DNA of 62,071 nucleotides, from positions 1 to 62,071 of the forward strand of contig CANJNE010000004.1 in the NCBI GenBank assembly GCA_947475275.1. The letters run 5' to 3'. The notes beneath the pieces are model-generated. The model made no database searches. It saw only the letters and a list, made by a program, of their open reading frames with translations, and was not told the origin of the DNA. Shown in pieces: positions 1 to 62,071 of the stretch; the stretch's first letter is position 1; every line of letters starts with the position of its first letter. A program made the position numbers and the translations under genes. This DNA is from Flavobacteriales bacterium. GTDB taxonomy: Bacteria > Bacteroidota > Bacteroidia > Flavobacteriales_D > Crocinitomicaceae.

Positions 1-357
1 ATCTTTTGCCAACATGGAAGATGAAATATCAAGTGCGATGACAATATCAATTCCCTCTTTGTAACGCTTTTCAATTGAAGTTTTACTATTATTAGATACC
101 GGTTGAGCCGCGGCAGTAATAATAAGAACAAGTGCTAATAATTGCAAAAGCAAAAGAAAATAACGAAGGTAACTTATAGAATTTTTGGACAGGTCTTTTT
201 GTTGAATACTGGTGCCGGTATACATAAAATCACCTGATCGATTTTGTTCCTTTTTGAAGGCAATGTATCCAATAATTGGAATGATAAGCAATAATATCAA
301 CCACCAGGGAGCAAGGTAGTTGTATTCCCAAGGCAATATGTTCCAATCACTCAACAT
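1..357 (-). CDS. batA: BatA-type VWA membrane protein (C-terminus cut by window edge)
   Basis: Partial gene read from the reverse strand. It starts at an ATG ending at 357, and its C-terminus lies outside the window. The visible part (119 residues) has a membrane helix near residues 18-33, a second near 65-83, and then the start of a von Willebrand A domain with the metal-binding motif DISSSM. This two-helix-then-VWA layout is that of BatA, an inner-membrane protein of the Bacteroidota aerotolerance operon whose biochemical role is unsettled. Its start overlaps the 3' end of the preceding gene by 11 bp, which suggests translational coupling in a moxR-DUF58-BatD-like-batA operon. BatB is a possible alternative, but the position immediately after the DUF58 gene and BatD-like gene favours BatA. 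Confidence 0.85.
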   Translation of the reverse strand, partial: MLSDWNILPWEYNYLAPWWLILLLIIPIIGYIAFKKEQNRSGDFMYTGTSIQQKDLSKNSISYLRYFLLLLQLLALVLIITAAAQPVSNNSKTSIEKRYKEGIDIVIALDISSSMLAKD

Positions 358-1312
358 TTTGTTTTTTAATTGCTTTGGTATTTTGAACTATTCTTTTTGC
401 GCTATTTAAAAGAGCCATATTGTGATCTTCTTCTGGTTTAGATTTGGCGAATTTCACCATATCAGCGCCATATAGTAGCGATTGAATTTCGGTTATTTTA
501 GATGGCTCTAATTTTAATTGTCTTAAAAGCAAAATGGTTTCATGAGTTGTTTTTTCCAGCAAATTCAATTCAAAACAATATGAAAAATAACTTCGAAGCA
601 GGAAAGACAACTCACTATAATGTTCTTTTTCCAATCCTTGTAGCCATAATTTTTTCCTTTCTAATTCTTCAATAGCTTTTAAGGTTTGCTGTTGAAAATC
701 CATATTTTCGTCGCTTACAATTCTAGCCTTTTTCTTTATTATCCAACGAATGATAAAGAAAGCAAGCACCACAATAGCCGCCCATATTATTAATGACAAA
801 TAAGACCGAAGTTCGGTATTGGCTTCTTTCTCATTGATTTCTTTTGGAATCTCAGCGAATTCTTCCTTTATATCTTGGAGTTCCGTTGAATCTTGATGTT
901 CTACAAGATGTGCTTTGAATATTGCACATGGAAAGTTAATGTTTTGATTGTTAAAATTTACAACAAAATCAGGAATTTTGAATGTTCCCGTATCCCAAAC
1001 TGTAACTTCAAAAATTCCCGTCCATAATTGTTTATCTGACTCTTTGATTAAAGTGTCTTTGAATGGATTTAAAATTTCTAACGAAGAAGTGTCATTAACA
1101 AAGACACCATTTTTATTCATTTTTTCGCAAGAAACTTTTGATTTATCTGAATTGAAAATGAAATCATTACCTTGATTGTATAGTAAGAGATAAGTTAATG
1201 TAATCTTCTCCCCAACTTCAACGTCACTTTTCGACAATATAGTCTTTGCTTGTTGCGACCAAATCAAAGGCGTTAATATAAAAAACAACGTTATGGTTAA
1301 AAACAACTTCAT
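347..1312 (-). CDS. Bat-operon membrane protein (BatD-like)
   Basis: The 321-residue protein has a signal peptide (about residues 1-19, ending near WSQQ), a beta-sandwich-like periplasmic region (about 25-140), a charged linker, one membrane helix (about 171-192) and a helical cytoplasmic tail. In Bacteroidota operons this slot between the DUF58 gene and batA holds a BatD-like protein. The function is unknown; a scaffold for the VWA proteins or a partner of the MoxR ATPase is an inference from context. Its start overlaps the DUF58 gene by 4 bp (ATGA type) and its end overlaps batA by 11 bp. No defect is visible. Confidence 0.75.
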   Translation of the reverse strand: MKLFLTITLFFILTPLIWSQQAKTILSKSDVEVGEKITLTYLLLYNQGNDFIFNSDKSKVSCEKMNKNGVFVNDTSSLEILNPFKDTLIKESDKQLWTGIFEVTVWDTGTFKIPDFVVNFNNQNINFPCAIFKAHLVEHQDSTELQDIKEEFAEIPKEINEKEANTELRSYLSLIIWAAIVVLAFFIIRWIIKKKARIVSDENMDFQQQTLKAIEELERKKLWLQGLEKEHYSELSFLLRSYFSYCFELNLLEKTTHETILLLRQLKLEPSKITEIQSLLYGADMVKFAKSKPEEDHNMALLNSAKRIVQNTKAIKKQNVE

Positions 1313-2178
1313 TTTCTGTCTTTAAACAATTTAGTTAGTGGTTTGATAAAGTCTTCGTTGGTCTCGCAAGTAATTAAATCGATTCCAGATTTACTGCATT
1401 CAATTTGAAGTTGCTCATCTTTATTTAACCTTTCTTCATAAATGCGATTCACTGCTTCTGTTGAAGAGCTATCAATCCAAGATGTTTCACCTGTTTCGGC
1501 GTTAAACAATTGTATCCAGCCAAGATTAGGCAATTCCATTTCTACGCGATCGTATAATTTAATGGCAACCGTATCATGTCTGTTTCGGGCTAACTTTAGT
1601 GATTTCAAATAACTATTTTCATCAATGAAATCGCTCAATACAAAAACGATACTTCGCTTTTTTTGAACATTATTTAAGAATTTCAGTCCTTCATCCAGAT
1701 TTGTTCTTTTTGAAGTAGGTTTAAAATTCAGCAGTTCTCTCAGTAGGAATAAAGCGTGTTTTCTTCCCTTTTTTGGAGCAATAAATTTCTCTACAGTATC
1801 GGTCAATAATATCGCACCTACCTTATCATTATTGGAAATTGCGGAAAAAGATAATACTGCTGCAATTTCGATGGCCAAATCTTTTTTGGATTGCGCAGAA
1901 CGACCAAATTCAGATGAACCAGACAAATCGATTATCAACATAATGGTAAGTTCGCGTTCTTCCTCAAAAACTTTGATGAAAGGTTCGTTATACCGGGCAG
2001 TAACATTCCAATCAATCGTTCTTACTTCATCACCAAATTGGTAATTTCTAACTTCGCTAAAAGCCATTCCTCTTCCTTTGAATGCGGAATGATAATCGCC
2101 CGAAAAGATCTGTTTGGTAAGACCTTTTGCTCGAATTTCAAGAAGTTGTATTTTGCGAAGCAGTTCTTTAGTTTCCAA
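1309..2178 (-). CDS. DUF58 domain protein of the MoxR/Bat operon
   Basis: The 289-residue protein carries the DUF58 signature around residues 34-62 (GRGMAF, RNYQFGDEVR, IDWN) and a VWA-like fold with a metal-site motif DLSGS at about 84-88. DUF58 proteins almost always sit next to a MoxR AAA+ ATPase, and the two are thought to act together, possibly as a chaperone-like or metal-insertion pair; the substrate is unknown. There is no membrane segment, so it is probably cytoplasmic. It lies 15 bp downstream of moxR and overlaps the next gene by 4 bp, as expected for one transcript. Confidence 0.9.
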   Translation of the reverse strand: METKELLRKIQLLEIRAKGLTKQIFSGDYHSAFKGRGMAFSEVRNYQFGDEVRTIDWNVTARYNEPFIKVFEEERELTIMLIIDLSGSSEFGRSAQSKKDLAIEIAAVLSFSAISNNDKVGAILLTDTVEKFIAPKKGRKHALFLLRELLNFKPTSKRTNLDEGLKFLNNVQKKRSIVFVLSDFIDENSYLKSLKLARNRHDTVAIKLYDRVEMELPNLGWIQLFNAETGETSWIDSSSTEAVNRIYEERLNKDEQLQIECSKSGIDLITCETNEDFIKPLTKLFKDRK

Positions 2179-2193
2179 TTTTCTTTAATTTCA

Positions 2194-3216
2194 TCAAGGA
2201 ACCGCAATGCGATTAATAATTTTTTTAATGAGGTCAGATGAAGTAATATTTTCGGCTTCAGCTTCATAAGTAAGGCCGATACGGTGCCCCATAATATCAA
2301 TTGCTAAAGCTTGCACATCTTCAGGTATTACAAAAGCTCTTCCTTGCATAAAAGCGAATGCTTTTGCACAAAGAGCCAAATTAATGCTGGCTCTCGGAGA
2401 ACATCCATAAGCAATGAAAGGAATCAATTCGCTTAAACCGTAATGGTGAGGGGTTCTTGTTGCATAAACTATATCTACAATATATTGCTCAACTTTTTCG
2501 TCCAAATAAACTTCTCTCACCAATTGTCTTGCTCGAATTATGTCGTCGGTTGAAATTACTTTGTTGCATTTAGGTAATCCTGCAGGTTGGACATTGTATC
2601 GAATAATTTTCCTTTCCTCTTCTTTACTGGGATAACCCAAATTAACTTTCAGCATAAAGCGATCTACTTGAGCCTCAGGAAGCGGATAAGTTCCTTCTTG
2701 CTCGATTGGATTTTGAGTTGCCATCACCAAGAAGGGCTGCGGTAATGGAAAAGTTGTTTCACCAATTGTAATTTGTCTTTCTTGCATGGCTTCCAATAAG
2801 GCACTTTGCACCTTAGCAGGGGCACGATTTATTTCATCAGCAAGAATAAAATTGGAAAAAATTGGTCCTTTTTTAACAGAAAAAGCTTCGCTTTTTTGAT
2901 TGTAAATCATCGTTCCTGTAACATCTGCGGGCAATAAATCTGGGGTAAATTGTATCCTGCTAAATTTTAAATTTGTCGCTTCTGATAAAGATTTTATTGC
3001 TAAAGTTTTTGCTAAGCCCGGAAGTCCTTCCAAAAGAATGTGTCCATCTGCAAATAATGCAACCAAAAGCCTGTCTAACATGTGACTTTGTCCAATTATA
3101 ATTCGACCAACTTCATCTTTCAGTTGCTGAATAATCAGTTTCTCTAGTTTAATTTTTTCACTAAGAATTCGAAGGTTATCGGCAGGTGTTAATTCTTGGG
3201 TAGCGTTGTCTTCCAT
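2194..3216 (-). CDS. MoxR-family AAA+ ATPase
   Basis: A 340-residue AAA+ ATPase. Walker A is GLPGLAKT (about residues 64-71), Walker B is ILADEIN (about 124-130), and the sensor stretch ATQNP is near 176-180. The length and the adjacent DUF58 gene fit the MoxR subfamily. MoxR ATPases couple ATP hydrolysis to folding or activation of partner proteins, often with VWA-domain partners; here these would be the DUF58 and BatA proteins that follow. It is the first gene of the operon. The 110 bp between it and the divergent zinc-ribbon gene must hold its promoter, but I see no perfect TAnnTTTG box there. Confidence 0.93.
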   Translation of the reverse strand: MEDNATQELTPADNLRILSEKIKLEKLIIQQLKDEVGRIIIGQSHMLDRLLVALFADGHILLEGLPGLAKTLAIKSLSEATNLKFSRIQFTPDLLPADVTGTMIYNQKSEAFSVKKGPIFSNFILADEINRAPAKVQSALLEAMQERQITIGETTFPLPQPFLVMATQNPIEQEGTYPLPEAQVDRFMLKVNLGYPSKEEERKIIRYNVQPAGLPKCNKVISTDDIIRARQLVREVYLDEKVEQYIVDIVYATRTPHHYGLSELIPFIAYGCSPRASINLALCAKAFAFMQGRAFVIPEDVQALAIDIMGHRIGLTYEAEAENITSSDLIKKIINRIAVP

Positions 3217-3314
3217 AATACATTTTAAGATGAATTTACAAAGTTGTTAAGAAACTCAGCGAAACGCTTGTTTGTGCTGTTAAATATTGTTAACATTGAT
3301 ATTGAATACTTTAC

Positions 3315-3326
3315 AACCTAACCACT
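3315..3326. repeat. 12-bp motif AACCTAACCACT, copy 1
   Basis: AACCTAACCACT directly precedes the ATG of the zinc-ribbon gene. The identical 12-mer recurs at 3732-3743, and its reverse complement at 59060-59071. Here it would form the 5' leader of the downstream gene. Whether it is a leader element, a protein site or part of an RNA is unknown. Confidence 0.6.
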
Positions 3327-3689
3327 ATGAATAAGCGCACCTGTTTGGAATGCAGTCAGCAATTAAATGGTCGAAAAGATCAAAAGTTTTGTTCAGATTA
3401 TTGCCGAAATGTTCACAACAATCGTTTAAACGAGGATTGTACGAATGAGATGCGAAAAATCAATCGTATTTTAAGGAGAAACAGAAAAATCTTAGAAGGA
3501 TTTAATCAAAATGGCAAAACTTCTGTAACCGTTTTTCATTTATCTGAGCAAGGCTTTAATTTTCATTATTTTACTAATGTATACAAGACACAAAAAGGCA
3601 CAAGTTATTTTTTCTGTTACGACCAAGGATATACTAAGTTAACAGGGGACAAGTATATATTGGTAAGGAAGAAAGATTATGTGGTGTAA
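3327..3689 (+). CDS. Small zinc-ribbon protein, function unknown
   Basis: The 120-residue protein has an N-terminal zinc-ribbon-like cluster with two Cys pairs (CLEC at 6-9, then CSDYC near 22-26). A basic stretch (RRNRK near 50-54) and a C-terminal beta-rich region follow. Similar small zinc-ribbon proteins are common in Bacteroidota. DNA or RNA binding is plausible from the zinc site and basic residues, but nothing here proves it. It is a single gene, divergent from moxR, with the motif AACCTAACCACT abutting its ATG, and it ends at a strong bidirectional terminator. Start: the Met just before the Cys cluster. Confidence 0.75.
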   Translation: MNKRTCLECSQQLNGRKDQKFCSDYCRNVHNNRLNEDCTNEMRKINRILRRNRKILEGFNQNGKTSVTVFHLSEQGFNFHYFTNVYKTQKGTSYFFCYDQGYTKLTGDKYILVRKKDYVV

Positions 3690-3697
3690 TGCAAAAA

Positions 3698-3729
3698 AAA
3701 AGAAGTCGACCAGGAAGACGACTTCTTTT
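3698..3729. terminator. Bidirectional intrinsic terminator
   Basis: An 11-bp perfect stem (AAAAGAAGTCG pairing with CGACTTCTTTT) encloses a 10-nt loop and is flanked by an A-run on one side and T's on the other. It lies between the convergent zinc-ribbon and yceI genes and can end both transcripts. Confidence 0.85.
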
Positions 3730-3731
3730 CA

Positions 3732-3743
3732 AACCTAACCACT
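3732..3743. repeat. 12-bp motif AACCTAACCACT, copy 2
   Basis: This copy lies between two hairpins in the yceI 3' region. On the minus strand the order is: hairpin TAATCTT/AAGATTA (3786-3762, containing the yceI stop codon), 18 nt, the motif (as AGTGGTTAGGTT), 2 nt, then the terminator stem. The same order occurs on the plus strand at 59020-59109. Confidence 0.55.
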
Positions 3744-3783
3744 ACTACTATATTACTACTGTAATCTTAATAACAATGAAAGA

Positions 3784-4314
3784 TTAATTTTGTTTTACAA
3801 ATTGTATTTCACAATTTAATTTTACCTCGTCACTCACTACAATACTTCCTGCCTCTGTGATTGCACTCCATGTTAAACCAAACTCACTTCTTTTGATTTT
3901 ACCATCTATGGAAAATCCCGTTTTTGTTTGACCATAAGGGTCTACAACTACTCCCCCGAAGTCAGCACTTAATATAATTGGTTTTGTAACATCACGGATG
4001 GTAATATCACCATGGATTTCGTATTCTTCTTCAGATATTTTTTTAACTCCAGTACTCTTGAAAGAAAGATGTGGATATGCAGCTGCGTTGAAGAAATCTT
4101 GAGACTTCAGATGTGCATCTCTATCTGCAACACCAGTATTGATAGAATCTGCATTTGCATTGAATGCAAATTCGGCTTTAGTAAAATCATTGTCTTCCGC
4201 TTCTAAAGAAGCATCGAATTGATCAAAAGTTCCCTTAACGTTGGTAATCATCATGTGTTTTACCTTGAATCCAATTTGACTGTGAAGCGTATCGATTTTC
4301 CAATTTGTTTTCAT
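3784..4314 (-). CDS. yceI: YceI family lipocalin-like protein
   Basis: A 176-residue protein of the YceI family. It has the typical opening WKIDTLHSQIGFKVKHMM, a central HLSFKSTGV segment and the ending GLTWSAITEAGSIVVSDEVK. The family forms a lipocalin-like barrel that binds isoprenoid-type lipids. This copy has no signal peptide, so it is probably cytoplasmic. I place the start at the Met of MKTNWK, because the ten residues encoded upstream are not part of the family's usual N-terminus. The gene is followed by a hairpin at its stop codon and a strong terminator. Its neighbour upstream is a Crp-type regulator on the same strand, 85 bp away. Confidence 0.9.
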   Translation of the reverse strand: MKTNWKIDTLHSQIGFKVKHMMITNVKGTFDQFDASLEAEDNDFTKAEFAFNANADSINTGVADRDAHLKSQDFFNAAAYPHLSFKSTGVKKISEEEYEIHGDITIRDVTKPIILSADFGGVVVDPYGQTKTGFSIDGKIKRSEFGLTWSAITEAGSIVVSDEVKLNCEIQFVKQN

Positions 4315-4399
4315 AATTAAATAATTTAAATGTTTGTGATACAAAGTAACAAGGTTCTGTCGAGGAAAAGATTGACGTAGGTTAAGACTTATTTTATTT

Positions 4400-5002
4400 T
4401 TAATTCTTTATTCCCTTCATCATATTCTTCTTCATTCTGCTCAGTGATTCAGGCAAAATACCTAGATAGGAAGCAATTTGATGTTGAGGGACCAATTGTT
4501 CGATTCCAGGCGCTCTTTGAATCAATTCAAGATATCTTTCAGAAGCTTGGGTGCTGATAGTAAGTAAAAACCGTTTTTGTAAGACAACTAAATGTTTTTC
4601 TATGATGATTCGAAAGAGTCTTTCCATTGCTGGAAAATCCTGGAGCAGCTTATCTTTTTTGTGCTTATCAATTTCTAAAACCCAAGTTTTTTCAAGTGCT
4701 TCAGCGCTAAAAAACGCTTCTGTTTGATTAGAAAATGATGCCATATCGCCAATCCACCAATTGGAAAAGGCAAAATAAAGTACATGCTCTGCACCTTTTA
4801 TGTCGCGATGAAAAATCTTCCATAATCCGGAGAGTACAAATCCCTCTTTACATGCGATTGAACCTTGTTTAAAAAATATATCTTTTTTGGAATATTGCTT
4901 CAATTCATAAAATTCACAAATTGCTTGAAGATGCTTTTCGTCTAAAGAAATATGATTGGATAAGTATTTACTGAATAGAACGTGGGCTTCTATTTTGGTC
5001 AT
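4400..5002 (-). CDS. Crp/Fnr family transcriptional regulator
   Basis: The 200-residue protein has an N-terminal cyclic-nucleotide-binding-like beta-roll (about 20-115) and a C-terminal winged helix-turn-helix with the recognition region QHQIASYLGILPESLSRMKK (about 173-192). There are no Cys residues arranged for an FNR-type iron-sulfur cluster, so any effector is unknown. Its ATG overlaps the stop of the upstream DUF3050 gene as TAATG, so the two are probably translated together. Targets cannot be told from the sequence; the DUF3050 gene and yceI next to it are the nearest candidates. Confidence 0.88.
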   Translation of the reverse strand: MTKIEAHVLFSKYLSNHISLDEKHLQAICEFYELKQYSKKDIFFKQGSIACKEGFVLSGLWKIFHRDIKGAEHVLYFAFSNWWIGDMASFSNQTEAFFSAEALEKTWVLEIDKHKKDKLLQDFPAMERLFRIIIEKHLVVLQKRFLLTISTQASERYLELIQRAPGIEQLVPQHQIASYLGILPESLSRMKKNMMKGIKN

Positions 5003-5787
5003 TATTTTCGAGATTTGAGAATATCTTCAAGAACGGTATCCCACATTCCAATTCTATTTTCCAACGCAATGCTTATGGCGATTTCTGCTTCTTCCCATTT
5101 TTGAGGATCGTTTTCACAAAGCGAAGTCATTAATTTTCTGGATAACTCGCCATGTTTACCGCCATCAACTTCAATATGCCTTTCTAAATAATACTTGAAG
5201 GAAACCACTTTTTCAGGATGGATTTCATACATGTCATTGATAATCGCAGTAAACATATCTGGAATTAGTTCTTCACGTCCATAGGCAAAAACTGCAGCCA
5301 TTACATGTGGACTATTGGAATTAACAACTTGAAAAGTATCAGAAACAAATTTTCGGATTCTCGAATCCAAAGTCGTGTTATTCAAAGCATCAGTTAAATC
5401 AGAACCATTTTTTAATTCAAGAATGAGCGTTTCAACAGCTGAGGTATCTGCACTGCATTTTCGCATTGCTTTCAAATACATTTCGAAATGACTATAATAA
5501 TCACCATTTTCATCAATATCTGATTCTTCTCCAAGAACGATTTCATTAATAAAATGACGAAGTTCAGGATTACCTTTTGGTAACCATGGAATTTGTGTGC
5601 AAGTCAGCTCATTTTGAAGCGCTTTCACAAGAGACATAAAATCCCAAACGGCGAAGATGTGATGCTTCATGAAAATTTGCAAATCACTAATTGTTCTAAG
5701 CTCCTTATAGAGTTTGTGGTTTATCACTTCTTGTCGAAGTAGTTCTATTTTCTGATCAATTTTATCGATGTAATAAGATGTTTGCAT
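5002..5787 (-). CDS. DUF3050 protein (heme-oxygenase-like fold)
   Basis: The 261-residue protein matches the DUF3050 family. The recognisable stretches are FMKHHIFAVWDFMSL near 39-53, WLPKGNPELRHFINEIVLGE near 68-87, and a late FKYYLERHIEVDGGKHGELS. These His- and Glu-rich helices resemble the heme-oxygenase-like diiron oxidase superfamily. Candidate metal ligands are the HH pair near 42-43, the HI of ERHIEVDGGKHG, and E/D residues nearby; the activity is unknown. It is coupled to the following Crp-type regulator gene by a TAATG junction. Confidence 0.82.
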   Translation of the reverse strand: MQTSYYIDKIDQKIELLRQEVINHKLYKELRTISDLQIFMKHHIFAVWDFMSLVKALQNELTCTQIPWLPKGNPELRHFINEIVLGEESDIDENGDYYSHFEMYLKAMRKCSADTSAVETLILELKNGSDLTDALNNTTLDSRIRKFVSDTFQVVNSNSPHVMAAVFAYGREELIPDMFTAIINDMYEIHPEKVVSFKYYLERHIEVDGGKHGELSRKLMTSLCENDPQKWEEAEIAISIALENRIGMWDTVLEDILKSRK

Positions 5788-5849
5788 AAAGTTGAATTCT
5801 ACACACTACAACAAAAGTTTATTTCTATTGTTTTGAATATAAAAGTACT

Positions 5850-6305
5850 ATGTATCAATTAAAAAGAAAACAATTTGTTAAAACTGACATTGAGACTTGC
5901 TGGTCATTTTTCTCATCACCTGCCAATTTAAGCAAGATAACGCCCTCCTACATGGGTTTTGATGTGTTGACTGAGGTTCCTGAAAAAATGTATGAAGGTT
6001 TGATGATTGAATACAAAGTGCGGCCACTTTTAGGTATACCAATGAAATGGATAACTGAAATTACACATGTGAAAGATTTGAACTATTTCGTAGACGAACA
6101 ACGCAAAGGCCCCTATAAGATTTGGCACCACGAACATAACTTCAAAGTTGTTGATGGTGGCGTTGAAATGATTGACATTGTTTCATACGAATTACCGATG
6201 GGGATTTTGGGGAAAATGGTTCATCCAATAATTGTAAAGAAAAAACTTGAAGAAATTTTCGAATACCGATTCAAAGTAGTAGAAGAATACTTTAATATTG
6301 ACTAA
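5850..6305 (+). CDS. SRPBCC family (START-like) ligand-binding protein
   Basis: The 151-residue protein shows the helix-grip fold pattern of the SRPBCC/polyketide-cyclase superfamily. It starts with an early LKRKQFVKTDIETCWSFFSS and a following PANLSKITP segment, has a central WITEITHVKDLNYFVDEQR, and ends with a long amphipathic helix. Such proteins bind hydrophobic ligands; the specific ligand is unknown. It is a single gene, and its stop codon directly abuts the stop of the convergent cupin gene (0 bp between). Confidence 0.85.
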   Translation: MYQLKRKQFVKTDIETCWSFFSSPANLSKITPSYMGFDVLTEVPEKMYEGLMIEYKVRPLLGIPMKWITEITHVKDLNYFVDEQRKGPYKIWHHEHNFKVVDGGVEMIDIVSYELPMGILGKMVHPIIVKKKLEEIFEYRFKVVEEYFNID

Positions 6306-6704
6306 TTACTCTGTTGTTTTATTATCGTAAGCCATTTCAAACCGTTCTGCTTCCTTTTTTGTCTTCCTGATAAGTCCGTCTCGGTGCTGAGGAGGGCTAT
6401 AAATGGTGAACAATTTCAAATCAAGATTATTACTGATATTGATGATTTCATGTTTTGCTTTTTGGGGGATTAAAATGCAATCACCCGATTCTATAGGGTT
6501 TTCAATTCCATTAATAATGGCCAATCCAAAGCCTTGAACTACATAGAAAAACTGATCTATCATTTCATGTGATTCTTGTTCAATCGATTCGTTAGGTTTT
6601 AAATGCATTAGGACTAATTGCATTTGTTCAGCCGTATACAAGACATGTCTGTAATCTGTGTTTTCCAGAGCCAACCCCCCTAAGTTTTGATGATATCCGT
6701 TCAT
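6306..6704 (-). CDS. Cupin-domain protein
   Basis: The 132-residue single-domain cupin begins MNGYHQNLGG. The beta-barrel motifs are HEMIDQFFYVVQGFGLAIING (metal-site motif 1 region) and IPQKAKHEIINISNN (motif 2), and it ends with the typical FTIYSPPQHRDG. The family binds a metal and small ligands, and the reaction is unknown. A longer reading frame exists upstream, but the extra 17 residues look non-conserved, so I chose the internal Met. It is the last gene of a possible photolyase-peroxiredoxin-cupin run on the minus strand. Confidence 0.8.
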   Translation of the reverse strand: MNGYHQNLGGLALENTDYRHVLYTAEQMQLVLMHLKPNESIEQESHEMIDQFFYVVQGFGLAIINGIENPIESGDCILIPQKAKHEIINISNNLDLKLFTIYSPPQHRDGLIRKTKKEAERFEMAYDNKTTE

Positions 6705-6794
6705 TTCATTTGAATTTATTGAAATAAATGTCTCCCTAAAAAAACAAGGATCCAAAACATTTAAACGAAAACACCCTTTTTTTCCCGCAATTCT

Positions 6795-7256
6795 TTATAT
6801 CATACCTTGAAGCGTTTTTAATGCACTGTTAATATGACCGATAGGATTGGTTTGAGAATTAAAGATTTCTTCAACGAGACCTTTTTTGCTGATAATATAA
6901 GTTACTCTCCCAGGAATTAATCCAAAAAGATTTGCTGGAACACCAAAAAGTTTTCGAATGGCTTTGTCCTCGTCAGCCAACAAGTTGTATGGTAAATTAT
7001 GGTTCTTCGAAAAACTTAAGTGGTTTTGAACGCTGTCGGAAGAAATTCCAAAAAGTTCGCAATCGTATTTGAGAAATTCTTCGAAGTCATCCCTAAAAGC
7101 ACAAGCTTCTTTAGTGCATCCCGGGGTTTCATCTTTAGGATAAAAGAAGATTACGAGATTTCGTCTGCCTAAATAATCGGTAATATCGACTAATTGGTCG
7201 AACTGATTTTTTAATTGGAATGTGGGGCATTCATCGCCTTTTTTTAATGGCATCAT
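6795..7256 (-). CDS. bcp: Thiol peroxidase, Bcp/PrxQ type
   Basis: A 153-residue peroxiredoxin. The active-site motif is TPGCTKEAC, with peroxidatic Cys47 and a Cys52 five residues later, the resolving position typical of atypical 2-Cys Bcp/PrxQ enzymes. It reduces hydroperoxides using thioredoxin, in the cytoplasm. Its ATG directly follows the stop of the photolyase gene with no spacer, so co-transcription is very likely. The two together suggest a stress-protection pair. A second Met lies directly after the first, so the exact start may shift by one codon. Confidence 0.93.
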   Translation of the reverse strand: MMPLKKGDECPTFQLKNQFDQLVDITDYLGRRNLVIFFYPKDETPGCTKEACAFRDDFEEFLKYDCELFGISSDSVQNHLSFSKNHNLPYNLLADEDKAIRKLFGVPANLFGLIPGRVTYIISKKGLVEEIFNSQTNPIGHINSALKTLQGMI

Positions 7257-8558
7257 TTATTGATTTAAAGCTGTTTTGTATCTAGTTAACACCCTTTCAC
7301 GTGCAAATTTGTGCTCTACAATTGGATTGGGATAAGCGGAGGTTCCAAATTCAGGAACCCATTTTTTAATGTATTTGAATTCTTTGTCAAATTTTTCCTG
7401 TTGGCTTTGCGGATTAAAAACTCTAAAATACGGTGCCGCATCACAACCGCAACCTGCGGCCCATTGCCATCCTCCGATATTACTCGCCAATTCAAAATCC
7501 ATCAATTTTTCAGCAAAATAAGCTTCTCCCAATCGCCAATCTAAAAGTAAATGTTTCGTAAGAAAACTTGCAACAACCATTCTGACACGGTTGTGCATGA
7601 AACCAGTTGCGTTGAGTTCACGCATTCCTGCATCTACCATTGGGTATCCCGTTTTTCCCTCACACCATGATTGGAAATGACTCTCATTTTTCTCCCATTC
7701 TATTTGATCATAAATAGGTTTGAAGGCACTTTTCGCGGTGTAGGGAAAATGGAAAATTATCATTTGGTAAAAATCTCTCCAAATCAACTCGTTTAAAAAG
7801 GTTTCATTCAATTCAAGCGCACGTTTGGCAAGTTTTCTGATGCTAATTGTTCCAAACCTCAGGTGAACACTAAGTTTTGATGTGCCGGATATTGATGGAA
7901 AATTGCGTTGCTCAGTATATTTTTGAATCAATTCATTTTCAACATTTTCTTCTGGAAACTCAAATATTTGTTGTGCTTCAAATCCCATTTCCATCAAGGT
8001 GGGTATTTCTTGTTTATCTGGATTAATATTGAGATTTTGAAGAAATTTCTCAAGAGGAAATGAATCTAAATAAAGGTCATTCAATTTTGCTTTCCATTTT
8101 CTCGAATATGGGGTAAAGACTGTGTATGGTTTACCATCGTCTTTCAATACTTCATATTTTTCGAAAATAACGTGATCTTTTGTTCCTATAAAATCGATTC
8201 CTTCTTTATTCAGTATTTCATATATAGACTTGTCACGTTCTAAAGCATATGGTTCGTAATCTCGGTTGGTGAATACAGTGCCAAATCCTTTTTCTTTAGA
8301 CAGTTTTGGAATGATCTCCATCGGATCCCCATAAAAAACCCATAAATCAGAACCTAGATTTTGATAAACCTCCTTCAACCTCTTAACGTACTTAAAAATG
8401 AACAACAACCTTTGGTCATTTTTAGGTAATTTATCCAAAATATTCGTATCAAAAATGAACAGCGGTTGCACAAGGTTACTGGATTGTAATGCTTTATTTA
8501 AACCAGCATTATCTTCAGTTCGCAAATCTCGCCTGTGCCAGAAAATGGATTTATTCAT
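7257..8558 (-). CDS. phrB: Deoxyribodipyrimidine photolyase (class I cryptochrome/photolyase)
   Basis: The 433-residue protein has the N-terminal antenna-binding Rossmann domain (starting SIFWHRRDLRTEDNAGL) and a C-terminal FAD domain. The FAD domain includes ELIWRDFYQMI, TGYPMVDAGMRELNATGFMH, and SNIGGWQWAAGCGCDAAPYF with the Trp residues expected in electron transfer. It repairs UV-induced cyclobutane pyrimidine dimers using light. The length matches CPD photolyases (about 430-470); a cryptochrome role cannot be excluded from sequence alone. It is the first gene of the run with bcp. Confidence 0.92.
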   Translation of the reverse strand: MNKSIFWHRRDLRTEDNAGLNKALQSSNLVQPLFIFDTNILDKLPKNDQRLLFIFKYVKRLKEVYQNLGSDLWVFYGDPMEIIPKLSKEKGFGTVFTNRDYEPYALERDKSIYEILNKEGIDFIGTKDHVIFEKYEVLKDDGKPYTVFTPYSRKWKAKLNDLYLDSFPLEKFLQNLNINPDKQEIPTLMEMGFEAQQIFEFPEENVENELIQKYTEQRNFPSISGTSKLSVHLRFGTISIRKLAKRALELNETFLNELIWRDFYQMIIFHFPYTAKSAFKPIYDQIEWEKNESHFQSWCEGKTGYPMVDAGMRELNATGFMHNRVRMVVASFLTKHLLLDWRLGEAYFAEKLMDFELASNIGGWQWAAGCGCDAAPYFRVFNPQSQQEKFDKEFKYIKKWVPEFGTSAYPNPIVEHKFARERVLTRYKTALNQ

Positions 8559-8677
8559 GTTGAATAAACAAATGAAATGGGTTTCTGTTTGGTTCCAACA
8601 AAATATTAATTCCTATACTACAAGGTTTTAAATGAAGATGAATTGAACAGAAATTTTGTTTTACAAATTGGCAGTAA

Positions 8678-10573
8678 TCATAACTTAACCAATCGCTCAG
8701 TTAGTGTAACCTTTCCATCGATTAAGATTGAAACAAAATATACTCCTTTCGACAATTCAGAAAAATTGAAGGAGGTGATTTCGCTATGAACTTGAGCAAT
8801 TTCAACAACACGGTTGAGCTCATCGCTTAACAAAATTTGCGCATCATCAGATTGGTAATTTTGAGGAATAAATACATTTATAACTTCAGTGAATGGATTT
8901 GGATAAACCACCAATTGATTGAATTGAAGTTGATTCTTTTGAACGTTTCTTGTGTCTGAGTACATTATTTCGCCGTCAAAATCGACCTGTTTCAATCTGT
9001 AGTAAAGGGAATTTTCATCATAAAAAGGATCATAATCAATAAATTCATACTCCAAGGTAGATTGACTTGACCCCGCAGCTTGAACTTTTCCAATTTCAAT
9101 AAAATCAACGCCATCTGTGGATCGCTCAATACTAAAAAAATCGCTATTAATTTCCGATGAGGTTGACCATTTCAAAAGTACATTTCGATCTAATATTTCA
9201 GCAAAAAAATCAACGAAAGTTACGCCCAAGGGGATGTACATCATGACCCCCATATTGTTAGGTTCTGGAGAAATTCCTGAAAATGTGGTACAAGGCACAA
9301 TTGAATTGTTACATCCTGCAGCACCATTTAGCGCTTGAGCTGTATAATTAGAAGTCGGAGAATTGGATATAAAAACGAGCGCTCCTTGACCACCGCCTCC
9401 ACCTGCACCGTGTATACCTGAGTTATTTACCGAGCCTCCCGTTCCCCCGTTTGCAGAAAAGGTGATCGGACATGCCGGACTAAATGCAAAAGAATTGGCC
9501 TGAATAACAACCGATCCAGCGGCACCGCCTCCACCACTGCCATCATTACCAGAATTAGAAGAAGTTTGTCCATTGGCAGTTATTGAGATTGGACTTGCGC
9601 AAACACTTGGTGTTGCAATTTGATTGGCTTTTATAAATACTATTCCACCACCATTGCCACCATTGGTTGCGACTCCATTATTCATTTGACCGCCTCCACC
9701 GCCTCCACCCATGAAAATTCTATTCGCAGTGTAGTAAGGGAACAATGATTGCCCCCCAAAACCATGACCAGTATTTGCTGAACTACATTGCCAACCAATT
9801 CCACCAATACCGCCTGTTCCTACATTTCCGCCGCCCCCTCCGCCAGCATTGTGTGTGAGCCCACCTCCTCCCCCATTTGCGATTTTTCCGCGAGCAGCGT
9901 TAAAATTAACGTTGGTATTTTTATGTATTCCTTCTCCTTTATTGCCATAACTTGTTGTTGAAGAAATGTATACTGAGTTAAGACAAGTTGCCCCATCATT
10001 ATTTGATCGTGAACCTCCTCTAAAACCCAAGGAATTGGAATGAATAGAATGATTTAGTGTAAGTGTACCTGTAACTTCAATTACCACTACCCCACCAATA
10101 TTACCATTCCAAGCAAGAGCTGTTATCGGCGATGTAGTTGAAAAGTTCGGGGAACCTAAATTCCTCAGTGAAACAATTTGAACACTGCCATTTACCGAAA
10201 GGTTGTACGTTTTAATGGGAAGGCTAGAAAATGTTATCGTAGCTGGAAGACCGGCAGTTTCAGTGTGTGCTGCAATAGTCAAAAACTCATAATTTCCAGC
10301 AGATCCAATGCTCGAAATTGTACCAAAGGTATTAGAATTGTTAACATTAGTGCCAATTACATTATCCTGCATTTGAATCAGCATAACTTTTTCACCATCT
10401 TCAAAGGTATCGGCAGTTTCATTAACATTGGTCAAGGTAATAGTAGCGCCAGTCAAACCAATTACTTTACCATAGGCATTCACCACTTGTCCATGAATAG
10501 AAAAACATGTACAAGTAATAAATACAGCAATTATTCGCAATCTAAAAGAAAAAAGGTGCCTTAAGTGGTACAT
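8678..10573 (-). CDS. Secreted glycine-rich protein with T9SS type A sorting domain
   Basis: The 631-residue protein has an N-terminal signal peptide (about 1-29). A beta-rich region (30-180) follows, and then a strongly glycine-rich stretch (about 190-400) with many GGGGGG runs separated by short Asn/Thr-rich segments. A fibronectin-like/beta domain (about 455-545, LLKWSTSSEINSDFFSIERS) comes next, then a C-terminal sorting domain (about 550-631) with YPNPF and a final KGVYFVSILIDGKV. The last domain directs export through the type IX system and attachment to or release from the surface. A structural or adhesive role is an inference. It has its own promoter region, divergent from the carbonic anhydrase gene. 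Confidence 0.88.
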   Translation of the reverse strand: MYHLRHLFSFRLRIIAVFITCTCFSIHGQVVNAYGKVIGLTGATITLTNVNETADTFEDGEKVMLIQMQDNVIGTNVNNSNTFGTISSIGSAGNYEFLTIAAHTETAGLPATITFSSLPIKTYNLSVNGSVQIVSLRNLGSPNFSTTSPITALAWNGNIGGVVVIEVTGTLTLNHSIHSNSLGFRGGSRSNNDGATCLNSVYISSTTSYGNKGEGIHKNTNVNFNAARGKIANGGGGGLTHNAGGGGGGNVGTGGIGGIGWQCSSANTGHGFGGQSLFPYYTANRIFMGGGGGGGQMNNGVATNGGNGGGIVFIKANQIATPSVCASPISITANGQTSSNSGNDGSGGGGAAGSVVIQANSFAFSPACPITFSANGGTGGSVNNSGIHGAGGGGGQGALVFISNSPTSNYTAQALNGAAGCNNSIVPCTTFSGISPEPNNMGVMMYIPLGVTFVDFFAEILDRNVLLKWSTSSEINSDFFSIERSTDGVDFIEIGKVQAAGSSQSTLEYEFIDYDPFYDENSLYYRLKQVDFDGEIMYSDTRNVQKNQLQFNQLVVYPNPFTEVINVFIPQNYQSDDAQILLSDELNRVVEIAQVHSEITSFNFSELSKGVYFVSILIDGKVTLTERLVKL

Positions 10574-10735
10574 TAAGAATATTCAACTGCAAAATTAACA
10601 CACAAAACGCTGAAAAACTAATTATTGAATTTTAAGTAAAGATTCAAAGCTGAAAATTCAAGAAACAATCTGTTTTTTTGTGGCTATTAAACTTTTTTTT
10701 CAACTACTGCATTACTAACTTATTGTTTCAAATTT

Positions 10736-10743
10736 TACCTTTG
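10736..10743 (+). promoter_or_regulatory. Bacteroidota -7 promoter element for the carbonic anhydrase gene
   Basis: TACCTTTG is a perfect TAnnTTTG box, 22 bp before the ATG. No TTTG or TTG at proper -33 spacing was found. Confidence 0.5.
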
Positions 10744-10765
10744 TTTTATTTTTTTTACGTAACCC

Positions 10766-11278
10766 ATGGCATTAATCATTACTTGTCGAGAGCACACGCC
10801 GATTTTCGGAGAAGATTGTTGGTTGGCTCCAAATTCTACGGTTGTTGGTGATGTGGAAATGGGAAATGAATGTTCTATATGGTTCAATGCTGTGGTTCGT
10901 GGAGATGTTAACAGCATAAGGATTGGAAATCGTGTAAACATTCAGGATGGAGCAATTCTGCATTGTACTTATGAAAAAACAAAACTAAACATTGGGAATA
11001 ATGTTTCCATTGGCCATAATGCCTTAGTTCACGGTTGTCAAATTGCGGATAACGTATTAATTGGTATGGGATCAATCGTAATGGATAATTGCGTCATTGA
11101 ATCGAATTGCATCGTTGCCGCTGGTGCAGTAGTTCTTGAAGGCACACATATTGAGGCATGGAGCGTATATGCTGGGGTTCCTGCTAAGAAAGTTAAAACC
11201 CTAAGCCCTGAACTTTTTGAAGGCGAGGTACAACGAATCGCCAACAACTATGTGAAATACGCTGGTTGGTTTAAATAA
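10766..11278 (+). CDS. Gamma-class carbonic anhydrase-like protein
   Basis: The 170-residue protein is built of left-handed beta-helix hexapeptide repeats. The three zinc-ligand histidines of gamma-carbonic anhydrases are present at H66 (AILHCT), H84 and H89 (GHNALVHG). It ends with the usual C-terminal helix after GVPAKKVK. Members are trimers; some hydrate CO2, while others (PaaY/YrdA-like) have other or unknown activities. The gene stands alone between a divergent T9SS gene and hmgA. It is cytoplasmic, with no signal peptide. Confidence 0.9.
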   Translation: MALIITCREHTPIFGEDCWLAPNSTVVGDVEMGNECSIWFNAVVRGDVNSIRIGNRVNIQDGAILHCTYEKTKLNIGNNVSIGHNALVHGCQIADNVLIGMGSIVMDNCVIESNCIVAAGAVVLEGTHIEAWSVYAGVPAKKVKTLSPELFEGEVQRIANNYVKYAGWFK

Positions 11279-11446
11279 ATCTTTCCTCAACCAAATTTGA
11301 ATATCAGATTAAAATTATGATGAATATCATTTTTTTAGATTACATCGTCAATTACTTTTGAGCCAACGAAGTATAACAATTCGACATTTATAAAGCGAAT
11401 AGTTTGTAAATTCGTGAAGTTAAATTGTTTATCCTAAAAATATACT

Positions 11447-12607
11447 ATGCCGTTTTATCACAAACTCGGTCAGTTTCCACACAAACGTCATACGGTCTTC
11501 AGACAACCAGACGGAAAATTATACCATGAGGAACTTTTCGGAACTATTGGTTTTGATGGGATGTCTTCGCTGCTTTATCATATAAATCCTCCGACAATTG
11601 TCAAGGAATTTTTAAGCACAAAAGATGTTAAGCCCACTATTGCAGAAGCAAAAAACATGAAAATGCGAAGTTTCATGGGCTTCCATGTTGAACCAACACA
11701 GGATTATCTTGACAGTCGTAAGCCAATGCTCGTAAATAACGATTGCTACATTGAGCTTGCTGCACCTCAAAAATCCATGAAAGATTATTTTTATAAGAAC
11801 GCTGATGCAGATGAAATCATTTTCATCCACAAGGGTTCTGGAAGATTGAAAACCCAATTGGGAAATATAACTTTTTCTTATGGGGATTATTTGGTCATTC
11901 CTAGAGGAATGATATACCAAATGGAATTCAATGATGACAATAATCGTTTATTTATAGTTCAGGCTTTTAACCCAGTATATACCCCTAAGCGATACCGCAA
12001 TTGGTTTGGACAGTTATTGGAACATTCGCCATATTGTGAGCGAGACATTCGTCCCCCACATGAATTGGAACCGCAAAACACAATAGGCGATTTTTTGGTA
12101 AAAATTAAAAAGCAAGATGTACTATACGATTACGTGTACGGAACGCATCCATTTGATGTTGTGGGTTGGGATGGATTCAATTATCCATATGCATTTTCAA
12201 TTCACGATTTTGAACCAATAACAGGACGTGTTCATCAGCCTCCCCCTGTTCATCAAACTTTTGAAACTAGTGGATTTGTATTGTGTTCGTTTGTTCCGAG
12301 ACTTTACGATTACCATCCGCAATCCATTCCGGCACCATACAATCACAGCAATATCGATTCAGATGAAGTTTTATATTACGTTGATGGTGATTTCATGAGT
12401 AGAAACAATATTGAAAAAGGACAGATAACTTTGCATCCAGCAGGAATTCCACATGGACCTCATCCGGGAGCTTATGAGAGGAGTATTGGAAAAAAGGAAA
12501 CAGAAGAACTTGCCGTGATGGTAGATACTTTTAGACCTCTTCAACTTACAACTAATGCTATGAATATTGAAGTTTCAGACTATTACAAATCATGGTTACA
12601 CGATTAA
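11447..12607 (+). CDS. hmgA: Homogentisate 1,2-dioxygenase
   Basis: A 386-residue enzyme of the bacterial homogentisate dioxygenase family. It opens MPFYHKLGQFPHKRHTVFRQ and contains the iron-ligand region HSNIDSDEVLYY (H300, E307), followed by HPAGIPHGPHPG (from H330). It cleaves homogentisate to maleylacetoacetate in tyrosine/phenylalanine breakdown, using Fe(II) and O2. The next gene (hppD) makes its substrate; the two are 11 bp apart, so they form an operon. Fumarylacetoacetase and maleylacetoacetate isomerase are not in the window. Confidence 0.95.
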   Translation: MPFYHKLGQFPHKRHTVFRQPDGKLYHEELFGTIGFDGMSSLLYHINPPTIVKEFLSTKDVKPTIAEAKNMKMRSFMGFHVEPTQDYLDSRKPMLVNNDCYIELAAPQKSMKDYFYKNADADEIIFIHKGSGRLKTQLGNITFSYGDYLVIPRGMIYQMEFNDDNNRLFIVQAFNPVYTPKRYRNWFGQLLEHSPYCERDIRPPHELEPQNTIGDFLVKIKKQDVLYDYVYGTHPFDVVGWDGFNYPYAFSIHDFEPITGRVHQPPPVHQTFETSGFVLCSFVPRLYDYHPQSIPAPYNHSNIDSDEVLYYVDGDFMSRNNIEKGQITLHPAGIPHGPHPGAYERSIGKKETEELAVMVDTFRPLQLTTNAMNIEVSDYYKSWLHD

Positions 12608-12618
12608 AATATTAAATA

Positions 12619-13779
12619 ATGAGTAAAGCAATAAAAAACGTAGAATACGGATTAGAAAAAATTTTCGAAGGTGCGCAAGACTTCTTGCCACTTTTAGGAA
12701 CAGATTACGTTGAGTTTTATGTTGGTAACGCAAAACAATCTGCGCACTTCTACAAAACTGCGTTCGGATTTCAATCTTATGCATATGCTGGATTAGAAAC
12801 CGGAATGAAGGATCGCGTATCCTATGTGCTAAAGCAAGATAAAATCAAATTGGTTCTAACTACCGCTTTAAAAAGTGAATCACCAATTGGTGAGCATGTG
12901 AAAAAGCATGGCGATGGCGTTAAGGTTGTTGCGCTTTGGGTGGAAGATGCAACAAAAGCATGGGAAGAAACAACGAAGCGTGGTGCGAAATCGTTCATGG
13001 AACCAACTATTGAAGAGGATGAAAATGGAAAAGTTGTTCGTTCTGGAATTTACACTTATGGTGAAACAGTCCATGTTTTCGTTGAACGAAAAAACTACAA
13101 CGGATTATTTTTGCCCGGATTTGCACCATGGGAATCTGATTATAATCCAACACCAGTTGGTTTGAAATTCATTGATCATATGGTCGGAAATGTTGGTTGG
13201 GGAGAAATGAATACTTGGGTTAAATGGTACGAAGATGTGATGGGTTTCGTAAACTTTTTGTCTTTTGACGATAAGCAAATTCATACTGAATACTCAGCAT
13301 TGATGTCGAAAGTAATGAGTAATGGAAATGGTAGAATTAAATTTCCTATTAATGAACCAGCTGAAGGAAAGAAAAAATCGCAAATTGAAGAGTACTTAGA
13401 TTTTTATGAAAGTCCAGGTGTTCAGCATATTGCGGTTGCGACGGACAACATAATTGAAACCGTAAAACAATTAAGAGCAAGAGGAGTAGCGTTTTTATCT
13501 GCACCTCCAAAAGCATATTATGACGCAATCCCTGCACGCTTGGGAGAACACATGTCAATAATGCACGAAGACATTTCTGAACTTGAAAAATTGGCAATAC
13601 TTGTTGATGCCGATGAAGAAGGCTATTTGCTTCAGATTTTTACGAAACCCGTTGAAGACAGACCTACCTTATTCTATGAAATCATTCAAAGAATGGGTGC
13701 TAAAGGATTTGGTGCAGGAAATTTTAAAGCTTTGTTTGAATCAATTGAAAGAGAACAAGAAAAAAGAGGAACACTCTAA
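12619..13779 (+). CDS. hppD: 4-hydroxyphenylpyruvate dioxygenase
   Basis: The 386-residue protein has two vicinal-oxygen-chelate domains. The Fe(II) triad is visible as H187 (FIDHMVGNV), H270 (GVQHIAVATDNI) and E354 (FYEIIQRMG), with the spacing normal for HPPD. It converts 4-hydroxyphenylpyruvate to homogentisate, the step before HmgA. The C-terminal QRMGAKGFGAGNFKALFESI helix, which gates the active site, is intact. It is the second gene of the operon, followed by a clear terminator shared with the convergent SprB-repeat gene. Confidence 0.96.
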   Translation: MSKAIKNVEYGLEKIFEGAQDFLPLLGTDYVEFYVGNAKQSAHFYKTAFGFQSYAYAGLETGMKDRVSYVLKQDKIKLVLTTALKSESPIGEHVKKHGDGVKVVALWVEDATKAWEETTKRGAKSFMEPTIEEDENGKVVRSGIYTYGETVHVFVERKNYNGLFLPGFAPWESDYNPTPVGLKFIDHMVGNVGWGEMNTWVKWYEDVMGFVNFLSFDDKQIHTEYSALMSKVMSNGNGRIKFPINEPAEGKKKSQIEEYLDFYESPGVQHIAVATDNIIETVKQLRARGVAFLSAPPKAYYDAIPARLGEHMSIMHEDISELEKLAILVDADEEGYLLQIFTKPVEDRPTLFYEIIQRMGAKGFGAGNFKALFESIEREQEKRGTL

Positions 13780-13804
13780 TCAACCATATACTACTCTGAT
13801 AAAT

Positions 13805-13839
13805 AAAAAAATGGGCAATTATAAACTGCCCATTTTTTA
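13805..13839. terminator. Bidirectional intrinsic terminator after hppD
   Basis: The stem ATGGGCA/TGCCCAT has a 9-nt loop and is extended by six A-T pairs, with T-runs in both directions. It separates the convergent hppD and SprB-repeat genes. Confidence 0.85.
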
Positions 13840-13854
13840 TTATTGTTTGCGATA

Positions 13855-16800
13855 TTATTTCAATACTGTAAATCGTTTTTGAAGTGTTTCGCCATCAAGA
13901 GTAACTTTTATAAAGTAGGTTCCCTGATTCAGATGGTTGACGCTGTATTCAAAAGATTCACTGTCAATTATTATGGTGTCAATTGTCTTCCCAAAGACAT
14001 CCACAATTGCTATCGAATGAATTATTCCGTTGCTAGAGATTAAATTCAGCTTATCCATTGTAGGATTTGGGTACAACTGCACTATTATTCCTTCTGCATT
14101 TTCATCAATGGATGAGATATTTTCCACAGTAAATGATTCAGAAATAACACAATCATTCGCATCTGTAGTAGTCAGTGTATATGTACCTGGTGATAAATCA
14201 ACCAAATCCTGAACTGTACTACCATTAGACCAACTGTAAGAATATGGACTTGTTCCACCTGTTATTGTGGCATCAATTTCTCCTGAATTGGAAGTTGTAT
14301 GAACAATAACTGCATTTAAAATTAGCGGTTCAAGAGGTTCTGTAACTGTATATGCTCCAGATGTTACACATCCATTATTGTCTTCAACAATTACTGAATA
14401 CGTTCCAGCTTCAAGACTAAAAACATCTTCACTAGTTGAATTATTTGACCAGTCAAAGGCATTACCACCAACACCGCCAGTTACAGAAAGATCAATAACA
14501 CCATTATTACCTCCATGACACGAAACATCTGAGACAATTGAGTTCAATACCAACAAGGCAGGTTCCGCAACTGATATAGTATTTTGCTTAACACATCCGT
14601 TAGCATCTTTAACATAAACCAAATAATTTCCGCCATCTAAATTACTGAAGGTATTCGAAATTTGATAAGTCGTTCCGTTCAAGCTGTAGTTGAGCGCTCC
14701 AGTACCTCCGTATGCATATATGGTTATTTCCCCGTCATTTTGATCATGACAACTTACATTAAGAATCCCTGAATTAAAAAATATTTGAGCAGGTTGACTC
14801 ACAATTGCGCTAATTTCTCCTGTACAACTTGCCGCATCTCTTACGATAATGTTATATGCACCTGCGTTTAAATTTGAAAAGGTATTGCTAGATTGATAAG
14901 TCATTCCGTTATCAATACTATAAGCTAAAGTTCCTGAGCCACCAGCAGCAAAAACAGTCAAACTTCCATTATTCGCAAAGTGACAATTGGCGTTAACAAC
15001 AGTGTTTGTTATCGTGAATGGACTTGGTTGAGCAAGTGTAACCGTTTGGGTTCCAATACATCCATTTACATCACGCACGTATACACCGTATACTCCAGCA
15101 CTTAAACCCGTAAAAATATTACTACTTGTCCAGATTACACCATTAATGCTGTACTGAAGTGTACCTGTTCCTCCAGTTACACCATTGATTGAAATACTAC
15201 CATCATTACCATTGTAACAGCCAATATTTGTGTTGCTAACTTGCCCAATTGTTGGTCCATTGGCATCGTAAATGGTTTTTGATATAACAGTTTTGCAATT
15301 CGCACCATCTTTTACTGTAATGTAGTAATTGCCTGCCATTAGATTATTGAAGGAACCTGTAGAATTAAATGTCAATCCATCTAAACTGTATTGGTATCCT
15401 GTACCAGAACCACCTGATCCAATAATCAACAAAGATCCGTTATTGTTTCCACAAGTTGAGTTCGTTGCTGTAGCTGTTGGTGAAATAACCGTTGGTTGAC
15501 TGATTGCAATTGCCGTAGAAGATTCACATCCATTGGCATCACGAACGGTTAAATTGTATGTTCCACCGTTTAAGTAATTAAAACTAGCAACGGGTTGATA
15601 ATTTCCACCACCTATGCTATATTCATATGGCGATGTGCCACCTGTTGCATTAACTTGTAAACTACCATCTCCAGAATTATTACATTGCGCAGCATTTACC
15701 ACATAACCTAAAGCTAATGATGAAGGTTGACTTATGGTTACAGGTAATTGTGCAACGCAACCTGCGGCATCCTTCGTATATATTGTGTAAGACCCCGCCA
15801 TCAATCCTTGGAATGTTTGTCCGGATTGATAATTAACATTATTAATGCTGTAAGTTAATGTCCCGGTTCCTCCACTTGCTGAAGTCACAGAAATAGATCC
15901 ATTGTTTTGTCCAAAGCAAGATGGTTTGTTCGAAATGGCATGTGCTTCAATAGGAAGTGGTTCTGAAATTAAATAGGCTTGTGAGGACTTACAATTGGAG
16001 GCATCTTTAACCGTAATATTGTAATGTCCCGCAGCTAATCCAGAAAACAAACCACTAGTTTGATAGGTAGCCCCTCCATTTACTGAATATTGAAGAACAC
16101 CTGTTCCTCCAGTGCCGAGAACTTGTATGGTTCCATTATTTCCTCCATTGCAACTGCTATTCGTTAAACTTTGTTGATTTAAAACTGGCGCGTTTTGATT
16201 ATTAACAGCAATGGTCGAGGATTTCAAGCATCCATTGGCATCTTTAGCAGTAACGGTGTATACACCAGAAGCTAAGCCTGTAAAGTTACCCAATGTTTGA
16301 AAACTTCCGGAATTTAACTGGTACTGTATTGCACCACTTCCTCCGGTTGCAACAGCGCTTATTATGCCATCCGACCCCCCACAAGTAGCTTGTGTTGCGT
16401 TCAAGGTGGAGAATGTCATAGAAACCGGTTGATTAATCGTCACAGCATTTGTTTTGATACATCCTAAATTATCTCGAACAGATAACGTGTATGTCCCTGC
16501 CGCTAAACCCGAAAACGAAGTTACCGTTTGATAAGAAGGATTACTGATACTAAATTCATAAGGGGGTGTTCCACCTGTTCCGGTGGCAACAAAACTTCCA
16601 TTTTCACCTCCGAAACATAAATTATGCTGTATTGATGATGGACTTGCGTTTAATCCAACTGATAACTGCGCAGTGTGAACACTTGTGCAGGTTCCTTCCC
16701 AGCCAACCAATGTAGAGGTCAAAGTAATTGTATAGGTGCCGGCATTATTGTATTGATGGCTTGCATTTTCTGTATACACAGCTGGAGAACCATCACCAAA

Positions 16801-17538
16801 ATTCCAAGTGTAATAATGCGAGGTTCCCATATAATTGTTAAGCCCTATTCTGTTAAACATTGTATCCATTGACAATTCGGAATCATTTGTCAATGCAACT
16901 GTACCTCCAGTATTGATGCATGTTGAACTCATGCCAAAATCTGAGCTTAAAATACTCGTCATTCTTGGAACGACATAAAAATCTCCATTTTTACCGAAAG
17001 TATTCATTGCTGATGTCCAATTGTTACCGGTAGATGTACCTGCTAAACTTGCTAAATCAGCTCCTAGGCCTTCTCCGTCGCCAGTATATTTTAACTGGAA
17101 AAGATTTCCATAAGGCCAAGCATTTCGAATAGCCACGCCTATTGCAAAATTTCCGTTTAAGACGGTGCCACCATTTGGCATTGTTACGTTAATGTAGCCA
17201 GTTGAATTGTCACTTGACCAAAATATAACGTCAGCAAAAGCCAATTGTGTGGTTGGTCTTTTATTCGCATCAATTTGATATACACTAATTCGAAGGGGGA
17301 CGCCTCCCGTTGATGGAAAATTTCCATAAACACGTACTTGACTTAGTTTACCTGGCCCAGAATAAAAATATGTTTGTGCAGCCTTTTCTTCATTACCATT
17401 CTGAAGATTGTAATAACTTGTTCCGCCGACATTCTTTGAAGCAACATATCCATTTAGATCTGCACAGGCTGTTGATTGTGCCTCCAAAAGGTTGTTAAAA
17501 CAAAACATGATGAAAACGGCAATTGTAATTCTACTCAT
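13855..17538 (-). CDS. Large SprB-repeat surface protein with T9SS type A sorting domain
   Basis: The 1227-residue secreted protein has a signal peptide (about 1-20) and an N-terminal beta-sandwich-like domain (25-190). A PKD domain (about 205-295, YYTWNFGDGSP) follows. Then come 11 SprB-type repeats of roughly 75 residues, each with a Cys, a G-rich N/D-G turn and a TGGxxPYxYS-like core (about 298-1140). The C-terminal sorting domain (about 1145-1227) has LYPNPTMD and NQGTYFIKVTLDG. SprB repeats are typical of Flavobacteriia gliding and adhesion proteins. The repeats differ from each other in DNA, unlike the near-identical pair in the 2551-residue protein. It stands alone, with terminators on its 3' side. 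Confidence 0.9.
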   Translation of the reverse strand: MSRITIAVFIMFCFNNLLEAQSTACADLNGYVASKNVGGTSYYNLQNGNEEKAAQTYFYSGPGKLSQVRVYGNFPSTGGVPLRISVYQIDANKRPTTQLAFADVIFWSSDNSTGYINVTMPNGGTVLNGNFAIGVAIRNAWPYGNLFQLKYTGDGEGLGADLASLAGTSTGNNWTSAMNTFGKNGDFYVVPRMTSILSSDFGMSSTCINTGGTVALTNDSELSMDTMFNRIGLNNYMGTSHYYTWNFGDGSPAVYTENASHQYNNAGTYTITLTSTLVGWEGTCTSVHTAQLSVGLNASPSSIQHNLCFGGENGSFVATGTGGTPPYEFSISNPSYQTVTSFSGLAAGTYTLSVRDNLGCIKTNAVTINQPVSMTFSTLNATQATCGGSDGIISAVATGGSGAIQYQLNSGSFQTLGNFTGLASGVYTVTAKDANGCLKSSTIAVNNQNAPVLNQQSLTNSSCNGGNNGTIQVLGTGGTGVLQYSVNGGATYQTSGLFSGLAAGHYNITVKDASNCKSSQAYLISEPLPIEAHAISNKPSCFGQNNGSISVTSASGGTGTLTYSINNVNYQSGQTFQGLMAGSYTIYTKDAAGCVAQLPVTISQPSSLALGYVVNAAQCNNSGDGSLQVNATGGTSPYEYSIGGGNYQPVASFNYLNGGTYNLTVRDANGCESSTAIAISQPTVISPTATATNSTCGNNNGSLLIIGSGGSGTGYQYSLDGLTFNSTGSFNNLMAGNYYITVKDGANCKTVISKTIYDANGPTIGQVSNTNIGCYNGNDGSISINGVTGGTGTLQYSINGVIWTSSNIFTGLSAGVYGVYVRDVNGCIGTQTVTLAQPSPFTITNTVVNANCHFANNGSLTVFAAGGSGTLAYSIDNGMTYQSSNTFSNLNAGAYNIIVRDAASCTGEISAIVSQPAQIFFNSGILNVSCHDQNDGEITIYAYGGTGALNYSLNGTTYQISNTFSNLDGGNYLVYVKDANGCVKQNTISVAEPALLVLNSIVSDVSCHGGNNGVIDLSVTGGVGGNAFDWSNNSTSEDVFSLEAGTYSVIVEDNNGCVTSGAYTVTEPLEPLILNAVIVHTTSNSGEIDATITGGTSPYSYSWSNGSTVQDLVDLSPGTYTLTTTDANDCVISESFTVENISSIDENAEGIIVQLYPNPTMDKLNLISSNGIIHSIAIVDVFGKTIDTIIIDSESFEYSVNHLNQGTYFIKVTLDGETLQKRFTVLK

Positions 17539-17710
17539 TGTAAATGCATTTTAAATTAATACTCGATGAATTTTCAAAGTTGAAACTAGCGCCGAAGTAA
17601 AAAACAACCTATTATTTTCTGCGAAATGTAATTTCTGTTCATTCTGAATGATTTTTTTTCAAATAAAATTTTGATTGAAAATAAAACTCAAAGAAGTCGC
17701 GAGGTTTCTT

Positions 17711-17718
17711 TAAATTTG
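17711..17718 (+). promoter_or_regulatory. Bacteroidota -7 element for purE
   Basis: TAAATTTG fits TAnnTTTG, 14 bp before the purE ATG. The leader would be about 10 nt. No -33 element was recognised. Confidence 0.5.
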
Positions 17719-17732
17719 TTCAAACTATTAAA

Positions 17733-18212
17733 ATGGCTTTGGTTGGAATTATAATGGGAAGTAAATCAGACCTTCCTGTGATGCAAGCAGCGGTTGATAT
17801 TTTAAAGGAATTTGAAATTGCTTGCGAAGTAGATGTAGTATCAGCTCATAGAACACCTGAACTCATGTTTGAATATGCAAAGTCCGCACATTTGAGAGGA
17901 TTGAAAGTAATTATTGCGGGAGCTGGTGGGGCGGCTCATTTACCGGGAATGACCGCTAGTATTACTCCACTTCCAGTTATAGGTGTCCCGATTAAGTCTT
18001 CAAACTCCATAGATGGATGGGATAGCGTTTTGTCGATTTTACAAATGCCAAATGGTATTCCAGTAGCTACTGTCGCATTAAATGGTGCACAAAACGCCGG
18101 AATACTTGCTGCCAGAATACTTGCTATTTCTGATACCTCTTTGCAGAAGAAAATAGAAAGTTATATGAATGGATTAAAGGATAAAGTATTTGAATCTCGA
18201 AAGACTTTGTGA
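17733..18212 (+). CDS. purE: N5-carboxyaminoimidazole ribonucleotide mutase
   Basis: The 159-residue protein has the class I PurE motifs [13 protein letters not shown] at the N-terminus, VVSAHRTP (active-site His) near 38-45, [11 protein letters not shown] near 63-73 and GVPI near 86-89. It interconverts N5-CAIR and CAIR in de novo purine synthesis. PurK, which makes N5-CAIR, is not nearby. The stop codon is immediately followed by the stop of the convergent DUF1343 gene with no spacer. Confidence 0.96.
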
Positions 18213-19520
18213 TTATTCATATAGCAAATACTTCTGCCTAATTTTTTTGAATTCTTCTATTCCTTCTTCCCATGTAGCGCGGATTTCTTTTGCAGACCAT
18301 CCTGAAACAAGCTGTTCTTTTAGGGTGTCTGTTCCTGCTAATTGATTGAAAAAAGCATTTTGATCAATAAATGTTATAGAATCACTTAGTAGTTCTTTGG
18401 CGTGAATAAGATAATTTAAATTGAGTTCATACTTTCTCTTGTTTATTGATTTTTTCAAATCAAAACCATTACACATTTTATTTTCATACAAAGGATTTTT
18501 TGCACCTGCTGTTGGTGCTGGAGTAAATGAAAATTCTGTTTGAGGGAATCTTGGATGACCATATATTTCAAATGGTTGATCAGTGCCTCTTCCAACGCTC
18601 ACGGTCGTGGCCTCGAATAAACATAGACTTGGATATAGTGTAATGGCCGTTTCAGATCGCAAATTTGGTGATGGTGGAATTGGTAAAATATATTTCGTTT
18701 TATGTGTATAATTTTTACAAGGAATTACCCAAAGTTTACAAGTCAAACTATCATGGAGCCACCTTTCGCCATTAACCATCATGGCATACTCACCGATAGT
18801 CATTCCATAAACTATTGGAACAGGATGCATGCCAACAAACGATTTATATTTAGATTCCAAAATGGGGCCGTCAATATAATGGCCGTTTGGATTAGGTCGA
18901 TCCAAAACAACCAATTGCTTTCCATTCTCTGCACAGGCCTCCATAACGTAGTGCAATGTTGAAATATAAGTGTAGAATCTCACCCCAACGTCTTGAATGT
19001 CATAAATTACAATGTCCACATCTTTTAGTTGACTAGGCAGAGGTTTTTTATTTGATCCGTAAAGACTTATTAGCGGCAAACCTGTTTTTTCATCTATTGT
19101 ACTGTGAAATTTCTCTCCTGCATCTGCATCTCCTCTAAATCCATGTTCAGGAGCAAAAACTTTTTTTACATCAAGATTCAGTGCTAAAAGGGTATCTACC
19201 AAATGTACAGTTCCTACCATGGAAGTCTGATTACTCACAACGGCAATCCTTTTATTGACCATGGAATCCTTAAAAAGATGCAATCTATCAATACCTAATA
19301 ATGGTTTTTTCAAAGAATGATTAATAGGTTGAATTTCATATACGGCTTCTTTGAATTCTTCTTTTTTTTCTTCAACGATTATGGTCTCCTCTGTTCCAAC
19401 ATCGCGATACCTTTCCACACCACATGCAGGAATTAAAACCAACAAAATACTTTTAAGGACAAAAAGCTTTGCGTACTTTAGCGCAGGAATTAAAGGGCGA
19501 TTGTCATTTGCATACTTCAT
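18213..19520 (-). CDS. namZ: DUF1343 / NamZ-type exo-N-acetylmuramidase, lipoprotein
   Basis: A 435-residue protein of the DUF1343 family. One characterised member, NamZ, removes terminal N-acetylmuramic acid from peptidoglycan fragments. Motifs are GIDRLHLF, VSNQTSMV, FAPEHGFRGDADAGE, YDIQDVGVRFYTYISTL, DRPNPN and GRGTDQPFEIYGHP. The N-terminus has a lipoprotein signal ending LVLIPAC (Cys33), so it is exported and membrane-anchored. The only Met that gives this signal lies at 19520, 20 bp inside the likely start of the divergent permease gene. A recycling or wall-turnover role is inferred from the family. Confidence 0.87.
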   Translation of the reverse strand: MKYANDNRPLIPALKYAKLFVLKSILLVLIPACGVERYRDVGTEETIIVEEKKEEFKEAVYEIQPINHSLKKPLLGIDRLHLFKDSMVNKRIAVVSNQTSMVGTVHLVDTLLALNLDVKKVFAPEHGFRGDADAGEKFHSTIDEKTGLPLISLYGSNKKPLPSQLKDVDIVIYDIQDVGVRFYTYISTLHYVMEACAENGKQLVVLDRPNPNGHYIDGPILESKYKSFVGMHPVPIVYGMTIGEYAMMVNGERWLHDSLTCKLWVIPCKNYTHKTKYILPIPPSPNLRSETAITLYPSLCLFEATTVSVGRGTDQPFEIYGHPRFPQTEFSFTPAPTAGAKNPLYENKMCNGFDLKKSINKRKYELNLNYLIHAKELLSDSITFIDQNAFFNQLAGTDTLKEQLVSGWSAKEIRATWEEGIEEFKKIRQKYLLYE

Positions 19521-21198
19521 AGCGAAAAGAATACTGAAAAGCGAGGTGAAAGGTAAGAAAGTTTCTCGACCTATCGTTCGTATTTCCATTATAAGTATTG
19601 CACTTGCAATTGTTGTAAACTTGCTAACAATCGCGGTTGTTACTGGATTTAAAAGAGAAGTGAGGGACAAAGTTACAGGTTTTGGTTCTCAGATCTACAT
19701 GATGAATGCCGGCGACAATAGTATATACGAATCTGAACCAATTCTCAAAAATCAAGCATTTTATAAAATCCTAAAGGAAGATAAGGACATTAAGGATATT
19801 CATTATGTAGCCTATAAACCGGTCATTTTTCAATCTAACAAAATTGAGCGAATAGCTAAATTAAAGAATGGAAAAGACAGTTTGTACGAGCATCAGGAAA
19901 TACATGGTGCAATGATGAAGGGTATTGATAGTGATTACGATTTGAGTTTTTTTAAACATCACTTGAAGGAAGGAAAATTACCCAAATTCATGGCAGATAG
20001 TATCTCTAATGAAGTTTTAATATCTAGAAAAATCGCCAACGATTTAAATTTAAAATTAAACGGCACTGTGCGTGCTTTTTTTGTAAAAGATGAGCCTGTT
20101 AAACGAATTTTTAAAATTGTTGGTATTTATGAAACTGGTTTGGAAGAACTAGATAAAAAAATTGCTTTATGCGATATTAGGCTCATTCAGGAATTAAATG
20201 ACTGGGGTGTTAAGGCAAGAATTGTAATTGATGACACCCTGAGTAATGGCAATCTCATTATAAAAGGAGAGGCTTTAGGTGGGAATGGAAATTATCGTTT
20301 TGACTGGGGTGAAGGATATGACACCTATTCTGGATATGAATATTGTCCTAATAAGGATAGCGTAATTCGTTTAATTGTATCTGATTTTCGTCAAAATCCC
20401 AAAGAAGTAAATAGTAAAAATAGTATTCCGGACACTGCTTATCTGAAAGTTAAAGTTGCTGGCGATAAAGGAGCAACTTGTAATTTTAATTTGAATGACC
20501 TCGGAGAATTAGATCGGACCTATTTATCTGATGACGGGATGAAATATACCATCAATGGTAATGCAAAAACAGTGACAATTGAAATGGAATTTGGAAAGGG
20601 AAGTAGTCATAACTACGTGGGAGGTTTTGAGTTGTCGGTAAACAATTGGAATAAATTACCTGAAATTGTTGATGCTTTAAAGAAAAAATACGAACTAATT
20701 CCAACTGAGAACAATGAGAGCTTAAGGATTCATAGCATTTTAGACACACAAAAGGATGTGTTTCTCTGGTTGGGATTTTTAGATGTGAATGTTGTTATCA
20801 TTCTTTTTCTCATGTTATTAATCGGAATTATTAATATGGGATCTGCGTTATTGGTTTTAATTCTGGTAAAAACAAATTTCATCGGTGTGTTGAAAGCAAT
20901 GGGTGCTAATAATTGGGAAATCAGAAAAGTATTCTTGATTCAGTCTGCTTTTTTAATTGTTAAAGGAATGTTTTGGGGTAATCTAATCGGTCTCGGAATA
21001 TGCTTAACACAACAATATTTTGGGATTTTCAGCTTAAACCCTGAAGTATATTACCTGGATAAGGTTCCTATAGATTTGGATTTTGCACATTGGCTACTAC
21101 TAAATCTTGGAACGCTTATAGTTTGTATAACTGCACTTATTGTTCCGAGTGTAGTTATTACACGAATCAGCCCAATTAAAGCAATTCGCTTCAATTAA
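19501..21198 (+). CDS. FtsX/LolC-like ABC transporter permease
   Basis: A permease of the FtsX/MacB/LolC type, about 565 residues from the chosen start. It has one N-terminal membrane helix (IVRISIISIALAIVVNLL), a long periplasmic region and three C-terminal helices, ending in SPIKAIRFN. Family members usually begin M-x-F-x-YFIAKR. Here the matching residues are read from a TTG at 19501 (then SFAYFIAKR), so I call a TTG start. It opens into an open frame upstream, but that is antisense to the DUF1343 gene. LolCDE-type lipoprotein export is the likely role; no ATPase gene is adjacent. Its stop overlaps the convergent OmpA-family gene by 4 bp. Confidence 0.82.
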   Translation: MSFAYFIAKRILKSEVKGKKVSRPIVRISIISIALAIVVNLLTIAVVTGFKREVRDKVTGFGSQIYMMNAGDNSIYESEPILKNQAFYKILKEDKDIKDIHYVAYKPVIFQSNKIERIAKLKNGKDSLYEHQEIHGAMMKGIDSDYDLSFFKHHLKEGKLPKFMADSISNEVLISRKIANDLNLKLNGTVRAFFVKDEPVKRIFKIVGIYETGLEELDKKIALCDIRLIQELNDWGVKARIVIDDTLSNGNLIIKGEALGGNGNYRFDWGEGYDTYSGYEYCPNKDSVIRLIVSDFRQNPKEVNSKNSIPDTAYLKVKVAGDKGATCNFNLNDLGELDRTYLSDDGMKYTINGNAKTVTIEMEFGKGSSHNYVGGFELSVNNWNKLPEIVDALKKKYELIPTENNESLRIHSILDTQKDVFLWLGFLDVNVVIILFLMLLIGIINMGSALLVLILVKTNFIGVLKAMGANNWEIRKVFLIQSAFLIVKGMFWGNLIGLGICLTQQYFGIFSLNPEVYYLDKVPIDLDFAHWLLLNLGTLIVCITALIVPSVVITRISPIKAIRFN

Positions 21199-22844
21199 TA
21201 CGGATAGGAAACAAAATTCAAATAGGATGTGTTTGCCGCAGGTGCTGTAGATGCATTAAAATCAATATTGATAATAATTCCCTCTGTTCTCCTATTGAGC
21301 TGATGCAATTGTTTAAATAGTTCTTTGTTGGTTGTTTGAAACTGATTAATATACGCTTCTGTCAATGTTATTACCTTAACATTTGTCATATCTGACGGAG
21401 GATTCACCAAATAGGCGTTATCTTGCAAATAAACCTGCCTAGGAATCAATTCACCATTACCAATAGGCACTATTCTTCTAGGATCAATGCCTTTATCTTC
21501 AACCAAATATTTATAACAAGCTCGAGCACGGTTTTCGGAAAGTTTTTGATTGGATAAATTACTTCCCCTTGAATCAGTGTGTGAATGCAATTCAATAACA
21601 ATATTTGGATTTTGAACTAATAAACTATAAAGGTATTCCAAAGAATCTTTTGAATTTATTGTAGAATCATTTACAAAAGTCCATTGCTCAAAAATATATC
21701 GAACCTCTGGCAGTACAATTGGTTTATTAACAATCAAATCAGGCTGAATGATCGTAGTTTGACAAATAGCCTGTTGTCCAATGGCATCTGTCGCTATTAC
21801 TTTATAAGTACCCGCTGCCATATTTTTTGGATTTAGATCTGTTGAACCATTTGACCATAACACAGTGACAGGTTCAACTCCACCTTTTATTATTGATGAA
21901 AGTGAACCATCGTTTCCATTAAATATGGATACATCCTTACTTGAGCAACTAATTGTTACAGGAGGAGGTGTCAATGCTCTAGCCATGTAGATATCACTTC
22001 TTTCATTTTCTCTGTTGGACGACCAATACAAAGTACTACCAGAATGACTAAAATAGGCATCAAACTTTGCAGAATTAATTTTTTGACCCATGTTCACGGG
22101 TTTAGTCCATGATGTCCATGAATCTCCACCTCGAACAGCATAAAAAATATCAGCATCTCCAAATCCACCATGTCCATTTGAAGAGAAAAATAATGTATCT
22201 TGGGTTTTACATAAAAATGGGGAAATTTCGTAACCTGATGAATTGATTTCATTTCCCATATGAGCGGGACTTGACCAAGTACCGTTTTGCTTAACACTTA
22301 CATACAAATCTTCTTCACCTTTGCTATTTGGACCTAAATAGGAAATAACAATTACATCTTCATTTTCATTAACATGAAAACCATAATATTCACCTTCTAT
22401 ATCTAGGCCTGGGATATTTACTTCAACAGGAGATGACCATTTACTATTCTGTTTTTTTGAATTGGCTAGACCTTTAACATAATCTTTCTTTCCTTCATAT
22501 GAATTCAGTACAAACATACTGTTGCCATTAGAACCCAAACCCAAAACAGCATTATGATTTTTATTATTCAAATCAGTTAGAGGTTCACAATTGCCATAAT
22601 TTCCTTTTGCATCTTTTCTACTAAACCAAATATCCTGATCCATTTCACCACCAACAGCATTTGGATCATAAGTTCTCACGAAATATAAAATACTGCTGTC
22701 CTTTGAAAACACCGGGATACTTTCTTCTGCAATTTCAGTATTCACTGTCCCAGGTAGTTTAACAGGATTAGATAAATCCCAAAATTGACCAGATGAATAA
22801 AATGCAAATAGACTAACAAAAATGGTCTTAATAATTTTTCTCAT
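21195..22844 (-). CDS. PD40 beta-propeller / SprB-repeat / OmpA-family outer membrane protein
   Basis: The 549-residue protein has a signal peptide, then WD40-like PD40 repeats (about 40-290, with repeated FSSNGHGGFGDADIFY-type and YWSSNRENERSDIYMA segments). One SprB-type repeat (about 300-368) and a C-terminal OmpA peptidoglycan-binding domain (about 390-475, IELHSHTDSRGSNLSNQKLS) follow. This architecture recurs beside PorP/SprF genes in Bacteroidota T9SS loci (compare PorE/SprE-like proteins) and probably anchors the secretion or adhesion apparatus to peptidoglycan. It is the last gene of the operon after porP/sprF, 16 bp downstream. Confidence 0.88.
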   Translation of the reverse strand: MRKIIKTIFVSLFAFYSSGQFWDLSNPVKLPGTVNTEIAEESIPVFSKDSSILYFVRTYDPNAVGGEMDQDIWFSRKDAKGNYGNCEPLTDLNNKNHNAVLGLGSNGNSMFVLNSYEGKKDYVKGLANSKKQNSKWSSPVEVNIPGLDIEGEYYGFHVNENEDVIVISYLGPNSKGEEDLYVSVKQNGTWSSPAHMGNEINSSGYEISPFLCKTQDTLFFSSNGHGGFGDADIFYAVRGGDSWTSWTKPVNMGQKINSAKFDAYFSHSGSTLYWSSNRENERSDIYMARALTPPPVTISCSSKDVSIFNGNDGSLSSIIKGGVEPVTVLWSNGSTDLNPKNMAAGTYKVIATDAIGQQAICQTTIIQPDLIVNKPIVLPEVRYIFEQWTFVNDSTINSKDSLEYLYSLLVQNPNIVIELHSHTDSRGSNLSNQKLSENRARACYKYLVEDKGIDPRRIVPIGNGELIPRQVYLQDNAYLVNPPSDMTNVKVITLTEAYINQFQTTNKELFKQLHQLNRRTEGIIINIDFNASTAPAANTSYLNFVSYPY

Positions 22845-22860
22845 AATTTCTTTAATCCGA

Positions 22861-23859
22861 TTATCTACCTAACATTATTCCTAAAACAATTTCATGCCCT
22901 CCAGCACTGACATTCTTAAATCTAGATAATGAAAAATCATATGAGTATCCAAATTTAAATCGTTGGTTTACATTCAATCCTAACATTCCTACAATGGCAT
23001 CTTTATGACGGTAAGTAATCCCTGTCCATAACCATTCTTTGTATTCCAATTGAAGGGAAGCATCGATTGTTAAAGGTGCAGGCTTCATGTATTTCATTAA
23101 AACTGCCGGTGTTAGACTTAGGTTTTCATTTAATGGAATCTTATAACCTCCTGTAACCATTAAGTGAATTTGATTATTGAAATTGGCTGTTCCAGTTCCA
23201 AATTCAACAAAATCTTTGGTTAACTGATCTGCTGAAATACCAAAAAACGAACGGTTAGAATATATATACAATCCTGCACCGATATCTAAAATAAACTTAC
23301 TCGATTGATCTTTTACAAAATTGTCATATGTATCATCAGTATATCCTTGACCTGGATCAACAATATTAAGAACTTGCGCTTTATCAGCTAGAAACGTATT
23401 ATTAGAAAGTCCAACACGTGCCCCAAAAGACATATTATAGGTTTTTGTTATTGGAAGATGGATAGCATAAGTGCCTGAAAACTGCAACTTTCTAAATGCA
23501 CCATATTGATCCGCAACCAATGTTCCTCCGATTGCGTGTTTGATTTTACCAGTTTTTATTTCAGGATTTCTAACCGGACCATTACTAATTCTTAATGCGG
23601 GATTATATGGTATTTTTTTTGTCCTAGATAAGGGAGCGGTAACCGATAAAAAAGCTGTTCGAGGCTCATCTCCAAATCCCGCCCATTGCCACCTGCCACT
23701 CATAGTGATATCCGTAAAATCGTACACACCTGCAGCACCAGGGTTCACCATAAATTGGTTTCTAAGGTATTGACTGTATTGCGGTGTTTGTTGAGCAAAA
23801 ACTCCAGTCATTTGCCATATGAAAACGATAAATAAACTTTTTCTCATTTTGTTAGTCAT
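22861..23859 (-). CDS. PorP/SprF family outer-membrane protein of type IX secretion
   Basis: The 332-residue beta-barrel protein has a signal peptide ending near FAQQ and the family opening QYSQYLRNQFMVNPGAAGVYDF. It ends FKFGYSYDFSLSRFKNVSAGGHEIVLG, both hallmarks of PorP/SprF. SprF in Flavobacterium johnsoniae is needed for export of SprB, a type B-sorted adhesin. By analogy this protein serves the giant protein encoded directly upstream, with which it overlaps by 8 bp. Bacteroidota genomes carry many paralogues, each paired with a large cargo. Confidence 0.93.
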   Translation of the reverse strand: MTNKMRKSLFIVFIWQMTGVFAQQTPQYSQYLRNQFMVNPGAAGVYDFTDITMSGRWQWAGFGDEPRTAFLSVTAPLSRTKKIPYNPALRISNGPVRNPEIKTGKIKHAIGGTLVADQYGAFRKLQFSGTYAIHLPITKTYNMSFGARVGLSNNTFLADKAQVLNIVDPGQGYTDDTYDNFVKDQSSKFILDIGAGLYIYSNRSFFGISADQLTKDFVEFGTGTANFNNQIHLMVTGGYKIPLNENLSLTPAVLMKYMKPAPLTIDASLQLEYKEWLWTGITYRHKDAIVGMLGLNVNQRFKFGYSYDFSLSRFKNVSAGGHEIVLGIMLGR

Positions 23860-26800
23860 TTAATACTATCGAAATTATTCCTTTTTGCGGTTCGACTCCT
23901 TCTTCATTAAAATCAATTATAAAGTAGTATGAACCAACAGGCAATGTTTCATCATTGAATGTTCCATCCCAAGGTTTTTGATTGTAAGCTCCAGGTTCTG
24001 ATTGGTACAAAAGTGCACCCCAACGGTTGTAAATGTATACTACATTATTCTCATATACCTCATCCAAATCAATTATCAGCCAAACATCGTTTACCTTATC
24101 TCCATCTGGTGTAAATGCAGTAGGTATTGTGATATCACAATTTTCAAATGTAATTGTAACATATGACGGTGGACTAATACATCCTTCGACCGAAGTTTCG
24201 ATAACATAATAAACATTTGCTCCTAATGAATTTGATGGGATATTTGAAACAGGAACGGTTAATTCTGAATCAGCAAACCAATTCATTATTCCTCCAGCAC
24301 CTGATGCAATCAAAGGCTCTGGCAACCAATTGATACAATATGTTGTATCAGGAGAAACAGATGGTGAAAGAGGATTAGAATTTACAATAATTGTTTGAAT
24401 TCCATCGACATTGTCGGAACAATTTGCATCTTCTATATTATTCAATTCATAAATTCCAGGTTGATTACCCAGATCAAATGAGGATGTTGAAGATATCAAA
24501 GTTTGAGTTGTTCCGTTGAGGGTATAAGTCAACGTCCATGGTCCAATACCCGAAGCTTCAACAGATATATTATTCACTTGTTCTCCTTCACAATACTCAT
24601 TACCACCATTCATGTTTGTTATTGAAGGTAATTCATTCACCACAATTAAAAATGATTCTTCATCAGAACAATTGCCATTATTGTCAAAAATGTAAACAAC
24701 CTGATTTGAAGTTATTGGAGAAGTTATTATTTGACCTCCTGAAGATTGTGCAGCATCATAATAAGCCTCATTTCCAGAAAGATTTAAACCTAAAATAACT
24801 GGTAATACAAAATTTTCACAAGCCTGCTGATCGCCGGGATTTGTTATTGATGGTGTTGGATTAACTTGAACAAAGAAAACTTCTTCAGTGTAACAATTTC
24901 CTAAAACATCATAAATGTATATGGAATCTGATACAGATATCACACCTCCTGTATTCAACTGTGTTCCAGTACCTAATGGACCCGTCCAAAATGAAGCTGA
25001 TCCAGATATATTTGAACCTGTAATCGTTGGAAGAACGTAATTATCACATACAACGATATCTGTCAAATCATCAATTTGAGGAGCCCCAGGATTATTAAGA
25101 ACAACTGATGATGGATTTGAATTACTACATGTACTTGACGTATTTGTTAAATTAAACGCCGTATAATTTCCTGAATTCAAATTGGATAAGGTATATGCAC
25201 CCAAAGCATTCGTTAAAACATTTGCATTTTGCTGAATACCGTCGTCAAAATAAGATAAACTATAAGTTGTATTTGGACTTAAACCTGAGATTATTATTGA
25301 TCCATCTGAAAGGTTACAGGCAGAAGGGTCACTTGAGTTTAAATTAAAAATAGGAATTGGATTGATAACAATTGATTGATTACCCGCAGCAATATTTGAA
25401 CATAAGTTATCAGTAACATTAATCAATGCATATACTCCCGGACTATTACCCAAACTAAATGATGAATTCGAGGTGGTTATTGATTGTGGAACACCATTAA
25501 CGGTATAATTTACAGTCCAATTTGGACTTCCAATTAAACTCAGGTTAATTGGAGCAATTATATCACCGTCGCAATAAACATTACCTCCTGAAATTGCTGC
25601 TGTTGGAAGTGGGTTGACAGTGATATTGGCATTTCCAGAAACATTCGTAGAACAATTGTTATCACTTAAGTTCACCAAAGAGTATGCACCTTGGGTATTT
25701 CCAAGAGTTAATGGACTGTTATTACCTGACATACTCATAGGAGATCCATTTAAAGTATAATTTATTGTCCAAGGACCTGATCCGGTTGTATTTACCATAA
25801 CGTTTGAAATTGGTTGGCTCTGGCAAAACACACCTCCACCTGAAATTGAGGCAGTTGGTAAATTATTTATGGTAATAGTTTGAGAACCCGCGGTAATATT
25901 GCTACAAAGCGCATCAGAAATTGATGTTAAAACATATGTTCCTGTTAAATTTCCTAATGAGATCGGACTTCCAGATCCAGTTTGACTAAATGGTGTTCCA
26001 TTTAATGTGTAATTCACCGTCCAACTTGGAGTACCCGAAACATTTACTGAAATATTTCCAGGAGTCTGATTCGCACAATAAGTTGAGCCACCAGAAATTG
26101 ATGCTATTGGCAAAGGGTTAACTGTTATTGTAGTTGTTCCTGAAGCAGAATTGCTGCAAGATGCGTCTGAAATGTTTGTAACGACATATGTCCCAGGCGT
26201 TGTGCCTAAGGAAATAGGTGACGAATTCCCAGGCTGAGTTTGAGGAACTCCATTAAAAGTATAACTTACAAGCCAATTTGGTGTCCCAGTTACCGCAATA
26301 TTTACAGGTGATACCGTTTGTCCTGCACAATAAACGGCACCACCAGAAATTGACGCGGTTGGTAAAGGAGTCAAAGTAATGGTTTGTGATCCATTGGCCA
26401 CATTTGAGCAATTTACATCCGAAATGGAAGTTAAAACGTAAGTTCCAGATGTATTTCCTAAAGTAATTGGACTAGTAGTACTGTTTATTGTATATGCTGA
26501 TCCATTATAGGTGTAGTTTAAAACCCACGTCGAAGCACCGTTCAATGCAACTTGAATATTATTTGGATTTATACCTGTACAATATGTTCCTCCTCCTGAA
26601 ATAGTAGCAGTTGGAAGCGAATTGACTACAATACTGGTTGTCCCTGATGTTGCAGTTGAACAATTATTATCACTCACACTTACAAGATAATATGATCCAG
26701 GTGTATTACCAAGAGAAATTGGGCTTGTATTGCCATTCATACTCATTGGTGAGCCATTCAGTGTATAATTTACTGTCCAGTTTGGTGAACCCGTCAGATT

Positions 26801-29800
26801 AACCAATACATTATTCACGGAATTACCCACACAATAAACACCTCCATTTGTTATGTTTGCGGTTGGAAGTGCATTAACTGAAATGATTTGAGTACCACTT
26901 GCTACATTTGTACAATTTGCATCCGATACATTGGTTAAAACGTATGTTCCAGGTGTAGTTCCTAAACTAATTGTTGAAGTTGATCCTGAAATACTTAACG
27001 GAGTTCCATTAAAAGCATAATTTACAGTAAAAATTGAAGACCCTGTTAATTGAATGTTAACAGGTGCTATCGATTGACCCGAACAATAGCTTGCTCCACC
27101 AGTAATTGAAGCGGTTGGGATGGCATTTATTGTAATTGTAAATGGTTCCTCATCAACACAAGTACCGCTAGCGTCATATGCATATAATGTGGTAGATCCA
27201 ACTGTTGAAAACACTGTTCCTGCAGATACAATTGCCCCTCCCCCACTTGGGCCTCCTGGCAGTGTATAGTAATTCGGAGAAACGAGTGAGGTTCCCGTTA
27301 TTGCAGGAAGAATAAATGACCCTCCACATCTGGTTGTATCATTTATTGTATTAATTGAAGGTGCTCCAGGATTGTTTAAAGAAACATTAGAAGCAACTGA
27401 AGCACATCCGCTTGAACTACTTGTAAATGTAACAGAATAAGTGCCTGAAGATAAACCATTAATACTGTAAGGTAGATTTACACCAGATTGATTTCCAGAA
27501 TTTGTACCACTCCAATTTACTGATCCGCTTCCCGTTCCAGAGACCATTATTGAACCATTTGTACCGTTGCAGGTCGAAGGATTTATACCAGAAGTCGTAA
27601 TTACAGGTGACGGGTTAATTGTAATCGTTTGTGTTCCTGATGCAATATTTGTACAATTGGCATCGCTTATTCCTGTTAATACATAAGTTCCAGGAGTATT
27701 ACCCAAAGAAATTGGACTTGATGCTCCACTCAAACTCATTGGTGTTCCATTTAAAGTATAATTTACTGACCATATTGGACTTCCAGTAACATTAATTGTA
27801 ATCGGATTAACAGTTACGCCAGCGCAATATGAATTGCCACCGCTTATAGCAGCTGTTGGCAATGTCCCCACGGTTATCGAAAGTGCAGATTGACAACCAT
27901 TACTATTGGTGTAAGTTATCACCGTTGATCCTCCACTAATACCGCTAACAACACCTGAATTATTTACCGTTGCAACCCCAACATTTGATGAAATCCATGG
28001 ATTGATTCCAGAAGCAGTTGGTGATCCTGTTAAACTAATGCTACCATTTGAACATAAAAAAGTATTCCCTGTAATGGTTGGTAATGCATTAACAGTAAAA
28101 ATGACGGTGGTTTGACATCCATTGCTATTTGTATAAGTTATCGTTGTTGAACCTGCCGCGATGGCTGTAACTAATCCCGTTGAATTTACGGTGGCAACTC
28201 CAAGATTAGAGGAGATCCATGGGTTAATTGCCGCTGGTGAAGCAGAACCTGAAAGTTGAGAACTAGTATTCACACATACAGATAATGTACCCGCTATGGT
28301 TGGTAATGCATTAACAGTAAAATTAACAAAGGCTTGACAACCATTGCTATTTGTATAAGTTATCGTTGTCGAACCTGCTGCCAAAGCTGTAACCAATCCT
28401 GTTGAACTTACCACAGCAACTCCTGCGTTTGAAGACGCCCATGGGGTTGTAACAGATGGCAAAGCAGAACCCGTAAGTTGAGAAGTACCATTCACACATG
28501 ATGATAAAGTACCAGTAATTGTTGGTAATCCATTAACAGTAAAAGTTGCTGTGGTTTGACAACCGTTACTGTTTGTATAAGTAATCGTTGCAGTTCCTGT
28601 TGCTAAAGCTGTAACCAATCCTGTTGAACTTACCGTTGAAACTGCAATATTAGAAGATATCCATGGATTAATTGTAGCTGGCGATGCGGTACCTGTAAGT
28701 TGAGAAGTGGCATTCAAACAGACTGACAAAGTCCCTGAAATTATAGGTAAAGCATTAACCGTAAAGGTTACCGCGGTTTGACAACCATTGCTATTTGTAT
28801 AAGTTATCGTTGTTGATCCTGCTGAAACCGCTGTTACCAATCCTGAAACACTAACTGTTGCCACTAATCCATTCGAAGAAGTCCATGGGTTAATAGAAGC
28901 AGATGAAGCTGATCCTGTAAGTTGGGAAGTCCCATTAACACAAACTGATAGGGTACCAGTAATAGTTGGCAAAGCATACACCGTAAAAGTAATGGTTCGC
29001 TGGCAGCCATTACTATTCGTATAGGTTATTATTGTTGTACCTGAAGCTACTCCAGTAACCAATCCTGTTGGACTTACTGTTGCTACGCCTGTATTAGAAG
29101 AGATCCAAGGATTCGAAGATGCTGGAGAAGCTGAACCGGTCAATTGAGAAGTATTTCCAACACAAGCGGACAAGGTTCCTGAGATGGTCGGCAAAGCATT
29201 AACTGTAAAGGTTGCAGTTATTTGACAACCATTACTGTTAGTATAGGTAATGATGGTAGTTCCTGCTGAAACGGCAGTTACCAGTCCAGTTGCACTGACC
29301 GTAGCAACACCTGTATTAGAAGACACCCATGGATTTAATGCAGCAGGTGATGCAGAACCAGTTAATTGTGAGGAACTTCCAACACATGCTGATAAAGTAC
29401 CGGTAATTGTTGGCAAAGCATTAACTGCAAAGGTTGCAGTTATTTGACAACCATTACTGTTAGTATAGGTAATGATGGTAGTTCCTGCTGAAACGGCAGT
29501 TACCAGTCCAGTTGCACTGACCGTAGCAACACCTGCATTGGAAGACACCCATGGATTTAATGCAGCAGGTGATGCAGAACCAGTTAATTGTGAGGAACTT
29601 CCAACACATGCTGATAAAGTTCCGGTAATTGTTGGCAAAGCATTTACATTTATAACAACTTGATCTGTTGCGGTACATGTAGCATCTGTTACAGATAAAG
29701 TAAAAGTAACTGAACCCGTAAAACCAACTGGTGGCGTAAAGGTAGGATTTAAAGTATTGGTGTTTGAAAGTCCAGCTAAAGCCGCTGGTGGTGACGCAGT

Positions 29801-31507
29801 CCAGGAAGTTGTAACCGTACCCGAAGTGCTCGAATAAGAACCATTCAAACTGATATTATTTGACGTAATTGCGGAATTTCCGCATATGGCGGCATCAATT
29901 CCAGCGTTTACTAATGTTGTACAACAATACAATGCTGCTGGAAAATTGAATGGTACATCAGCAGTACAACCAATATTATTCCATGCCCCGAACTCCCCAT
30001 CAGCAAAGGTTTTAATTGATACTGAACAATCCGTTAAACCCAAACCACAATTTCCTGAAGGGCCTGCTGTTAAGGTGAAACATAAAGAGTAATCAAAAGT
30101 ATTCACACCGCAATTTGGAAAATTTCCATCTCCATATGTATTATCTGGGTCGGTAGGATCTCCAGTACAAGCACCTGTGGCTGGATTGTATGATGACAAG
30201 AAATACCAACCTGCAGGCATAGCAGTACCTGCAGGGTAATATCCTGCTACGTTATAAGTTGCTGAACCCGCGGGAAACCAACTCCAAGAACCAGAAGGAG
30301 TCCCGACGCAAGCAGACCAAGCACATGGTGGGCCAGGAGGACACGGTTGAATCGTACCCTGGGCAGTGAGAGGTGTGTTAATAATATTTGGCATTCCTTG
30401 AGCATTGAATGATGATGGTGCCCAGCAATCACCAAATGAAGGAACCACTGCACCTAAATAATTACAATTTAATTCAGTAAAATTTGTAATGGTATAACAA
30501 AATGTAACTTGCTCTCCAGGTTTATAAGGGCCATTTAAGGGCGAACCCATTGACGTTGAGGATACTGTTAATGCATCTGTGGTATTGCATGCACTATTAT
30601 CAGGATCTTGAACAATGCACAACTGAAAGTTTCCTTGGTCTCCAGTTGCATCTGATACAGCAATGGTGTATGTGGTATTTGCTGCAACAGTAATATTGTT
30701 AAGTACTGCACTTCCGGCAGTTCCTTCAAAACATTGCAAAATAGTCCAAGGAGAAGTACAAGCCCCACCAACATAAATTGAGAATTCAGGATTGGTCCAA
30801 GTGGTACTGGTTAAATTAATGTCGATGGATGCAGTATTGGAAGATGTAGTAAATTCATACCATACAGTTGGATAAGGCATGTCTTCACATCCAGTTCCTA
30901 CGAAATCCAAACCTACGTTTGCTCCGTTATTACAGTCAGTAATACAGACAGGTGCGGAAGATGCTGTTCCAACTGGTGCAATGAGAGAAATAGTAGCTGC
31001 ATCCACACAAGCATCGTTATCCACGCAATTTAGCAATACAGCAGGGTTGTTAACACAAGTACTAATTGTGCCAGTAGCGGTTCCATTTCCACTGGAAACA
31101 ACTATCCAATAAGTTGCTCCTACCGTAAGGCCATTTACCGTGGCATTTGTAGATGAATAATTATTTCCTGCTCCGTCTTGACAAGCTACCTGCGTTAAAG
31201 TTCCAGAACAGTTATTATTACTTGACGAAATGACTATAAATTCAGGTCCAGAATTAGCAACTGTATTTGAAACGGTTACTGTTGCCGAACCACCTTGAGC
31301 AACGAAATAGAACCAAGTATCATTAGTTCCCTCTACACAACTTCCAGCAGCTGGTATCAATGTATTTGTTGCTTGCGGCGCTGAGGTTGCGCAAGGACTT
31401 CCAGTTAAATTGGTCACTTGTACAGCGGTAGCACAACTTCCTTGAGATTTGGCTAAATGTGCAAATAAAAAACTTGCAAGCAATAAAAAAATATAGTGAT
31501 TTTTCAT
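23852..31507 (-). CDS. Giant repeat adhesin with T9SS type B (gliding-motility) sorting domain
   Basis: The 2551-residue secreted protein has four parts. First come a signal peptide and two PPC-like domains with a Cys-rich region (about 20-530). Next are a PKD/Ig-like domain (about 535-615) and eight 74-residue Big2-like repeats (about 622-1213, each starting LPTITGTLS and containing NSNGCQ). Then come about nine 84-residue repeats of the form LPTASISGG-YC (about 1214-2370), with a few different Ig-like insertions. The C-terminal gliding-motility-type domain is the last ~95 residues (PTAFTPDGDKVNDVW, YIYNRWG, LPVGSYYFIIDF). Such type B domains need PorP/SprF partners, found next door. A role in adhesion or gliding is inferred from the family. 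It overlaps porP/sprF by 8 bp and lies 1 bp after the small upstream gene. Confidence 0.9.
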   Translation of the reverse strand: MKNHYIFLLLASFLFAHLAKSQGSCATAVQVTNLTGSPCATSAPQATNTLIPAAGSCVEGTNDTWFYFVAQGGSATVTVSNTVANSGPEFIVISSSNNNCSGTLTQVACQDGAGNNYSSTNATVNGLTVGATYWIVVSSGNGTATGTISTCVNNPAVLLNCVDNDACVDAATISLIAPVGTASSAPVCITDCNNGANVGLDFVGTGCEDMPYPTVWYEFTTSSNTASIDINLTSTTWTNPEFSIYVGGACTSPWTILQCFEGTAGSAVLNNITVAANTTYTIAVSDATGDQGNFQLCIVQDPDNSACNTTDALTVSSTSMGSPLNGPYKPGEQVTFCYTITNFTELNCNYLGAVVPSFGDCWAPSSFNAQGMPNIINTPLTAQGTIQPCPPGPPCAWSACVGTPSGSWSWFPAGSATYNVAGYYPAGTAMPAGWYFLSSYNPATGACTGDPTDPDNTYGDGNFPNCGVNTFDYSLCFTLTAGPSGNCGLGLTDCSVSIKTFADGEFGAWNNIGCTADVPFNFPAALYCCTTLVNAGIDAAICGNSAITSNNISLNGSYSSTSGTVTTSWTASPPAALAGLSNTNTLNPTFTPPVGFTGSVTFTLSVTDATCTATDQVVINVNALPTITGTLSACVGSSSQLTGSASPAALNPWVSSNAGVATVSATGLVTAVSAGTTIITYTNSNGCQITATFAVNALPTITGTLSACVGSSSQLTGSASPAALNPWVSSNTGVATVSATGLVTAVSAGTTIITYTNSNGCQITATFTVNALPTISGTLSACVGNTSQLTGSASPASSNPWISSNTGVATVSPTGLVTGVASGTTIITYTNSNGCQRTITFTVYALPTITGTLSVCVNGTSQLTGSASSASINPWTSSNGLVATVSVSGLVTAVSAGSTTITYTNSNGCQTAVTFTVNALPIISGTLSVCLNATSQLTGTASPATINPWISSNIAVSTVSSTGLVTALATGTATITYTNSNGCQTTATFTVNGLPTITGTLSSCVNGTSQLTGSALPSVTTPWASSNAGVAVVSSTGLVTALAAGSTTITYTNSNGCQAFVNFTVNALPTIAGTLSVCVNTSSQLSGSASPAAINPWISSNLGVATVNSTGLVTAIAAGSTTITYTNSNGCQTTVIFTVNALPTITGNTFLCSNGSISLTGSPTASGINPWISSNVGVATVNNSGVVSGISGGSTVITYTNSNGCQSALSITVGTLPTAAISGGNSYCAGVTVNPITINVTGSPIWSVNYTLNGTPMSLSGASSPISLGNTPGTYVLTGISDANCTNIASGTQTITINPSPVITTSGINPSTCNGTNGSIMVSGTGSGSVNWSGTNSGNQSGVNLPYSINGLSSGTYSVTFTSSSSGCASVASNVSLNNPGAPSINTINDTTRCGGSFILPAITGTSLVSPNYYTLPGGPSGGGAIVSAGTVFSTVGSTTLYAYDASGTCVDEEPFTITINAIPTASITGGASYCSGQSIAPVNIQLTGSSIFTVNYAFNGTPLSISGSTSTISLGTTPGTYVLTNVSDANCTNVASGTQIISVNALPTANITNGGVYCVGNSVNNVLVNLTGSPNWTVNYTLNGSPMSMNGNTSPISLGNTPGSYYLVSVSDNNCSTATSGTTSIVVNSLPTATISGGGTYCTGINPNNIQVALNGASTWVLNYTYNGSAYTINSTTSPITLGNTSGTYVLTSISDVNCSNVANGSQTITLTPLPTASISGGAVYCAGQTVSPVNIAVTGTPNWLVSYTFNGVPQTQPGNSSPISLGTTPGTYVVTNISDASCSNSASGTTTITVNPLPIASISGGSTYCANQTPGNISVNVSGTPSWTVNYTLNGTPFSQTGSGSPISLGNLTGTYVLTSISDALCSNITAGSQTITINNLPTASISGGGVFCQSQPISNVMVNTTGSGPWTINYTLNGSPMSMSGNNSPLTLGNTQGAYSLVNLSDNNCSTNVSGNANITVNPLPTAAISGGNVYCDGDIIAPINLSLIGSPNWTVNYTVNGVPQSITTSNSSFSLGNSPGVYALINVTDNLCSNIAAGNQSIVINPIPIFNLNSSDPSACNLSDGSIIISGLSPNTTYSLSYFDDGIQQNANVLTNALGAYTLSNLNSGNYTAFNLTNTSSTCSNSNPSSVVLNNPGAPQIDDLTDIVVCDNYVLPTITGSNISGSASFWTGPLGTGTQLNTGGVISVSDSIYIYDVLGNCYTEEVFFVQVNPTPSITNPGDQQACENFVLPVILGLNLSGNEAYYDAAQSSGGQIITSPITSNQVVYIFDNNGNCSDEESFLIVVNELPSITNMNGGNEYCEGEQVNNISVEASGIGPWTLTYTLNGTTQTLISSTSSFDLGNQPGIYELNNIEDANCSDNVDGIQTIIVNSNPLSPSVSPDTTYCINWLPEPLIASGAGGIMNWFADSELTVPVSNIPSNSLGANVYYVIETSVEGCISPPSYVTITFENCDITIPTAFTPDGDKVNDVWLIIDLDEVYENNVVYIYNRWGALLYQSEPGAYNQKPWDGTFNDETLPVGSYYFIIDFNEEGVEPQKGIISIVLND
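29191..29634. repeat. Two near-identical 222-bp tandem copies (Big2-like repeats 1 and 2)
   Basis: Copies at 29191-29412 and 29413-29634 are the same apart from a few substitutions (for example near 29206/29428). The reading frame is kept (74 codons). The other six Big2-like repeats have the same length but are clearly diverged. This points to a recent duplication or gene conversion inside the adhesin gene. Confidence 0.9.
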
Positions 31508-31508
31508 T

Positions 31509-31871
31509 TTAATACGAATGACGTACAGTAATAATTGGGCTAAAATCTTCAGCCTCTATTTTTTTTCTGCTTGGAATAAAAACATAAACCATTTCTTCGA
31601 TTTTCAAAGTTTGGTCTTGATCTTCTAATCGATTTTCTTTAACCCAAGTGAGAAAGTCTTCTGTAATTGCGAATTGCAAATCAGGTTGCTTAATTATAAG
31701 CTGAAAAGTACCTGTTTCACTATTTTGGAATGCTGCGTTGGATCCGGAAACAGCAATTGAATTTGACATTTTATCCTCCAGTATCAACTGTTGTTCAATT
31801 GTCGCAACCTTCTGGCTATAACTCAAGGATTGCAAACATATTAACACTAAACTGAATAGAAGTTTTTTCAC
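31509..31871 (-). CDS. Small secreted protein, first gene of the adhesin operon, unknown
   Basis: The 120-residue protein has a clear signal peptide (MKKLLFSLVLICLQSLSYSQ). The mature part is about 100 residues, with no Cys, no membrane segment and no recognised domain. The giant adhesin gene begins 1 bp after its stop, so it is very likely co-transcribed. I do not recognise a family. It could be a periplasmic or surface accessory to the adhesin or to PorP/SprF, but that is guesswork from position. Confidence 0.7.
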   Translation of the reverse strand: MKKLLFSLVLICLQSLSYSQKVATIEQQLILEDKMSNSIAVSGSNAAFQNSETGTFQLIIKQPDLQFAITEDFLTWVKENRLEDQDQTLKIEEMVYVFIPSRKKIEAEDFSPIITVRHSY

Positions 31872-31954
31872 TAGTAAGTAGTTTTGAGGTTCTTCAGCAT
31901 TGAAAAACGTTGCAATTTAGCACTTTAAAACGATGTAACAAAAATAGTTGATTG

Positions 31955-32533
31955 TTATTTCATACAATCACACGGTGGTTCCATTGAAATTTTAGTATGC
32001 GGAAACTTGGTTATTAAATTTTCTTGAAAAGTTGGTCCGAAACGCAACCCCGTTAGGTCTAAAACTTTTAAATTGGTAAGCGCGTAAAAACCTTCCGGCA
32101 AACCGGAAATTGGAGTATCCCATAAGTCAACTTCTTCCAGATCCGAACAATATTTGATACAATCAGGAATGGACTCAAATAGATTTCTGTTAACGACTAA
32201 CCTTTTTAGTTTGGTTAATTTACAAATGGGAAGCGGAAAAATTGAAAATTCATTTTTTGATAAATCCAAAACTTCCAAATCTTTAAAATCTCCAATAAAA
32301 TCAGGAAGTTCATCAAGTTTGTTTTTTCCAAGATTCAATATTTTAAGATTTTTGAAAGCAGAAAGTTCTGGAGGAATGGAGTCTAATTTTAATTTTTCAA
32401 AAGACAAACCATAAACTGTATCTGGATTACAACCTGTAATATCGTTCCAACTTAAAACCCTTATGTTTTCGATTTGCCCGAAAAGTATACTAAAGGGAAG
32501 TGCGATTAAAAATATAGCGAACAGACTTTTCAT
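31955..32533 (-). CDS. Secreted leucine-rich-repeat protein
   Basis: The 192-residue protein has a signal peptide (about 1-20, ending FGQ) and about five leucine-rich repeats of 23 residues (LPDFIGDFKDLEVLDLSKNE type). It ends with a small Cys-containing tail (CDCMK). Protein-protein binding is the usual role of such repeats; the partner is unknown. Its first 44 bp lie inside the 3' end of ribF in another frame, so its whole signal peptide is coded by DNA that also encodes the RibF C-terminus. No alternative Met gives a signal peptide, so the overlap appears real. Confidence 0.8.
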   Translation of the reverse strand: MKSLFAIFLIALPFSILFGQIENIRVLSWNDITGCNPDTVYGLSFEKLKLDSIPPELSAFKNLKILNLGKNKLDELPDFIGDFKDLEVLDLSKNEFSIFPLPICKLTKLKRLVVNRNLFESIPDCIKYCSDLEEVDLWDTPISGLPEGFYALTNLKVLDLTGLRFGPTFQENLITKFPHTKISMEPPCDCMK

Positions 32534-33431
32534 CCTGATAAAGTTGGTTTTTTAATGCTTCTTTGTTTTCAAATTTTATTTCTTCCCTGATTTTCTTGTA
32601 AAAGAAAACAGTAACATTTTTGTCGTAAATGTCCCTATTGAAATCGAATACATGTACTTCAATCGTTTCATCTTCATTTTCATTCACTGTTGGTCTCCTT
32701 CCGATGTTGGCCATTCCCTCATGTTTTATTCCATCAATTTCAATTTCAACAGCATAAACACCCTTACCAGGTGCAAGTTTATAATTTTCTGTTAACTGAA
32801 TGTTAGCTGTGGGAAATCCAATTGTTCTGCCCAATTGCTTACCAGTAACAACTTTACCACATAAGAAATATTTTTCTCCTAGGAACGACGCCGCTTTTTC
32901 CAGATTTCCAGATTTGATAGCATCCCTGATTTTCGTTGAACTAATGTTCAAATCATCAACAACTAGAGGTGGAATCTCTATAACTTCAAAATCATAGGTT
33001 CTAGAAACACTATTCAAGAACGCTATTGTTCCTTCCCTATTTTTACCAAATTGGTGATCATAACCTATCACAAGTTTCTTAACATTTAAGGCGTTTACCA
33101 AAATGTTTCGAACAAATTCCAATGCTGATAATCTAGAAAACTCGAAAGTAAAAGGAATTTCAATAACATTCTGCAACCCTAATTTCTCAAGCTTTGATAA
33201 TTTTTCTGCTTGGGTTTGTATCAATTTCAAATTATGGCTTTCTGGATATAAAACCATTCTAGGATGAGGGTAAAATGTAAACAAAACAGATTCTCCTTCG
33301 ATTTTATTAGCCTCATCATTTATTTGCGCAATGATTTTTTGGTGCCCTAAATGCACACCATCAAAAGTTCCGATGGTTATTACTGGATTCTTTATCCCCT
33401 TTACATCACTTAAATTTCGAAAGACCCGCAA
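32490..33431 (-). CDS. ribF: Bifunctional riboflavin kinase / FAD synthetase
   Basis: The 313-residue protein is close to the usual RibF length. The N-terminal FAD synthetase domain has TIGTFDGVHLGHQ (nucleotide-binding HxGH-like) and FTFYPHP. The C-terminal flavokinase domain has GRTIGFPTANI and KGVYAVEIEIDG. It makes FMN and then FAD from riboflavin. The start is a TTG: homologues begin just before the same VFRNL-type segment, and an in-frame TGA lies a few codons upstream. A TAACTTTG -7 box places the likely transcript start about 9 nt before this TTG. No FMN riboswitch is present in that short leader. Confidence 0.93.
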   Translation of the reverse strand: MRVFRNLSDVKGIKNPVITIGTFDGVHLGHQKIIAQINDEANKIEGESVLFTFYPHPRMVLYPESHNLKLIQTQAEKLSKLEKLGLQNVIEIPFTFEFSRLSALEFVRNILVNALNVKKLVIGYDHQFGKNREGTIAFLNSVSRTYDFEVIEIPPLVVDDLNISSTKIRDAIKSGNLEKAASFLGEKYFLCGKVVTGKQLGRTIGFPTANIQLTENYKLAPGKGVYAVEIEIDGIKHEGMANIGRRPTVNENEDETIEVHVFDFNRDIYDKNVTVFFYKKIREEIKFENKEALKNQLYQDEKSVRYIFNRTSL

Positions 33432-33444
33432 CTCATTTTTTCTT

Positions 33445-33452
33445 CAAAGTTA
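33445..33452 (-). promoter_or_regulatory. -7 promoter element for ribF
   Basis: TAACTTTG on the minus strand, identical to the rnpB -7 box. By that calibration, transcription would start about 9 nt before the TTG start codon. Confidence 0.55.
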
Positions 33453-33543
33453 ATGATAAGCACGCATCTACACCTCATTTGTCGCAAGAAAACAAATCAT
33501 TTTATTATCTGTTGAACATTCCAAGAAATTCAAATTCAAATTA

Positions 33544-33575
33544 TTTGTATCAATACCTTAAAAATGGTATTTTTG
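33544..33575 (+). promoter_or_regulatory. -33/-7 promoter of the suf operon
   Basis: TTTG (33544-33547), a 20-nt spacer and TATTTTTG (33568-33575) match both Bacteroidota promoter elements. The box ends 54 bp before the sufA ATG. No IscR-like site was recognised. Confidence 0.65.
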
Positions 33576-33629
33576 TGCAACCAAAAGGTCTTATTTATAA
33601 TTAATCTAAATTAAAAAGTTAATTAAAAG

Positions 33630-33953
33630 ATGATTACAGTTACGGATAATGCAAAAAAACAAGCTTTACGTTTGATGGAGGATGAAGGAAAAGATGGATT
33701 ATTTATTAGAGTAGGTGTGCAAGGTGGCGGCTGTAGCGGTTTGATGTATCAGCTTACATTTGACAACGATGAGAGAGAGGAAGATAAATCCTTTGAAAAC
33801 AATGGTATTCGTGTTGTAGTGGATAGGAAAAGTTATTTGTACTTAGTGGGTACAACATTGGATTTCTCTGGGGGATTGAATGGTAAAGGTTTCGTTTTTC
33901 AAAACCCCAATGCCGGCAGAACATGTGGATGTGGAGAATCATTTTCTCTTTAG
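33630..33953 (+). CDS. sufA: A-type iron-sulfur carrier (SufA/IscA/HesB family)
   Basis: The 107-residue protein has the three conserved Cys of A-type carriers: C35 (GGGCSG), C99 and C101 (TCGCGE). These proteins accept Fe-S clusters from the SufBCD scaffold and pass them to target enzymes. It is the first gene of a sufA-sufB-sufC-sufD operon and lies 23 bp before sufB. Confidence 0.93.
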   Translation: MITVTDNAKKQALRLMEDEGKDGLFIRVGVQGGGCSGLMYQLTFDNDEREEDKSFENNGIRVVVDRKSYLYLVGTTLDFSGGLNGKGFVFQNPNAGRTCGCGESFSL

Positions 33954-33976
33954 TTAAGACAAAAAACTTTTGAGCG

Positions 33977-35422
33977 ATGGGATACACAGAGAATGAATTG
34001 GCCAAAGATTTAGAAAATCAGGAATATAAATATGGATTTGTCACGGATATCGAATCCGATAAAGCTCCAAATGGATTAAATGAGAATATAATAAGATTTA
34101 TCTCTGCAAAAAAATCAGAACCTTATTGGCTTTTGGAATACAGGCTTAAAGCCTTGAAAATTTGGCAAGAAATGCATGAGCCAGATTGGGCGAAAATTGG
34201 TTACGCAAAACCTGACTTTCAGGCAATTTCCTATTATTCAGCACCAAAACAAACGAAGAAATACGAATCTTGGGACGATGTAGACCCTGAGATGAAAGCG
34301 ACAATGGCGAAATTAGGAATTTCACTGGAAGAGCAACAGCGTTTAACTGGAGTAGCTGTTGATTTTGTAATGGATAGTGTTTCGGTAGCCACCTCTTTTA
34401 AAAGTAAACTCAAAGAACTTGGTATCATATTTTGTTCTTTTTCTGACGCAGTTCAAGAACACCCTGAGTTGGTTAGAAAATATATGGGAACGGTTGTGCC
34501 AACAACAGACAATTTTTACGCAGCATTAAATTCTGCTGTTTTCACTGATGGGTCGTTTTGTTACATTCCGAAAGGTGTAAAATGCCCGATGGAATTGTCT
34601 ACATACTTTAGAATCAACGAAGGTGGAACGGGTCAGTTTGAAAGAACTTTGGTGGTAGCTGATGAAGGTTCATATGTTTCCTATTTGGAAGGATGTACTG
34701 CGCCCCAACGTGACGAAAATCAATTGCATGCTGCCGTTGTCGAATTGATCGCATTGAAAGATGCTGAAATCAAATATTCAACGGTTCAGAATTGGTATCC
34801 CGGTGATAAAGATGGTAAAGGTGGCGTATTCAATTTTGTAACGAAACGTGGTATTTGTGAAGAAAATGCAAAAATCTCATGGACCCAAGTAGAAACGGGT
34901 TCTGCTGTTACTTGGAAATATCCTTCATGCATTTTAAAAGGAAACAATTCTATTGGAGAATTTTATTCTGTTGCCGTTACCAATAATTATCAGCAAGCGG
35001 ATACGGGAACTAAAATGATTCATTTGGGAAAAAACACAAAGAGTACAATTATTTCAAAAGGTATTTCAGCGGGTAAATCTCAGAATTCTTATAGAGGGTT
35101 GGTTCAAATTCACAAAAATGCTGATAATGCAAGAAACTTTTCGCAGTGTGATTCGCTTTTGATGACAAGCGAGTGCGGCGCTCATACCTTTCCTTACATT
35201 GAGTGTAAGAACCCGAGTGCAAAAATTGAACACGAAGCAACTACATCAAAAATTGGAGAAGATCAAATCTTTTATTGCTTGCAAAGAGGTATTAGTGAAG
35301 AAAAAGCAATCAGTTTAATAGTTAATGGTTATTGCAAAGAAGTATTGAATCAACTTCCCATGGAATTTGCTGTGGAAGCACAAAAACTTTTAGCAATCAG
35401 TTTAGAGGGTTCGGTTGGGTAA
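33977..35422 (+). CDS. sufB: Fe-S cluster assembly scaffold SufB
   Basis: The 481-residue protein is SufB by its beta-helix core and the strongly conserved stretches [44 protein letters not shown], and the late [28 protein letters not shown] region. With SufC and SufD it forms the SufBC2D complex that builds clusters in the cytoplasm. The length is normal. A 91-bp gap with short AATCTT repeats separates it from sufC. Confidence 0.97.
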
Positions 35423-35464
35423 TTACTTTTGAAAAAATGATAAGAAATCAAGTTTACGAATTGC

Positions 35465-35499
35465 AATCTTAAATCTTACAATCTGCAATTTGTAATCTT
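35465..35499. repeat. Short degenerate AATCTT repeats between sufB and sufC
   Basis: AATCTT or close variants recur four times within 35 bp, and a GCAAT/TTGCA-like pattern makes the stretch low in complexity. No stable hairpin with a T-run is visible, so it is probably not a strong terminator. Confidence 0.45.
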
Positions 35500-35513
35500 A
35501 TAATAATTGAAAT

Positions 35514-36269
35514 ATGTTAACGATCAAGAATTTACACGCATCCATAAATGGAAAAGAAATCCTGAAGGGATTGAATTTAGAGGTTAAAGCAGGAGAAGTA
35601 CACGCCATAATGGGACCAAATGGAGCAGGTAAAAGTACCTTGGCTTCAGTTCTTGCGGGAAAAGAAGATTATGAAATAACTGAAGGATCTGTAACTTTTG
35701 ATGGTAAAGATCTTTTAGACCTTGAAACGGAAGATCGGGCACGAGAAGGATTGTTTCTCGCGTTTCAATATCCTGTAGAAATACCAGGAGTTTCAAATGT
35801 TAATTTTTTACGCACTGCAATTAATGAAATAAGAGAGTACCGAGGGGAAGAGGCCATAAGCGCGAAGGATTTTATGGCTTTGGTTAGAGAAAAATCTGCG
35901 CTGGTTGAGTTAGATTCTAAATTGGCGACCAGATCTGTAAATGAAGGTTTCTCAGGCGGTGAAAAGAAAAGAAATGAAATTTTTCAAATGGCCATGCTTG
36001 AACCTAAATTGGCTATTCTCGACGAAACAGATTCAGGACTTGATATTGATGCGTTGCGCATAGTTGCAAATGGAGTGAATAAATTAAAATCACCGAAAAA
36101 TGCTACTGTCGTAATTACACATTACCAGAGGCTGTTGGATTATATTGTTCCTGATGTGGTTCATGTTCTTTATGATGGAAAAATTGTAAAATCTGGACCA
36201 AAGGAATTGGCTTTAGAGCTTGAGGAAAAAGGTTACGATTGGATTAAATCTGAAGTTGAAGCTGGATAA
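35514..36269 (+). CDS. sufC: Fe-S assembly ATPase SufC
   Basis: A 251-residue ABC-type ATPase. Walker A is GPNGAGKST (34-42), the signature is [10 protein letters not shown], and Walker B is [17 protein letters not shown]. The EKKRNE form after SGG is typical of SufC. It energises the SufBCD scaffold. The sufD start lies 10 bp past its stop. Confidence 0.97.
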
Positions 36270-36279
36270 ATTCTCAAAA

Positions 36280-37548
36280 ATGAGCACATTACTTTCTGTA
36301 AATAAATTAGAGACTTTTAGAAGTCATCTTAACAAAACCAAAATAGGATTTTCTAACGGTATCCTAGAAAACGCGGAATCTTTTTTAAATCAAACCGATT
36401 TTCCAACAACAAAGGTTGAAGACTGGAAATATACCCGTTTGAACAAAATTTCAGGAATTCAACCAAGTAATGATACCACTCTGGACACTGATGTGATATT
36501 GGATTACGACTTGGGTAAAGAAACCTTTAAGTTCATTTTTCAAAATGGTGTTTTGTGTAGTAGCAGTGATGCGAATTTACCTGAAGGACTAACTATTTTG
36601 CCTTTGGAAGACTGTACTCAGGAGCAACTGGCTTCAATTCCATATCAAGATAATAATGAGCTGTTTGTAGCATTGAATACCTTCTACTGTTCTTCCGGGC
36701 TTTATATTGAAGTAAAGAAAAATACTGTGGTTAACAAAACCATACACATTCATCATATTGTTTCAGGTGAAAATATGGTAAATCATGTTAAGCATTTCAT
36801 TAATTGTGGAACATCTAGTAACTGTAACATCATACTAACATTTATCTCAGGGGAAGCAAAAAATTGCATGAGTAATGTATTAACCAATGTCGTTGTAGGC
36901 GAAAATGCGAAGCTAAATATTGACAAATTACAATTGGAAAATGATGGCAACTACGGTGTTTTCAATGAGTTAACGGAAATATATGCCAATGCAAACTTTA
37001 CATTAAATACAATAACTCTTGGAGGAACGCTTATCAGAAATAATGTTCACGCCGAGATTAAAGGTCAAAATGTCGAATGCAATTTAAATGGAGCATACCT
37101 TTTAAAAGGAAGTGCCCATGTTGATAACCATACATTGATTGAACATCAAGTCCCTAATTGTAATTCTAATGAATTGTACAAAGGCGTTATGGATGATAAG
37201 TCGACCGGTGTTTTTAACGGTAAAGTTATCGTACATAAAGATGCTCAAAAAACCAATGCCTTTCAATCAAATGCTAATGTTTTGTTGAGTAAAGATGCAA
37301 CAATAAATACAAAGCCGGAACTGGAAATTTATGCAGATGATGTGAAATGTTCACATGGTTCTACAACAGGCCAATTGGATGAAAATGCAATTTTTTATTT
37401 AAGAGCGCGTGGTGTTTCAGAAGCATCAGCAAGACAGTTATTGGTTCAAGCTTTTATTGAGGATGTTCTTGAAAAAATTGAAGATGAAAACGTAGTTAAT
37501 TGCATCCACAATGAACTTTCTGAACGCTTAGGTTGGTCGTTTAATTGA
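36280..37548 (+). CDS. sufD: Fe-S cluster assembly protein SufD
   Basis: A 422-residue SufD from the chosen start (MSTLLSVNKLETFRSHL). It carries the amino-terminal helical region (TTKVEDWKYTRLNKI), the beta-helix and the conserved C-terminal CSHGSTTGQLDENAIFYL with GVSEASARQLLVQAF. A longer frame begins inside sufC, but the internal ATG after the sufC stop gives the normal N-terminus. No sufS (cysteine desulfurase) or sufE follows: the next gene is convergent, 3 bp away. These must be coded elsewhere. Confidence 0.95.
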   Translation: MSTLLSVNKLETFRSHLNKTKIGFSNGILENAESFLNQTDFPTTKVEDWKYTRLNKISGIQPSNDTTLDTDVILDYDLGKETFKFIFQNGVLCSSSDANLPEGLTILPLEDCTQEQLASIPYQDNNELFVALNTFYCSSGLYIEVKKNTVVNKTIHIHHIVSGENMVNHVKHFINCGTSSNCNIILTFISGEAKNCMSNVLTNVVVGENAKLNIDKLQLENDGNYGVFNELTEIYANANFTLNTITLGGTLIRNNVHAEIKGQNVECNLNGAYLLKGSAHVDNHTLIEHQVPNCNSNELYKGVMDDKSTGVFNGKVIVHKDAQKTNAFQSNANVLLSKDATINTKPELEIYADDVKCSHGSTTGQLDENAIFYLRARGVSEASARQLLVQAFIEDVLEKIEDENVVNCIHNELSERLGWSFN

Positions 37549-37551
37549 GCG

Positions 37552-38121
37552 CTATTCGTACATTGCGATATCATCATCCAAATCGAAATCTTTAAGTAAC
37601 AAAGCAATTTCGCTTATAAGTACTGCTTTTCGTTCATCTCTTGTTTTTCCATCCGACTCAATAAAATCGCGTAGAAAAAGCTGCGCTTCAAGAATGTGTC
37701 TTTCTTCGAATGGACCTTCAAGGTTTTCAATTATTGTAAGACATTCTAAGGTATCTAGGTAATCGCCTTCTACGGCTATTTCAACAAAGTCAGAAAGAAA
37801 ATAACTGTAATCCAATTTGCTGTTCCAAATGGTACTAAGCAATATTGGACGAACACGTAGAAAGTTTTCATCTTTTACAATACGTATGATTTCATCAGGA
37901 GCATCAGATAGATTTAATGTTGAAAGCAGTTCAATCAATGCCAATCTATTTTGTTGGGAAAGATAATCTGCTAGTAACAATTCCACAAGAGGTTCAATTG
38001 CAGTAATATCGCCATTAACTTGCAGAGATTTGATAGCAGCATTAAATTTTGAATCATTTCCAGATTTGAGATCTTCAAGTAATCTGGTAATTTTTATTTT
38101 TTGCTTAGTTTCCTTTCCCAT
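37552..38121 (-). CDS. HEAT-repeat-like protein, function unknown
   Basis: The 189-residue acidic, all-helical protein has pairs of helices of about 30-35 residues (for example AIEPLVELLLADYLSQQNRLALIELLSTL) suggesting HEAT-like repeats. It has no signal peptide, so it is cytoplasmic. Homologues of this sort are found in Bacteroidota without a known role; protein binding is likely. It has its own promoter (TTG-N22-TAAGTTTG) just upstream. Confidence 0.72.
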   Translation of the reverse strand: MGKETKQKIKITRLLEDLKSGNDSKFNAAIKSLQVNGDITAIEPLVELLLADYLSQQNRLALIELLSTLNLSDAPDEIIRIVKDENFLRVRPILLSTIWNSKLDYSYFLSDFVEIAVEGDYLDTLECLTIIENLEGPFEERHILEAQLFLRDFIESDGKTRDERKAVLISEIALLLKDFDLDDDIAMYE

Positions 38122-38432
38122 AATCTTTGCAAACTTACGAATATGTTTGCTTTTTTAACCAATACCTTGTAAGTAGTTTTGTCTAAAGGTTAAGGTTTAC
38201 AAAGATGAATATTTAGGTTTATTAATGGGGATTTTTAAAATTTTTGTCGACCATATAATAATCGGCAATATTTTATTCTGATTTGAATTAAGTAGTTCTA
38301 CTGATACTAAAAGTCAAAACTACGCAGATAGCCTATGTAAATATCATGATTTATATGAGTTGATATCGTAAATTAATCCTAAGTACTGATTCAAACGCAT
38401 TTCTTTGTCTTAACCAATTTAAATGAAATAAT
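38122..38432. other. Intergenic region, 311 bp
   Basis: AT-rich spacer between divergent genes. It holds the promoter of the HEAT-like gene on the minus strand at its left end, and presumably that of the secreted SprB-repeat protein at its right end. No open frame with coding character, tRNA or convincing hairpin was seen in the middle part. Confidence 0.6.
38130..38162 (-). promoter_or_regulatory. Promoter of the HEAT-like gene
   Basis: Minus strand: TTG (38162-38160), a 22-nt spacer, then TAAGTTTG (38137-38130). The -7 box ends 8 nt before the ATG, so the 5' leader is only a few nucleotides. Confidence 0.6.
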
Positions 38433-39257
38433 ATGAAAACAAACCTTTTCAAACAATTATTGACAGCAATACCTTTCGTAATTACAGGTTTTGTAAATGC
38501 TCAAAAGTTCCCACTAACGGTAGGTGTCTCCAGCACGAATACAACTTGTGAGAATTATAATGATGGCAGTATAACGCTAACGGTTTATGGAGGAGTGCAA
38601 CCCTACACCTACTTATGGTCCAATGGAGCAACAAGTCAGTCTGTTGTAAATTTGTCTCCTGGTTTTTACGATGTTATGGTTAGAGATGCTAACACCGCCA
38701 TTTCAATTACAGTTGAGATTAGAAATACATCCAATATTAATATTCAAGGAAGCATAACCAATGCAAGTACTTTTGGTGCTGATGATGGTGGAATTGATGT
38801 ACAACTTTCAGGAATTAGTGGAAATTTCAATTTCAACTGGATTAGCACAAATGGAAATTATGTAAATAACGGCGCTTTGGATCAAGTTAACCTACATGCC
38901 GGAACATATACTCTTACAGTTGTCAACGAAAATGGATGCGAATCTTCAGAAAGTTTCTTGGTTGAACAGCCAAATCCTGTTTTGAATCCGCACAATGCAA
39001 TTAGTAACGATTTTGTTGGACACGAATTTAATGTTAAAGGTTTAATTTACCCAAATCCTAGTAATGGTGCTTTAAATTTTAAAAGTATGGAAGAAGTAAA
39101 TAGTATTGATATATACAATTTAGAGGGCAATTTGGTAAAAAAACTTTATAGTATTGAAGGTAATATAGACGCCATCGACTTGGACAAAGGAACATACAAA
39201 GCGATGATACAAACGATAGACGGAAAAATTACAACAGACACAATCATCGTTAAATAA
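38433..39257 (+). CDS. Secreted SprB-repeat protein with T9SS type A sorting domain
   Basis: The 274-residue protein has a signal peptide (about 1-23, ending NAQ), two SprB-like repeats (about 28-180; the first has YGGVQPYTYLWSNGATSQSV) and a C-terminal sorting domain (about 205-274) with YPNPSNGALNF and KGTYKAMIQTIDGK. It is a small relative of the large SprB-repeat cargo at 13855-17538. The surface role is unknown. Single gene; it is followed by an A/T-rich region with a GGGGAAAA/TTTTCCCC hairpin at about 39280-39303 and a T-run, a likely terminator. Confidence 0.87.
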   Translation: MKTNLFKQLLTAIPFVITGFVNAQKFPLTVGVSSTNTTCENYNDGSITLTVYGGVQPYTYLWSNGATSQSVVNLSPGFYDVMVRDANTAISITVEIRNTSNINIQGSITNASTFGADDGGIDVQLSGISGNFNFNWISTNGNYVNNGALDQVNLHAGTYTLTVVNENGCESSESFLVEQPNPVLNPHNAISNDFVGHEFNVKGLIYPNPSNGALNFKSMEEVNSIDIYNLEGNLVKKLYSIEGNIDAIDLDKGTYKAMIQTIDGKITTDTIIVK

Positions 39258-39279
39258 TTAAGATGGCATCCAAAAAAGT

Positions 39280-39312
39280 TGGGGGAAAATTATTTTTCCC
39301 CTTCTTTTTTTA
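39280..39312 (+). terminator. Intrinsic terminator after the SprB-repeat gene
   Basis: GGGGGAAAA, a short loop (TTA) and TTTTCCCC form a GC-clamped hairpin followed by TTCTTTTTTTAT. It lies just after the stop of the SprB-repeat gene and before the lipoprotein gene. Confidence 0.8.
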
Positions 39313-39400
39313 TAAATCTTGAGATATTTCATTTTTAATTTATATCGATTAAGGTCATCAATGTAAAATAGGAAGCACAAATTATCGATATCTTTACAAC

Positions 39401-40429
39401 ATGTTTTTAATAAAGTGGTTTGTTCCTATTTTCACACTAGCGGCATTAATATCAAGCTGCGGTTATGAGGAATTAAGTTCCACCAAAAAACAAACACTGA
39501 CAGTTGCTTCTGATTACTTACATGCTTCAGACAGCAGCCTATTTAACGATTTTACTCGAAAAACAAATATCAAGATTAAAATCATTCATCTTCAATCCGA
39601 TTCAATTTCAAAGAAAGTAATTCAGGATCCCTTGAATGTAGAATTTGACTTGATAATGGTTTCTGATATTCTTACTTTGGAAACGCTGCAAAAGAAAAAC
39701 CTTTTACAACAGTTCTCAGAAGATTTAGATAAATCCTCTTCGAAAAATTATTTCTCTATAACGGGATTGGATCCATTGGTATTTAAATCGAAAAGAAATA
39801 TACCAAACGATTCCACGAATTACCAGAATCTTTCAAAAGAATTATGGTATTCAAAACTTAATGAAATAGATTTGAAAAAAATTTACAATTGCATCAAAAA
39901 AACCAATCAATGGTCGACACATGAGTCCGCATTATGGCTTCATCAAGCGGAATTGAAAAAATTGGAATTCCCCATTATGGATAGTTTAGCACCAAGAATA
40001 AATGCGGTTGGTTTCCTTTCTCAATTTGAACAGAAAACGCAAATAATAGATTCTCTGAGTACATTACAAATCTTATTATTTCCTGATCAATTAAATTCGG
40101 GCATATTGTATAATTATTATGGTGCTGGGATTATATGCCAAGCAAGCAATTTTTATGCTGCAAAGCAATTGATTTCATATTTAAAGCGACCATCGCAAGC
40201 CCAAATAATAAATAACAAAATTGGAATAATTACCTACGATCAACAAACCAAAACTGGATTTTATAAAAACAAAAGAATCATTCTAAATCCAAATCCTATA
40301 CAATCCTTTCGGTTTGATTTGAAGTGGTGGAACGATCATCTTAATTATGCGAAAACTATGAAGATTGAGGAGAAGAAGCCAAAACCCAAAAATGTACCCA
40401 TAGCGGATACATTGTTAATAGAAAATTAA
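39401..40429 (+). CDS. Solute-binding-protein-like lipoprotein
   Basis: The 342-residue protein has a lipoprotein signal (ALISSCG, Cys near residue 20). A periplasmic two-lobe substrate-binding-like fold follows, resembling the iron(III)/polyamine type: LTVASDYLHASDSSLFNDFTR, then FDLIMVSDILTLETLQKK, and a late stretch with AKQLISYLKRPSQAQIINN. No transporter genes are adjacent, so its ligand and use are unknown; a tethered sensor or orphan binding protein is possible. Its stop lies 2 bp from the 3' end of the convergent RNase P RNA gene. Confidence 0.72.
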   Translation: MFLIKWFVPIFTLAALISSCGYEELSSTKKQTLTVASDYLHASDSSLFNDFTRKTNIKIKIIHLQSDSISKKVIQDPLNVEFDLIMVSDILTLETLQKKNLLQQFSEDLDKSSSKNYFSITGLDPLVFKSKRNIPNDSTNYQNLSKELWYSKLNEIDLKKIYNCIKKTNQWSTHESALWLHQAELKKLEFPIMDSLAPRINAVGFLSQFEQKTQIIDSLSTLQILLFPDQLNSGILYNYYGAGIICQASNFYAAKQLISYLKRPSQAQIINNKIGIITYDQQTKTGFYKNKRIILNPNPIQSFRFDLKWWNDHLNYAKTMKIEEKKPKPKNVPIADTLLIEN

Positions 40430-40431
40430 AA

Positions 40432-40817
40432 AAGGCAAATCTATAAGCCGGGTTCTGTTTCCACTTGCGTGAATGCCTATCATTTATCTAGCACTAACGT
40501 CACCGTTAGCGTCTATCGACCTACCCTCCGAGATTGGGCGAGCAACCCTTTCAGAATCAATGATTCCATCCTCGGTATACATGGTCTTTCAGCCCGTAAG
40601 GTTTACCTTGCCGCCCATGTCACCATCGACGCGGTGAGCTCTTACCTCACCTTTTCACCTTTTCCACGAAAGTCAAGCCGTCGTGGTAGTTTTCCTTTCT
40701 GTGGCACTTTCTGTCCCCGCTTTCACGAGGCCTTCCTGTTAGGAAGTACGGTACTCTGTGCTGCCCGGACTTTCCTCTCTCCCGAAAATTCGAGACAGCG
40801 ATAGACCGATTTGCCTT
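40432..40817 (-). ncRNA. rnpB: RNase P RNA (class A)
   Basis: About 386 nt on the minus strand. The conserved core is clear: GAGAGGAAAGTCCGGGC near the 5' end, CCACAGAAAG, GGTAAGAGCTCACC, AGATAAATGATAGGC, and ACAGAACCCGGCTTA near the 3' end. The ends pair as P1 (AAGGCAAATC with GATTTGCCTT). It is the catalytic RNA that trims tRNA 5' leaders. The P1 3' strand runs into a T-run and may double as the terminator. A TAACTTTG box sits 4 nt before the 5' end. Confidence 0.97.
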
Positions 40818-40821
40818 GAAG

Positions 40822-40829
40822 CAAAGTTA
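40822..40829 (-). promoter_or_regulatory. -7 promoter element of rnpB
   Basis: TAACTTTG on the minus strand, four nucleotides before the RNase P RNA 5' end. This gives an internal ruler for other promoters here. The box lies in the 26 bp between rnpB and the stop of the preceding T9SS gene. Confidence 0.75.
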
Positions 40830-40843
40830 CAATAAAGTTGTGG

Positions 40844-41953
40844 TTAATTGATATTTATAGCTTTTAGGAAGGTTCCTTGTGCGGTCTGTCCAAAAATCCA
40901 ATAATTTCCAGACTCAAATGATGCAACATTTACAGTCAAAATAGAACCGCTTGGCCCATGTTCGTATACAATTTGACCAGCTGCATTCAATATGGTGATG
41001 GATTCCATTTCGTATGGTAAAATAATTTCAATTTTATCATCTGATGGATTTGGGTAAACTTTCACTTCACTTGATAAATCATTTGCTATGATACTTGCGA
41101 ACTCAGGCCTATAAATATCGCGGTATTCAATAGCAGTGACCGTTTCATTACCTAAAATTTCAGTTGTGTTAATTCTTAAGATAGGTTCTTTTTCCCCATT
41201 TGTCCACCACTCGTATTGATGGGATGCCGGAATGTCTAGTGGAATCCAAGTTGCGCCAATGAAAGGGAATTCTGTAAATAAAGAATCTATTTCATCGATA
41301 TCATGTCGAATACGTAAAGCTTCAAATGTACCGAAAGGTGTTGTAATTGAGCCGTATCCATCAACTTCAGTAAATCTTGAACGGTGCTGGTTCCATTTGG
41401 CATTGTAAATAGGGTTAAAATCAACACTGGTTGCACCTCGTGAAAAATGTGTGTTTCCAAAAGCTAAAGGAAAATCATAAGGTGTTTCAATGGTGTCAGA
41501 TTGAATAGGAATTGTGGTTGCAGAGCCATTAAAGGATACAGTCATGGCAATTCCAACAGCAGTTAATGAATCTGCAGTTCGTTTATTGAATTGAAATACA
41601 TCTTGTATACCAATAGGTAAAAACGAGGTGATTTGCTGAAGCGGCAGTGCGGAAGACTCTATGAAATAACTTGCTTGATACTTTGCCGGAGCGAAAGTCC
41701 CAAAGATAAAATTCACAAAGGCACCCGCATTTACAACAGGTTGAAAATTTTTCAAAGTTTGTCCTGTGGGTGTTAAATTGGAAAAATTCCAAGTCTGTGA
41801 TTGACCAGTTGTAGCAAAATCGATTGTAGGATCTAATGCAGAACTCATTCGAACCGTATCATTGGTGGTAGCAAAATCAGTGAATGAAAGAGTTATTTGC
41901 CCAGATAATTGAACGCTGATAAAAATAACTGGTATTAAAAACAATTGCTTCAT
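40844..41953 (-). CDS. Secreted protein with T9SS type A sorting domain
   Basis: The 369-residue protein has a signal peptide (about 1-18, ending SGQ) and a beta-rich body without a recognised domain (about 20-285). The C-terminal sorting domain (about 290-369) has VYPNPSDDKIEI and ESGNYWIFGQTAQGTFLK. It is the last gene of the run sigma factor - membrane/barrel protein - lipoprotein - this protein, 38 bp after the lipoprotein gene. That suggests its expression may be under the ECF sigma factor of the same run. The function is unknown. Confidence 0.83.
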   Translation of the reverse strand: MKQLFLIPVIFISVQLSGQITLSFTDFATTNDTVRMSSALDPTIDFATTGQSQTWNFSNLTPTGQTLKNFQPVVNAGAFVNFIFGTFAPAKYQASYFIESSALPLQQITSFLPIGIQDVFQFNKRTADSLTAVGIAMTVSFNGSATTIPIQSDTIETPYDFPLAFGNTHFSRGATSVDFNPIYNAKWNQHRSRFTEVDGYGSITTPFGTFEALRIRHDIDEIDSLFTEFPFIGATWIPLDIPASHQYEWWTNGEKEPILRINTTEILGNETVTAIEYRDIYRPEFASIIANDLSSEVKVYPNPSDDKIEIILPYEMESITILNAAGQIVYEHGPSGSILTVNVASFESGNYWIFGQTAQGTFLKAININ

Positions 41954-41991
41954 GATGTAAATTTGGTCAAATATACATTAAAGGTTTGTCA

Positions 41992-43047
41992 TTATTCTAC
42001 TTGAAGAGCAAAATCAATTTCACCTTCGAATGGCGATATTTCGCCTGTTTGGATATCTATCATTTCACACGAAATGACTCCATGGATTTTAACAACCTGC
42101 TTTCCTGAAGCGTTTAATCCATATGGTACCACCGATTCAACGTTAAAAAAATCTTGCGATTGCTCGTTGTGAATAGAAACATACTCCTTGTTATTCCAAT
42201 TTAAAAAAATCTGGGTACTGTAATCTTCATTAGGTCCTTGCCAACTGTTCTCAATGGATGCAAAATCATCAATATATTTACCTTCAAGTGAACCATCAAT
42301 CCATATCGATCTTGTACGTTTCGAACCATTTTCAAAGATTAATTCAGCTCTTAAACTATGCGCATTTTGATCTATCACAATATTCAAATCTTCTTCTGAA
42401 CTAGCCCATTGATCATCTAAATACCAATCTATATGGTCAATATCCTCCTCATTCTCGTCTATCCAGACTTTTAAATCACCATCATTGGTCAGAAAATGTC
42501 TTACTTGAAAATGGGAGTCATGAGCATATCCAAGAATGATATCATTACATACATTTGCACTAGAGCCATCAATAAACAGAACATTCGCGCAGACTTCAAA
42601 AACACCACTCTGGTTCAGAATTACATCATTTAAACCCGCAAAATTACCATCTACAAACCATTCAATACTCTGTATCATGTTACTGTTAGGCATATTCGAT
42701 TTTGATAGCGTAATTTGATTGTTATTGGGATAACTTGATAAAGCCACACTTGAATTCAATGCATCAATAAATGGAATATTTAATAAACCATCTTTAAAAA
42801 CAATTTTGAGCCCATCATTCCCATTGTACAATCGACCAAAATAGTTTTTAACACCATTTTCAGTGAAGATTCCCGTTTCCATAACCCAGCCATTATCTCC
42901 AGCTGTAAATTGAAAATCTTCGTTAGCAATACTACCTGAAGCTTTAAAAATAGGGTCATTTCCTAGCGGTGGATCTTTAATCTCCAGTTTTGAACAACTC
43001 GATAGTATCAATATAAAAATCAATAAATTAAATAATCCCCTTATCAT
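41992..43047 (-). CDS. Lipoprotein with PKD/Ig-like segments, unknown
   Basis: The 351-residue protein has a lipoprotein signal (LILSSCSK, Cys near 18) and a beta-rich mature part. Two PKD-like pieces, IEWFVDGNFAGL and IDWYLDDQWASS, are each followed by a strand pattern typical of Ig/PKD folds. It is probably at the outer membrane or surface. Its ATG overlaps the stop of the preceding gene by 4 bp (ATGA), so translation is coupled to the membrane/barrel protein. No catalytic motif is seen. Confidence 0.75.
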   Translation of the reverse strand: MIRGLFNLLIFILILSSCSKLEIKDPPLGNDPIFKASGSIANEDFQFTAGDNGWVMETGIFTENGVKNYFGRLYNGNDGLKIVFKDGLLNIPFIDALNSSVALSSYPNNNQITLSKSNMPNSNMIQSIEWFVDGNFAGLNDVILNQSGVFEVCANVLFIDGSSANVCNDIILGYAHDSHFQVRHFLTNDGDLKVWIDENEEDIDHIDWYLDDQWASSEEDLNIVIDQNAHSLRAELIFENGSKRTRSIWIDGSLEGKYIDDFASIENSWQGPNEDYSTQIFLNWNNKEYVSIHNEQSQDFFNVESVVPYGLNASGKQVVKIHGVISCEMIDIQTGEISPFEGEIDFALQVE

Positions 43048-44138
43048 TTATCAAAGTTTAAAGATCGTTTTAAATAAAAATTAAATTCGATCGGATTATT
43101 TCTCGCTTCACCTTTAAAACGGTTCGAATTGGTTGGTTTGATTAAAGAAATACCGGCATTAACTCCAATTGAAGTTTTGTTATTAATACTGTAGGAATAA
43201 CCTAGGAAAGGTTGAACACCAAACCTATTAAACAAATCAACTCCTGTGTATCCCTCACTTGTTTTTGAAGTTTGATTATCCAATGTTTCTTTGTAAAAAA
43301 CAGTAGTCATTAAATTTGCTCGTGCACGCAATCCCGCCTCAAAATCATGTTTAGACAACCCATAAGATACTGAAATCGGTACAATTACACTTAACATTGA
43401 ACCAAATTTGTAGGATTGTTCTAACTCCGAAGAACTGAAGTCATATATTTTTGTACGTTCCTCAATTTTCAATTCATCAAACTTTGTTAGCTGTAAACCA
43501 ACACCGAAATTGATATTAAAATTTTTGATTGGTTTTTGGTATTCGGCTTTGATGGCAAGAATTCCATTAACTGAATTATTTTCGCTAGTTATCCAACTTT
43601 GCTCTACCCCCCCATGTATTGAAATAGCAAAATGATTGGCGGAAAACTTTGAAACTTTTGAGTTAGTTTTGGCAGTTAAAATTTCTTTTTGCTTTGTTGG
43701 GAAACCAATAGCGAGAGGATAAAGTTCAGGTTTAGTTATTTTTCCCTCCAATGCTTGTTTTATTTCTAATGGATGTGCTTTTTCTTCTGCTTTTTCGACA
43801 GAAGTAACCAAATTTAAACCAATTGAATGATCTTTAACAAACCCATGATTACTTTCTACAGCAGCATGAGCCCTTGTGAATTTCGGACGCTTTAATTCAA
43901 TCTTAGTTTTGGAAGGTTTGTTCAAAAAGATTATTTGTGATTCACCAATTAAATATCTCATTGAACCCAATGGAATCAATGAAAGCAGGCAAATCAAAAA
44001 TAGTTGTTTTAAGTACGACTTTTTGTATATCGGTAATTGTAACTCGATATCCCTAAAATATTTTGTCTTATATTTTGGTCTATATCCGGTTTCAGCTCCC
44101 CTGAACAAATCGTCTAAATCTCTATCTGTCAGGTTCAT
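43044..44138 (-). CDS. Single-helix membrane protein with beta-barrel-like C-terminal region, downstream of an ECF sigma factor
   Basis: The 364-residue protein is called from the ATG that overlaps the sigma-factor stop (ATGA). Its N-terminus, MNLTDRDLDDLFRGAE, is short and acidic, and a basic stretch follows. One membrane helix (about 41-60) comes next, then a linker and a C-terminal region (about 165-364) whose alternating strands resemble outer-membrane beta-barrel proteins. The position directly after a sigma gene is the usual place of an anti-sigma factor, and the cytoplasmic N-terminal segment could play that role. A combined helix-plus-barrel chain is odd for one membrane and raises the question of where it sits. 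Confidence 0.75.
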   Translation of the reverse strand: MNLTDRDLDDLFRGAETGYRPKYKTKYFRDIELQLPIYKKSYLKQLFLICLLSLIPLGSMRYLIGESQIIFLNKPSKTKIELKRPKFTRAHAAVESNHGFVKDHSIGLNLVTSVEKAEEKAHPLEIKQALEGKITKPELYPLAIGFPTKQKEILTAKTNSKVSKFSANHFAISIHGGVEQSWITSENNSVNGILAIKAEYQKPIKNFNINFGVGLQLTKFDELKIEERTKIYDFSSSELEQSYKFGSMLSVIVPISVSYGLSKHDFEAGLRARANLMTTVFYKETLDNQTSKTSEGYTGVDLFNRFGVQPFLGYSYSINNKTSIGVNAGISLIKPTNSNRFKGEARNNPIEFNFYLKRSLNFDK

Positions 44139-44704
44139 ATTACCATTTTTTGATTGTACCACTCCAATTTTTCCACCTTCTCGCGAAGTTGTTTCCTTGC
44201 GATTGAAAGATGCCATTTCGAAGTTCCCTCTGACATCTTCAATAATTCTCCAATTTCTTTGTGTGAAAACCCTTCAAAAACATACATATTGAAAACCTTA
44301 GCACTAGTTTCTGGAAGTTCTGTAATCAATTTTAATAGTTGATCGTATCCCATTGAAGACTCAGCCGTATTGACAACGGTCAAACTTCCGATTTCAAGTT
44401 CCCTTTCGGTTTCTTTTGACGAAATATGATTTAAGTATTTTTTGTTTTTACGGTACTCATCGATAAGATTATTTACCATTATGCGTTTCGACCAGGCCCA
44501 GAAATTTAATGTTTCATCCGTTTGGTGAAGACCTTTAAGAATCTTTATAAAGCCAGAATTCAGTGACGCTCTTGCATCTTCTTCATTTTTATTATACCTG
44601 TAACACAAAGGCATAAATTTATGGAAACACTGCTCATAAAGCCATTTAATTGCCTTTCTATCATCGGCAATGCAAGCTTTAATAATTTCAGCGTTTACAA
44701 TCAT
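44135..44704 (-). CDS. ECF-type RNA polymerase sigma factor
   Basis: The 189-residue sigma-70 family protein has a region 2 (about 15-85, with FWAWSKRIMVNNLIDEYRK near the -10-binding helix). Region 4 (about 125-180) carries the helix-turn-helix SHKEIGELLKMSEGTSKWHLSIARKQLRE. No N-terminal extension is present, as expected for the ECF group. It is the first gene of a run with an ATGA-coupled membrane protein that may act as its anti-sigma factor. It probably activates genes in response to an envelope signal, which may include its own operon. Confidence 0.92.
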   Translation of the reverse strand: MIVNAEIIKACIADDRKAIKWLYEQCFHKFMPLCYRYNKNEEDARASLNSGFIKILKGLHQTDETLNFWAWSKRIMVNNLIDEYRKNKKYLNHISSKETERELEIGSLTVVNTAESSMGYDQLLKLITELPETSAKVFNMYVFEGFSHKEIGELLKMSEGTSKWHLSIARKQLREKVEKLEWYNQKMVI

Positions 44705-44776
44705 TTGATTTAAACTTTTATATAAGTTTATATGGGAATTAATCTGAACCTAAAAATAGACGTAAAATTCAATAAA

Positions 44777-45262
44777 ATGGTTGGTTTACAATTACATTTA
44801 ATTCGGCATGCGAAAACAGAAAAGATTTCTCAAACGGGAAGTGATTTTGACCGTGCCTTATTACCCAAGGGGATCAAGCAGGCCAATGCATTAGCTACTT
44901 TTTTAGAAAACAAACAAAATTTTGAAATTTTACTTTGTTCATCGGCAAAAAGAACTCAAGAAACGAAAAATATTCTAAGTGAAAAACTGATTTTCCATTC
45001 GATAAAAGATTTCCCTGAGTTGTATCTTGCGAGTCAGTTCGAAATATTACAATTAATTTGTGAGCAACAAGATGTGAAAGTTATTTGGATTGTTGGCCAT
45101 AATGAAGGCATTTCAGATTTGGCTTCTTATCTCACTGGAAATAACATTCACATGAAGACTTGCGCATATGTTTGTTTGACACCTACTATCGATCAATGGT
45201 CTCATTTGACTGCGAATTCATGTCTGGTTTCAGATTTGTTTCGACCGGAGATTGATGCTTAA
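44777..45262 (+). CDS. SixA-like histidine phosphatase
   Basis: A 161-residue phosphatase of the histidine-phosphatase superfamily. The catalytic RHA motif is LHLIRHAKTE near the N-terminus and the second His is in VGHNEGISDL. The short length fits SixA, which dephosphorylates a His-phosphotransfer protein, but other substrates are possible. I use the internal Met just before LQLHLIRH, since a further upstream Met adds unusual residues. Its last 77 bp overlap the convergent rhomboid gene. Confidence 0.85.
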   Translation: MVGLQLHLIRHAKTEKISQTGSDFDRALLPKGIKQANALATFLENKQNFEILLCSSAKRTQETKNILSEKLIFHSIKDFPELYLASQFEILQLICEQQDVKVIWIVGHNEGISDLASYLTGNNIHMKTCAYVCLTPTIDQWSHLTANSCLVSDLFRPEIDA

Positions 45263-46013
45263 CGGTTTCCTTGTCTTTGAAGTGATAAGCAATTTTCAAG
45301 TTATCCGTTTGTTCAGCTTCTAATTCACGTTGCCTTTCCTCATTAATGCGAATACTTTCGTTCCACATACCTTCTAAATCAGGAGGCTCAATTCCCATTT
45401 CTTTTTCGATTTCAAATTGGTACTTTGGTCTTTTCGGCCCTTGCTTTTGATATATAAATGCCAACATAATCCCGGTAACCAAACCACATAAATGTCCTTC
45501 CCATGAAACCTCCTCTTTTAAAGGAAAAATCCCCCAAATCATACTGCCATAGATAAAAACTACTGCTAACGAAATCACCTGTAATTGAAAATATTTTCTT
45601 AAGACTCCTGAGGTAAATAAGAATGCTGCAAGAAAATATATCACACCACTCATACCGATATGATTTCCAGTTTTCGATTGTGCAAATAACCATAAGAAGC
45701 TACCTGTTAAAATCCAACCGAACAATAGTACTTTATATGCAATAGATCTGTAGAAATAAAAAAGGGCAGCGGTTAGAAAAAAAGTCGGTGCAGAGTTATT
45801 AATTATGTGATGTATATCAATAGGAGAATGAACTAAAGGCATAAATAGAATACCTTTCAATCCTGAAAAGATCTTTGGCACGAGTCCCAAATTAGTGAAA
45901 TCATAAGATAGATACCAATCGAGAAAATAAAACAACCACATCACCAATAACAGAATTGTTGCGACTCCAAAAGATTCGAGTCCTGAACCAAATGCATGTT
46001 TTTGTTGTTTCAC
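45186..46013 (-). CDS. Rhomboid family intramembrane serine protease
   Basis: The 275-residue protein has about six membrane helices (20-200). The catalytic Ser122 is in GMSG and His174 in WEGHLCG; the HHIINN motif (68-73), which supports the oxyanion site, is also present. It cleaves membrane proteins within or near their helices; substrates are unknown. A soluble, charged tail (200-275) follows. Its 3' end overlaps sixA tail-to-tail by 77 bp. Confidence 0.9.
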   Translation of the reverse strand: MKQQKHAFGSGLESFGVATILLLVMWLFYFLDWYLSYDFTNLGLVPKIFSGLKGILFMPLVHSPIDIHHIINNSAPTFFLTAALFYFYRSIAYKVLLFGWILTGSFLWLFAQSKTGNHIGMSGVIYFLAAFLFTSGVLRKYFQLQVISLAVVFIYGSMIWGIFPLKEEVSWEGHLCGLVTGIMLAFIYQKQGPKRPKYQFEIEKEMGIEPPDLEGMWNESIRINEERQRELEAEQTDNLKIAYHFKDKETVKHQSPVETNLKPDMNSQSNETIDR

Positions 46014-46129
46014 GTCAAAGACTTGTCAAAGAATATGCCCGGTCAATTCATACTGACAACTTGTCTTGAAGTTCTGAAAAAAATGATAGTAAAGACCAAG
46101 CTAATCGATGTAATTCTTAATTTTAAATA

Positions 46130-46636
46130 ATGGATGAAATTGTAAACAAAGTTGAGGAAAGTGGTTTGATTCAAATGGATATGGAAACTTTCAAACCGAA
46201 GATTGAAATTATTGAAATTGATCTGGCACCGCAACTTTGGCAGGGTTTAGTCCTAAAAGAAAATGAATTTAGACAATGGATTAAGGTGCATGATTGGTCG
46301 ATATATAAAAATAAAGCCGTTTATGTTCATTGTAATGCTGATGCAATAATTCCAACCTGGGCTTTTGTGCTCGTTGGGATTCAATTGGAAGGCGTTGCAT
46401 ACAAATCGATTATTGGGAATAAAACTGATTTATTACAATCTTTAACTGCTGATAACATCAACAGTTTGGATATATCTGAGTATAAGGATGCCAGATTGAT
46501 TATTAAAGGATGTTCAGAAATTGCATCTCCTGAGTTTGCGATGACCTTACTTGTTCAACGACTTAAAAATGTTGCAAAAAGTATCATGTATGGAGAGCCT
46601 TGCTCAACCGTTCCGCTATTCAAAAGGAAAAATTAA
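46130..46636 (+). CDS. DUF2480 family protein
   Basis: The 168-residue protein matches DUF2480, a family restricted largely to Bacteroidota: early EIDLAPQLWQGLVLKENEFRQ, central AIIPTWAFVLVG, and late IIKGCSEIASPEFAMTLLVQ followed by SIMYGEPCSTVPLFKR. It has no signal peptide or membrane helix, so it is cytoplasmic. The function is unknown. Stop codons of this gene and the convergent deacetylase are 4 bp apart. Confidence 0.87.
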   Translation: MDEIVNKVEESGLIQMDMETFKPKIEIIEIDLAPQLWQGLVLKENEFRQWIKVHDWSIYKNKAVYVHCNADAIIPTWAFVLVGIQLEGVAYKSIIGNKTDLLQSLTADNINSLDISEYKDARLIIKGCSEIASPEFAMTLLVQRLKNVAKSIMYGEPCSTVPLFKRKN

Positions 46637-46640
46637 GTTT

Positions 46641-47252
46641 TCAAGAAATAATTTTGAATTCAAAACCAGATTTCTTTAGGATTTCAATTATTTGAGGAAG
46701 TAATATTTTCAAACGCTTTTCGGATTTGAAATTGTCGTGAAAAACCAAAATATCACCCGACTTAATATTTCTTGTTTTCTTAATTATTTTTTCAATTGTG
46801 ACGCTATAATCAAAATCGTATGCCATCCACGACCACATAATAATTTGATAATCTTTTGAAATTCGTTTGGCCATCATTCCGCTCAATTTACCATAAGGAG
46901 GTCTATACAACTTTGAAGGAATAAATTTACCTGCTTCCAAAATTGACTGAAAATAATCTTCCTTATGATTTCTTGAATAAACGACATGTTCCATGGAATG
47001 ATTTCCAATGGCATGTCCCTCTTTAAGAATACGTTCAATGAGTTCCGGATTGGATTTTACATTTTCACCAAGACAAAAAAATGTAGCATGAATTTTTTCA
47101 GAGGCTAATAAATCAAGTACCCATGGAGTCACTTCAGATTGTGGACCATCATCAAATGTGAGGTAAATTGCTTTGGAATTGATAGAAAAACTCCAGGTTC
47201 TATTAGGTAAAAAAAATCTAACAAAACCTGGAATTTTAAAAATTTTGATCAT
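46641..47252 (-). CDS. Polysaccharide deacetylase (NodB-like)
   Basis: A 203-residue NodB-homology protein with the five motifs: TFDDGP (32-37), HSMEH (85-89), RPPYG (117-121), a Trp-containing motif near WSWMAYD, and LVFHDN. It likely removes N-acetyl groups from a glycan such as peptidoglycan or an exopolysaccharide, using a metal bound by the Asp and two His. No signal peptide is evident. It starts 1 bp after the stop of the DUF2723 glycosyltransferase gene, which suggests a joint role in surface glycan making. Confidence 0.88.
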   Translation of the reverse strand: MIKIFKIPGFVRFFLPNRTWSFSINSKAIYLTFDDGPQSEVTPWVLDLLASEKIHATFFCLGENVKSNPELIERILKEGHAIGNHSMEHVVYSRNHKEDYFQSILEAGKFIPSKLYRPPYGKLSGMMAKRISKDYQIIMWSWMAYDFDYSVTIEKIIKKTRNIKSGDILVFHDNFKSEKRLKILLPQIIEILKKSGFEFKIIS

Positions 47253-47253
47253 A

Positions 47254-50200
47254 TTATTGACCCATTCCAGTGCCCAACGGCATACCAGTCATGGGCAAAT
47301 TTTCTGGTTGAACGGCTGTTTTATCCTCCTTGTATCCATAATAAACAGCCATAGCATCAGTAATATCTTGCATTTCAAACATTTTATTTGCAAAAACACC
47401 TGCCTTATTTGAACCTCTCTCTACTTTTTCTGCATTACTTTTTGCTGTAGTTTCTATATCTTTTATGATACGAGGTAACGTTTTTTGAAGCATGGTCGAA
47501 ATATATTTCGATGTGCGTGTTGCTAAGGCTCCTTTACTGTTTCCATATTTGGTGTCCAATGCAATTTCATTCATTTTGAAGTACGCATCCATTGCAGCAT
47601 ATAAATCTGAAGTATTGTCATTTCTTGCTATAATTCGCACATCAGATTTATCATAATAGTTCATTATTGATTCCAATTGATCAGCAATTGTTTTTCCTAA
47701 TTTTTCAGCTGCAGCTTTATCTCCAGCAACATAAAGTAATCGGACATAATTATGAAGAATACCATCTGAATATGCCCGAATTTTTTGACCTCCAAGTGAA
47801 TATTCTTCTTGGCTATCTTGAGAAGGTTCTCCGTAGTCTATTACTACTTCCGCTGGCATTACCTCCAAAGACCTTAAGAGCAGCTTACGAGCCTTTTCTT
47901 TGTAATTTTTTGCATTTGCCGGATCCATCTCTGCTTTCTTAACATAGTCCTCTGCGAGCATGTAAAAATGTAAACGGTACTGACTGGTATGTCGTCTAGT
48001 ATAGTAATCAGTTAAAACATCAGGATTGGACATAGCTCCGTAGGTATACGTAGGAATTACTTTACCTTTAGCATCCTTTTTAGGTAGTCCCATGATCAAA
48101 TCATACATTTCCTCAGTGAAACGATTGCTGTAGTCATTTAAGGGGCTCAATAGGAATACCATTCCATTTTGTTTAATATATCCTCTTTTGTACAATGCAC
48201 GGGCTAATTGAGAACCACCAGGACTGGAGAAATAAATACCACGTTCCCAGTTGTTATTCGCCAAAACATCCATCATCATTACTTCCTCTCTAGATAAACG
48301 TTGCACCCCATCAAAATCCATCATGAGCATATCGGTACAATTTTTTTGTTGATCTTGTCTTATGACTCCCGATTTTACTGCATTTTTTGAATTGACTGGT
48401 AATTTAAATTTCGAAGAAGGGAAAATCCTCATGGTTTGGGACTTCTTTTGACCTGGAATTGTAATCAAATTTTTATCATCCCGAACGAAAGCCATAGCTG
48501 CACTTAAATCAATCGCTCCCCATGAACTTTCAAATTCAACAATCATTTTCTGTAATTCTTGTCCTACAATTTCATCAACTTTGTAAACACCCATTTGATC
48601 TCCAGATCCTTGGAGAATTTCAATTAACGCTCTGTATTTTTTTAATATATTATCGCTCTTCGAACCTCCATTATTTGTTGTTAAATAGCCTTTTAAATCT
48701 GCAAATTTTGAAGCATACTCAGATCGTAAAACCTGAACGCCCTCCAATAAGCGTAATGCATTTTGATTAAATTGACTTAAAGCTGTATCTGTTTCAGAAG
48801 GATTTGAGGCAATTCTTAAATCAATTAGCTTTTTAAGATAATCGTCATTTACACTAATTTGCGGATTTGAAATGAGGTCGATAATATCCATAAAATAAAC
48901 AACATCTGTTGAACCCGCATACATGAGAATTTGATCCTCTGTAAATTTAATTGGTAACGGGGCAGAACCTGATTGAGGATCACCTGAAATACTATTAATA
49001 CGCATTTTCATTTGGTCAGAATACCAGTCTGTCTGCATCAACGAAAGATTACAAACCCGAACATCTGTGCGTTTACCTTCAACCTCTTGCATATACCACA
49101 ATGGAAAAGTATCGTTATCACCGTTAGTGAATAGGATACTGTTCTTCGCACAAGAATTTAAATAATTGATTGCCAAATCATCAGCAGAAGTTTTTAAACT
49201 ACGGTCATGATCATCGAATCCTTGCATACCCATAACAACAGGCGCAATTAAGCCTAAGCAAACGGCAACTAAAGCGCCAGATGCCTTATTGTTCAATATT
49301 TTCTTTAGACCTATCATTATTCCGAACAAAGCCAATATTATGGCTGAGATAATAAACCATGAGAAAGTATTTGGCAGAGAAGCGTGACTGTTAATATCCA
49401 GAATTAGGAACAACAATAAGCCCGCACCCAAAACAATGGATAATTTTTTAACATCAGACTTCGAAAATTTAAGATATGCTTCATAAAGCGCATAGACACC
49501 AATGCCTATCCACATAGCGAAGAAATAGAAGGACCCTGCATAAGCGTAATCTCTTTCTCTTGGTTCAAATGGTTTCTGATTGAGGTAAACAACAATCGCC
49601 AAACCTGTGAATAAGAATGCTAGGAGTATAACGAAGGCATCTTTGGGTGATTTGTAAAAATGATAAAGCAACCCGATAATACCAAAAATTAATGGAAGAA
49701 AGAAAAATTTATTGTTTGAAGGGTTCTCCTTTGTAAAGTATGGCGCATTTTCTTGGCTTCCAAGTCTAGAGTTATCAACTAAATCAAAACCAGACAACCA
49801 GTTTCCATTCATTTCGTTTCCATGACCTTGAATATCATTTTGTCTTCCTGCAAAATTCCACATGAAATAGCGCCAATACATCCAATTTACCTGATAATTG
49901 AAAAAGTAGGTCATATTTTCAGTGAAAGACGGTAGCCTCAATCCGTCTTTACCAACACTTGTTTTTTGTTTATCATTTGGATTATAACCAGACCATTGCT
50001 TATACGCTTCTACTTTTGCTCCCCAGTCAATGGAACCATCTGATCGCTGTTGCATATCATTGTTCCAATACATTCTGGGAAAAAACATATTTTGCTCATA
50101 GGTTGGTTCCGAATTATCCTTTACGGAAGCATTTGATTCAAAATACTTTTCCTCAACACGACCTCCATTTTCAGCTGCATATTTTTTTGCAGCAGCACCG

Positions 50201-51381
50201 TCCTTAAATGCTTTTAATTCTTTTCTACCTTTTGTTACAACAAATCGTCTTAGATAAAAAGGTGAACGACTTTTCCATTTGCTTCCATCAGCTTCCTTTG
50301 AATTCCATGCCGGACCATATAAAATCGGTGCAGAACCGTATTGCTCACGTTTTAAATATGCGTGAAGTGTAACTAAGTTCTCCGGATCATTCTCATCTAA
50401 AGGGGTGTTTGCATTAGAACGAATAACGATAACCGCAAAAGACCCATACCCAATCATTAGAAGGATAAAGCCCATCGTCGCATTATAAAGAATTTTTTTG
50501 CTATTTTTTCTTGCATATCTAATTGTCCAAATACAAGCGAAAGTAAGCGCCCCGAAAAAGAATATTGTTCCTGAGAAAAATGGTAAACCAAAGGAATTCA
50601 CAAACATTACTTCTATGCTAGACGCTAATGAAATTGAACCTGGTATAACGCCTTCTTGTATAAATGCAAGTATTACAATGGATAAAATCCCTGTAATTAA
50701 TATGCCTTTTGGAGATATGGCATCTTTGTACCTAAAGTAAATGACAAAACAGATAGCTGGAACAACCAAGATACCAAGCAAGTGAACACCAATAGCGAGT
50801 CCGAGTAAAAACATAATTAGCAACAACCATCGGTCGGTGTATGAATTTACATTCAACTGGGAAAAGGATTTTTCAGCCATCTCCTCATCCCACTTCATAA
50901 TTGCCCAAAAGATAACAGCTGTGAACAAAGATGACATTGCATAAACCTCACCTTCAACAGCAGAAAACCAAAAAGAGTCTGAAAAAGCATATGCCAAAGA
51001 CCCAACTATTGCTCCCCCAAAAATAGCAATACTGTCACCCTGAGAGAGTTCTTTAGTTCTGGTTAATGCCATTTTCTTTAGGAATAACGTAATCGTCCAA
51101 AACATGAATAAAATAGTGAATGAACTTGAAAGTGCAGAAAGCCTATTGATCCAAACAGCAACACTTTCAGGGTCTGCAAAAAATGAAAACAGTCGTCCCA
51201 GTACCATAAATAAAGGTGCACCTGGAGGGTGTCCTACTTCAAGTTTGTATGCTGCGGTAATGTATTCACCACAGTCCCACAAACTCACCGTATCTTCCAA
51301 TGTTATAAAATAGACGGCTGTAGCAATTAAAAAAACTAACCAGCCCAAATATGTGTTCCAACTTTTATAATTATTCATCAT
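47254..51381 (-). CDS. DUF2723 / GT117-type membrane protein O-mannosyltransferase-like
   Basis: The 1375-residue protein starts with the DUF2723 domain (TLEDTVSLWDCGEYITAAYKLEVGHPPGAPLF near 28-60), related to the TMEM260/GT117 O-mannosyltransferases. About a dozen membrane helices lie in the first ~750 residues, with a periplasmic loop (330-520). A soluble C-terminal region (about 760-1375) is helical, TPR-like in parts. The WDCGEY and HPPGAP motifs are intact. It probably transfers a sugar from a lipid donor to exported proteins or glycans. A polysaccharide deacetylase gene follows at once. T9SS cargos in this order are often glycosylated, but a direct link is an inference. Confidence 0.85.
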   Translation of the reverse strand: MMNNYKSWNTYLGWLVFLIATAVYFITLEDTVSLWDCGEYITAAYKLEVGHPPGAPLFMVLGRLFSFFADPESVAVWINRLSALSSSFTILFMFWTITLFLKKMALTRTKELSQGDSIAIFGGAIVGSLAYAFSDSFWFSAVEGEVYAMSSLFTAVIFWAIMKWDEEMAEKSFSQLNVNSYTDRWLLLIMFLLGLAIGVHLLGILVVPAICFVIYFRYKDAISPKGILITGILSIVILAFIQEGVIPGSISLASSIEVMFVNSFGLPFFSGTIFFFGALTFACIWTIRYARKNSKKILYNATMGFILLMIGYGSFAVIVIRSNANTPLDENDPENLVTLHAYLKREQYGSAPILYGPAWNSKEADGSKWKSRSPFYLRRFVVTKGRKELKAFKDGAAAKKYAAENGGRVEEKYFESNASVKDNSEPTYEQNMFFPRMYWNNDMQQRSDGSIDWGAKVEAYKQWSGYNPNDKQKTSVGKDGLRLPSFTENMTYFFNYQVNWMYWRYFMWNFAGRQNDIQGHGNEMNGNWLSGFDLVDNSRLGSQENAPYFTKENPSNNKFFFLPLIFGIIGLLYHFYKSPKDAFVILLAFLFTGLAIVVYLNQKPFEPRERDYAYAGSFYFFAMWIGIGVYALYEAYLKFSKSDVKKLSIVLGAGLLLFLILDINSHASLPNTFSWFIISAIILALFGIMIGLKKILNNKASGALVAVCLGLIAPVVMGMQGFDDHDRSLKTSADDLAINYLNSCAKNSILFTNGDNDTFPLWYMQEVEGKRTDVRVCNLSLMQTDWYSDQMKMRINSISGDPQSGSAPLPIKFTEDQILMYAGSTDVVYFMDIIDLISNPQISVNDDYLKKLIDLRIASNPSETDTALSQFNQNALRLLEGVQVLRSEYASKFADLKGYLTTNNGGSKSDNILKKYRALIEILQGSGDQMGVYKVDEIVGQELQKMIVEFESSWGAIDLSAAMAFVRDDKNLITIPGQKKSQTMRIFPSSKFKLPVNSKNAVKSGVIRQDQQKNCTDMLMMDFDGVQRLSREEVMMMDVLANNNWERGIYFSSPGGSQLARALYKRGYIKQNGMVFLLSPLNDYSNRFTEEMYDLIMGLPKKDAKGKVIPTYTYGAMSNPDVLTDYYTRRHTSQYRLHFYMLAEDYVKKAEMDPANAKNYKEKARKLLLRSLEVMPAEVVIDYGEPSQDSQEEYSLGGQKIRAYSDGILHNYVRLLYVAGDKAAAEKLGKTIADQLESIMNYYDKSDVRIIARNDNTSDLYAAMDAYFKMNEIALDTKYGNSKGALATRTSKYISTMLQKTLPRIIKDIETTAKSNAEKVERGSNKAGVFANKMFEMQDITDAMAVYYGYKEDKTAVQPENLPMTGMPLGTGMGQ

Positions 51382-51533
51382 CTCAAAAAAAGATTTAAAT
51401 TTTAATCTTTGCAGTCAATTATTTTCTGACATGCGAATTTAAAATATATATTCTCGAATTATCAGATTTAACTTAAAAATATTCAATACCGCTTTGTTTA
51501 AATAGTAGTTTTTCAAAATTTATTTTCAATGAT

Positions 51534-51566
51534 TTTGTTCCTATTTTGATTTTTGTTCTAAATTTG
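51534..51566 (+). promoter_or_regulatory. Promoter of tRNA-Gln
   Basis: TTTG (51534-51537), a 21-nt spacer and TAAATTTG (51559-51566) match both Bacteroidota elements. The predicted start leaves a leader of about 40 nt before the tRNA. Confidence 0.6.
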
Positions 51567-51614
51567 CAATCCTGTTAGCCATCAATTAATTCTTTACTTA
51601 ATGGTGAACGAAAC

Positions 51615-51687
51615 TGGCCCATGGTGTAACTGGCAACACGTCTGATTTTGGTTCAGAAGAGTCTAGGTTCGAGCCCTAGTGGGCCAA
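51615..51687 (+). tRNA. tRNA-Gln (TTG anticodon)
   Basis: 73 nt with a full cloverleaf: acceptor TGGCCCA/TGGGCCA, a D arm with GTG/CAC, anticodon stem TCTGA/TCAGA with loop TTTTGGT (anticodon TTG), and T arm CTAGG-TTCGAGC-CCTAG. The discriminator is A. The 3' CCA is not encoded. It reads CAA (and CAG by wobble). Confidence 0.97.
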
Positions 51688-51688
51688 C

Positions 51689-51716
51689 AAAAAAGAAGTC
51701 GAAAGGCTTCTTTTTT
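51689..51716 (+). terminator. Terminator of tRNA-Gln
   Basis: The stem GAAGTC/GGCTTC (one T-G pair) has a GAAA tetraloop, is extended by A-T pairs, and is followed by a long T-run. Confidence 0.85.
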
Positions 51717-51809
51717 TTTTGAAACTTTTTTCATCGAATTCGTATCATATAAAGTTACATTTCAAATTTTGGATCGTAATCTTCCCTGTTAAATTCTAAA
51801 ACTATAAAG

Positions 51810-52199
51810 ATGAAAAAGTTACTGCTTTCACTATTAATCCTTTGCCATGGAAATTTTGGCTTCTGTCAATTAGAGTCTCTTCCCCTATCAGGTTCATACT
51901 CCCTCGTTCATTTTTATGAGCAAAATAAAATTGTAACAACAATGAACATTATACCTCTTGTAGATAATAAATTTGAAATCTCAGGCGATGGTTGGATAGG
52001 TGAAGGTGAAATTATAGGAAATTCTGGTTTTTACAACTGGGAATTCATCGATGGTAGAAAGGGTCGTACAAACTTTGTAATCAATGAAAAAGGTCAAATT
52101 ATCGGCCATGTTTTAGGCGCAATGCCAAATCCAGCTTTATTTGGTTTGGATTGGACTTATTTAGCATTACCAGATAATGGAAATAATCCTAAGGCTTAG
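51810..52199 (+). CDS. Small secreted protein, unknown
   Basis: The 129-residue protein has a signal peptide (about 1-19, ending FCQ), and the rest is beta-rich with many Gly (GDGWIGEGEIIGNSGFYNWE). No known domain, no Cys in the mature part, and no sorting domain were seen. It lies 53 bp before a thioredoxin-like gene in the same direction and may share its transcript. Homologues are not recognised. Confidence 0.7.
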   Translation: MKKLLLSLLILCHGNFGFCQLESLPLSGSYSLVHFYEQNKIVTTMNIIPLVDNKFEISGDGWIGEGEIIGNSGFYNWEFIDGRKGRTNFVINEKGQIIGHVLGAMPNPALFGLDWTYLALPDNGNNPKA

Positions 52200-52252
52200 A
52201 TATAATTCCTTATTTTAGAGAAATATTCACAAAAATATTAAAACAAATAACT

Positions 52253-53134
52253 ATGATTAAGATAATCGCCATAATGTCAATTGGACTAATTAGTAGCTGT
52301 AGCTTTTTGTATGGTCAAATTAAGTTTTCTAAATTCCCAGGAATGGAGAAAGCTTTGGCTAAAAGCGTATCAGCAAATAAACCAATTTTTGTAGACACCT
52401 ACACCGATTGGTGCGGATGGTGCAAGCATATGGACAAGGAGATTTTTTCAGATTACGATGTCGCATCCTATTTTAATGAAAATTTCTTGTGTATGAATAT
52501 TGATGGGGATGCGGAATCCTCCCAATCATTTATATCAAAATATGAAGTGTCCGGATATCCTTGCCTTCTTGTATTAGATTCAGAAGGAAATGTATTAAAC
52601 AGAAGCGATGGTGCAATCACAGATCTTGCTGAGTTCATTAAATTCGGCGAAATGGCATACTATAAACTTTATCCTGAAACTTCCCCATGGAAAAAAAATG
52701 AAGCAATTTATAATGAAGGAAATAGAGATGCAAAGTTCCTGTTGGAGTATGCATTGAGTATGGTTGATGGTGAATATGAACAAACCAATATCGATGCAGT
52801 TGTTAATGAATTCTGGACTGTGGCTGATGCTGGAAAGGCCGAAGAATCAGATAAATTTGACATGATAAATAGTTTTCACGATGATTACGATGACGTGAGA
52901 TTGAATTACTTTATTCAAAAGAAGGCAGAAGTAACCGATTTGTATGGCGAAGAGTTCTTTTACACCAAATTGGTAATGGTAGTTATTTCGAACCTTGAGG
53001 ATGCGGCAATTAATAACGATGAAGATCTGTATAATCAAACCTTGAAATTTGCTAAAAAACATTTTAAGGATCAAGAGTTAATTCCAATGGATGAGGTGAT
53101 GGATTATATTACCACAACCTGGGATGAAAGATGA
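52253..53134 (+). CDS. Exported thioredoxin-fold protein with CGWC active site
   Basis: The 293-residue protein has an N-terminal thioredoxin-like domain (about 28-130) with the active site WCGWC (C54, C57) and cis-Pro region SGYPCLLV. A helical C-terminal half of unknown role follows. The N-terminus may be a standard signal peptide ending GQ, or a lipoprotein signal with the lipobox ISSC (Cys16); both point to export. Disulfide exchange in the periplasm is likely. It is similar in layout to other Bacteroidota thioredoxin_7-type proteins. Confidence 0.85.
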   Translation: MIKIIAIMSIGLISSCSFLYGQIKFSKFPGMEKALAKSVSANKPIFVDTYTDWCGWCKHMDKEIFSDYDVASYFNENFLCMNIDGDAESSQSFISKYEVSGYPCLLVLDSEGNVLNRSDGAITDLAEFIKFGEMAYYKLYPETSPWKKNEAIYNEGNRDAKFLLEYALSMVDGEYEQTNIDAVVNEFWTVADAGKAEESDKFDMINSFHDDYDDVRLNYFIQKKAEVTDLYGEEFFYTKLVMVVISNLEDAAINNDEDLYNQTLKFAKKHFKDQELIPMDEVMDYITTTWDER

Positions 53135-53258
53135 TTTTAATTCATCATACAACCCTTGCATTATCAAAGTGTAATTTCAAAAAAATTGTTTTAAATAGCT
53201 CAATTCTTTTTGATAAACGATTAACTTAAGAATCTGCTGTTTTTTGATGATCAGTGTC

Positions 53259-53266
53259 TATCTTTG
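53259..53266 (+). promoter_or_regulatory. -7 element for thiL; decides the start codon
   Basis: TATCTTTG is a perfect -7 box. An upstream in-frame Met codon lies inside it, so the start must be the later ATG at 53282, with a leader of about 11 nt. Confidence 0.55.
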
Positions 53267-53281
53267 TACAAATTGACAAAA

Positions 53282-54313
53282 ATGGAAGATAGCACCACCA
53301 GTATAGAAGAATTAGGCGAGTTTGGTCTAATTAATCACCTCACCAAATGGGTGAAATTGGCGAATGACACAACGTTAAAAGGTATAGGTGATGACGCGGC
53401 TGTTATTGATATTGGTGGTAATGAAGCCATGTTAATTTCTACCGATACGCTCATAGAAGGCATACATTTCAGTTTGATGTATACGCCCTTAAAGCATCTA
53501 GGTTATAAAGCGGTAGCTGTGAATGTTTCTGATATTTGCGCCATGAATGCTATTACTGAGCAAATTACTGTTTCATTAGCAGTTTCTAGTAAATTTCCAG
53601 TTGAGGCTTTAGAAGAGTTGTATGAAGGAATCCAAGCCGCTTGTAATCAATATAAAATCGATTTGGTTGGTGGTGATACAACCAGTTCGATATCTGGATT
53701 GGTATTAACGGTAACTGCAATTGGAAGAGCAAAAAAGGATGCCATTGCATATCGCAATGGTGCTAAAGAATATGATCTTTTGGTAGTTTCAGGTGATTTA
53801 GGTGGTGCATATATGGGATTGCAAGTATTGGAACGTGAAAAGGAAGTTTTTAAAGCAAACCCTGCTATTCAACCGGATCTTGATGGGCACGATTATATAA
53901 TTCAAAGACAACTGAAACCAGATGCACGTCAGGATATTGTTACAATTCTCAAGGAACTGGATGTGAAACCGACCGCTATGATTGATATTTCAGATGGATT
54001 GGCATCGGAAATTATTCATTTATGTTCCCAAAGTTCGGTTGGCTGTCACATTTACGATGAAAAAATACCAATAGATGCAAAGACTTCTATGACTGCATTG
54101 GATTTTAATTTGGATCCTAGCACCTGCGCTTTAAATGGCGGAGAAGATTATGAACTACTTTTCACAATTGGGCAGAGCGATTTTGATAAAATAAATACCA
54201 ATCCAAATTTTACAATAATTGGTCACATAACCCATGAAAAAGATGGTGTTTACTATATTGATAAGCAAGGATCAGCGATCGAATTAAAAGCGCAGGGTTG
54301 GCGTCATTTTTAA
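53282..54313 (+). CDS. thiL: Thiamine-monophosphate kinase
   Basis: A 343-residue ThiL. Motifs are GELGEF-like opening ELGEFGLINHL, GIGDDAAVI (metal/nucleotide), STDTLIEGIHF, VGGDTT and, at the C-terminus, NGGEDYELLFTI. It phosphorylates thiamine monophosphate to the active diphosphate, using ATP. No other thiamine genes are near. It is a single gene with its own promoter; the convergent hydrolase gene ends 13 bp away. Confidence 0.95.
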   Translation: MEDSTTSIEELGEFGLINHLTKWVKLANDTTLKGIGDDAAVIDIGGNEAMLISTDTLIEGIHFSLMYTPLKHLGYKAVAVNVSDICAMNAITEQITVSLAVSSKFPVEALEELYEGIQAACNQYKIDLVGGDTTSSISGLVLTVTAIGRAKKDAIAYRNGAKEYDLLVVSGDLGGAYMGLQVLEREKEVFKANPAIQPDLDGHDYIIQRQLKPDARQDIVTILKELDVKPTAMIDISDGLASEIIHLCSQSSVGCHIYDEKIPIDAKTSMTALDFNLDPSTCALNGGEDYELLFTIGQSDFDKINTNPNFTIIGHITHEKDGVYYIDKQGSAIELKAQGWRHF

Positions 54314-54326
54314 ATCAAACAAATCA

Positions 54327-55103
54327 TCAAATTATATTTGAAATAAAGTTCAACAGAATTTCCCTGAGAACTTCCGTTTCTTCAAAATGACTCATATGAC
54401 CAGAATTTGGAAGCTCAATAAGTTGCAATCCAAATTTGGTTGCATCAGCACGGAGTTGTTCTGTATTGATAATTTTATCATACCTCCCGCAAATGATTAA
54501 TACATCTTTTTTATGCTCCAAAATTAAGTCAAGGTTATTCTTTCTTTTGCTCATTGCAATAGAGGCATAAGCAATAGCTTCAGGTGCAATGGTGCTCGCT
54601 TCGTTTATTAAATCAATTACAATTTGATCTTTCTCCGAATATTTATAAAAAAGTCGAGGGATAGATTGTGAAATAATTAATTTTTTTGCCTCAAATACGA
54701 GTGAAGCCATACGTAATCTGTCCTCTTTTTTTGCTACACTGTCTGCTAAATATGTAGAATTGAGAAGAATTAATTTTTGACATGCCCCGAAGCGTTTTTT
54801 AATTGAAAGCCCAATGTATCCTCCCATGGAATGACCTATCAAATTAAATTGTACAATTTTCAAATCACTTAATAATTGAATAACCGCATCCGCCATTTTA
54901 TTGATAGAAGGCTCACCTTTTGGCAACAAATCCAAGGATTTTCCGTGTCCAGATAAATCGATGGTTAAGATGCTAAATGGCCAATCCTCAATTTGTAAAG
55001 GCACCCACATCGTTGAAGATTCCAGAAAACCATGCAGAAACACCAAAGGAATTGTACCCTTTACTTCACGAAAAGAATGCGCAAGAGACAATGGATTAAG
55101 CAT
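54327..55103 (-). CDS. Alpha/beta hydrolase
   Basis: A 258-residue alpha/beta-fold enzyme. The oxyanion-hole motif is FLHGFLES, the nucleophile Ser92 is in GHSMGGY, the acid is in CGRYDKI, and the His in SGHMSHFE. It has no signal peptide. The substrate cannot be told; such enzymes include esterases and MenH-like proteins, and no menaquinone genes are near. It overlaps the upstream Xaa-Pro peptidase gene by 8 bp, so both come from one transcript. Confidence 0.88.
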   Translation of the reverse strand: MLNPLSLAHSFREVKGTIPLVFLHGFLESSTMWVPLQIEDWPFSILTIDLSGHGKSLDLLPKGEPSINKMADAVIQLLSDLKIVQFNLIGHSMGGYIGLSIKKRFGACQKLILLNSTYLADSVAKKEDRLRMASLVFEAKKLIISQSIPRLFYKYSEKDQIVIDLINEASTIAPEAIAYASIAMSKRKNNLDLILEHKKDVLIICGRYDKIINTEQLRADATKFGLQLIELPNSGHMSHFEETEVLREILLNFISNII

Positions 55104-56388
55104 TCATTATGGACTCAATTTCTTCAATTTCAATTGGAATATCAGCCATTAAATTGAAAGGTGCACCATTTTCTTGAACAACCAAATCATCCTCAATTCG
55201 AATTCCAATGCCTTCTTCAGGGATATAGATGCCCGGCTCACAAGTAAATACCATCCCTGCTTTAATGGGTTCTGTCCATAATCCGACATCATGGGTATCC
55301 AATCCAAGAAAATGGGAGGTGCCATGCATGAAATATTTTTTATACGCAGGCCAATCATTACGCTGATTTTTAATATCATTTTGATCAATCAGTTTAAGGT
55401 CCAAAAGTTCTTTTTCCATGAGATTACCAACTTCTTTATGGTATTCAACCATTAGTGTACCTGGAACCAAAAGTTGCTGTGCCGCTTTCTTTACCCTTAA
55501 TACAGCATTGTAGACTTGTTTTTGTCGCTCAGTATACCTTCCATTGACTGGAATACATCTTGTTAAATCAGATGAATAGTTTGCATATTCTGCCCCAACA
55601 TCTAGAAGAACTACATCTCCGGATTGACATTGTTTGTTATTTTCAATGTAATGTAAAACGCAAGCATTTTTTCCGGAAGCTATTATCGGAGTATAAGCGA
55701 AACCTTTAGACCTGTTGCGAATAAATTCATGAATAAATTCAGCCTCAATTTCGTACTCCCAGACTCCAGGTTTTAAAAATTGAAGAACCCGTTTGAACCC
55801 TGCTTCTGTTATTTTACATGCTTTTTGCAAAAGATCGATTTCAACCTTATTCTTAAGTGATCTTAATCGATGCATAATTGGTGCGCTTTTCTTGTAGATG
55901 TGAGCTGGATAATCAATTTTGACCTGCTTAATAAACCTGTCTTCCCTCGTTTCTACGACGGTATTGGCTCTCAAATGTTCATTCGTATTCAGGTATATAA
56001 TTCCTGCTTCAGCCATCAGTTGTTTGAAAATGGTATCAAATTGATTTAACCAATAAACTGTTCTGACACCGGTATTTTCGAAAGCTTGTTCCTTTGTCAA
56101 TTTTTCTCCTTCCCAAATAGCAATCAGTTCGCTGGTCTCCTTCAGGAATAAAACTTCCCGATGATTTTCATTAGAACAACCTGGAAAAATGACCAATATA
56201 CTTTCTTCTTGATCTACCCCTGACAAATAAAAAATATCACGATGTTGCTGAAATGGTATCGTACTGTCTGCACTTATCGGATAAATATCATTGGAATTAA
56301 ATACAGCCAAGGCATCTTTTTCTAAGTACTTTGCGAATGCTTGCCTGTTTGCTATAAATAAGTTTCTATCAATAGGATCGTATTTCAT
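55096..56388 (-). CDS. pepP: Xaa-Pro aminopeptidase (M24 family)
   Basis: The 430-residue protein has an N-terminal creatinase-like domain (about 5-170, with FYLSGVDQEES) and a C-terminal pita-bread metallopeptidase domain. Metal ligands are visible: the two Asp in LDVGAEYANYSSDLTR, the His in HGTSHFLGLDTHDVG, and the Glu in CEPGIYIPEEGIGIRIEDDL. It removes N-terminal residues before proline. It is the first gene of a pair with the hydrolase. Confidence 0.93.
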   Translation of the reverse strand: MKYDPIDRNLFIANRQAFAKYLEKDALAVFNSNDIYPISADSTIPFQQHRDIFYLSGVDQEESILVIFPGCSNENHREVLFLKETSELIAIWEGEKLTKEQAFENTGVRTVYWLNQFDTIFKQLMAEAGIIYLNTNEHLRANTVVETREDRFIKQVKIDYPAHIYKKSAPIMHRLRSLKNKVEIDLLQKACKITEAGFKRVLQFLKPGVWEYEIEAEFIHEFIRNRSKGFAYTPIIASGKNACVLHYIENNKQCQSGDVVLLDVGAEYANYSSDLTRCIPVNGRYTERQKQVYNAVLRVKKAAQQLLVPGTLMVEYHKEVGNLMEKELLDLKLIDQNDIKNQRNDWPAYKKYFMHGTSHFLGLDTHDVGLWTEPIKAGMVFTCEPGIYIPEEGIGIRIEDDLVVQENGAPFNLMADIPIEIEEIESIMNA

Positions 56389-56462
56389 AGTTCATGTGAT
56401 TTTACAATTTGTGAAAATAAGTAAATTCAGTAAATGCGTTTTTTTTCTTTAAAAAATAATAC

Positions 56463-56500
56463 ATCGTAAATTGTTTACGATCATATTAACAAATATTTGT
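56463..56500. promoter_or_regulatory. Dyad symmetry elements upstream of the 103-residue gene
   Basis: A perfect 8-bp inverted repeat with a 3-bp spacer (ATCGTAAA-TTG-TTTACGAT, 56463-56481) is followed by the 12-bp palindrome ACAAATATTTGT (56489-56500). Both lie in the 128-bp spacer between divergent genes and look like operators or a divergent control region. No binding factor is known. Confidence 0.5.
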
Positions 56501-56516
56501 AAACAAAATAATAAAT

Positions 56517-56828
56517 ATGGAAGCAAGTATTGTATTAAATGAAGTAATGATTCTTAAAGGCGGCCACGAAATCGTAATTACGGGAATTAAAGTTCAAGAT
56601 CATTTCACTTATCAAATGAGTTGGTACGTCGAAAATACTCAATTGAATAAAATTTTGAATTATTTGCAGGGCAAAAATTATGAAATTGAAGTAGCTAGTT
56701 TCTTTAAAAGCAGTATCGATGAAAACGGTAAAAATGTTTTGTATTTGGACGCTCAAAATTTAAACTTAAGACAGGTACCATACACCATGATTTTGGAAGA
56801 AACAAAGCACTTAGCTATTCGCGCGTAA
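56517..56828 (+). CDS. Conserved small protein, unknown
   Basis: The 103-residue cytoplasmic protein is beta-alpha mixed with no known domain. It has no signal peptide or Cys. The gene is alone, and the dyad elements upstream suggest it is regulated. I do not recognise a family. Confidence 0.65.
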   Translation: MEASIVLNEVMILKGGHEIVITGIKVQDHFTYQMSWYVENTQLNKILNYLQGKNYEIEVASFFKSSIDENGKNVLYLDAQNLNLRQVPYTMILEETKHLAIRA

Positions 56829-56917
56829 CAATGTTTCTACTTTGAGCCAACCTTTGTTTTGTTTTTTTCGTATATTCGTTCGAAAATTGTCATTTCTTAA
56901 GCCAAATTTAAGACTAT

Positions 56918-57550
56918 ATGAAACGAGTTAACGTCTTTTTGCCGATTCTTGCTATCGCTGTATTTCTTTTAAATTCTTGTATAGAACATGAAGTTGTACC
57001 CCCTCCAATACCTCAAGTTGAATTGGACTGTTATTTTGATGGATTAATTAGCAATGTACCGCTTACGCTAACTCAAAATGTAGGTGGTGTAACCGGAAGT
57101 GCTGCAAAAGCTCAAAATTTAATGCCTCCTCCAACGTTTTCAAGTGAACGTTATTTCTTTACTATGTCAAGCACACAGACCCCGCGTTCGATAACGATAG
57201 GATTAGGAAGCGTATATTGGGATGGTGCAGTTGAAACACAACCAACAGTAAGTCAGTTTAACAACTTTCATAAAAATACTTTGACACCAAACTTTTCGAA
57301 TGGTGCGATGAGCGGATTTGAGGTTAAATATGTTGATGTTTTAGGAAATGTTTGGTTGTCAGATGAGTTCTCAACAAACTTTCAAGATGTTACCTTTTCA
57401 AACGTAAGTCAAGAGGCTGATGCCTCTGGTGAATATTCACTTTTCCATTGCACTTTTGATTGTTATGTATACAGAACAGACCCTGTTACGCTTGTAGTGG
57501 ATTCCATGAGAATTCAGTGTACTGATTTTCAAGGTTGGTTCAAAAGATAA
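56918..57550 (+). CDS. Small lipoprotein, unknown
   Basis: The 210-residue protein has a lipoprotein signal (FLLNSCIE, Cys near 21). The mature part is beta-rich with Pro- and Thr-rich start (PPPIPQVELDCYFDGLISN). No domain was recognised. It has two further Cys near the C-terminus (HCTFDCYVY), which may form a disulfide. It lies 33 bp before the amidotransferase-like gene and may be in the same transcript. The function is unknown. Confidence 0.72.
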   Translation: MKRVNVFLPILAIAVFLLNSCIEHEVVPPPIPQVELDCYFDGLISNVPLTLTQNVGGVTGSAAKAQNLMPPPTFSSERYFFTMSSTQTPRSITIGLGSVYWDGAVETQPTVSQFNNFHKNTLTPNFSNGAMSGFEVKYVDVLGNVWLSDEFSTNFQDVTFSNVSQEADASGEYSLFHCTFDCYVYRTDPVTLVVDSMRIQCTDFQGWFKR

Positions 57551-57583
57551 GATTTTGTTGAATAGGGCGTGATTCCGCTCTTG

Positions 57584-58279
57584 ATGATGACTCATTCTTT
57601 AAAAATAGCGATAATAGGTGATTACAATTTCACCTTTAACTCCCACCAAGCTACCAATTTGGCTTTAGATCATTCAAGCCGTTTTTTAGAGGTTGATATA
57701 AGTTACTATTGGATTAAAACAAATGAATCCGCTGTTCATAGAACTAATTATTTCAGTCAATTTGATGGCGTTTGGGTTGCGCCTGGGCCTTACCAAAATG
57801 CATTTTTTCTGGCAGGAATTGTAAAGCAGCTAACTTCCCTTGAAATACCTGTACTTATGACAGGAGATTGTTTTAAGAATTTCATTGAGATGCTTATTAA
57901 TTCATACCAATTGAATCCAAATTCTGAAAAGTTGATTTCTGATAATTTGGTTGAAGGTTCACATTTTGACCAGATAGAAATTGTTCCGCATTCCAGCGCA
58001 TTTATCCAGCTTTATGAGAATCATAGTCCGATTGAACTGTCCTCTTCACGATACAGCTTGTACCCGCAACTAATTGATGCGTTATCTGAATTCTTGATAG
58101 ATATAGAAGCATACAATCAATTCGAAGAGCCTGAAATAATAAGTTTAAAAAATCATACATTTTTTGTGTCTTGTGGTTTTTGCCCGCAAATTTCGTCAAC
58201 GAGAGAATTACCCCATCCAATGATCTATACATTCTTAAAAGCCGTTATCGGAAACGTTGAGCAATCCAAAACTGCCTGA
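57584..58279 (+). CDS. CTP-synthase-like glutamine amidotransferase homologue (stand-alone)
   Basis: The 231-residue protein resembles the glutamine amidotransferase half of CTP synthase, without the synthetase part (KIAIIGDYNF, FDGVWVAPGPYQN, nucleophile-elbow region LMTGDCFKNFIEML with Cys96). Stand-alone proteins of this type are known and have no assigned reaction. The elbow here reads GDCFKN, not the GxCxGxQ of active enzymes, so glutaminase activity is doubtful. A CGFC motif (C197, C200) precedes the HPMIYTFLKAV end. Its start is the ATG pair near 57584; an earlier GTG is less likely. Confidence 0.65.
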   Translation: MMTHSLKIAIIGDYNFTFNSHQATNLALDHSSRFLEVDISYYWIKTNESAVHRTNYFSQFDGVWVAPGPYQNAFFLAGIVKQLTSLEIPVLMTGDCFKNFIEMLINSYQLNPNSEKLISDNLVEGSHFDQIEIVPHSSAFIQLYENHSPIELSSSRYSLYPQLIDALSEFLIDIEAYNQFEEPEIISLKNHTFFVSCGFCPQISSTRELPHPMIYTFLKAVIGNVEQSKTA

Positions 58280-58281
58280 TC

Positions 58282-58743
58282 TCATTTATTTTCGTTTTCA
58301 TAAAAGGAATCTATCCCATTCGGCGAATTTTCAGCCGCCAATACCGCCAATTGATCACATCTTTCATTTTCAGGATGACCATTATGACCTTTAATCCAAT
58401 GCCACCTTATTTTGAAATTTTGCTCAATAGCCAAAAAATTAGACCATAAATCTGGATTTTTCTTTCCTTTAAAATTTTTCTTCTGCCATTCTCTTGCCCA
58501 ACCTTTAGTTACGGAATCAATAACATACTTTGAATCAGAATACACTTCAACAGGAAATTTTTCAGTTTTCAAATTTTGCAATGCGATAATAACTGCCATC
58601 AATTCCATTCTGTTGTTGGTAGTGTGTCTGAAACCTTCACTAAATTCCTTTACATGATTTCCAAATTTCATCACAATACCATATCCACCCGGACCAGGGT
58701 TTCCCTTTGCCGCACCATCCGTAAAAATTCTAACAACACCCAT
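58282..58743 (-). CDS. rnhA: Ribonuclease HI
   Basis: A 153-residue RNase HI from the chosen start (MGVVRIFTDGAAKGNPGPGG). The active-site acids are visible: Asp in FTDGAAKGN, Glu in RMELMAV, Asp in YSDSKYVID and Asp in ERCDQLA. It cuts RNA in RNA-DNA hybrids. An in-frame Met 69 bp upstream gives a longer form with no counterpart in the family, so I prefer the internal start. It is convergent with the amidotransferase-like gene, 2 bp apart. Confidence 0.93.
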   Translation of the reverse strand: MGVVRIFTDGAAKGNPGPGGYGIVMKFGNHVKEFSEGFRHTTNNRMELMAVIIALQNLKTEKFPVEVYSDSKYVIDSVTKGWAREWQKKNFKGKKNPDLWSNFLAIEQNFKIRWHWIKGHNGHPENERCDQLAVLAAENSPNGIDSFYENENK

Positions 58744-59059
58744 TTTAACGAAGTTATAAATACTTTCTGACAATTGACTTACGAAACCAACATCATGTAG
58801 GGTCTCAGTCATTTTAATATATTAGGAATTCAATAATAACCCAATTTTATTTTCGATTAATAAATGTTTTTAAAACACCAAATGATATTTTAAATAGACA
58901 TAAAACAATATTGTAGCTTCTTAAAAATTATATACAAAACAATATATTTCATTGATCATAAATATTTGTTTCCGAATCAAATGTTGCATTAATATATTTA
59001 CCATGGTATAGAAAAGAAATGTTTCTTTCATTAGAAACAATTAGTCTTTTTCAGTGAAT

Positions 59060-59071
59060 AGTGGTTAGGTT
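59060..59071. repeat. 12-bp motif AACCTAACCACT, copy 3 (as AGTGGTTAGGTT)
   Basis: Reverse complement of the copies at 3315 and 3732. As in copy 2, it lies between a small hairpin and a strong terminator-like hairpin, with similar spacing. Confidence 0.55.
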
Positions 59072-59079
59072 AGGTTTAA

Positions 59080-59115
59080 CATGAAAAGCGGCTCCGGTCG
59101 CTTTTCGTGTTTTTT
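59080..59115 (+). terminator. Strong intrinsic terminator without an upstream protein gene
   Basis: An 11-bp stem (CATGAAAAGCG with CGCTTTTCGTG, one T-G pair) has an 8-nt loop and is followed by TTTTTT. On the plus strand the nearest upstream sequence is non-coding. Confidence 0.75.
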
Positions 59116-59242
59116 ATATTTGACATCAATCATCACTAAACTTTGGTTTTCAACTGTTACTTAGGTTAACAATAACATTGTATTTGTAGGATAAACATAT
59201 CTCATATTTAAAACTGTACAAAAAAATAATAGAAATAAAAAA

Positions 59243-59611
59243 ATGCAAGATAAACCGTGGACAAAATACTGGATAAAGAAATTTCAGATGGACGTCAATT
59301 TTGGCAATAAAAGATTGAAAAGACTGGAAAATGGTTACCCGACTTTCGAAATTGACGACAATCTCATTGATACAGTTGACCTTAAAAGTTTTATTACTGA
59401 TGAAGAAGACAGGATTCCATTATTTATTGCAAGCCAATTTGGAATTCATCCATCCATTAAAAGCATACCAGATTTTTTTAATGGACCCAAAATGATAGCT
59501 GTATTAAGCAAGTCTTTATTATCAGGAAATGTGCATGGCTTGAGCATTCATCTAATTCAGGAAAACGACAAAGCGTCTAAATCTAATGTCATCGCTAAAT
59601 TTTTGAATTGA
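59243..59611 (+). CDS. Small protein, unknown
   Basis: The 122-residue cytoplasmic protein is rich in Lys and Asp, with no known domain, signal peptide or Cys. It could be a conserved family or a lineage-specific gene; I do not recognise it. It is alone, ends 36 bp before a bidirectional terminator, and is convergent with tRNA-Phe. Confidence 0.6.
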   Translation: MQDKPWTKYWIKKFQMDVNFGNKRLKRLENGYPTFEIDDNLIDTVDLKSFITDEEDRIPLFIASQFGIHPSIKSIPDFFNGPKMIAVLSKSLLSGNVHGLSIHLIQENDKASKSNVIAKFLN

Positions 59612-59647
59612 CTTGAAATAACAGAAATAATGAATCTCTTCTAAAAC

Positions 59648-59679
59648 AAAAAATCCCAAGTTTTCACTCGGGATTTTTT
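59648..59679. terminator. Bidirectional terminator between the 122-residue gene and tRNA-Phe
   Basis: A stem of six A-T pairs plus TCCC/GGGA is followed by one mismatch and AGT/ACT, with loop TTTC. A-runs and T-runs flank it, so it can serve both strands. Confidence 0.8.
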
Positions 59680-59682
59680 TTG

Positions 59683-59755
59683 TGGTACCTCCAGGAATCG
59701 AACCAGGGACACAAGGATTTTCAGTCCTTTGCTCTACCAACTGAGCTAAGGTACC
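59683..59755 (-). tRNA. tRNA-Phe (GAA anticodon), T-stem mismatch
   Basis: 73 nt on the minus strand. Acceptor GGTACCT/AGGTACC is fully paired, the D arm is normal (AGCTCAGTTGGTAGAGC), and the anticodon loop CTGAAAA gives GAA. The T arm reads CCTGG-TTCGATT-CCTGG, so the middle pair is T-T rather than a Watson-Crick or G-T pair. The discriminator is A and CCA is not encoded. The rest is canonical, so it is probably functional. Confidence 0.94.
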
Positions 59756-59771
59756 AGCCGTTATTGGACGA

Positions 59772-59779
59772 CAAAGATA
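59772..59779 (-). promoter_or_regulatory. -7 promoter element of tRNA-Phe
   Basis: TATCTTTG on the minus strand, 16 nt before the tRNA 5' end. Confidence 0.55.
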
Positions 59780-59835
59780 ATAACTTAATCCTTTCCTAAA
59801 AAAAAGTTCTTCATTTTTTTTAAGAAATGTAAATG

Positions 59836-59843
59836 TATCTTTG
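59836..59843 (+). promoter_or_regulatory. -7 promoter element of coaX, implying a leaderless mRNA
   Basis: TATCTTTG lies 5 nt before the coaX ATG. In rnpB the RNA starts after 4 nt, so transcription here would begin at or within one or two bases of the ATG. Confidence 0.55.
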
Positions 59844-59848
59844 TTTCT

Positions 59849-60580
59849 ATGGCACAAAATGTACAATTCCTTGCAATTGATTGCGGCAATACATTGATAA
59901 AAATTGGGTTGTTTCTGGATGGAGCAATCAGTGAGGTATTCCGTTTTCTTCCAAATGAAATTGATGAAATAAAAAAGCTTGTGGAATTATATCCCCTTGC
60001 CTCTTCTGCGATGGTTTCTGTAGCAAAACCTGAAATTACTTCACGAATTCTTGAAACATTTCCTAAAACCTTAACGGTTTCTTGTGCTTCAGTTGTTCCT
60101 TTCAATATGTGTTACGAAACACCCGGTTCTTTAGGTTTGGATCGTTTGTGCAATGCCGCAGCACTTTCAAAAAAACCTACGAATGGATACAAAGTGGCTA
60201 TCGATATAGGTACCTGCGTGAAATTTGATGTATTAGACAACCAAAACAACTATTTGGGTGGATCGATTAGTCCTGGTATTGCACTCAGATACAAATCATT
60301 AAATGATTATACTGCTAATTTACCTTTATTAAAAGCAAAAGATACACTATCCTTAATAGGAAAGAACACAATAGCATGCATGCGGTCTGGAGTTATCAAT
60401 GGAATCCAAGCTGAAATAGACCAGTTTATTGCCAAATATGAGAAAGGATACCATGGCTTAACCTTTTTTGTGACCGGGGGTGATGCAAACAGTTTTGATT
60501 TCGCCGGAAAAAATAACATCTTTGTGGACGAAAATTTGACCCTTAAAGGGTTGGAAATAATATATTCGCTCAATGTATAG
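59849..60580 (+). CDS. coaX: Type III pantothenate kinase
   Basis: A 243-residue CoaX with the ASKHA-fold motifs AIDCGNTLIKIGLF (N-terminal phosphate-binding loop), GLDRLCNAAA, and VAIDIGTCVKFDVLD with GGSISPGI. It phosphorylates pantothenate in coenzyme A synthesis, without feedback by CoA in this class. The start abuts a -7 box, so the mRNA is probably leaderless. It overlaps the next gene by 8 bp and heads the operon coaX - outer-membrane protein - lptC. Confidence 0.95.
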   Translation: MAQNVQFLAIDCGNTLIKIGLFLDGAISEVFRFLPNEIDEIKKLVELYPLASSAMVSVAKPEITSRILETFPKTLTVSCASVVPFNMCYETPGSLGLDRLCNAAALSKKPTNGYKVAIDIGTCVKFDVLDNQNNYLGGSISPGIALRYKSLNDYTANLPLLKAKDTLSLIGKNTIACMRSGVINGIQAEIDQFIAKYEKGYHGLTFFVTGGDANSFDFAGKNNIFVDENLTLKGLEIIYSLNV

Positions 60581-61913
60581 CAAGTTTTTATTGATTTTTA
60601 CCTTGATACTTTCGGTTTACGGAAGATCACAACAGACCTCCAATTCTCCTTTTACAGCCTATGGTTTGGGCGAAAAAGGAAACGATATGCTTGCTTCTTT
60701 TACAGGTATAGGAACTTGCGGTCTGACGTATTTCGATTCCACAGTTTTCAACCCGCACAATCCAGCAACCTATAATACCCTGGGTCAAGGTCAGCCGCTT
60801 TTTACTATAGGTCTGAATACACAAATCAATCAATACACACTAGGAAATAAGTCTTCTTATAGAACTACAGCCTATCCAGATCCCTTTGCCTTAGCTTTTA
60901 CTTTAAAAAAGCATTTCGGATTAGCTTTTGGTTTGCGCCCTTTTACAGAAAAAGGATATGAAATTGTGGATACAACAGTGGTTGGTTCAGATTCTATAGA
61001 GTACCGTTATTTAGGAAAAGGTAATATCAATCGTTTTTTTATTGGATTGAGCAGTAACATATTGAAATTAGAAAATACTGTTTTATCTGTTGGTGCAAAT
61101 TTGGGTTATCTTTTCGGTACCACAAATAATGAACGTAACAGCAGACTGCTTGACAATACTCCTTTAGATGGTGGGGTGTCATGGAACACATTAAAAGTCA
61201 GTTCACTGCATTATGAATTTGGAACATATTTCAAACAAACTTTTTTAACTAACCATCACCTAACCTTGGCAGCAGTAATTGAGCCAATGCAAAAAATAAA
61301 TGCAACAAATGACGCCTACCTTTTCTATGGCATTATTGGAGACCCTGAACAATATGATACATTAGGACAAAATACAGGAGTTAAAGGAAATATTAGGATG
61401 CCCGCAACAGTTCAATTCGGTCTCGGTTATACTTTTTGGTTTAATGATAAAAAATCAAATAACAATTTTAGAAATTCAGAAATTGCCTTTCACACAAATT
61501 ATTCAAGAACAGACTGGACTAATTTTGAAAGTAGTTTCGAAAACAGTCCTTTCAGTTTATTATCAACAAAAATTGCAATTGGTCTTCAATATACACCAGA
61601 AAGAGAATATTTAGAGAATGCTGTTTCCTCGAAATTTTATGAAAAAATGCACTATCGCGCTGGACTTTATCAGAACCTTTTGCCCTATTCCATTTCAAAC
61701 GTACAACTAAAGGATGAAGGGATAACACTTGGTATAGGCTTGCCAATCATCACCCAGAACACTTTGTCAACAATTAATTTCGGGTTGTCTTTGGGTCAAC
61801 GCACTTCTGGAGCAGAAACTGGTCTAAATGAAAAATATCTTGGTATACAATTGGGCATTAGCATAGCACCATCAGCTTATGAAAGGTGGTTTAGAAAGTT
61901 GAAGTTGGATTAA
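60573..61913 (+). CDS. Outer-membrane beta-barrel protein, coaX-lptC operon
   Basis: The 446-residue protein has a signal peptide (about 1-19) and many amphipathic strands, typical of an outer-membrane barrel of the FadL/OmpP1 kind (AYGLGEKG, FNPHNPATYN near the N-terminus). It ends in a terminal strand (LGIQLGISIAPSAYERWF). In Bacteroidota a gene of this type often lies between coaX and lptC; its function is unknown. It overlaps coaX by 8 bp and is 21 bp from lptC. Confidence 0.8.
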   Translation: MYSKFLLIFTLILSVYGRSQQTSNSPFTAYGLGEKGNDMLASFTGIGTCGLTYFDSTVFNPHNPATYNTLGQGQPLFTIGLNTQINQYTLGNKSSYRTTAYPDPFALAFTLKKHFGLAFGLRPFTEKGYEIVDTTVVGSDSIEYRYLGKGNINRFFIGLSSNILKLENTVLSVGANLGYLFGTTNNERNSRLLDNTPLDGGVSWNTLKVSSLHYEFGTYFKQTFLTNHHLTLAAVIEPMQKINATNDAYLFYGIIGDPEQYDTLGQNTGVKGNIRMPATVQFGLGYTFWFNDKKSNNNFRNSEIAFHTNYSRTDWTNFESSFENSPFSLLSTKIAIGLQYTPEREYLENAVSSKFYEKMHYRAGLYQNLLPYSISNVQLKDEGITLGIGLPIITQNTLSTINFGLSLGQRTSGAETGLNEKYLGIQLGISIAPSAYERWFRKLKLD

Positions 61914-61934
61914 TTCTCTGCCACGTTTATCTAT

Positions 61935-62071
61935 ATGAGTGCTAAAATCTCAAGAAAATCAATCGCATTTTTAGGTAGCTTGTCTCTTTTTGTACTTTTT
62001 TCGGCTTGTGTAAATGATTTAGAAACTATTCAGAAAATAACGTACGACTCAAAATCACCTGATGAAGTAAC
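61935..62071 (+). CDS. lptC: LptC-like lipopolysaccharide transport lipoprotein (3' end cut)
   Basis: Partial gene, 45 residues visible. It has a lipoprotein signal (LFVLFSACVND, Cys near 25) and the start NDLETIQKITYDSKSPDEV, which fits the family of LptC periplasmic proteins that pass lipopolysaccharide from LptBFG to LptA. In Bacteroidota it commonly follows the barrel gene after coaX. The rest lies outside the window. Confidence 0.82.
   Translation, partial: MSAKISRKSIAFLGSLSLFVLFSACVNDLETIQKITYDSKSPDEV

Follow-up and report, generated by a model that had tools for sequence, protein, structure and literature searches.

A sigma factor gene followed on the same strand by genes for a membrane protein, a lipoprotein and a secreted protein raises the question of where a signalling module ends and where its neighbours begin. 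The window, which is the whole stretch of Crocinitomicaceae DNA that was analysed (62,071 nucleotides), contains four such genes on the minus strand in the order SIG (the sigma gene), BARREL (the Dma-like gene), LIPO (the lipoprotein gene) and CARGO (the gene for a T9SS-sorted protein). Together with the adjoining RNA gene, they are located as follows.

44135..44704, minus strand: SIG, ECF-type sigma factor gene, 189 aa (Pfam, NCBIfam)
43044..44138, minus strand: BARREL, whole Dma-like gene, 364 aa (4-bp overlap with SIG and with LIPO)
41992..43047, minus strand: LIPO, lipoprotein gene, 351 aa, all-beta protein whose residues 175-255 form a PKD/Ig-like domain (lipobox, AlphaFold, PKD match)
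40844..41953, minus strand: CARGO, T9SS-sorted secreted protein gene, 369 aa (Por_Secre_tail over cut-off)
40428..40817, minus strand: rnpB, RNase P RNA class A (Rfam RF00010, 278 bits)

The original prediction of four same-strand genes with two ATGA junctions holds in its coordinates: the overlaps of 4 bp lie at 44138-44135 (SIG/BARREL) and 43047-43044 (BARREL/LIPO), and 38 bp separate the LIPO stop from the CARGO start. The SIG-BARREL overlap is not a product of chance, because the start codon occupies the identical 4-bp position in 39 of the 41 two-gene loci of other Crocinitomicaceae among the best 80 of 104 CARGO relatives; the two loci without it (L070 and L095) were excluded from alignment A5. 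The rnpB gene, which the original prediction did not mention, starts 26 bp 3′ of CARGO on the same strand. SIG exceeds the Pfam cut-offs of Sigma70_r4_2 (3.7e-13), Sigma70_ECF (1e-10), Sigma70_r2 (2.9e-7) and Sigma70_r4, as well as the NCBIfam cut-off of sigma70-ECF (81.2 bits), and scores 72.5 bits against TIGR02985, below the cut-off of 126.4.

Predicted structures of BARREL and LIPO

BARREL is predicted to reach from the cytoplasm across to the outer membrane, with two short cytoplasmic helices, one inner-membrane helix, a tether of approximately 100 residues and an OmpA-like barrel. The predicted parts are the following.

44025..44138, minus strand: BARREL residues 1-38, cytoplasmic, presumed sigma-binding segment with helices at 5-16 and 25-34 (AlphaFold, conservation)
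43950..44015, minus strand: BARREL residues 42-63, inner-membrane helix (AlphaFold, hydropathy)
43644..43949, minus strand: BARREL residues 64-165, disordered periplasmic tether (low pLDDT)
43047..43643, minus strand: BARREL residues 166-364, outer-membrane beta-barrel, 8-stranded OmpA/OprF type (pLDDT, structure matches)

Residues 1-38 are the best-conserved part of the protein, with a mean pairwise identity of 44% in 40 BARREL sequences, compared with 28% in the barrel and 12% in the tether. A short acidic cytoplasmic segment had been described here; its acidity is confined to the first ~16 residues, with seven acidic and seven basic residues (counted by eye) balancing one another over residues 1-38. 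The membrane helix is modelled by AlphaFold as helices 42-53 and 57-63, its hydropathy maximum lies at residue 48, and the charge before it is on average more positive than that after it in the 40 sequences. According to a simple hydropathy measure, 35 of the 40 homologues have a peak of at least 1.5 within residues 1-110, and no strong helix was found in that interval in the other five. The pLDDT of the tether falls below 50 at 59-130, 139-145 and 149-163; its length is 102 residues in the window and 102-197 across the 40 sequences.

The original prediction left the choice between a barrel and a soluble domain to structural modelling, which points to the barrel: outer-membrane barrels were matched over the whole length of the C-terminal region and soluble domains were not. 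The high-confidence model covers residues 169-360 (pLDDT 94-98 over 171-360), and the region ~166-361 matches OprF, NspA, PagL, OmpA and OmpW in structure comparison (Z 14-16), with OmpA as the best Foldseek match (E 1.0e-6). Five of the 40 homologues also match the OMP_b-brl model (best 8.7e-8). Neither Pfam nor NCBIfam gave a match for the window protein itself at E up to 1, and this includes the anti-sigma family models and FecR. The 40 homologues likewise gave no FecR match (E up to 0.1), and one of them weakly matches an NCBIfam anti-sigma model (E 0.0089). Searching PDB sequences with the profile of BARREL returned nothing at E up to 1, and a scan of genome contigs with the single BARREL sequence yielded 135 pattern matches and zero confirmed relatives.

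LIPO carries the lipobox LSSC, read from the sequence, and its AlphaFold model has a mean pLDDT of 89.5. The model matches a PKD domain (Z 10.2, 78 aligned, rmsd 2.0), and its Foldseek and VIA-align matches fall mainly within residues 175-255. No Pfam or NCBIfam model matches the window LIPO at E up to 1, and 41 LIPO homologues do not match DUF4943, DUF4858 or NigD at E up to 0.1, a level at which remote kinship with NigD is still possible.

Conservation of the first three genes and the position of CARGO

Within the 26 genomes of the window's genus, SIG scores above 310 bits in 15, a BARREL orthologue is present in those same 15, and LIPO is present in 14 of them; in the genome with SIG and BARREL only (G001), the contig ends within BARREL. 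The other 11 genomes lack orthologues of all three genes. Weak BARREL-profile matches in G006 (39 bits) and G019 (24 bits) are of another kind, and the one in G006 adjoins a different sigma gene (L156). Among 299 genomes searched, LIPO relatives occur in 58, and in 55 of these SIG lies upstream, sharing contig and strand with LIPO; in the remaining three, the matches lie on separate contigs (G194), LIPO lies 978 bases from the contig start (G295), or no SIG was found on the contig (G207). Of the 61 family genomes with SIG above 250 bits, 15 gave no LIPO match at E up to 1e-8 (genus g11 accounts for 11 and genus g7 for four); these pairings of LIPO with SIG were made by eye. SIG, BARREL and CARGO occur without LIPO at four loci among the best 80 of 104 CARGO relatives (L074, L085, L113, L122) and at L048; L113 is the locus of Brumimicrobium mesophilum. 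LIPO is the usual but not obligatory companion of SIG-BARREL. Furthermore, the order SIG-BARREL-LIPO is kept in other surroundings or other families (L046, L050, L149, L152, L154), and BARREL-like proteins are encoded 3′ of other related sigma genes within Flavobacteriales. Across 36 loci, the SIG-BARREL distances remain correlated when LIPO, CARGO and SixA are controlled for (partial r 0.47, with 0 of 999 permutations as high); for BARREL-LIPO the value is 0.14 (46 of 999). The expectation that all four genes would be kept together is borne out for the first three, which are retained well beyond the genus with LIPO missing in some lineages, and fails for CARGO, which is separable.

CARGO encodes the sorting domain of a T9SS type A cargo protein (Por_Secre_tail PF18962, 34.4 bits against a cut-off of 27, E 2.8e-8; TIGR04183, 23.9 against 23). 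An alignment search of the genome contigs provided 104 relatives, of which the best 80 were used. Among these 80 loci, all four genes occur in order in 37, and CARGO occurs without SIG or BARREL upstream in 36, five with too little contig to judge. The five CARGO-only loci with little upstream contig (L065, L107, L118, L121, L128) were left unscored on a quick CARGO tree, on which the presence or absence of SIG-BARREL changes at least five times. In the window's genus, CARGO is present in 10 of the 11 genomes without the trio. In one lineage (L076 and L078), a deletion scar marks the joint loss of the trio, with CARGO and its promoter box retained, and the trio is found with no CARGO behind it in Crocinitomicaceae (L047, L049, L148) and in other families (L050, L149, L152, L154). 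In 64 of the best 80 loci, including 28 of the 36 without SIG or BARREL, CARGO is followed by the rnpB motif at a distance of up to 300 bp. Two promoter boxes are located in the window as follows.

41968..41975, minus strand: TATATTTG, -7 box of housekeeping type, 5′ of CARGO (motif search)
40822..40829, minus strand: TAACTTTG, presumed -7 box for rnpB, at -12 to -5 relative to the RNA start predicted by Rfam (sequence and spacing)

The spacing of the TAACTTTG box to the rnpB start is that published for flavobacterial sigma-A (PMC9723704). Upstream of CARGO, TAnnTTTG was found in 47 of the best 80 of 104 loci against a background of 4-5%, and TAnnTTGY in none of them; upstream of SIG, the counts are 2 and 23 of 42, respectively. 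TAnnTTTG precedes CARGO both with the trio (22 of 40) and without it (24 of 36). It was not found in 33 of the 80 loci, and a few of these reflect misplaced start codons, the CARGO start having defaulted to the ORF start (e.g., L058, L061, L062, L063, L086) and been scored as a miss. TAnnTTGY at -12 to -5 is a published promoter class (PMC9723704) that the TATATTGC box fits, and therefore the transcription start would lie downstream of that box. For this reason, a SIG start in relatives at the internal TTG of TATATTGC was considered and dropped. In the SIG upstream region of the window, the box present in 34 of 42 rows was not found.

These data bear on the original proposal that released SIG drives both LIPO and CARGO within one four-gene circuit. 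The order of the four genes in 37 of the best 80 loci and the position of CARGO directly 3′ of SIG-BARREL where LIPO is missing speak for it. Between LIPO and CARGO, no terminator-like site above chance was found, and read-through is therefore possible. In addition, the LIPO-CARGO and SIG-CARGO distances still correlate in the controlled analysis (partial r 0.49 and 0.32, 0 of 999 each, 36 loci), and because these values exceed those of BARREL-LIPO and of the outside pairs SixA-CARGO and SixA-SIG (0.18 and 0.22, 9 of 999 each), they argue against CARGO as a pure bystander; as a guide to CARGO membership, the distance analysis is ambiguous. We nevertheless judge CARGO to be a conserved neighbour outside the sensing module, because it is kept without the trio, often has its own housekeeping-type box irrespective of the trio, is absent behind the trio in several genomes, and survives the deletion scar. 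Control of the secreted protein by the sigma factor is thus not supported, and the four-gene circuit is unlikely.

It could also be supposed that BARREL is not an anti-sigma factor and that SIG is controlled elsewhere, BARREL being a co-transcribed structural link between the inner and outer membranes. The near absence of anti-sigma matches noted above would be explained in this way. However, architecture and position are those of Dma1 and Dma2, whose loss activates their sigma factors (PMC13088901); the N-terminal segment is more conserved than the tether and the barrel; SIG and BARREL are jointly present or absent in the 26 genus genomes; and, in the order, proteins like BARREL are also encoded behind other related sigma genes. 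We regard a purely structural role as very unlikely. Mere regional synteny of the suf-rnpB-sixA-rhomboid neighbourhood, without functional ties between the genes, would account for the conservation of the flanking genes in many relatives, yet the order of the trio persists in other surroundings and families, and the trio is missing as a unit from an otherwise conserved neighbourhood, which makes this explanation highly improbable.

Proposed mechanism and known systems

In our preferred reading, which we hold with a probability of roughly 0.8, SIG, BARREL and LIPO form a Dma/Das-type module for envelope signalling, and CARGO and rnpB are neighbours with housekeeping promoters of their own. The role of BARREL as an anti-sigma factor is well supported by analogy, as the predicted domain order of this protein, placed where an anti-sigma factor had been expected, is that of the published Dma class. 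From the Bacteroides system we infer sigma binding, release and autoregulation. The first ~38 residues of BARREL would hold SIG at the inner membrane, the single helix would serve as the inner-membrane anchor, and a flexible leash of ~100 residues would cross the periplasm to the outer-membrane barrel. A change in the outer membrane, sensed via the barrel or via LIPO acting on the barrel, would release SIG, and the freed SIG would most likely transcribe the operon that encodes it, along with other envelope genes. CARGO and rnpB would be transcribed from their own promoters and would not be dedicated outputs. Close relatives exist with and without the module; therefore, its output can be tested by transcriptome comparison.

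A more specific role for LIPO is possible, though doubtful: as a dedicated third sensor part, this putative outer-membrane lipoprotein with a PKD-like domain might bind BARREL and set the tension or occupancy that releases SIG, somewhat similar to RcsF-type sensing. If this were true, a trans-envelope leash would read the state of the outer membrane through a lipoprotein partner within one operon, and where LIPO is missing, the barrel would be the only sensor.

In FecI/FecR cell-surface signalling, an ECF sigma factor is controlled from the outer membrane via an inner-membrane anti-sigma protein, and the control proposed here is of the same type. It differs in that the module contains no FecR match and no TonB-dependent receptor, and in that the barrel and the presumed anti-sigma segment belong to one protein. 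As a sensor design, a single protein that physically joins the cytoplasm and the outer membrane is unusual. PorXY-SigP of Porphyromonas gingivalis, which is reported to control T9SS genes (PMC7712824), likewise connects an ECF sigma factor with T9SS biology; unlike that system, the present run has no two-component genes, and its T9SS link is a single separable CARGO. Our analysis corrects a tempting link between the sigma module and the T9SS cargo.

Dma1/Das1 were reportedly described in a PNAS 2024 study (doi 10.1073/pnas.2321910121). Since PMC13088901 places the class among Bacteroidota, the study on Dma1/Das1 may already imply its occurrence in Flavobacteriales. Loss of Dma1 or of Dma2 is reported to increase vesicle formation in Bacteroides thetaiotaomicron. 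According to PMC13088901, Dma2 consists of an N-terminal anti-sigma domain, a transmembrane helix, a long disordered tether and a C-terminal barrel and adjoins an ECF21 sigma gene; the predicted domain order of BARREL is equal, and therefore the kind of system is already known. The original prediction knew of no described system with this gene order, and the Bacteroides dma2 operon of das2 (BT_1559), dma2 (BT_1558) and BT_1557 overturns that view (PMC13088901). Deletion of dma2 is described there as raising das2, bt_1557, bt_1556 and bt_1555, which is what autoregulation would give. Among the matches listed, experimental work on the class concerns Bacteroides thetaiotaomicron, and a search of the open-licence PMC literature listed no paper on a SIG-BARREL-LIPO module in Crocinitomicaceae. 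The likeness thus comprises an ECF sigma gene beside a protein with an N-terminal segment, helix, disordered tether and C-terminal barrel, in a three-gene operon whose third gene in Bacteroides is described as being of unknown function. In contrast, the third gene here belongs to a PKD-containing lipoprotein family (none of 41 members matching the DUF4943, DUF4858 or NigD models), and the module occurs in Flavobacteriales, preceding in Crocinitomicaceae a T9SS-sorted protein gene and rnpB. What is new is a compact module that usually includes a lipoprotein as partner and occurs in several Flavobacteriales families.

Gene run and conservation of the trio

The same-strand run of four genes in the window was confirmed as originally described, together with its junctions: SIG and BARREL, like BARREL and LIPO, overlap by ATGA, and 38 bp separate LIPO from CARGO. 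The features are as follows.

44732-45262, plus strand: SixA-like histidine phosphatase gene
44704-44135, minus strand: SIG, ECF sigma factor; passes curated family cut-offs
44138-43044, minus strand: BARREL, membrane protein of 364 residues
43047-41992, minus strand: LIPO, lipoprotein
41975-41968: TAnnTTTG-type box upstream of CARGO, TATATTTG
41953-40844, minus strand: CARGO, T9SS-sorted protein; passes curated family cut-offs
40428-40817, minus strand: rnpB, RNase P RNA, 26 bp past the CARGO end

BARREL and LIPO had no Pfam or NCBIfam match at E up to 1. Just past rnpB and a solute-binding-like lipoprotein gene, positions 38433-39257 (plus strand) encode a small protein that combines SprB repeats with a sorting domain for T9SS.

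SIG lies upstream of BARREL in all 20 loci that were gathered from relatives by BARREL matches, usually with a 4-bp overlap. Among the Crocinitomicaceae loci found by CARGO (the best 80 of 104 relatives), 37 carry SIG-BARREL-LIPO-CARGO, three carry BARREL-LIPO-CARGO cut by a contig start, four carry SIG-BARREL-CARGO without LIPO, and 36 carry CARGO alone. Within the window's genus, orthologues of SIG and BARREL occur in the same 15 of 26 genomes (the window's own counted), and LIPO occurs in 14 of these, the contig of the other (G001) ending inside BARREL. No orthologue of SIG, BARREL or LIPO was found in the remaining 11 genomes, where the top sigma match reaches at most 146 bits and the genus SIG orthologues score at least 311 bits. 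Weak BARREL-profile matches occur in two of these 11, G006 (39 bits) and G019 (24 bits), and the match in G006 adjoins a different sigma gene (L156).

Relatives of LIPO (E up to 1e-8) are present in 58 of 299 genomes of the order, in families f1, f4, f8 and f9, and in 55 of the 58 a SIG relative precedes LIPO on its contig in the same orientation (the remaining three are G194, G207 and G295). In the window's family, LIPO accompanies SIG (>250 bits) in 46 of 61 genomes and was not found at this E value in the other 15, of which 11 belong to genus g11 and four to g7. A shorter LIPO relative lies downstream of SIG and a BARREL-like gene in family f13 (L154). Conservation of gene order held for SIG-BARREL, with LIPO as the usual third member, but not for CARGO, which is separable, nor throughout for LIPO, which is dispensable in some lineages.

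At L136 (G000:C48) and L155, a different ECF sigma gene is followed at -8 bp by the gene of a ~430-residue protein, which has an N-terminal segment, a helix near residue 42-51 and a C-terminus that, judged by eye from sequence, is unlike the barrel. Both pairs adjoin, again by eye, a malate dehydrogenase-like gene.

CARGO as a separable neighbour

The original prediction of a four-gene chain is probably wrong, because CARGO is kept without the trio, the trio is kept without CARGO, and a scar of trio loss retains CARGO and its box. CARGO is present in 10 of the 11 trio-less genomes of the genus, as a fragment in G016, and was not found in G019, which is 75% complete. SIG-BARREL-LIPO without CARGO behind it occurs at L047, L049 and L148 in the window's family and at L050, L149, L152 and L154 in other families. 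On a quick CARGO tree with 76 scored rows, SIG-BARREL switches between present and absent five times or more, gain and loss being indistinguishable. The scar of joint loss lies at L076 413-730 and L078 1730-2047, where SIG, BARREL and most of LIPO are gone; the gap between SixA and CARGO matches that of the close relative L075 at 81% from SixA to the SIG start region, and the match resumes (76-77%) at the final ~120 bases of LIPO and continues into CARGO, the LIPO tail and the CARGO box surviving. In many relatives, the SixA-like gene and SIG form a divergent pair; in 11 of the 36 CARGO-only loci the SixA-like gene immediately precedes CARGO. The rnpB gene lies within 300 bp past CARGO in 64 of the 80 loci, including 28 of the CARGO-only loci.

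Some coupling of CARGO to the trio is nevertheless possible, because CARGO distances, even in the controlled analysis, still correlate with those of SIG and LIPO, and do so more strongly than the outside pairs that involve SixA, and no terminator above chance was found between LIPO and CARGO. In the LIPO-less loci L048, L074, L085, L113 and L122, CARGO lies directly behind SIG-BARREL.

Promoter boxes upstream of CARGO and SIG

TAnnTTTG is described in PMC9723704 as the flavobacterial sigma-A -7 element. Among loci with BARREL-LIPO, 22 of 40 have it upstream of CARGO, as do 24 of the 36 CARGO-only loci and one of the four with SIG-BARREL only, the background in random 90-mers being 5%. A box of this type precedes rnpB in 46 of 64 cases, and that of the window, TAACTTTG, lies exactly at -12 to -5 of the predicted RNA start. 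Among 42 stretches upstream of SIG (the window and 41 loci; random background about 3-4%), TAnnTTTG occurs in two. TAnnTTGC occurs in 23, and each of these 23 boxes sits precisely 43 bases ahead of the presumed start; TAnnTTGC or TAnnTTAC occurs in 34, of which 31 are at 43 bases. TAnnTTGY occurs in none of the 80 CARGO upstream stretches. A clear box was not found upstream of the window's own SIG or that of its close relative L031. The conserved element fits the SM5 promoter class of F. psychrophilum (TAnnTTGY at -12 to -5), which PMC9723704 ascribes to an unnamed alternative sigma factor; our guess is that SIG itself reads its own upstream box.

In L051-L130, a GTAAATTGCATA-like element is conserved at a fixed distance upstream of SIG (e.g., 43 bases before the start in L055), and its TTAC variants are almost palindromic, TGTAAATTACA. 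Instead of a usual start codon, ATA, ATC, ACT or CTC stands at the presumed SIG start in L064, L066, L068, L091, L093 and L103, where translation probably begins slightly upstream.

Predicted structures and likeness to the Dma/Das system

The model of BARREL, built with 39 relatives from named contigs, predicts helices at 5-16 and 25-34, a membrane helix at 42-63 and a beta domain at 169-360 (block pLDDT 94-98) with ten strand segments by DSSP; confidence is low across the greater part of 59-163. OprF, NspA, PagL, OmpA (1qjp) and OmpW align to residues about 166-361 (Z 14-16; rmsd 2.6-4.3 across 131-169 residues), and the top Foldseek match is OmpA (E 1.0e-6). Because of these matches to known barrels, the C-terminal region is predicted to be a closed eight-stranded barrel; on the choice first posed between a closed barrel and a soluble beta domain, the model favours an outer-membrane barrel of OmpA type. 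Across 40 BARREL sequences, the N-terminal 38 residues are the most conserved part (mean pairwise identity 44%), compared with 12% in the disordered tether between membrane helix and barrel and 28% in the barrel. The LIPO model is confident and all-beta (mean pLDDT 89.5); its residues 175-255 resemble a PKD/Ig-like domain (Z 10.2, 78 aligned).

The Dma proteins of Bacteroides are anti-sigma factors with an N-terminal segment, a helix, a tether and a barrel, and Das is the ECF sigma factor of the system. According to PMC13088901, deletion of dma2 raises the expression of das2, bt_1557, bt_1556 and bt_1555, and increases vesicle production in a das2-dependent manner. The earlier idea that BARREL is a putative anti-sigma factor that senses the envelope is likely to be right. 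BARREL shows four of the features of the Dma class, as compared by described architecture rather than with Bacteroides sequences, and we consider it probable (roughly 80%) that SIG-BARREL-LIPO is a Dma-type module with a usual lipoprotein partner and belongs to this already known kind of system.
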